A DNA stretch of 22,257 bases, from IMG/VR virus record IMGVR_UViG_3300025648_000097, positions 1-22,257 of that record. One strand, 5' to 3'. The stretch is from a virus. This document shows, piece by piece, positions 1-22,257 of this stretch (positions within the stretch are counted from its first letter, which is position 1; each line of letters starts with the position of its first letter). A model generated the notes under the pieces. That model saw only the letters and a list, made by a program, of their open reading frames with translations. It searched no databases and was not told where the DNA came from. The translations under genes and the position numbers were made by a program.

Positions 1-960
1 CTTAACAATGCGCAGCTAGCTACATTTGCTGGCGGTGTAAGTATGCCAGGCTCTTTTGCATTTAAAAATCGTTTAATTAACGGAGCAATGCAAATCGCAC
101 AACGTGGCACATCTGCTACTGTTACCGCTGGTACTGGAGTTCCTACAATTTCTACTGGCTATCCATGTGTGGATCGTTGGTTTGTTTACTCAACTGGCGC
201 AAATATTACTGCAGCCCAAGTCGCTGGCTCTGGAAATAATAAAAACAATTTACAAATTACTGGCGCTGCTTCTGTTACAGCAGTAGGTGTTGGTCAGCGT
301 ATTGAGCAGTTAAATAGCTACGACTTGGCTGGTCAGACTTGTAATTTATCGGTCAATATGTATAACAGTCTATTAACAACTGTGACGTGGACTGCATCGT
401 ATGCAACAACGGCGGATACGTTTGGAACAATTGGTACACCAACAAAAACTCAAATTGCTACAGGTACATTTACAGTTAGCTCAACACTAACACAATACAC
501 AACTAACATTAGCATTCCATCTGCAGCCACAACAGGCATTGAAATTCTGTTTACTGTTGGCGCTCAAACATCTGGTACATGGGTTATTGGTAATGCCCAA
601 TTAGAAGTTGGCACTGTAGCAACAAACTATGATTTCAGGCCGTACGGTTTTGAATTTAGTCTTTGCCAGCGGTATTATGAATCTGGTGGTGTTTCACAGC
701 GTAACGGCAATAGAGGTGCAGGTACATATCAAACCCAAGATTGTTATTATAAAGTGACTAAAAGGGCTGCACCTACTTTTGCGGTTGCTGGTGGCTACAC
801 GTCAGATGGTTGGAATAGTTATAGCGTTGGCGCACATAACAACCCAACAGGGTCAAACGATGTAACTAATTTTGGTAACTTGGAAGTAGTAACCAGTGGC
901 GGTGTTGGTGGTTCTGCTGTATTTGCTTGCACTTGGACTTCTTCCGCAGAAATAGCTTAA
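1..960 (+). CDS. Tail fibre / receptor-binding protein, 5' truncated
   Basis: The frame is open from the first base, so the gene very probably begins upstream. The internal ATG at 43 follows in-frame residues LNNAQLATFAGGVS and is unlikely to be the start. The segment FKNRLINGAMQIAQRGTS (residues 21-38 of the visible part) and the later QLEVGTVATNYDFRPYG are hallmarks of a widespread group of phage fibre C-terminal domains with a jelly-roll-like, carbohydrate-binding-type fold (established family pattern, recalled rather than searched). Thr/Ser/Gly-rich beta composition with few charged residues also fits a virion fibre. It likely contacts the host surface. It is followed after 14 bases by another virion gene with a good AAGGAG site. 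The exact receptor and oligomeric state cannot be told. Confidence 0.8.
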   Translation, partial: LNNAQLATFAGGVSMPGSFAFKNRLINGAMQIAQRGTSATVTAGTGVPTISTGYPCVDRWFVYSTGANITAAQVAGSGNNKNNLQITGAASVTAVGVGQRIEQLNSYDLAGQTCNLSVNMYNSLLTTVTWTASYATTADTFGTIGTPTKTQIATGTFTVSSTLTQYTTNISIPSAATTGIEILFTVGAQTSGTWVIGNAQLEVGTVATNYDFRPYGFEFSLCQRYYESGGVSQRNGNRGAGTYQTQDCYYKVTKRAAPTFAVAGGYTSDGWNSYSVGAHNNPTGSNDVTNFGNLEVVTSGGVGGSAVFACTWTSSAEIA

Positions 961-974
961 TTTAAGGAGTAAAT

Positions 975-1376
975 ATGGGACATTTTGCAAAAGTAGTAGA
1001 CGGTAAAGTCACTCAGGTGATCGTAGCCGAACAAGAGTTTTTTGATACATTCGTGGATTCAAGTCCTGGTACTTGGATTCAAACTAGCTACAACACTCGT
1101 GGTGGCGTTCATTATGGGCAAGATGGAAAACCTGATGGTGGCGTTGCTTTGCGTGGCAATTATGCTGGTATCGGTTCTATATATGACCAAACAAATGATG
1201 TTTTTTATGCTCCACGTCCAGTAGATCGTAATGGTATTTCTTGTGCTTCTTGGACTATTGGTGCTCCTACTTGGGAATGGGTAAACCCTGTTCCTGTTCC
1301 AGATGATGTATTTACAGGAACTCCACCAAAACGTTATTCATGGGATGAACCAACTAAGACTTGGATAGCTGACTAA
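975..1376 (+). CDS. Small virion structural protein (marine-phage type)
   Basis: This is a 133-residue soluble protein starting MGHFAKVVDGKVTQVIV. The ribosome binding site AAGGAG sits at 964-969. The pattern GTWIQTSYNTRGGVHYG, an LRGNYAGIGSIYD core and a C-terminal W-rich stretch ending KTWIAD match a family common in cyanophages and other aquatic phages, usually annotated as a virion structural or tail-associated protein (from memory of the family). It lies between a tail fibre and a glycine-rich adhesin, which supports a role at the tail tip or as a fibre decoration. The precise function is not established. Confidence 0.75.
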   Translation: MGHFAKVVDGKVTQVIVAEQEFFDTFVDSSPGTWIQTSYNTRGGVHYGQDGKPDGGVALRGNYAGIGSIYDQTNDVFYAPRPVDRNGISCASWTIGAPTWEWVNPVPVPDDVFTGTPPKRYSWDEPTKTWIAD

Positions 1377-1385
1377 GGATAAGCC

Positions 1386-2318
1386 ATGACAGTAATTATT
1401 GATGGCACTGCGGGTATAACCCCAGCCCAATGGACTACTGCTGGTAGGCCATCAAGCCCAACTGTAGGTCAGCAAGGTTGGAATACTACTCTTGTAGCTT
1501 ATGAAATTTGGAATGGTTCATCTTGGCAAATTGTTGCTGGTGGCCCTTACACAGTTAGCTATTTATTAACTGCTGGTGGTGGAACAGGTGGAACAGGAGA
1601 TGGAGGTGGCGGTGGTGCTGGAGGTGTAATTTCAGGAACTACAACTCTTAATGCTGGAACTGCATATTCTATAGTTGTTGGTGCTGGTGGTTCAAATACA
1701 GCACAAACTAATGGTGCAAATTCAACTGCATTTAGCTTAACAGCCGTAGGTGGTGGTTTTGGTGCTAACGGAGATTCAGGTGTTACTACTGGAGCTAATG
1801 GTGGTTCAGGCGGTGGCGGTGGTGTAGGCGGTTCAGGCGGTGCTGGTGGAACTGGCACAGCAGGACAAGGAAATAATGGCGCATCAGGTGCAAATAGTAG
1901 CCCTGCTTATGGTGGTGGCGGTGGCGGTGGTGCTGGAGGTGCTGGTGCTGCTGGTTCAGGTTCAGGCGGTGGTGCTGGCGGTGTAGGAATATCTAATTCT
2001 ATTTCAGGTTCAGCTACTTATTATGGCGGTGGCGGTGGTGGTTCATCAAGAAATGGCACACAAGGAACTGGCGGTAATGGTGGCGGTGGTAATGGTGTTA
2101 TTAACAATACTGGTAATGGCGGTAATGGAACAGCTAACACAGGCGGTGGTGGTGGTGGAGGCCCTGACCAAGGAACTCAATCGCAAGGCGGTAATGGCGG
2201 TTCAGGAATAGTTATTATTAGTTATTCAGGCAGTCAACGAGGCACAGGAGGAACAATCACCTCTGCTGGTGGCAACACTATCCATACATTTACAAGCTCA
2301 GGAACATACACAGCATGA
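1386..2318 (+). CDS. Glycine-rich phage adhesin / tail fibre
   Basis: This 310-residue protein has a short N-terminal module (about 1-50, with the pattern GQQGWNTTLVAYEIWNG) that looks like an attachment domain. It is followed by about 230 residues dominated by Gly, Ser, Asn, Thr and Ala with runs such as GGGGGAGG, GGGGGGGAGGAG and YYGGGGGGSS. Gly-rich domains of this sort are known in phage receptor-binding proteins, where polyglycine-II helices can build a sandwich whose loops read the receptor (established for T4-like gp38 adhesins). The end (IVIISYSGSQ, then [13 protein letters not shown]) is the usual C-terminal signature of glycine-rich phage tail proteins. The stop overlaps the next start. 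The proline-rich open frame on the opposite strand is only its complement. Confidence 0.8.
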   Translation: MTVIIDGTAGITPAQWTTAGRPSSPTVGQQGWNTTLVAYEIWNGSSWQIVAGGPYTVSYLLTAGGGTGGTGDGGGGGAGGVISGTTTLNAGTAYSIVVGAGGSNTAQTNGANSTAFSLTAVGGGFGANGDSGVTTGANGGSGGGGGVGGSGGAGGTGTAGQGNNGASGANSSPAYGGGGGGGAGGAGAAGSGSGGGAGGVGISNSISGSATYYGGGGGGSSRNGTQGTGGNGGGGNGVINNTGNGGNGTANTGGGGGGGPDQGTQSQGGNGGSGIVIISYSGSQRGTGGTITSAGGNTIHTFTSSGTYTA

Positions 2319-2632
2319 CAACATATACTTGGAAAATTACAGAAATTACTGCTAAGGATGAAGTCATTCTTAGTGCTAAGTACCATATAACTGCTACTGA
2401 TGAAAATAATTTAGTAGAAACCGAAGGATATTGGTATTTTGACTCTCCTAGTAATAAAATACCTTTTAATGAAGTAACAGAAGATATTATTGCTAAATGG
2501 ATTGAATCGGAAGCTGTTCGTGACGATAAATGTCACATAACTGCTCAACTAGATAAACAGTTAGATGCTTTAAATATTAAAACTGATGCGGTTCTGCCTT
2601 GGCTGCCTCAAGTATTTACCCCTAATGCTTAG
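2315..2632 (+). CDS. Small conserved phage protein, possible tail-fibre chaperone
   Basis: This 105-residue acidic protein begins [11 protein letters not shown], and its start overlaps the stop of the adhesin gene (ATGA). The beta-rich N-terminal half with YTWKIT and a GYWYFDSP segment, followed by a helical end ([13 protein letters not shown]-like, then KQLDALN), recalls small phage proteins placed just after fibre genes, often labelled DUF7936 or tail-assembly-like (low-certainty recall). Translational coupling to the adhesin suggests it helps fold or attach it, but this is inference. No catalytic motif or membrane segment is seen. Confidence 0.65.
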
Positions 2633-2640
2633 GAACAATT

Positions 2641-3630
2641 ATGACATTGCCGATTGATATTATTAGCAGAGCCTTAAAAGACATTGGCGCATTAGAAGCT
2701 GGTGAAACACCAACTCCTGAAGCTGCTCAAGATGCTTTTGATATGCTCAATGACCTTATAGACCAATGGTCTAACGAAGATATGATGGTTTATAACACCA
2801 CAGAAATCATATTTCCATTAATTTCAGGGCAAACTCAATACACTATTGGGCCAAATCCAAGCACACAAAACTTTGTAGGAGCTACTTTTACAGGCTCAAT
2901 TACAGGCAATATTCTTACTGTTACTGGTTTAACTACAGGCGCAATAGCCCAAGGGCAAACCCTTAGTGGTTCAGGAATAACCTCAGGAACTAAGATTGTT
3001 CAGTTCTTAACTGGTGCTGGCGGTCAAGTAAACGAAACAGGAACTTATAAGCTAAACATTACTTATACAAGTCCTGTAAGCTCAGAAACCATTACTGCTT
3101 ATTACCAAAAGCCTTTATTTATTGACCAAGCTTATGTTCGTGTAAATACTCAGAGCAATGGTCAGGCTGTGCAAAATGGTGGTTTAGACTATCAAGTAGC
3201 TATTCTTGCCCTTGAAAACTACAACCAGATTGGTTTAAAGACTTTGAATGGCCCTTGGCCTAAAGCCCTTTATTACAATCCTAATGCCGAATCAGGCAAT
3301 ATTTTTGTATGGCCTAATCCATCACAAGGTGAGATGCATATGTTCTCATCTACCATTTTTAGCAACTATACAAGTCTATATGACACTATTTCGCTTCCAC
3401 AAGGCTATGCAATGGCTCTTAGATGGAATCTTGCTGAAAGACTTATGCCGATGTATGGCAAAGCTTCTCCAACTCAAATTAGCATGATTAATGCTTATGC
3501 TGCACAATCTAAGTCAACAATTAAGCGCAACAATATGCAACCGATTGCTGCTGCTGGTTACCCTGATTCTATGTTGGTAGGCAGAGCAAAAGATGCAGGA
3601 TGGATTCTAAGCGGAGGATTCTTTAGATAA
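2641..3630 (+). CDS. P22 gp4-like tail accessory / head-completion adaptor with inserted beta-domain
   Basis: This 329-residue protein has an N-terminal helical part ([30 protein letters not shown], about residues 8-37) typical of the P22 gp4 family. That family forms a ring under the portal and helps close the DNA-filled head. The family core continues with [14 protein letters not shown] (58-71) and resumes at [13 protein letters not shown] (156-168). Between them (about 82-154) sits an extra Thr/Gly-rich beta segment with the pattern [14 protein letters not shown]. This is why the protein is about twice the length of P22 gp4. Related segments occur in the next gene. It overlaps the gp10-like gene by one base, the same gene pair as in P22. 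The start has TAGGA at 2631-2635. Confidence 0.85.
2884..3102 (+). other. Inserted beta-domain (type A, copy 1) inside the gp4-like gene
   Basis: Residues about 82-154 of the gp4-like protein read [18 protein letters not shown], then [22 protein letters not shown] and SSETITA. The order of motifs (FTGSI-G--LTVT, GQ-L-G-G, GTG--GTY) recurs twice in the following gp10-like protein. The flanking residues form a continuous gp4 fold without it, so it looks like an inserted module. The boundaries are estimated by eye. Confidence 0.65.
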
Positions 3631-5738
3631 TGGCTGACTTTGGATTTGTAGGCCCATCTTATGAAGCTCCTAGTATCTATCAAGATGCTCAGGAATGTAT
3701 CAACTTTAGACCTGAAATTGACCCTTTAAAAGCTCAGGGTGAAAGAGGTGTAGTTGCGCTTTATCCAACTCCAGGGCTTACTTCCTTAGTTCAATTTGCT
3801 AATCAAGATTCTGTTCGTGGAATGCAAGCTTTATCAGGTGGCAATTATTTAATGGCGGTTTGTGGCATTTATGTCTATGTTTTAGATTCTGAATTTACAC
3901 CTTATGTAGTCGGTATTCTAAATACCTCTACTGGCCCTGTCAGCATTACAGATAATGGCATTAGCGCATATATTGTTGATGGCAATAATCGCTATACATG
4001 GCGCATAAGCCAACCTGATGCTTGTTCTTTTACTGGCTCTATTTCAGGAACAACTTTAACTGTTACCTCCATTAGAGAAGGCAGAATTATTCAAGGTCAG
4101 TCTTTGTATGGCTTAGGAACTGGTTTAGGGGTAATTATTACTAGCTCTGGCACAGGCGGTGTCGGAACTTATCAAATTAACACCTCTTTAAATTTAACTA
4201 GCAGAGCATTTAATTCTAATGCTTCAGGTGGTTCATTTAATGCTTCTATTTCAGGAAGCCAAATGACTGTGAACTATATGTTTACAGGACAAATCTATCC
4301 AGGGCAAGCAATAGTAGGCAATGGAGTAACCCCAAATACTTTTGTAAGTGCATTAGGCACAGGAACAGTATTAAGCGGAAGCATTGCTACAGCAGGCACA
4401 GGATATGCCATAAATGATGTTGTATATGTTTTAGGCGGTGTTTATGGACAAAGCGCAGCTTACTTTACAGTAACAGGCATAGGAGGCTCAGGTGCTGTTT
4501 CTTCGCTATCTTTAACCTATCCTGGCTCTTATACTTCTACACCATCCAATGCAGCTTCTACAAGCACTACTGGTTCAGGTTCAGGGTTAACCCTTAATCT
4601 TACTTTTGGTACAGGTTCAGGTGGAACAGGAAACTATACAGTAAGCCCTAATCAATCTGTAAGCTCAGAAACTATGTATGCTGTAAATTTTGCAGTTATT
4701 CCAAGCACAGATGGCGCATTTCAAGGTGCTAATGTAGTAGATATTATTGATAACTATTTTATTTACAACAAGCCTAATACTCAACAATGGGCTGCTTCTA
4801 ATATCCTTTCTCCAGTAACTTATGGTTTGTCTTTTGCAAGCAAATTTACTGGCCCAGATAATTTAGTGTCAATCATTGCAAGCAATGGACAAGTCTTTTT
4901 ATTAGGCGATACCACTACAGAAGTATGGTCGGATGTTGGAACTTTCCCATTTCCTTTTCAGCGCATTCCAGGAAGCTCAAGTCAGCATGGTGTGGCAGCT
5001 CAGTTTTCAGTAGCAAAACTAGGTAATTCTTTTGCTTATTTGTCTAAGAATAATCGTGGTCAAGCTGAAATTGTTCAAATGAATGGATATTTTCCACAAA
5101 GAATATCAACCCATGCTGTAGAAAATACTTTAGTTAATAAGTATATTAAAGATGCTGTTGCCTATACTTATCAACAAGAAGGCCATGAAGTTTATGTTCT
5201 TTCTTTCCCAACCCTTGATTTGACTTGGTGCTATGACTTATCCACTCAAATGTGGCATAAGTGGTTATGGGTAGACTCCAATAATGTTTACCATCGCCAT
5301 CGGTCAAATTGCCAAGCAAACTTTCAAGATATGGTTCTTGTAGGGGATTGGCAAAATGGCAATATTTATGAGTTAGACCCTAATAACTACACAGACAATG
5401 GCGGTGAAATTCGCAGATTGCGAAGATGCCCTCATTTAGTAACTGACTTGCAAAGGCAATATTTTGATGAAATGCAAATTCAGTTTCAGCCTGGTGTAGG
5501 CTTATCTACAGGGCAAGGAAAAAACCCACAAGCAATGCTCAGATGGTCAAATGATGGCGGTTCTACTTGGTCTAATGAACATTGGGTCAGTATTGGCAAA
5601 ATTGGCAAATATCAAAATCGAGCTATTTGGCGCAGATTAGGCTGGTCTAGGGATAGAATCTTTGAGGTATCGGTTTCTGACCCTATTAAGGCTGTAATTG
5701 TGTCAGCTAACCTTAAAGCTACAGAAGGGGAAAACTAA
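3630..5738 (+). CDS. P22 gp10-like packaged-DNA stabilisation (tail hub) protein with nested insertions
   Basis: This protein has 702 residues against about 470 in P22 gp10. N-terminal [20 protein letters not shown] and the later FLLGDTTTEVWSDVG, FQRIPGSSSQHGVA and DLSTQMWHKW are characteristic of this family. The family plugs the portal-adaptor channel and carries the tail needle and tailspikes. Extra length lies mainly in about residues 133-350, which holds two copies of the beta-domain also present in the gp4-like protein. The second copy is itself interrupted. The propeller-like core resumes at FAVIPSTDGAFQGANVV. The start shares one base with the preceding stop and the stop shares one base with the next start, so the tail genes are tightly coupled. 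Function is well supported; the role of the inserts is unknown. Confidence 0.87.
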   Translation: MADFGFVGPSYEAPSIYQDAQECINFRPEIDPLKAQGERGVVALYPTPGLTSLVQFANQDSVRGMQALSGGNYLMAVCGIYVYVLDSEFTPYVVGILNTSTGPVSITDNGISAYIVDGNNRYTWRISQPDACSFTGSISGTTLTVTSIREGRIIQGQSLYGLGTGLGVIITSSGTGGVGTYQINTSLNLTSRAFNSNASGGSFNASISGSQMTVNYMFTGQIYPGQAIVGNGVTPNTFVSALGTGTVLSGSIATAGTGYAINDVVYVLGGVYGQSAAYFTVTGIGGSGAVSSLSLTYPGSYTSTPSNAASTSTTGSGSGLTLNLTFGTGSGGTGNYTVSPNQSVSSETMYAVNFAVIPSTDGAFQGANVVDIIDNYFIYNKPNTQQWAASNILSPVTYGLSFASKFTGPDNLVSIIASNGQVFLLGDTTTEVWSDVGTFPFPFQRIPGSSSQHGVAAQFSVAKLGNSFAYLSKNNRGQAEIVQMNGYFPQRISTHAVENTLVNKYIKDAVAYTYQQEGHEVYVLSFPTLDLTWCYDLSTQMWHKWLWVDSNNVYHRHRSNCQANFQDMVLVGDWQNGNIYELDPNNYTDNGGEIRRLRRCPHLVTDLQRQYFDEMQIQFQPGVGLSTGQGKNPQAMLRWSNDGGSTWSNEHWVSIGKIGKYQNRAIWRRLGWSRDRIFEVSVSDPIKAVIVSANLKATEGEN
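4026..4208 (+). other. Inserted beta-domain (type A, copy 2) in the gp10-like gene
   Basis: Residues about 133-193 read SFTGSISGTTLTVTSIREG, then GQSLYGLG, VIITSSGTGGVGTYQINTS. The motif order matches the insert in the gp4-like protein. It is separated from copy 3 by a short Asn/Ser/Gly linker. Domain edges are estimated. Confidence 0.65.
4236..4679 (+). other. Inserted beta-domain (type A, copy 3), interrupted by a second domain type
   Basis: Residues about 203-246 (FNASISGSQMTVNYMFTG, GQAIVGNG, TFVSALGTG) form the first part. Residues about 327-350 (GTGSGGTGNYTVS and SSETMYA) form the last part of a type A domain. Between them, about 247-326 (nucleotides 4368-4607), lies a different module with AGTGYAINDVVYVLGG, FTVTGIGGSGAVSSLSL and YPGSY. 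This resembles the AGxGY-type repeats of phage fibres. The layout is a domain within a domain within a structural protein. Confidence 0.6.
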
Positions 5739-5974
5739 TGGCAAATCAGATTTATGGCAATTCTCAATTAAATCCTTATCCACAGACCCCTTTGCTAGAT
5801 GAGTCTACAAAGATGCCAACTAGGTCTTGGCAACAGTATTTTTTGAATTTACTAAATTTTAGTAGCTCGCCTAATGCTTCCAAAGGCGCAGCAGTATTGC
5901 CTACTAACCCTGCTGGATTTATCAATATTACTGTTGCTGGTAAGCCTTATAAAGTTCCTTATTACAATGTCTAG
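5738..5974 (+). CDS. Small conserved virion-associated protein
   Basis: This is a 78-residue protein, MANQIYGNSQLNPYPQTPLL, with a middle SWQQYFLNLLNF helix and a C-terminal ITVAGKPYKVPYYNV strand. It starts on the last base of the gp10-like gene and ends inside the start of the cupin-SET gene, so it is part of the tail operon. Short proteins with a DEST/MPTRSWQQ-type N-terminus and a KVPYYN end are frequent next to gp10 genes in betaproteobacterial phages (recall). It could be a minor tail component or the position-equivalent of the P22 tail needle, but it is far too short for a needle. Function unknown. Confidence 0.7.
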   Translation: MANQIYGNSQLNPYPQTPLLDESTKMPTRSWQQYFLNLLNFSSSPNASKGAAVLPTNPAGFINITVAGKPYKVPYYNV

Positions 5975-6800
5975 TTTACAAGTTATAACTGAAGAAAAAG
6001 TTCAGCAATTAGAAGCTGAATTTTTAAAGCATGAACAAGTAGATTGTCCTGTAGTGCATCGCTTTGGCCCTAATATCTACATCCGAGAAGTCACCATTCC
6101 TGCTGGTACATTGTCCATAGGTCATTATCAAAAAACCGAACATTTAAACATAATGATTTCTGGTAGAGTAACAATGGTCAATGAGGATGGCTCAAAAAAT
6201 GAATTAATTGCTCCTCAAGTTTTTGTTTCAAAGCCAGGTCGAAAAATTGGATATATTCATGAAAAAATGGTTTGGCAAAATGTTTATGCGACTTTGGAAA
6301 CCGATGTAGAAAAGCTTGAATCTATGTTTCTTGAAAAAAGCATAACTTGGCAAGAAAATCAAAAAGCTCAAAATTTATTATTAACTTTAGACCATTCTTC
6401 TGATGTAGCTGATTATTATTTAGCTATTGCTGAATATGGTTTTGACCATGAAACTGTTAGAAAACAGACAGAAAACATGGATGACCAAATTCCCATGCCT
6501 TTTGGCAATTACAAAATGATGATTGCTAATTCAAGAATTGATGGAAAAGGTGTATTTGCTACAGGAAATATTGCTCAAGGAGAGGTAATTGCTCCAGCTC
6601 GCATAGATGGCAAAAGAACCCCTGTAGGAAGATATACAAATCATGCAAAAAATGCTAATGGAATTATGGTTTTGAGGGATAATGGCAATATTGATTTAGT
6701 GGCAAATAAGGCTATAAATGGATGCCAAGGCGGTAATTTGGGGGAAGAAATTACTATTGATTATCGTCAAGCCCTAAATCTTGCAATAAGGAGAAATTAA
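5967..6800 (+). CDS. Cupin-like / SET-domain fusion (putative protein-lysine methyltransferase)
   Basis: The start at ATG 5967 gives 277 residues. A longer frame from 5874 adds a false hydrophobic leader that is just the preceding gene read in another frame. Residues about 38-110 look like a small cupin barrel with IPAGTLSIGHYQKTEH (H53, H59), ISGRV and GYIHEK (H98). Residues about 182-268 carry SET landmarks: GKGVFA (193-198), GRYTNHAKNAN (221-231, the NH pair that contacts S-adenosylmethionine) and GEEITIDY (259-266, with the likely catalytic Tyr266). No post-SET cysteines are present. SET proteins transfer methyl from SAM to lysine. The substrate could be a virion protein or a host protein. 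It sits between tail and ejection genes, which favours a role tied to particles, but this is inference. Confidence 0.8.
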   Translation: MSSLQVITEEKVQQLEAEFLKHEQVDCPVVHRFGPNIYIREVTIPAGTLSIGHYQKTEHLNIMISGRVTMVNEDGSKNELIAPQVFVSKPGRKIGYIHEKMVWQNVYATLETDVEKLESMFLEKSITWQENQKAQNLLLTLDHSSDVADYYLAIAEYGFDHETVRKQTENMDDQIPMPFGNYKMMIANSRIDGKGVFATGNIAQGEVIAPARIDGKRTPVGRYTNHAKNANGIMVLRDNGNIDLVANKAINGCQGGNLGEEITIDYRQALNLAIRRN

Positions 6801-7589
6801 ATGTCAGGAGTCGCAACAGCAGTAGTTGTAGGTTCAGTTGCAGCAGGTTATTTGTCTAGTCAAGGGCAACAAAATGCTGCTCAAACTCAAGCAAATGCTG
6901 CTACACAACAGCAAAGTAATATACTTGCTGCTGGAAATACAGCATCTCAAAATTTTATTCCTTATGCTAATTATGGCGCAACTCCATTAGCAAGCCTTAC
7001 TTCTGGCAATCCTTATTTTAATGAACAATTTAGCAATCAAGATTTAAATGCTAATTTAGCTCCTAATTATGCTTTTGGATTAGATATTGGACAAAAGACC
7101 AATTTAAATGCCAGCAATGCTTCTGGCGGTGCTATAGGTGGAAATGCTTTAAAGTCACTAAGTGACTATACCCAAAATTATGCTCAAAATGCTTATCAAA
7201 ATGCATTTAATAATTTTCAAGCTCAAAGAGGCAATATTGCTGCTATTGATTTGGCAAATGCTAATTTAGGTCTTGCAGGTACAACTGGACAGTCTAATGC
7301 TCAATTAGGAACAGCAACTAATGTGGCAAATCTTGGAATAGGTTCAGCCAATGCTACTGCTGCTTCTCAAATTGCTCAAGGCAATATTTATGGTAGCACA
7401 GCCAATACAATAGGCACTATGGGTGCTTATAGCGCAATGAATAGTGGTAATAATGCACCAATTTCTATACCTAGCGGTGGAACAAGTTTAAACACCATTG
7501 GTAATTCAAGCCCAAATTATTATGGTTCTGGTGGAACAGGTGGTGGATTTGGTATTCAAGCTCCATCTACACCAATTCAAATAGCTTAG
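6801..7589 (+). CDS. DNA transfer / ejection protein (p32-like)
   Basis: This 262-residue protein is rich in Ala, Asn, Gln and Gly. It begins with a hydrophobic MSGVATAVVVGSVAAGYL segment, then AAQTQANAATQQQSN. The arrangement NFIPYANYGATPLASL, YAFGLDIGQKTNLNASNASGG and ALKSLSDYTQNYAQNAYQNAFNNF matches the phage family named DNA transfer protein p32. Its members are packaged in the head and ejected with the DNA to help build a channel through the envelope (known for P22-like ejection proteins by position). It has a clear AAGGAG site just upstream of ATG 6801. It is followed by two larger proteins that complete a three-protein ejection set like gp7/gp20/gp16. Confidence 0.8.
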   Translation: MSGVATAVVVGSVAAGYLSSQGQQNAAQTQANAATQQQSNILAAGNTASQNFIPYANYGATPLASLTSGNPYFNEQFSNQDLNANLAPNYAFGLDIGQKTNLNASNASGGAIGGNALKSLSDYTQNYAQNAYQNAFNNFQAQRGNIAAIDLANANLGLAGTTGQSNAQLGTATNVANLGIGSANATAASQIAQGNIYGSTANTIGTMGAYSAMNSGNNAPISIPSGGTSLNTIGNSSPNYYGSGGTGGGFGIQAPSTPIQIA

Positions 7590-7598
7590 GAATAAATT

Positions 7599-9059
7599 AT
7601 GGCAATCAGCACAAGCGGAGTTTCAGTTCCACAATTAGGTCAAACTATTGACCCTAGTATTTATGGAAATCAAAATGCTCCTAAAGCTACTTCTTTGGGA
7701 GATATTCTTGACCTTACTGGAAAAAATCTTGAAGTTCAAAAAAAGAAAGCTTTATTGCCTTCTGAAATTGAACAAGGGCAAGCCAATGCTAGAAAGGCAA
7801 CTGCTGAAGCAAATACTTCGCAATTACAAAACTTTCAGGCTCATTTAACCAATACTATTCAAGACCAACAAAGGCTCATTAATAAGCCTGATTTAACAGC
7901 TCAAGATATTATTGATTCAGTAAAAGTTCATGCAAAAAATGCAGGAACTCCTGATGCTGCTGTTCAACAAGCTTTAGCAGGGCTTCCTGCAAGTGGAAAT
8001 TTATCTCAATTAAAAGCTTGGCTTGCACAAAGTATGGCTAGGTCTTTAAATGCACAAGGTCAATTAGATGCACTTTATCCAAAAGCATCTCAAACCAATC
8101 TTGGTGGTGTTACTGCTCCTTTGGCTACAGGAAATCAATTACTTTCCTCTCAAACACCAGGAACTCAAGCTGGCCAAGCAACTGCATTAGGTTTAACACC
8201 AGGCACAGAGCTTGTTGCTCAACCTGGGGACAATTCTGGCTTGCCTCCAGGCACAAAGTATTTAGTAGGTGGTGGCGGTCAAGTAGGTGGTTCTGCTGTA
8301 GGCGGTGGTGGTCAAGGCGGTGTTACACCTGACCAAATGAATAAACCTGCAAATCAGCAAAGACCAGCAGTTTCTGCTCTTTCACCTCAAACTTCAACCA
8401 ATTTAGAAATTGGTAATAATTTAGTAAATACTTCAAGAGAGCAAGCTGGTAAAGCTGTTCAGATTGAATCTGCTGCTAATCAAGCTATTCAACTATCTCA
8501 AGTTACCGATACTGGTCAAGGTGCTCAATTATGGAATGCTCTTAAAGGAAACTATGTTGGCATTCCTGAATTTAATACTAGAAATCCTGCAGCAAACTAT
8601 GATATTTTGGGCCATGTATTGACCAATGAAACCAATTTGTTGTCACAAAATCCTGCTTATGGCGCAGGAAAAATGGGTGTTACTGGCGGTACTCAGAAGC
8701 AAATTGAACAAGCTGTTCAAACAGCAGGTAAGACTACTTGGAATCCAGATGCCATTCAATATACTTCTAGATATAACAGAGCATTGGCTTATGGTGTTCA
8801 GATGTTTAATCATGGTGTAGACAAGTCACAAACAATTAGCAATAACAACCCTATCTATGCGAATGATTATCAGCAAAAATGGAACTCTAATTTAAATTTA
8901 GACTCTATTAGATTGGCTGATGCCAAGAGAAATGCTGGCATTGACCCACAAGGATTGACTCAAATTACCAAAGAACTTGGTGGGGAAAAATCAGAAAGAT
9001 ATAAAAAAGCTCAAGAAGATTTGCGAGTTATTAATGGTATTGCTACTAGGGGCAAATAA
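7599..9059 (+). CDS. Putative internal virion / ejection protein
   Basis: This 486-residue soluble protein is the middle gene of the ejection set. An N-terminal helical, Gln/Lys-rich stretch (about 40-110, including EVQKKKALLPSEIEQGQANARKA) is likely coiled-coil. A Gly-rich linker (about 222-245) separates it from a C-terminal helical part with TWNPDAIQYTSRYN and a final KAQEDLRVINGIATRGK. Such architecture and its position are typical of P22 gp20-position proteins. No enzymatic motif is seen. Its stop overlaps the next start (TAATG). Assignment rests on context and composition more than on a recognised domain. Confidence 0.65.
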   Translation: MAISTSGVSVPQLGQTIDPSIYGNQNAPKATSLGDILDLTGKNLEVQKKKALLPSEIEQGQANARKATAEANTSQLQNFQAHLTNTIQDQQRLINKPDLTAQDIIDSVKVHAKNAGTPDAAVQQALAGLPASGNLSQLKAWLAQSMARSLNAQGQLDALYPKASQTNLGGVTAPLATGNQLLSSQTPGTQAGQATALGLTPGTELVAQPGDNSGLPPGTKYLVGGGGQVGGSAVGGGGQGGVTPDQMNKPANQQRPAVSALSPQTSTNLEIGNNLVNTSREQAGKAVQIESAANQAIQLSQVTDTGQGAQLWNALKGNYVGIPEFNTRNPAANYDILGHVLTNETNLLSQNPAYGAGKMGVTGGTQKQIEQAVQTAGKTTWNPDAIQYTSRYNRALAYGVQMFNHGVDKSQTISNNNPIYANDYQQKWNSNLNLDSIRLADAKRNAGIDPQGLTQITKELGGEKSERYKKAQEDLRVINGIATRGK

Positions 9060-11026
9060 TGGCTTTAGATTTTGTAGACCCAGATTCATTAGCAGCACCT
9101 GCGCTTTTACCTGGTTCTGGTAAAACTGGAACAGGTAAACCTGGTGTTCAAGTTTCTGGTTATACACCTCCAGAATCAAACAAATTTGATACTAAAAAAA
9201 GCTATGGAACTCCAGCAAAGCTTTTGGAAAATGTTATTCAAACCGAAAGTTCTGGCAATCCGCTTGCTGTAAATCCTACTTCTGGTGCGATGGGTTTAGG
9301 CCAATTTATGCCTGAAACTGTAGCCATGCTTCACAAACAAGGAGTGGAGTTTAATCCATTCAATAAAGATGAAGCTAGAGCTGCAATGGACTATTACATT
9401 AGCCAACTGCATAAAGAGCATGGTGGCGATTATGTAAAGGCCATGAAAGCTTATGGTGGATTTAAAACTAAAGACCCAGAAAAGTATCTTGATAAAGTTT
9501 TAGAAGGTGTAAACCTTGCTGAAAACAATAAACTTTTTGTAAGCCCAGAATCTTTGCCTGGAAGTACCAATATTCCAGAATCAGAACTACAACCAAAGCC
9601 TAATTTAACTTTGCCTAGAGCTGCTGGATTGTTTGCTAGAGGTGCTACTCCTGCTGTAACTGGTGCTGCTGTTGGTGGAACTTTGGCAGGCCCTGCTGGT
9701 GCTCTTGTAGGCTCTGTTGCACTTCCTGTTGGTGATGTATTAAATACTGGTATTAATGCTGTTACAGGTGGCATAAACAAATTTGCAGGCACTAATATTC
9801 CTAAATTAGGAATGCCAAGCGATTTAATCCAACAATACATGACTAGACTTGGTTTGCCTGTAGCGCAAACTGGCCCAGAAAGAATGATTGAAACTGCTGG
9901 TAGTGCAATGGGTGGAACTGCTGCAGAACTACCTGCTGTTACTAGATTAGCTACTACAGCAGCTTCTCCTTTTGTAAGAGGAGTTGCTGAATCTGCTGCT
10001 GCTGCACCTAAATCACAAATTGCTGCTGCAATTCCTTCTGCTGTGGCAGGACAAGCTGTTTATGAAAAAACTGACAACCCCTATTTGGCTATGCTTGCTG
10101 GGGCTACTGTTGGCGCACCTTTTGGAGTTTCATTAAAGCAAAGGTCTTTAAATGCGCCTTCTCAAGAACAACTTGCTGCTACCGCAAAAAATCTTTATAG
10201 CCAAGCTGAAAAATCAGGCATTCAATTTGCTCCAGATAAATTCGCGGCTCATATGGACCAAGTTGGTAAAGATTTAAGGCAATTTGGATATGCTGAAAAT
10301 TCAAGCACTTATTCAGGAATTAAAGGCGCATTAGATGAATTAAAAAATACATCTAGGCCAAAAGATTATTTAGAGTTACAAGCTTTAAGAGAAATTATTG
10401 CTGGAGAGCAAGTTTCTAGCAATCCTAAAGTGAGAATGTTGGCTTCAAAATTAAAAGATGAATTTGATGATTATGTTTTAAATGCGCCAGACCAACACTT
10501 AACTGCTGGAAATCCTCAAGGTGCTCAAGCATGGAAAGATGCTAGAACTCAATATTCCAGACTTAAAAAAGCTGAAATTTTTGATGACATGGTAAATGAT
10601 GCTCAATTTACTAATCAAAGTTTATCAACATCATTAAAAAACCAAATGAACAGTTTGGCAAAAAATGATAAGCGCATGAGGCTTTTTACACCTGAAGAAC
10701 AAGAAGCAATAAAACAAGTTGCTAAAGGAAGCGCAACTCAAAAAACTTTAGACCTTATTTCTAAATTTGCTCCTGATACTGTAATGGGTGTTTTAAGCAC
10801 AGTAGGAACTCATGCTTTAAGCGGAAATCTATCTGCTGCTTTGTTATCTGGAAGCACTTTTGGCGCAAAACAAATTGCTAATATTAATAAGAATAATTCT
10901 GTAGCTAAACTTGCCGATATGATGAGATTGGGTGAAATACCTAAATTTGAATCTAGAACTAAAAATGTTCCAGCTACAGCTCTTAGAGGCTTATTATCTG
11001 GAAATCCAACATATAAGGAACAATAA
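9059..11026 (+). CDS. Ejection protein with lytic transglycosylase (SLT) domain
   Basis: This 655-residue protein has an SLT domain at about 53-140: LENVIQTESSGNPLAVNP with catalytic Glu63, GAMGLGQFMPET (76-87), and the AYGG motif at 131-134. SLT enzymes cleave the MurNAc-GlcNAc bond of peptidoglycan. In virions they open the wall for DNA entry. A Gly/Ala-rich hydrophobic block (about 187-228) could enter the inner membrane. The long helical C-terminal half (about 370-600, for example AATAKNLYSQAEKSG) is typical of large ejection proteins. Position after two other ejection-type genes fits P22 gp16 or T7 gp16 analogues. The TAATG overlap with the upstream gene supports co-translation. Confidence 0.85.
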   Translation: MALDFVDPDSLAAPALLPGSGKTGTGKPGVQVSGYTPPESNKFDTKKSYGTPAKLLENVIQTESSGNPLAVNPTSGAMGLGQFMPETVAMLHKQGVEFNPFNKDEARAAMDYYISQLHKEHGGDYVKAMKAYGGFKTKDPEKYLDKVLEGVNLAENNKLFVSPESLPGSTNIPESELQPKPNLTLPRAAGLFARGATPAVTGAAVGGTLAGPAGALVGSVALPVGDVLNTGINAVTGGINKFAGTNIPKLGMPSDLIQQYMTRLGLPVAQTGPERMIETAGSAMGGTAAELPAVTRLATTAASPFVRGVAESAAAAPKSQIAAAIPSAVAGQAVYEKTDNPYLAMLAGATVGAPFGVSLKQRSLNAPSQEQLAATAKNLYSQAEKSGIQFAPDKFAAHMDQVGKDLRQFGYAENSSTYSGIKGALDELKNTSRPKDYLELQALREIIAGEQVSSNPKVRMLASKLKDEFDDYVLNAPDQHLTAGNPQGAQAWKDARTQYSRLKKAEIFDDMVNDAQFTNQSLSTSLKNQMNSLAKNDKRMRLFTPEEQEAIKQVAKGSATQKTLDLISKFAPDTVMGVLSTVGTHALSGNLSAALLSGSTFGAKQIANINKNNSVAKLADMMRLGEIPKFESRTKNVPATALRGLLSGNPTYKEQ

Positions 11027-11823
11027 TGTCAGTCTTACTATCTCCCATTGGTAATGGATTTCAATTTTTTACAACTACAGGATTACCTTTAGCTGGCGGT
11101 CTTTTATATACATACCAAGCTGGTTCAAGCACTCCTTTAGCAACTTATACAACTTCTTCAGGAAGCACAGCAAATGCTAATCCTATTGTTTTAGGAACAG
11201 ATGGCAGGCCTCCACAAGAGATTTGGTTAACAAATGGAAATTCATATAAATTTGTATTGACTGATTCAGGCAATAATCAAATTGCTACCTATGACAATTT
11301 ATATGGCATTTTGAATGTAGTAGGTGGTACTTTGCCTGTTATAGGTAATGCTACAGTTTCAGGAACATTGGCGGTAACAGGAGCATTAACTGCCCCTGGA
11401 GTCATTGTTCAGATGGTTCAGCAAACATTTACAACAACTGCATCCACTACTTCTAACTCATTGGTAACTACAGGCCATACAGCTACTATTACTCCTAGCT
11501 CTTTAAATAGCAAAATATTAGCTTTAGTTAGCTTTGGGGCTGATAGCTCTACAGGTAACTTTAGTGGATTTACTCTTTATCGCAATACTACAAACCTTGC
11601 TGGTTCAGGCTCAGTCTTTACAACTATGGGAAGTATTAGTGGTGGCGAAACATTAGCATCTAATTCTTTTTCTTATTTAGATACTCCTAATACTACTGCT
11701 TCTACAACTTATACAGTTTATATGGCAGCAGGCGGTGGAACTCTTACTTATAATAAAAACTTAGGTAATATTGGTTTAGGTGCAACTGCTGTCATTACAT
11801 TATTGGAGATTTACGAATCATGA
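11026..11823 (+). CDS. Tail fibre / tailspike-like protein with head-binding N-terminus
   Basis: This is a 265-residue protein. Residues about 1-95, with PLAGGLLYTYQAGSSTPLAT, NANPIVLGTDGRPPQEIWL and YKFVLTDSGNNQIATYDNLYG, form the widespread phage fibre N-terminal domain analogous to the P22 tailspike head-binding domain. This domain anchors the fibre to the tail. A short shaft follows (NATVSGTLAVTGALTAPG). The C-terminal beta domain (about 125-265) has SLNSKILALVSFG and a closing AVITLLEIYES. It lacks an endorhamnosidase-sized helix region, so it is a short fibre rather than an enzymatic spike. Its stop overlaps the start of the chaperone-like gene, a common fibre-chaperone pairing. Confidence 0.82.
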   Translation: MSVLLSPIGNGFQFFTTTGLPLAGGLLYTYQAGSSTPLATYTTSSGSTANANPIVLGTDGRPPQEIWLTNGNSYKFVLTDSGNNQIATYDNLYGILNVVGGTLPVIGNATVSGTLAVTGALTAPGVIVQMVQQTFTTTASTTSNSLVTTGHTATITPSSLNSKILALVSFGADSSTGNFSGFTLYRNTTNLAGSGSVFTTMGSISGGETLASNSFSYLDTPNTTASTTYTVYMAAGGGTLTYNKNLGNIGLGATAVITLLEIYES

Positions 11824-12194
11824 GTGCTACTTATGCAGATGCTATTACAGCATTGACCCCTAATGCTAAATGGAGCATGACCAATGACAATGATTTTGAA
11901 ACTTTGTCATGGTATTCCACCGATATTGCAGAGCCTACAAAAGCTGCTTGTGATGCAGAAATAGCTATTTTGAATGCTAATGCTGCTAATGCTGCTTGCC
12001 AACAACAAGCTAGTGCCTTGCTATATGCAACAGATTGGGCCACTATTCCTGATGTTGCCAGCACTACAAATAACCCTTATTTGACTAATCAAGCTGAATT
12101 TATTGCTTATCGCAATATTGTTAGAGGTTATGCTGTTAATCCTGTAGCTAATCCTGTATTCCCAAAACAACCGATTGCTACATGGAGTTCATAA
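11820..12194 (+). CDS. Phage tail assembly chaperone-like protein
   Basis: This 124-residue protein starts MSATYADAITALTPNAKW and overlaps the fibre stop (ATGA). Features include LSWYSTDIAEPTKAACDAEIAIL, a helical middle and LLYATDWATIPDV, then FIAYRNIVRGYAVNPV and FPKQPIATW. This matches small proteins assigned to the phage tail assembly chaperone group (Phage_tail_APC type, recalled). The family is usually encoded directly after a fibre and assists its trimerisation or attachment. Function is inferred from family and position. Confidence 0.72.
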   Translation: MSATYADAITALTPNAKWSMTNDNDFETLSWYSTDIAEPTKAACDAEIAILNANAANAACQQQASALLYATDWATIPDVASTTNNPYLTNQAEFIAYRNIVRGYAVNPVANPVFPKQPIATWSS

Positions 12195-12412
12195 TGGATG
12201 ACCGAGGCTCTATTGATTTAGTGCGCTATGGTGTTCTATGGAACAAAGTTGAGTCTATGGAATCAGAACTTACTGAAATTAGAAAAGATTTAAAAGAACT
12301 GTTAGTTATGGCTGAAAGGTCTAAAGGCAGTCTTTGGGCTTTAATGGGTGTAGCCTCTGTTGTTGGTGCTGTAATTAGCTTTTTAACAGATATATTTTTT
12401 GTTAGAAAATGA
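12194..12412 (+). CDS. Small membrane protein, haemolysin XhlA / holin-like
   Basis: Starting at ATG 12194 (sharing a base with the preceding TAA, with GGAG at 12184-12187) gives 72 residues. An upstream ATG at 12182 lies inside the preceding gene and lacks its own ribosome site. Residues 1-45 form a charged amphipathic helix (KVESMESELTEIRKDLKELL, likely coiled-coil). Residues about 48-68 are one transmembrane segment (LWALMGVASVVGAVISFL). This layout matches XhlA-type proteins that act with holins in lysis. It is the first of a run of small membrane proteins ahead of the endolysin. Confidence 0.68.
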   Translation: MDDRGSIDLVRYGVLWNKVESMESELTEIRKDLKELLVMAERSKGSLWALMGVASVVGAVISFLTDIFFVRK

Positions 12413-12594
12413 AAAGAGTTCATAGTTCTAAAACTATGTGGTTTTCTTTGGCCCTTGTTATATTTGGGGCTTTGTATGATAACTTTTCAAACCTTCAAAA
12501 TATTATTTCTGATAAATACTATGGTTTAGTTTTGGTATTAATTGGAATAGTTGTTGCTATTCTTAGATTTAAAACCAGCGAAGGTATTCAATGA
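12409..12594 (+). CDS. Small two-TM protein, holin-like
   Basis: This is a 61-residue protein with a basic N-terminus (MKRVHSSKTMW) and two hydrophobic segments, about 10-25 (WFSLALVIFGAL) and about 38-53 (YYGLVLVLIGIVVAIL), followed by RFKTSEG. The motif SKTMWFSL and the size are typical of small phage proteins in lysis cassettes that may serve as holins. Its start overlaps the preceding stop (ATGA) and its stop overlaps the next start. Which of the small membrane proteins is the true holin cannot be decided from sequence. Confidence 0.65.
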   Translation: MKRVHSSKTMWFSLALVIFGALYDNFSNLQNIISDKYYGLVLVLIGIVVAILRFKTSEGIQ

Positions 12595-13145
12595 GCTACA
12601 TACTTTATCCATTCTTAGTCATTATTAATCTTATTGGCACAGTTTTAACTTACCCATTGGCTTTCATTTTGCCTATATTTTGTAAGGGCGAATATGGCTG
12701 GATTAACAATGCAACCGCAAAAGCTACAGAGCCAAGACTGTTTAGCTGGTTAAGTTGGTTTCAAACCCCTGACAATAGTTTATGGGGTGATGATGGATTT
12801 AAAGTTAACTTTCCTCCTTGTTGGTGGTCAGAAGTTCATTGGCTTTGGCGCAATCCTTTTTATGGCTTTGCAGTTAAAACCTTTGATGGTTCTACAGGCA
12901 TGAGTTACACAGGCGATTTAGATTGCAGCCCAACTAAGCCTGGAAGCATACTGGTCAAAGGTCATGGTTTATGGCAATGGGTCTTATACAAGCCTATGTT
13001 TGGCAAAACTCTATATTTAAACTTTGGATGGAACATTAAAGCTTTAGTTGAGCCTGGCTTTATTACCCCTGACCAATGGCATGACAATACAGAGCTAATC
13101 AAAGATTACCCTGCTACTTTTGCTTTTAGCCCAAGGCTTGTGTAA
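12591..13145 (+). CDS. Conserved phage protein with N-terminal membrane segment
   Basis: This 184-residue protein begins with a long hydrophobic stretch (about 3-30, YPFLVIINLIGTVLTYPLAFIL). A soluble Trp-rich domain follows with LFSWLSWFQTPDNSLWGDD, WWSEVHWLWRNPFYGFAV and GHGLWQWVLYKP. The pattern of a hydrophobic start and a WLxWFQTxDN motif recalls a family of uncharacterised phage proteins (possibly DUF7338, uncertain). It is embedded in the lysis cassette with ATGA and TAATG overlaps, so it is co-expressed with holin and spanin genes. The biochemical role is unknown. Confidence 0.65.
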   Translation: MSYILYPFLVIINLIGTVLTYPLAFILPIFCKGEYGWINNATAKATEPRLFSWLSWFQTPDNSLWGDDGFKVNFPPCWWSEVHWLWRNPFYGFAVKTFDGSTGMSYTGDLDCSPTKPGSILVKGHGLWQWVLYKPMFGKTLYLNFGWNIKALVEPGFITPDQWHDNTELIKDYPATFAFSPRLV

Positions 13146-13552
13146 TGTTTCCTTTGCCCATTTTCACTTGGATAAAGATTGGCGCAGCAGTTATTGCATT
13201 AGTTGGCTCTTGGTATATGGGCTATAGTTTTGAAGCTAGTCGGTTTGCTCAATACAAAGCAGACCAAATAGCAGAAACTCAAAAGAAAGAAAGAGAAGCC
13301 CAGCTTGCTACCGATGAAATTAGAAAGGCAAAAGATGCTCAAATCAATTCTATTAATAACCAGCTTGTCGATGCTATTAGCGAGCTGCGGAAGCGCAGTA
13401 GTCGCACCGACCAAGCCAGCAATGGACAAGGTGGAACTGGGGCAACCCTTTATGCCGAGGATGCAAAATTTCTTATCAGGGAAGCTGCCAGAGCAGACAC
13501 AATAAGAGCAGGGTTAGATGCTTGTTATAAACAATATGATGCAATCAAATGA
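13145..13552 (+). CDS. Rz-like i-spanin
   Basis: This 135-residue protein has an N-terminal signal-anchor (about 9-26, WIKIGAAVIALVGSWYMGY). A periplasmic charged coiled-coil follows (about 35-85, FAQYKADQIAETQKKEREAQ). The C-terminal block LYAEDAKFLIREAARADTIRAGLDACYKQY is frequent in Rz-like phage proteins. Inner-membrane spanins bind an outer-membrane lipoprotein and fuse the two membranes at the end of lysis. The identification is strengthened because a lipoprotein gene with a lipobox is fully nested in the +1 frame (13335-13505), as in lambda Rz/Rz1. It lies between a membrane protein and a holin-like gene, upstream of the endolysin. Confidence 0.8.
   Translation: MFPLPIFTWIKIGAAVIALVGSWYMGYSFEASRFAQYKADQIAETQKKEREAQLATDEIRKAKDAQINSINNQLVDAISELRKRSSRTDQASNGQGGTGATLYAEDAKFLIREAARADTIRAGLDACYKQYDAIK
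13335..13505 (+). CDS. Rz1-like o-spanin lipoprotein nested in the Rz frame
   Basis: Starting at ATG 13335 gives 56 residues, in the +1 frame relative to the i-spanin. The N-terminus MLKSILLITSLSMLLASC is a short basic then hydrophobic signal with a canonical lipobox LASC (Cys18). The mature part is about 39 residues, hydrophilic with scattered prolines (APTKPAMDK, GQPFMPR). AAAGG at 13324-13328 gives a plausible ribosome site. A longer frame from 13305 would place charged residues ahead of the signal and is not preferred. Known o-spanins are small, proline-containing outer-membrane lipoproteins, so the fit is good. The nested arrangement matches lambda. Confidence 0.82.
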   Translation: MLKSILLITSLSMLLASCGSAVVAPTKPAMDKVELGQPFMPRMQNFLSGKLPEQTQ

Positions 13553-13773
13553 AAAAAGAAGAACTTAGTGCTTATGTCACTTTACTTGCTACCATTACAC
13601 TTACTCTCATCCTTGTGTCTATGGTGGGAGTGTTACTTGTAGGTCTTTTTGTCGATAAAATAGACAATACTAAAATTTTTGAAGCTATTACACCAGCCTT
13701 TCAAATGGTGGTTGGTGCATTCGTAGGGTTGGTAGCTGGTGTGAAAATAGGGCAAGCAGATAATGACGAATGA
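13549..13773 (+). CDS. Small two-TM protein, candidate holin
   Basis: This 74-residue protein has a charged start (MKKEELSAYV), a first hydrophobic helix at about 11-36 (LLATITLTLILVSMVGVLLVGLF), a short loop (VDKIDNTKIFEA), a second helix (about 48-67, AFQMVVGAFVGLVAGVKIG) and an acidic tail QADNDE. Its start overlaps the spanin stop (ATGA) and its end overlaps the endolysin start by 11 bases. Size, two segments and direct coupling to the endolysin make it the best holin candidate of the cassette, although the family is recognised only as a recurring phage small membrane protein. Confidence 0.7.
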   Translation: MKKEELSAYVTLLATITLTLILVSMVGVLLVGLFVDKIDNTKIFEAITPAFQMVVGAFVGLVAGVKIGQADNDE

Positions 13774-14359
13774 GCAATTACAAGCCCTTGGCATAGACCA
13801 AAAATGGCTTAAACCTTTAAATGATACTTTTTCCAAATATGGCATAGATACTCCAAAGCGACAAGCTGCCTTTATTGGACAATGTCAGCATGAATCTAAT
13901 AACTTTAAAACCTTAGAAGAAAACCTTCATTACAGCGCAGGGGCTTTGATGCGAGTATGGCCCTCTCGATTCCCTGATGCCAATACTGCCGAAAAGTATG
14001 CAAACAACCCTGAAATGATTGCAAACAAGGTTTATGGCGGTAGAGCCGACCTTGGCAATACCCAAGATGGCGATGGCTGGAAGTTTCATGGCAGAGGGGT
14101 TATACAGCTAACAGGGCGGTCTAATTACCAAGTATGTGGCGATGCCTTAGGACAGCCTTTTACAAGCGAACCAAGCCTTCTTTTAGAGCCTGAGTGGGCT
14201 TGCCTATCTGCTGGCTGGTTTTGGAACAAAAAGGGCTTAAATGCCCTTGCTGAGGCTGAAGATTGGAATACTATGACCAAGCGCATCAATGGTGGTACTT
14301 TAGGCCTAGATGACCGAATTAATAAAATCCATAAAGCTATGGATATATTAGGGGCATAA
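13763..14359 (+). CDS. GH19 chitinase-type endolysin
   Basis: This 198-residue protein has the glycoside hydrolase family 19 pattern: AAFIGQCQHESNNFKTLEEN with the likely proton donor Glu44 and second acid around Glu52-Glu53, YGGRADLGNTQDGDGWKFHGRG, and the substrate-cleft motif RGVIQLTGRSNY (111-122). Phage members cleave the glycan strand of peptidoglycan and release progeny. No signal peptide or cell-wall-binding domain is seen, so export must depend on a holin. The gene overlaps the two-TM candidate holin and is the last gene of the rightward late operon before a convergent junction. The length is normal for single-domain members. Confidence 0.9.
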   Translation: MTNEQLQALGIDQKWLKPLNDTFSKYGIDTPKRQAAFIGQCQHESNNFKTLEENLHYSAGALMRVWPSRFPDANTAEKYANNPEMIANKVYGGRADLGNTQDGDGWKFHGRGVIQLTGRSNYQVCGDALGQPFTSEPSLLLEPEWACLSAGWFWNKKGLNALAEAEDWNTMTKRINGGTLGLDDRINKIHKAMDILGA

Positions 14360-14450
14360 AGGCATCAATTTGGCAACTACTAACTGTAAGGTCGAAAGCC
14401 TAAAAAGCCCTTACTTGTTGCATCCTTGAGTGTAGGCTTAACTGCCTTTA
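14357..14450. other. Convergent junction with nested inverted repeats
   Basis: The space between the endolysin stop and the end of the leftward operon contains a perfect inverted pair TAAAGGCA (14357-14364) and TGCCTTTA (14443-14450) that includes both stop codons. Inside are GCAAC (14373-14377) with GTTGC (14417-14421), and GTAAGG (14386-14391) with CCTTAC (14409-14414). A competing pair AAGCCTA (14396-14402) with TAGGCTT (14433-14439) also exists. No U-rich tail follows on either strand. It may be a structured 3' end that limits read-through from both operons, but a standard terminator is not evident. Confidence 0.45.
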
Positions 14451-14621
14451 TTCTTTGAAGTCTATATGATTCATCATAATAGAATGGGCTTCTCGAATTA
14501 GCTTTTGAAGCTTAATAATTCTGACAGTTTGTTTTCCCATTTTATCTAATACATTTTGATAATCTTTAAGTAATTCTTTATACCTAGATTCATAGGTAAC
14601 TCGAATTTTTTTCTTTCTCAT
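14448..14621 (-). CDS. Small basic hypothetical protein, last gene of the leftward operon
   Basis: This 57-residue frame starts MRKKKIRVTYESRYKEL with ATG 14621 to 14619, which overlaps the upstream TGA (ATGA). It continues DYQNVLDKMGKQTVRIIKLQ and ends HIDFKE before TAA at 14450-14448. Its charge pattern and predicted continuous helix suggest a small coiled-coil protein. The tight overlap with the preceding gene and lack of internal stops argue that it is real although short. Function unknown. It is the most promoter-distal gene of the operon. Confidence 0.6.
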   Translation of the reverse strand: MRKKKIRVTYESRYKELLKDYQNVLDKMGKQTVRIIKLQKLIREAHSIMMNHIDFKE

Positions 14622-14806
14622 ATAAGCTGAATTAGTTTTTTATTATCTTCAACCCAATCTAATGCATTAAACCAAGCCTGAGTCCATAAATTAAGGGCCG
14701 TAGAGCCTTCATAGAAAAAGTCTGGGTAAAGCGCAAAGAATGCCTCTTCACAATCATCTGATGGAGTCTTTAAGTTCCCTCCAAATGGAACTGGTTCATC
14801 TGTCAT
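14618..14806 (-). CDS. Small acidic hypothetical protein
   Basis: This 62-residue protein, MTDEPVPFGGNLKTPSDDCEEAFFALYPDFF, has a strongly acidic N-terminal half and a Trp-rich helix (LNLWTQAWFNALDWVEDN). It lies in the leftward operon, with its start inside the end of a TM microprotein gene and its stop overlapped by the next start. No known domain is recognised. Acidic small proteins in phage early operons often bind host proteins, but nothing specific can be claimed here. Confidence 0.6.
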   Translation of the reverse strand: MTDEPVPFGGNLKTPSDDCEEAFFALYPDFFYEGSTALNLWTQAWFNALDWVEDNKKLIQLI

Positions 14807-14891
14807 AGTCTTGTCCGATTAAATACAAAATAATGATGCCAAAGCCAAATATTATGGCAAGGCCAAACATAAGGCATTGGTCATCTGTCAT
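14796..14891 (-). CDS. Single-TM microprotein (31 residues)
   Basis: The frame starts MTDDQCLMFG and contains one hydrophobic helix (LMFGLAIIFGFGIIILYLI), then GQDYDR and TGA. The ATG at 14891-14889 overlaps the upstream TAA by one base and its end overlaps the next gene by 11 bases. This exact packing between neighbours supports translation. An acidic N-terminus and short polar C-terminus flank the helix. One of three such microproteins in this operon. Function unknown. Confidence 0.55.
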   Translation of the reverse strand: MTDDQCLMFGLAIIFGFGIIILYLIGQDYDR

Positions 14892-15175
14892 TACATCTTT
14901 TTCTTTTTAATGCCTTCAGCCCTTCGCAAATCATGGCTGTGAAGTTTTTTTCCAACAGACTTAGGTACTTCGCCAGCTTTTTCAGCTACTTTAGCTGCAA
15001 CTTTGCGAGTCACAATTCGACCATTAGAAAGCTCAAATTCATGCTTTGCGCCTTTGGCTGCTTTACCAACCATCTTTTTAAGTTCATCATGGCTATAAGC
15101 TTTTGACTTAGCCACTATCACTTTGCCAGATTTTTCTTTTATAGCAGGTACAAGTACCTTTAATTTAGTTGCCAT
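14891..15175 (-). CDS. Lysine-rich basic protein, possible nucleic-acid binder
   Basis: This 94-residue protein is dominated by Lys, Ala, Val and Gly. It has KVLVPAIKEKSGKVIVAKSK, a SHDELKKMVGKAAKGAKHEFE helix, then SNGRIVTRKVAAKVAEKAGEV and a C-terminal LRRAEGIKKKKM. The central FELSNGRIVTR-then-AAKVAEKAGEV pattern hints at a small beta-hairpin plus helix fold found in some phage proteins. A strongly positive charge suggests binding to DNA or RNA, which fits its place downstream of recombination genes. No motif fixes a function. It starts overlapping the upstream TAA (TAATG). Confidence 0.62.
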   Translation of the reverse strand: MATKLKVLVPAIKEKSGKVIVAKSKAYSHDELKKMVGKAAKGAKHEFELSNGRIVTRKVAAKVAEKAGEVPKSVGKKLHSHDLRRAEGIKKKKM

Positions 15176-15378
15176 TATTTAATCCTCAATACTTTAGCTT
15201 TTCGCATTACTTGTTCATACTGTTCTTTAGCTGCATCATCTAGATTTCTTAAAGGTAAATTTTGGTAATACTTCCATTTATCTTTATATTCTTGCAATTC
15301 TGATGGTGGAATCCAACCATGAAGTTTCCACCGAATTGTAATATCTGTTCCTGATGCAGTCCATATATGTTCATTCAT
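15175..15378 (-). CDS. Hypothetical protein of the recombination operon
   Basis: This 67-residue protein has a beta start MNEHIWTASGTDITIRWKLHGWIPPSEL. A charged helical end follows (YKDKWKYYQNLPLRNLDDAAKEQYEQVMRK). The ribosome site AAGGAGG lies just ahead of ATG 15378. ITIRWKLHGWIPPSE is a pattern seen in small phage proteins of recombination regions (recall, no function assigned). It immediately follows the SSB-like gene. Confidence 0.62.
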   Translation of the reverse strand: MNEHIWTASGTDITIRWKLHGWIPPSELQEYKDKWKYYQNLPLRNLDDAAKEQYEQVMRKAKVLRIK

Positions 15379-15387
15379 AATGCCTCC

Positions 15388-15639
15388 TTAAAAAGGAATA
15401 TCAGATTCCATGTCAGCCAAGTTATTAGTTTTGGTATCAGGTTTATCTTCAGGGACATTTAAATAACACCAAAATGCGCCTTCTTTCATACCCAATAAAG
15501 GCAACATTTCAATTTTAGCCATAAGGTCACCTTTTTTAGTTTTGGTAACTATGCCAACAGTTTGATACCGCTTTTTTTGTTGCCCATCTTTGTCGGTATA
15601 TTCAGATACAGCAGCTTTTAAATAATATTCAATTCCCAT
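15388..15639 (-). CDS. Small SSB-like protein with acidic DIPF tail
   Basis: This 83-residue protein starts MGIEYYLKAAVSEYTDKDGQ. It has a beta-rich OB-like body (KKRYQTVGIVTKTKKGDLMAKIEML, then GAFWCYLNVP). A flexible end (DKPDTKTNNLADMESDIPF) ends in the hallmark of bacterial SSB tails, where the terminal acidic-plus-PF tip recruits repair proteins. The body is shorter than the canonical 110-residue SSB fold, so an SSB role is inferred from the tip, the KDGxxKKRY pattern of phage SSB-like proteins, and the neighbouring exonuclease and annealing genes. It overlaps the exonuclease stop by 11 bases. Confidence 0.66.
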   Translation of the reverse strand: MGIEYYLKAAVSEYTDKDGQQKKRYQTVGIVTKTKKGDLMAKIEMLPLLGMKEGAFWCYLNVPEDKPDTKTNNLADMESDIPF

Positions 15640-16279
15640 CTTTAATTCCCTTCATCAAATTTACTTCGGTTTGCACTTCATCTAAAAACTTCTTAATTTC
15701 TGCTTCCATTTCAGCAATAAAAGCCTCATCCCTATCAACTCGAACAATTAGCAACTGGCTTCGGTCAGGCATCCTGGGGTCAAAGCTTACAAAGTCGCAC
15801 CATTGTCTGCCTGTGCAGGCCATCTGCGCTTGCATCTGAATTACATATTTTTGAGGCGGTCTATTAAATTTGAAATACTCCCAATGAGTTGTGCTATTAG
15901 GACACTTAATTTCCACAAGCCCCCCATTAGACACAAGACCATCAGGGCTACAACCAAACCACTTAATACTAGGATGGTCAATGAAAGCGATTCTATCGAC
16001 AAAATTATTGGTAGTGATTTCATATAAAACCCTTGCATTTCCCTCATTTTGAACACCCCATTCCATGCTTGCATTGGTGTAAGATTCTTGAATGATGCCT
16101 GTAGTGCGCTGTAAAGCTAATTCAATAAGGTAATTCTGTCTTGATGCGGATGGCCCTGTTTTAGTCTTAGCCAATATGTCGGCTACTCTAGAAGCTGTAA
16201 CCTTGCCCAATCTAAGTTGATGCCAGGCATCTGTGCCTTGTTCAACAGCAACCCTATCTTCAGTAGTAAAAGTAGTCAT
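15629..16279 (-). CDS. YqaJ / lambda-exonuclease-type 5'-3' exonuclease
   Basis: This 216-residue protein has the complete motif set of the viral recombinase nuclease family: GTDAWHQLRLGKVTASR (15-31), EWG (73-75), GCSPDGL with metal ligand Asp113, EIKCP with Glu123 and Lys125, and IQMQAQ (147-152). Lambda exonuclease digests one strand of a double-strand end to give single-stranded tails. An annealing protein encoded two genes upstream would coat these tails. Members act as trimers. The GGGGGG ribosome site lies in the end of a TM microprotein gene. A two-component recombination system (exonuclease plus DUF1071 annealase) is well supported. Confidence 0.9.
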   Translation of the reverse strand: MTTFTTEDRVAVEQGTDAWHQLRLGKVTASRVADILAKTKTGPSASRQNYLIELALQRTTGIIQESYTNASMEWGVQNEGNARVLYEITTNNFVDRIAFIDHPSIKWFGCSPDGLVSNGGLVEIKCPNSTTHWEYFKFNRPPQKYVIQMQAQMACTGRQWCDFVSFDPRMPDRSQLLIVRVDRDEAFIAEMEAEIKKFLDEVQTEVNLMKGIKDGN

Positions 16280-16374
16280 ATACCCCCCAATCTAATCGCT
16301 AATCTAATCATTGTCATCAAAATTACAGCAGTTATTGCAACTGTTGTAATGGCTACTTTATCGGCCCAGCTCAT
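16276..16374 (-). CDS. Single-TM microprotein (32 residues)
   Basis: The frame MSWADKVAITTVAITAVILM then TMIRLAIRLGGI ends with TGA. ATG 16374-16372 overlaps the annealase stop (ATGA) and its TGA overlaps the exonuclease ATG (ATGA). So it fills the gap between the two recombination genes exactly. One hydrophobic helix spans about 7-23, then a basic amphipathic end (MIRLAIRLG). Its last codons also supply the exonuclease ribosome site. Function unknown. Confidence 0.6.
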   Translation of the reverse strand: MSWADKVAITTVAITAVILMTMIRLAIRLGGI

Positions 16375-16919
16375 GCTTGCAATGCCATTAAAGTGCCTTT
16401 TTGAAGGTCTTTGGCACTAGCAATCTTTTCTACTGCTGTTTTGTCTTTGCTGAGAGCTTTATAAGCTGCGCCATAGATTTCTTTAAGCTCATCCATAGTC
16501 TTAGTTCCACTAATAGCTAAAACCCATTTGTCGGCCTCTGCTGTTAAATCAAGCATTTCTTCATCAGGCAAATCTTCACCAGCATAAATGTATAGACCAA
16601 TGCCAAACAAGCTAATGCACTTAACCAAACAGCGCATCATAGCGGTATTGACATCCATTGCATTAGGGTTGGAGATGGCCTTGTTCATATTGTTAATAAC
16701 AGGCATTTGGCAAGTCATAGACTTACCCATAGCGGTTACTGTGCAAAAAACCATTACTGATTCATTGAAGTAAACAGGGTCACCAAAAGTCCAAGTGGCT
16801 GATGGGTCATTTTGTAGAAGCTGGTCTACTGCCCAAGTCCAAGAAAGGTAGGTAAATTTACCTTTTCTTTCTGTATGTTCATTGACATTGATAAGTCTTA
16901 ATTCATTAAAAGTTTTCAT
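16371..16919 (-). CDS. DUF1071 / Sak-type single-strand annealing protein
   Basis: The ATG at 16919 has AAGGAG six bases upstream. The GTG one codon earlier lies too close to it. The 182-residue protein has INVNEHTERKGKFTYLSWTWAVDQLL (about 10-35), VFCTVTAMGKSMTCQMPV, and AMMRCLVKCISLFGIGLYIYAGEDLP (about 92-117), which is the signature of DUF1071 phage recombinases. These bind single-stranded DNA and anneal complementary tails (known for Sak-like families, which share a Redbeta-superfamily fold). The C-terminal tail is helical and variable. It is separated from the exonuclease only by a microprotein gene, as expected for a Red-like pair. Confidence 0.86.
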   Translation of the reverse strand: MKTFNELRLINVNEHTERKGKFTYLSWTWAVDQLLQNDPSATWTFGDPVYFNESVMVFCTVTAMGKSMTCQMPVINNMNKAISNPNAMDVNTAMMRCLVKCISLFGIGLYIYAGEDLPDEEMLDLTAEADKWVLAISGTKTMDELKEIYGAAYKALSKDKTAVEKIASAKDLQKGTLMALQA

Positions 16920-16936
16920 CACTTACTCCTTAGTAT
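16917..16936 (-). repeat. Repeated translation-start cassette, copy 1
   Basis: On the minus strand this reads ATACTAAGGAGTAAGTGATG and spans the upstream stop (TAA), the ribosome site AAGGAG and the ATG of the annealase gene. An identical 20-base copy lies at 17146-17165 ahead of the next upstream gene. Exact conservation across noncoding and coding edges suggests recent duplication or selection on initiation. Confidence 0.8.
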
Positions 16937-17148
16937 GGTATTTTGGCTTCAGAAATCATATCAATCTGGTCGCAAATCAATTTATCGACCAATCCATCAA
17001 GCATTGATACTGCATGGCCTTTGATGGAATCTTCATTTTCAAGATACTTTTTAAGAATGATTAGCTGAGAAATCAAGGCTTCATCTTTATTAAACCGATT
17101 CCAAATTGCATCTTCTTTGTAGTCGATTGTTGCTGGTTTTGTAGTCAT
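16930..17148 (-). CDS. Hypothetical helical protein
   Basis: The ATG at 17148, with AAGGAG six bases upstream, gives 72 residues starting MTTKPATIDYKEDAIWNRF. Two helical stretches follow (NKDEALISQLIILKKYLENE and GHAVSMLDGLVDKLICDQIDMI), ending AKIPY. Acidic and soluble. No recognised domain. It belongs to the recombination operon, and both ends lie in copies of the repeated initiation cassette. Function unknown. Confidence 0.62.
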   Translation of the reverse strand: MTTKPATIDYKEDAIWNRFNKDEALISQLIILKKYLENEDSIKGHAVSMLDGLVDKLICDQIDMISEAKIPY

Positions 17149-17165
17149 CACTTACTCCTTAGTAT
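17146..17165 (-). repeat. Repeated translation-start cassette, copy 2
   Basis: Identical to 16917-16936. On the minus strand it contains the TAA of the 17159-17437 gene, AAGGAG and the ATG at 17148. Both upstream genes end with Tyr-TAA inside the repeat. Confidence 0.8.
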
Positions 17166-17437
17166 TGTTCGGTAACCATGCGAGTTGCATAGTATTCATT
17201 GTATTCATAAGACAAACACCATAATTTGCGACCTAAAGCTTCAAAATCTTTGTTTTCAAGCATTTCTTCTAATTGCTTAATAACTTCTGGGTCTTGTACT
17301 CCAGAAAAAGCTTCATTGAAAGGACCCCATTTACAAGGGTTAAATTCATCCTTCATAAGCTCATTGACTTCATATTGCAGCTCATCAGAGTCCATATCAT
17401 CATCTTCTGGCTCATAGTAAGCATCAGCTTTATTCAT
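17159..17437 (-). CDS. Acidic hypothetical protein
   Basis: This 92-residue protein is very acidic at the start (MNKADAYYEPEDDDMDSDELQ) with helices FSGVQDPEVIKQLEEMLENKDFE and a C-terminal LWCLSYEYNEYYATRMVTEQY. The ribosome site AGGAGGG lies in the end of the preceding TM microprotein gene. Its charge could allow DNA mimicry or host-protein binding, but no motif supports either. Function unknown. Confidence 0.62.
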   Translation of the reverse strand: MNKADAYYEPEDDDMDSDELQYEVNELMKDEFNPCKWGPFNEAFSGVQDPEVIKQLEEMLENKDFEALGRKLWCLSYEYNEYYATRMVTEQY

Positions 17438-17438
17438 A

Positions 17439-17528
17439 TTAAAACCCTCCTAAAAGTGCATAAGCAAACATCAATCCAAGAACTACACCAAGACCTATTA
17501 TTCCAACTACCTCAAAAAACTTGTTCAT
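17439..17528 (-). CDS. Single-TM microprotein (29 residues)
   Basis: The frame MNKFFEVVGIIGLGVVLGLM then FAYALLGGF ends with TAA at 17441-17439. One hydrophobic helix fills most of it. The start follows the upstream stop by two bases, with AGGGA upstream, and its end carries the AGGAGGG ribosome site of the next gene. Third of the three TM microproteins of this operon. Function unknown. Confidence 0.55.
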   Translation of the reverse strand: MNKFFEVVGIIGLGVVLGLMFAYALLGGF

Positions 17529-17530
17529 GA

Positions 17531-17806
17531 TTATTCCCTTCCTGTCAATTTGAGAGTAATAACTGCTGTAGATTTGGTATGTTGAGCCAAGAACTCAGCA
17601 GGGATGCTGTAAGCCTTGAATACTGCTTTGTTGTCTACAGTATTGCGCTGACTAAGGGTTACACAGGCTTTGAATAAACTACCTTCATAGTAGCCTTCAC
17701 CTTGATTTTTAATTTCATTCTTAATCAATTCAGCTTTTGCTTCTAAATTAGCAATTTGAGCCATTAAGTAACCTAATTCATCAATTTTGTTGGTTTCTGT
17801 TGTCAT
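17531..17806 (-). CDS. Conserved phage early protein, first gene of the leftward operon
   Basis: ATG 17806 is preferred over GTG 17809 because AAGGA lies six bases upstream of the ATG. The 91-residue protein has an N-terminal coiled-coil (LGYLMAQIANLEAKAELIKNEIK). A compact domain follows with GYYEGSLFKACVTLSQRNTVDNKAVFKAYSIP and HTKSTAVITLKLTGRE. This layout recurs in phage recombination operons upstream of annealase genes (recall), but its role is not known. It is the first gene after the divergent promoter, so it should be among the earliest expressed. Confidence 0.68.
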   Translation of the reverse strand: MTTETNKIDELGYLMAQIANLEAKAELIKNEIKNQGEGYYEGSLFKACVTLSQRNTVDNKAVFKAYSIPAEFLAQHTKSTAVITLKLTGRE

Positions 17807-17848
17807 CACTATTCCTTCATCACTTGGTTAATAAAATTTACTGCATAG

Positions 17849-17862
17849 GTGTAACTATACAC
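17849..17862. promoter_or_regulatory. Operator-like perfect palindrome
   Basis: The sequence GTGTAACTATACAC is a perfect inverted repeat (GTGTA, four-base spacer, TACAC). It overlaps the likely leftward -10 box (TATAGT). The nearby Cro/YdaS-like gene could encode the protein that binds it. No second perfect copy was found in the region. Confidence 0.55.
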
Positions 17863-17880
17863 TAAAAAACCACTTTGCAA
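17854..17880 (-). promoter_or_regulatory. Putative leftward early promoter
   Basis: On the minus strand TTGCAA (17880-17875) and TATAGT (17859-17854) are spaced by 15 bases. The distance is short, so the -35 is only fair. The position, about 50 bases before the first leftward gene, and overlap with the palindrome support a repressible promoter. Confidence 0.42.
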
Positions 17881-17907
17881 CACTTTTTAATAAATATTTT
17901 TTGTTTG

Positions 17908-17935
17908 TTGTTTTCTTGTTTATTTGTGCTAATAT
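17908..17935 (+). promoter_or_regulatory. Putative rightward early promoter
   Basis: TTGTTT (17908-17913) and TAATAT (17930-17935) with a 16-base spacer lie about 20 bases before the Cro-like start at 17957. A slightly later TATACC is an alternative -10. The region is a T-rich tract typical of strong phage promoters. The ribosome site GGAGA is at 17948-17952. Confidence 0.42.
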
Positions 17936-17956
17936 ACCATAACTTTTGGAGAAATC

Positions 17957-18157
17957 ATGAACATTTATTTGGAATTAAAGACTGAATTTGGCAGCCTTTA
18001 TAGGCTTGCACAGCTATTGGGCTTAAGGGAAACAGCTATTTATCAATGGAAAGCTCGCACCAATATTCCTATTAAACATATTCGCAAAATTGAGGAGCTG
18101 TCTAAAGGTCGAATTACCAGAGAAATGCTTAGACCTGACATTTTTGCAAAGGGTTAA
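17957..18157 (+). CDS. Cro / YdaS-like repressor
   Basis: This 66-residue protein has a helix-turn-helix at about 13-33 (SLYRLAQLLGLRETAIYQWK). A third helix ends RKIEELSKGRITREMLRPDIF, the pattern of YdaS/Cro-type phage proteins (IExLxxGxIxxExLRPD). It is the first rightward gene, next to a divergent control region with a palindrome, so it probably represses one or both early promoters. No CI-like partner with a peptidase domain is seen in the window, so lysogeny cannot be judged. Confidence 0.84.
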   Translation: MNIYLELKTEFGSLYRLAQLLGLRETAIYQWKARTNIPIKHIRKIEELSKGRITREMLRPDIFAKG

Positions 18158-18159
18158 AT

Positions 18160-18843
18160 ATGAAAGCTGATATTTGGATGCCTTTATACATAGGCGATTA
18201 CTTAGCTGACACAGCCAGGCTATCTACCGAGCAACATGGAGCATATTTATTGCTTCTAATGGACTATTGGCGGTCTGGAAAGCTGCCTGACAATGATTTG
18301 GTTTTGGCTCAAATATGCAAGCTCACTCCTGATGCTTGGAGCAATGCTAAAGCAATGCTAAAGCCATTCTTTAGTATTGAGCAAGGATTCTGGATTCACA
18401 AAAGAGTTGAGCAAGAAATGGCTGAAGCTAAGGTAAATCAGACAAAAAAGCATGAAAGAGCTGTAAAAGCTGCTGAAGCTAGATGGAAAAATGCTACAAG
18501 CAATGCTAAAGCAATGCTTAATGAATGCCCATCACCATCACCATCACCTTCACCAGTATTAAATACTATTGAGGTCGCTAAAGCTCCCAAAGCTTACAGA
18601 TTGGCATTAGAAAGTATTCCTGAAGATTGGTACAACTTTTGCAGAAGCGAAAGACAAGACTTAAATCCTAAAGAAATTTGGGTTCAATTTGTAGATTACT
18701 GGGCTAGTGTTCCTGGTTCAAAAGGAACAAAACTTGATTGGTTTGCTACTTGGAGAAACTGGGTAAGAAATCAAAAGAAATCAGCATTACCAAAAGAAAC
18801 CAAGATGAGTAACTTTTGGGCTCAGATTGAAGGAAACAAGTGA
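18160..18843 (+). CDS. DUF1376 replication initiator-like protein
   Basis: This 227-residue protein has an N-terminal DUF1376 domain (about 5-100) with WMPLYIGDYLADTARLSTEQHGAYL. A low-complexity linker follows (PSPSPSPSP, about 124-132, from a CCATCA-like hexamer repeat). A C-terminal domain at about 145-215 ends LDWFATWRNWVRNQ, typical of phage replication proteins. DUF1376 proteins occupy the position of lambda O in many phages and likely bind the origin (inferred). The next gene resembles a helicase loader, as with lambda O and P. SNAKAML occurs twice (about 61-67 and 114-120) and both are encoded by the same 20-base sequence. Confidence 0.82.
   Translation: MKADIWMPLYIGDYLADTARLSTEQHGAYLLLLMDYWRSGKLPDNDLVLAQICKLTPDAWSNAKAMLKPFFSIEQGFWIHKRVEQEMAEAKVNQTKKHERAVKAAEARWKNATSNAKAMLNECPSPSPSPSPVLNTIEVAKAPKAYRLALESIPEDWYNFCRSERQDLNPKEIWVQFVDYWASVPGSKGTKLDWFATWRNWVRNQKKSALPKETKMSNFWAQIEGNK
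18340..18359 (+). repeat. Direct repeat within the DUF1376 gene, copy 1
   Basis: AGCAATGCTAAAGCAATGCT here is identical to 18499-18518, in the same frame, both within codons for SNAKAML. Each copy itself contains a partial AGCAATGCT doublet. Confidence 0.75.
18499..18518 (+). repeat. Direct repeat within the DUF1376 gene, copy 2
   Basis: Identical to 18340-18359 and located in the linker just before the PSPSPSP tract. It may have spread by slippage or conversion, or act as an iteron-like site if the origin lies in the initiator gene. Confidence 0.75.
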
Positions 18844-19238
18844 TGGACAGAGAATACAAAGAATCTGATTTTTTTACCAAAGATGAAGGTATCAAGTATG
18901 TTTTTAAGATGTTTTCCATCATTTATGGAGCAAAAATCACTAATCATTGGGGTGATATGAATGTTTTGGCTGTCATGAATGTTTGGAAAGAGATGATTGG
19001 CAATTACTTAACTTACAGGCCAATCCTTGATTTTGCCTTGAATAATCTTGATGCAAAGGGATTTGTGACCACTCCAATGGCATTTAAGGAGCTATGCAGT
19101 CAAGCTGGTCGGATTCCAGTAAAGCCTGAAAGAACTCTTACCCATCAAAAGACTCAAGCAGAAATTGATGCTGGCGCAAAAATGAGAGAAGAAGCAATCG
19201 CGAAGATTAAGCAATTTACTATGAAATTGAAGGCATGA
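18843..19238 (+). CDS. Candidate helicase loader (lambda P-like position)
   Basis: ATG 18843 overlaps the preceding TGA (TGATG), and AAGGA lies eight bases upstream. This gives 131 residues, starting MDREYKESDF. A helical domain has FKMFSIIYGAKITNHWGDMNVLAVMNVWKEMIGNYL. It continues ILDFALNNLDAKGFVTTPMAFKELCSQAG, reminiscent of replication protein P family members (xxYPPTPAEFxxLC pattern). The C-terminus is charged. Lambda P delivers DnaB to the origin. The gene order initiator-then-loader supports this, but the motif match is partial. Confidence 0.66.
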   Translation: MDREYKESDFFTKDEGIKYVFKMFSIIYGAKITNHWGDMNVLAVMNVWKEMIGNYLTYRPILDFALNNLDAKGFVTTPMAFKELCSQAGRIPVKPERTLTHQKTQAEIDAGAKMREEAIAKIKQFTMKLKA

Positions 19239-19420
19239 ATGAAGAAAAGTATCGTCATCAATGCGCTGTTCGCCAACTGATTATGTGGCGCAGACAATGG
19301 GGTTTAAAGGCTTTTAGGGAATATATGCATAAGCATAAGTTGGAGTGGCAGTTGGTAAGAGATTTTGAAGAGCAATGGGTTAGAGGTAATAGGGCTGATA
19401 AAAAAGGAGAATGGAAATAA
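19235..19420 (+). CDS. Small conserved phage protein (DUF7696-like)
   Basis: This 61-residue basic protein has RHQCAVRQLIMWRRQWGLKAFREYM then FEEQWVRGNRADKKGEW. The start overlaps the previous stop (ATGA). The VRQLI-W and EQW-GNR-GEW pattern is typical of a small family recurring in phage replication regions (possibly DUF7696, recalled). Basic and Trp-rich, it might bind nucleic acid. Function unknown. Confidence 0.68.
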   Translation: MNEEKYRHQCAVRQLIMWRRQWGLKAFREYMHKHKLEWQLVRDFEEQWVRGNRADKKGEWK

Positions 19421-19752
19421 TGAATCTTGAGCAATTAAATGAAAATAGGGTAGAAGAAGCCCTAATTAAGCTTTCTTCTACAGATAGAAGTCATGCAGCA
19501 TTAGGAGGACAGGTTAAATACCTTGAGGAAGCCATAAAACAGGCTAAGAGCCATTCTTTCTTACTAGCTGAGGGGACAGTAGCCGAGAGAGAAGCAAAAG
19601 CCATAGCGAGCCTTAAATATGATGAAGCACTTCAGGCCCATATCAAAGCTTTTATTCAATTCAAAGAGCTAGACAATGAAAGAAACCATGAAATGCGAAT
19701 TATTGATATTTGGCGCACTTTATCAAGCAATCGCAGACAAGGGAATATGTAA
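19420..19752 (+). CDS. Conserved phage protein, helical
   Basis: ATG 19420 overlaps the upstream TAA (TAATG) and is preferred over 19411, which sits inside the previous gene. The 110-residue protein is almost wholly helical: NENRVEEALIKLSSTDRSHAALGGQVKYLEEAIKQAK, SFLLAEGTVAEREAKA, and a closing IIDIWRTLSSNRRQGNM. This pattern with W-x-L-xx-RRQGN is a frequent family in phage early regions (recalled, uncharacterised). It overlaps the next start, so it is co-translated. Confidence 0.7.
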   Translation: MNLEQLNENRVEEALIKLSSTDRSHAALGGQVKYLEEAIKQAKSHSFLLAEGTVAEREAKAIASLKYDEALQAHIKAFIQFKELDNERNHEMRIIDIWRTLSSNRRQGNM

Positions 19753-20297
19753 TGAGTAATGGCAATAATTCTTATTCTGAAAGGGTCGGAGCTGGTAAAA
19801 GCTATGGAGAAGTCCTATTTGAGCTTTATTGCCAAGAAAATAATTGTCAATTTCAAAGACTAGGATTTGATGAAAACCAAGGCAATGTACCTAATTTTTG
19901 GAGGATTAACTCAGTTTTAAGGAATTTGCCAGACTATGTTATTAATAATTCCAAAGGCAAAACCTTTGTAGTAGCTGTCAAAGGAACTCAAAATTTTAAG
20001 AAAAAAGAGTTTGAGTTGTTGCCAAAGATGATGGAAGCCTTTGGTTCACCAGAAGCACCATTGATTTATGCTTTTTGTTTTGAAAATGAAACTTTACCAA
20101 TCTGGCTTAAATTAGAAGAATTGCTTGTGCTGTACAACCAATCTCAAGATCAAAAATGGCATGATGGAGTTATCTACAGAAATTTAAATTTAAGGAAAAA
20201 AGATGAAAGACTTCAGTATGCCCTTCTTGACAGCCAAAAGCCTGTTAGACCAGTATTACAAAGCAATGATTTCTCAGAACAAGAATTTGGCTTATAA
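19752..20297 (+). CDS. Nuclease-fold-like protein (PD-(D/E)XK-type, possibly degenerate)
   Basis: ATG 19752 overlaps the preceding TAA and is better than the longer frame from 19710. The 181-residue protein has GAGKSYGEVLFELYCQENNCQFQRLG (14-38), NLPDYVINN (58-66) and KTFVVAVKGTQNF (70-82). The helix, then PD, then hydrophobic strand with V-K is the layout of the restriction-endonuclease-like fold. The position expected to hold the catalytic Glu reads A75-V76-K77 instead of E-x-K. The acid may have migrated (for example Glu20 or Glu24), or the protein may bind without cutting. It precedes two clear nucleases. Confidence 0.6.
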   Translation: MSNGNNSYSERVGAGKSYGEVLFELYCQENNCQFQRLGFDENQGNVPNFWRINSVLRNLPDYVINNSKGKTFVVAVKGTQNFKKKEFELLPKMMEAFGSPEAPLIYAFCFENETLPIWLKLEELLVLYNQSQDQKWHDGVIYRNLNLRKKDERLQYALLDSQKPVRPVLQSNDFSEQEFGL

Positions 20298-20358
20298 AAT
20301 TGCCAATGAACTTGTAGAAACAACTTTAAAGCTAGAAGATGTAGCTCATGACAACTAA
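20203..20358 (+). CDS. Small helical protein overlapping two genes
   Basis: ATG 20203 opens a 51-residue frame, MKDFSMPFLTAKSLLDQYYK then AMISQNKNLAYKIANELVE and TTLKLEDVAHDN, to TAA at 20356-20358. AAGGA lies upstream. It overlaps the end of the nuclease-like gene by 95 bases in another frame and the start of the HNH gene by 11. The LLDxYYKAxxxxNxxLAYxIAxEL pattern resembles small phage proteins of replication regions (recall). Long overlaps are unusual, so a later internal start (20218 or 20266) is possible. Confidence 0.55.
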   Translation: MKDFSMPFLTAKSLLDQYYKAMISQNKNLAYKIANELVETTLKLEDVAHDN

Positions 20359-20638
20359 AAAAGAAAAGGAAAAATATGCAAAGCTGGCAAGATTGGGCTG
20401 CATATTGTGTAGGCAAAATGGAATTCAAACAACCGATACACCAACAGAGCTACACCATTGCCGAAGATTTGGTATGCCTAGACACCTCAGTCCAGTCATT
20501 CCCTTGTGTGCCTGGCATCACAGGCTTGGAGATGCCAGTATTCACCTTGCTGGAGCTAAAAAGTTCACTTCTTATTGGGGGTTTAGCCAAGAACAGCTCA
20601 TTGAGAAAACTAGAGAACTTTTAGATGACCTATTATAA
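20348..20638 (+). CDS. Ref-like HNH nuclease (RecA-dependent nuclease family)
   Basis: This 96-residue protein has CILC at 18-21, TELHHCRRFG with His36-His37, PLCAWHHRLGDASIH with Cys54, His57, His58 and His66, and a helical end FSQEQLIEKTRELL. This matches the small HNH proteins of the P1 Ref type, which cut DNA at RecA-made displacement loops (established for P1 Ref). In small phages such proteins likely act in recombination or repair of replicating DNA. The gene overlaps the VRR-NUC gene by 14 bases, suggesting a combined processing function. Confidence 0.78.
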   Translation: MTTKKEKEKYAKLARLGCILCRQNGIQTTDTPTELHHCRRFGMPRHLSPVIPLCAWHHRLGDASIHLAGAKKFTSYWGFSQEQLIEKTRELLDDLL

Positions 20639-20918
20639 AAAAAGGGTAGATGAGAACCAAAAGCAAATAATTCATACTTTTATTGCTTTAGGAGCTTCTG
20701 TCCTTAATCTTTCAAGAGTTGGAGAAGGCTGTCCAGATATTCTGATTGGTTATAAAAAACATAGTGTCCTTTGTGAAATAAAGAAAGATAGCAAGTCAAC
20801 TTTTACTGAGCCCCAAGTCAAATTTATGCAAGAATGGCGAGGTGGACCAGTAAGCAGAATTGATTCCGTAGATGCTGCTATTCGCTTAATTAAAATGCTT
20901 GACATGGATAATCAATAA
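20625..20918 (+). CDS. VRR-NUC nuclease (Holliday-junction resolvase-like)
   Basis: This 97-residue protein has the VRR-NUC layout: a helix (NQKQIIHTFIALGASVLNLSR), GCPDILIGY with Asp38, VLCEIKKD with Glu51 and Lys53, then FTEPQVKFMQEW with Gln64, and SVDAAI. Small phage VRR-NUC proteins are held to be structure-specific nucleases that resolve branched DNA (known for the family). It lies beside the Ref-like nuclease at the end of the replication operon, directly before a terminator-like hairpin. Confidence 0.86.
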   Translation: MTYYKKRVDENQKQIIHTFIALGASVLNLSRVGEGCPDILIGYKKHSVLCEIKKDSKSTFTEPQVKFMQEWRGGPVSRIDSVDAAIRLIKMLDMDNQ

Positions 20919-20932
20919 GGCAAAATGTTAAA

Positions 20933-20955
20933 ACTAGAATATTTCTAGTCTTTTT
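20933..20955 (+). terminator. Rho-independent terminator-like hairpin
   Basis: ACTAGAA (20933-20939), a three-base loop TAT, and TTCTAGT (20943-20949) form a perfect seven-pair stem, followed by C and five T. The stem is AT-rich, so termination may be partial. It closes the replication operon. Confidence 0.62.
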
Positions 20956-20973
20956 GATCAAAAGGAAAACAAA

Positions 20974-21231
20974 ATGGCAATGGGCAAAACAAGCAATCCA
21001 AACTCTACAGCAGGTATTCCTGCTAAGGGTGTAGTAGTTCCTAAAGGTGCAAGCAAGGCAGATATGTCTGGTGAGCGCATGGAAAAGTCGCATCGTGGTG
21101 GTGTTGCAATGGGTAAAGAAGATGCTATTGGCTCTGACAAAGAGTTCAATACAGGCCGTACTAGCGGTATCTGCTATGACCATAAGCGCACAACTTATGC
21201 GATGGAAGATAAGTATGAGAAAAAGAACTAA
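20974..21231 (+). CDS. Small basic Gly/Lys/Ser-rich protein, unknown
   Basis: This 85-residue protein, MAMGKTSNPNSTAGIPAKGV, continues PKGASKADMSGERMEKSHRGG and VAMGKEDAIGSDKEFNTGRTSG, ending CYDHKRTTYAMEDKYEKKN. AMGK occurs twice. It has little hydrophobic core, so it may be flexible and basic, perhaps binding nucleic acid. A ribosome site (AAAGGA, 20960-20965) is good. It sits alone between two hairpins, so it may be expressed at its own level. Similar small proteins seem to occur in related phages, but no function is known. Confidence 0.68.
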   Translation: MAMGKTSNPNSTAGIPAKGVVVPKGASKADMSGERMEKSHRGGVAMGKEDAIGSDKEFNTGRTSGICYDHKRTTYAMEDKYEKKN

Positions 21232-21241
21232 ATAGAAAAGC

Positions 21242-21277
21242 GATAAAGGGGGAAGCCTCACTTACTCCCCCCTTATC
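21242..21277. other. Strong hairpin between two genes
   Basis: GATAA-A-GGGGGA (21242-21253) pairs with TCCCCC-C-TTATC (21266-21277), with one A-C mismatch and a 12-base loop. No T-run follows on the plus strand; on the minus strand the flank is only loosely T-rich. It could end transcription, protect a 3' end or be a processing site. It lies 30 bases before the GTG start of the HNH gene. Confidence 0.55.
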
Positions 21278-21306
21278 TGACCAACAATGTAAATCGGAGA
21301 TACAAA

Positions 21307-21756
21307 GTGGCTACCGAAACTATACTGACTAAAGAATTACTTCACAATTTATTTAATTATTGTGATGGTATTCTTTATTGGAAAAAAAGAAATGGTAATA
21401 AAGCTGGCACTAATGGTGGCAGATACCTTCAAACAGCAGTAAATAAAAAGCTTTATGGTAACCATAGGCTTATTTTTATGATGTTTCATGGCTATATGCC
21501 TGAAGTTGTAGACCATATAGATGGAAATGCTTACAACAATTCAATAGAAAACCTTAGAGAAGCCACTTATGCTCAAAATTGTCTTAATTCAAAATTAAGA
21601 AAAGATAGCAAAACTGGCGCAAAAGGTGTTACAAAATCAGGAAATAAATACCGAGCAGTTTTATCTCTTGGAAGCTTTGATACTATAGAATTAGCCAAAA
21701 ATGCTGTAATAGAAGCTAGAAATAGGTATCATGGGGAGTATGCAAACCATGGATAG
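21307..21756 (+). CDS. HNH-AP2 homing-type endonuclease
   Basis: This 149-residue protein begins with GTG 21307 and CGGAG upstream. The HNH domain (about 50-92) has HRLIFMMFHGYMPEVVDHIDGNAYNNSIENLR, with H53, D69-H70, N74, N78 and N82. An AP2-like DNA-binding domain (about 103-149) has TGAKGVTKSGNKYRAVLSLGSFDTIELA. This fusion is typical of free-standing phage homing endonucleases that spread between genomes by cutting a target in a neighbouring gene. No intron is evident around it. It overlaps the next gene, which is unusual for a freshly inserted element and suggests it has been fixed. Confidence 0.86.
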   Translation: MATETILTKELLHNLFNYCDGILYWKKRNGNKAGTNGGRYLQTAVNKKLYGNHRLIFMMFHGYMPEVVDHIDGNAYNNSIENLREATYAQNCLNSKLRKDSKTGAKGVTKSGNKYRAVLSLGSFDTIELAKNAVIEARNRYHGEYANHG

Positions 21757-21964
21757 TTGCCAATCTTGCAGATTTTTTTCTGTTGGTGAAAGAATGGGAA
21801 TCTGTAAAAGGTTCCCTACTTCTGTTAATAAATCGACTGAAGACTGGTGTGGAGAGTGGGATTACCCTAAAAACCATGTAATTGAGGCCATCACCTCTGG
21901 ATTGACTGTTACTTTTAGCGAAGAACAACCAAAAAAGAAACCAGGAAGGCCAAGAAAACCATGA
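21749..21964 (+). CDS. Four-cysteine (zinc-ribbon-like) protein with AT-hook tail
   Basis: ATG 21749 (GGGGAG about ten bases upstream) gives 71 residues; ATG 21740 is possible. MDSCQSCRFFSVGERMGICK then DWCGEW supplies Cys4, Cys7, Cys19 and Cys34, able to bind a metal. The C-terminus PKKKPGRPRKP (61-71) contains the GRP core of an AT-hook, a minor-groove binder of AT-rich DNA. Small phage proteins with this cysteine pattern are common, and the added AT-hook suggests DNA binding. It overlaps the HNH gene and, by four bases, the GroES gene. Confidence 0.7.
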   Translation: MDSCQSCRFFSVGERMGICKRFPTSVNKSTEDWCGEWDYPKNHVIEAITSGLTVTFSEEQPKKKPGRPRKP

Positions 21965-22257
21965 AATTAAAGCCATTGCTAGACAAAATTGTAGTTAAAC
22001 CTGATGTGCGAGAGCTTTCTAGCATTATTTATGTTGACAACAAAGAAGTGGAAAATATGGGAACTGTCATCGCTGTAGGTCCTGGCAAGAAATTGCCTAA
22101 TGGTCGCAGAGAAGATATGCCTATAGAAGTCGGAGCTAGAGTCAGATTCGGAACTATGAATGATGACAAAGGTGAGGAATACTTAAAATACTTCCCTTAT
22201 GTTGAAGATGGGGTTAAGTACCTAGTCATGAGTTGGCAAGATATTTGTTTTCAGGAA
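21961..22257 (+). CDS. Phage GroES-like co-chaperonin, 3' truncated by the window
   Basis: ATG 21961 overlaps the preceding TGA (ATGA). The 99 visible codons read MKLKPLLDKIVVKP, a loop ELSSIIYVDNKEVENMG corresponding to the GroEL-binding mobile loop (hydrophobic IIY), GTVIAVGPGKKLPNG, and VGARVRFG, ending KYLVMSWQDICF. These are the conserved blocks of the Cpn10 family. Phage versions (T4 gp31) replace host GroES on GroEL to fold large capsid proteins. An extra charged stretch (NDDKGEEYLKYFPYVEDG) before the last strand is longer than in typical bacterial GroES. No stop is seen before the window ends. Confidence 0.88.
   Translation, partial: MKLKPLLDKIVVKPDVRELSSIIYVDNKEVENMGTVIAVGPGKKLPNGRREDMPIEVGARVRFGTMNDDKGEEYLKYFPYVEDGVKYLVMSWQDICFQE

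Follow-up and report, generated by a model that had tools for sequence, protein, structure and literature searches.

A phage GroES with a conserved four-cysteine neighbour and P22-type head genes in freshwater viruses

The precedent for a phage-encoded GroES that serves a capsid protein is T4 gp31 (PMC6318259); its mobile loop has 22 residues, by the counting of that paper, as opposed to 16 in GroES, and its roof loop is absent. A GroES has also been reported in a siphovirus, in a paper that cites myoviruses and podoviruses as well (PMC4294664), and in a Roseobacter phage genus (PMC10149686). GroES is described as occurring often in viruses of the Southern Ocean (PMC8407431) and as a core gene of the HTVC023P-type pelagiphages, a podovirus group (PMC9599517); these uncultivated pelagiphages, in which GroES is likewise phage-borne, are likened to the present locus by description only. 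The DNA analysed in this study, referred to below as the window, is a 22,257-base linear virus record that ends within a groES gene (Table 1). The groES gene itself is a variant of a kind of phage gene that is already known. The new part, absent from the first-pass annotation of this DNA, is the putative module that groES forms with two small upstream genes, which are termed p79 and Cys4.

The groES reading frame opens with ATG and is still open where the contig ends. Its product matches the Pfam Cpn10 profile with 41 bits (cut-off, 21.1) over profile positions 1 to 89 of 93, which identifies it as a Cpn10 member, and it matches PHROG 3188, "co-chaperonin GroES," with an E value of 6e-12. Relatives were collected by an IMG/VR scan with the window protein, and the best 80 of 231 were used. 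All 99 residues of the window protein are identical in three of them (L002, L003, and L004), in which the gene closes with a stop codon after 103 amino acids; the rest of the gene, which the first-pass annotation had proposed to obtain, is thereby supplied. A stop codon is reached in 79 of the 80 relatives (100 to 113 aa), the sole run-off (L030) being at a contig end, and a frameshift in the missing part, named beforehand as the finding that would speak against the gene, was looked for in these relatives and not seen. The median dN/dS over 817 pairs of distinct relatives is 0.094 at a median dS of 0.84, which indicates purifying selection and thus a working gene; the intact relatives and this ratio rule out frameshift or decay. 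The claim of a phage-encoded GroES is therefore upheld by the Pfam and PHROG matches, the completion of the gene in relatives, the fold of the model described below, and the dN/dS value.

Table 1. Features of the groES region of the window
Feature	Position	Strand	Description
p79-type gene	20974..21231	+	85 aa; third module member; no Pfam or PHROG match
Cys4 gene	21731..21964	+	77 aa; CxxC...GxC.RxP...WCGE pattern, C-terminal KKxGRPxK tail; 4-nt overlap with groES (ATGA)
Shine-Dalgarno-like AGGAAGG	21943..21949	+	11 nt ahead of groES ATG, within Cys4 GRP-tail codons
groES (Cpn10) gene	21961..22257	+	99 codons, 3' end missing at contig edge; complete form in relatives, 103 aa
Mobile-loop segment, residues 14-33	22000..22059	+	Placed by alignment; 20 residues versus 24 in E. 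coli GroES
Hydrophobic IIYV, residues 22-25	22024..22035	+	Presumed GroEL contact
Roof-loop segment, residues 43-54	22087..22122	+	Placed by alignment; length equals that of E. coli GroES
Insertion of ~8 residues, approximate place, residues 65-72	22153..22176	+	Placed by alignment; ahead of last hairpin

The GroES structure was predicted by AlphaFold2 on 16 sequences, with a middling mean pLDDT of 66.9 and values below 50 for residues 67 to 76. The model was compared by VIA-align with PDB chains preselected by Foldseek. GroES/Cpn10 chains rank first (Z-score = 8.6 to 10.5), and the predicted model has the GroES β-barrel. The best chain is 5opx_P (Z-score = 10.5, RMSD = 2.1, number of aligned residues = 82), and 1aon_O gives a Z-score of 8.7; T4 gp31 scores 6.5 to 6.7, and unrelated oxidoreductases score at most 5.5.

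In the alignments, the window GroES is identical to E. coli GroES at 27 of 93 residues, to the GroES (G011 L168) of the MAG that contains locus L086 at 29 of 92, and to T4 gp31 at 15 of 93. The Cpn10 fold, the strand order, and the roof-loop length are like those of the two bacterial proteins, whereas the shorter mobile loop, the absence of a GG pair, the insertion, and the lack of an adjacent groEL set the window protein apart. The segment that we take to be the mobile loop, from established knowledge of GroES, is shorter by 4 residues than that of E. coli when measured from the first strand to the GTV strand, and GG does not precede the hydrophobic triplet as it does in the E. coli protein. 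The IIYV claimed by the first-pass annotation is present within this segment. Its four positions are occupied by I/V, I/L, F/I/Y, and V/I, respectively, so that all 81 sequences have hydrophobic or aromatic residues there; by analogy with other GroES proteins, IIYV is presumed to be the GroEL contact site.

The proposed comparison of the loop with T4 gp31 and bacterial GroES gave opposite results for the two phage proteins: the mobile loop of gp31 is longer than that of GroES and its roof loops are missing, whereas the window loop is shorter than that of E. coli and its roof is kept. The two proteins are alike in being phage-encoded with a Cpn10 fold, and both have more residues than E. coli GroES in the segment that follows the VG(D/A) turn, as judged from a low-identity alignment. 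Assignment of the window protein to the gp31 type was rejected because its loop is not lengthened (20 versus 24) and its roof is present, the gp31 alignment being approximate at this low identity. The roof segment is approximately 7 to 9 residues shorter in several divergent relatives, part of which retain the insertion. Such shortening occurs in several GroES lineages (divergent loci such as L124, L133, and L135) and parallels gp31.

Between strand VRF and strand YLVM, the window GroES has 23 residues and E. coli GroES has 15; this extra length of about 8 residues is partly cancelled by the shorter mobile loop. The residues T65, M66, N67, D69, E72, E73, Y74, L75, Y77, and Y80, in or just after the insertion, are invariant in 81 of 81 sequences. 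The extra charged stretch that had been claimed was found at residues 67 to 84 (NDDKGEEYLKYFPYVEDG). The "lengthened C-terminal region" of the same annotation held for the extra length, which is an internal insertion, and failed for the C-terminal location, as the identical protein of L002 ends four residues past the truncation.

Among 50,697 phage records in GenBank, 11 match the window GroES; two Manatee Spring phages have 50 to 53% identity, and the rest have approximately 34%. In IMG/VR, three clade queries returned at least 231, at least 573, and at least 513 groES-encoding stretches, in sets that may overlap. The groES clade is common in lake viromes and almost absent among isolates. The statement that phage GroES genes are rare beyond the T4-like phages and certain aquatic ones is accordingly correct, as regards this clade, for sequenced isolates and incorrect for freshwater viromes, in which hundreds of relatives occur. 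The Manatee Spring phages (MW202674 and MW202520) share the insertion motif and have Cys4 directly upstream, and MW202674 also has P22-like portal and coat genes downstream; their roof-loop segment, unlike that of the window protein, is shortened. The GroES of Xanthomonas phage PBR31 (34% identity) likewise adjoins large terminase and portal genes, but its mobile-loop segment is longer, and it has neither the insertion nor an annotated Cys4 gene next to it. The matches in Acinetobacter phage MD-2021a were set aside, since groL lies downstream in H16, the one record examined, which resembles a bacterial chromosome. The single genome-contig match, L086, lies in a MAG named uncultured beta proteobacterium. 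It was rejected as a prophage or a host assignment, as its 12.6 kb carry phage-type genes and 273 other genomes of the class gave no match (E value, 1e-15); we treat L086 as a binned phage contig that offers only a weak hint of a betaproteobacterial host.

The gene order in the relatives is Ref-type and VRR-type nucleases (variable), p79, Cys4, groES, a few small genes, small and large terminase subunits, portal, scaffold, and coat, so that groES adjoins the head-gene cluster. Downstream of groES, the large terminase is found in 52 of 52 and a P22-like portal in 26 of 26 eligible close-clade loci; in the two divergent clades, 40 of 76 and 10 of 31 loci have the terminase large subunit within approximately 1.5 kb on that side. 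The terminase belongs to Terminase_3 (Pfam), and the portal matches P22_portal (PF16510) with an E value of 2.3e-173. These P22-type coat and portal matches come from relatives L171 and L040; the genes sit past the end of the window. The coat of L171 has 424 aa and matches P22_CoatProtein (PF11651) over its full length (E value, 3.6e-33). The large capsid protein that the first-pass annotation had expected is not supported by this P22-type coat of ordinary size, and the size argument made for gp31 is thus not transferable. Ten relatives' records of 31.8 to 39.9 kb, all linear fragments by IMG/VR class, were searched for Cpn60, and none of the 10 yielded such a gene; a co-encoded GroEL was rejected as far as these fragmentary records go, and the phage GroES therefore likely depends on host GroEL.

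Some relatives carry a tRNA-Asn(gtt) approximately 1.1 kb downstream of groES (L025, positions 7051-7126; L028, positions 7153-7228); the window has no tRNA gene. Farther from groES, positions 5964-6800 of the window encode a 278-aa protein with a weak C-terminal SET-domain match (E value of 0.0004, just under the Pfam cut-off), which is unusual among virion genes. Two neighbouring virion genes (2641-3630 and 3630-5738) contain a common inserted stretch and match the same PHROGs (phrog_21413 and phrog_38233), which looks like the spread of a single repeat-like domain between the two genes.

In 75 of 76 close-clade loci, Cys4 stands immediately before groES, with a 4-nt overlap in 70 and a longer one in 5 (seen in L049); 5 of the 81 loci had less than 200 nt of upstream sequence and were dropped from this count. 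L080 has no adjacent Cys4, and a broken or partial match lies 1.1 kb away on the same contig (L113). When the search was reversed and started from Cys4 (best 80 of 90 relatives), GroES was found in 77 of the 80. L139, L140, and L166 hold Cys4 with no GroES within 2.5 kb, and the next open reading frame is nuclease-like as read from its translation; in MW202496, a Cys4-like gene is followed by an unrelated protein. In the two divergent GroES clades, which have approximately 40% identity to the window protein, every eligible locus has Cys4 upstream and overlapping groES (73 of 73 and 75 of 75; best 80 matches per scan, of which 7 and 5, respectively, with at most 300 nt upstream were dropped). 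Every eligible locus of these clades also retains p79 (61 of 61 and 62 of 62), whereas the VRR-type nuclease is found in 0 of 61 and 13 of 62 and the Ref type in 0 of 61 and 0 of 62. The three small genes are thus held more firmly than the genes that surround them, in counts that are not independent, as the loci of separate scans share ancestry and some contigs.

Upstream of p79, the window carries a Ref-type RecA-dependent nuclease (PF16786) and a short endonuclease (phrog_93) at positions 20348-20638 and 20625-20918; the pair occurs in the close clade and not in the divergent clades. Between p79 and Cys4, an HNH endonuclease (PF13392, phrog_99; weak AP2) at positions 21307-21756 overlaps the start of Cys4. 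Of 70 eligible relatives, 6 have an HNH match no more than 1.1 kb ahead of groES, and in 5 of these 6 the start of Cys4 is unlike the usual MAV/MAI, as it is in the window, which suggests that homing insertions replace the first Cys4 codons.

The four cysteines of Cys4 are invariant in 31 aligned members, of which 17 match Pfam HIPIP and 6 match HPIP_like (E values up to 0.1; best, 1.9e-4); the window protein itself scores 17.4 bits against HIPIP, under the cut-off of 22. The CxxC...C...WC pattern is that of the cluster-binding half of HiPIP proteins, whereas the first half of the HiPIP domain is unmatched and the GRP tail is an addition. A Cys4 profile gave no match to PDB sequences up to an E value of 5. 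Of 10 chains aligned to the Cys4 model (pLDDT, 66.4), only 2y8n_B reached a Z-score of 2.0, a weak match over 36 residues; it is a chain of a glycyl radical enzyme entry, and the small subunit of that enzyme carries iron-sulfur clusters with a HiPIP-like part. On these matches, "HiPIP-like" is a lead on the nature of Cys4 and not a statement of membership. The tail was also considered as an AT-hook, and this was rejected, Pfam AT_hook being found in only 3 of the 31 members. No paper joining HiPIP or iron-sulfur proteins with a phage GroES was recognized by title or abstract opening in a search that covered mainly open-access journals.

The arginine of the GRP tail, whose codons contain the AGGAAGG site, is encoded by AGG in 35 of 41 distinct close-clade upstream regions with a GR motif; over 12 other open reading frames of the window, AGG accounts for 19 of 110 arginine codons. 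Together with the ATGA overlap, this AGGAAGG-like site suggests, at the level of sequence, that the translation of groES may be coupled to that of Cys4. In the divergent clades, the GRP tail persists with an arginine codon that is mostly AGA, which indicates that the tail is not only a ribosome site.

In the reading that we favor, with a probability of roughly 0.7, the phage GroES caps host GroEL, replacing or supplementing host GroES for virion-protein folding, and the coat is the likeliest client. Following the T4 gp31 precedent, capping in place of host GroES is the most likely role. The protein would assemble as a seven-membered lid, which would dock on host GroEL via the hydrophobic IIYV loop and would take over from host GroES, or add to it, late in infection, during virion-protein folding. 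The likeliest client would be the 424-aa P22-type coat, whose gene follows those for terminase, portal, and scaffold downstream; the choice is plausible because P22 coat mutants use GroEL/GroES (PMC2267774). The shorter mobile loop without GG means that standard docking on GroEL is not assured. Also counting against this reading, the coat is not large, and P22 itself gets by on host GroES. A shortened and altered loop would also suit a phage protein whose binding to GroEL is unproductive and obstructs or diverts folding in the host, but the protein retains the fold core and the roof loop, and its sequence is conserved; we know of no precedent for a phage GroES acting in this way and consider it very improbable.

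The ordinary size of the coat leaves room for a GroES that mainly serves another client (portal, tail, or replication protein) or that tops up the co-chaperonin in cold lakes when the host's supply is short, and chaperonin analogs have been argued, for Southern Ocean viruses, to be a cold adaptation (PMC8407431). The position of groES directly ahead of head genes in all eligible loci favors a virion client instead. The portal, at approximately 701 aa, is probably larger than the GroEL cage can hold, and we regard this whole alternative as rather unlikely. A further and tentative reading, which we hold to be possible without favoring it, is that p79, Cys4, and GroES form a functional module in which Cys4, carrying zinc or an iron-sulfur cluster, works together with the co-chaperonin, whether as a client dependent on it, as a redox sensor controlling it, or as an adaptor delivering clients to it. 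The constancy of Cys4 beside groES in all three clades, the 77 of 80 loci found from the Cys4 side, the retention of p79 where the VRR and Ref nucleases are not kept, and the four invariant cysteines with their HIPIP and HPIP_like matches all argue for it; against it, neighbourhood differs from interaction, the loci share contigs and ancestry, Cys4 occurs without GroES (L139, L140, L166, and MW202496) and GroES without an adjacent Cys4 (L080), and no Cys4 gene is annotated beside groES in PBR31 or Serratia phage BF. That the three genes are a dedicated phage folding module, with a small metal or iron-sulfur protein as a physical partner of the co-chaperonin, for example in redox sensing or client hand-over, is a more speculative and rather doubtful extension; to our knowledge, no such partner of a GroES has been described so far.

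Phage co-chaperonins offer a natural way to ask which features of a GroES are indispensable. The explanation given for T4 gp31 is a larger cage that accommodates a larger coat; the clade of the window GroES, with a shorter loop, an internal insertion, and a coat of ordinary size, would need another one. The variation of the roof loop among relatives of the clade provides ready-made comparisons, and the fixed HiPIP-like neighbour points to a small protein as a possible dedicated partner of a co-chaperonin.
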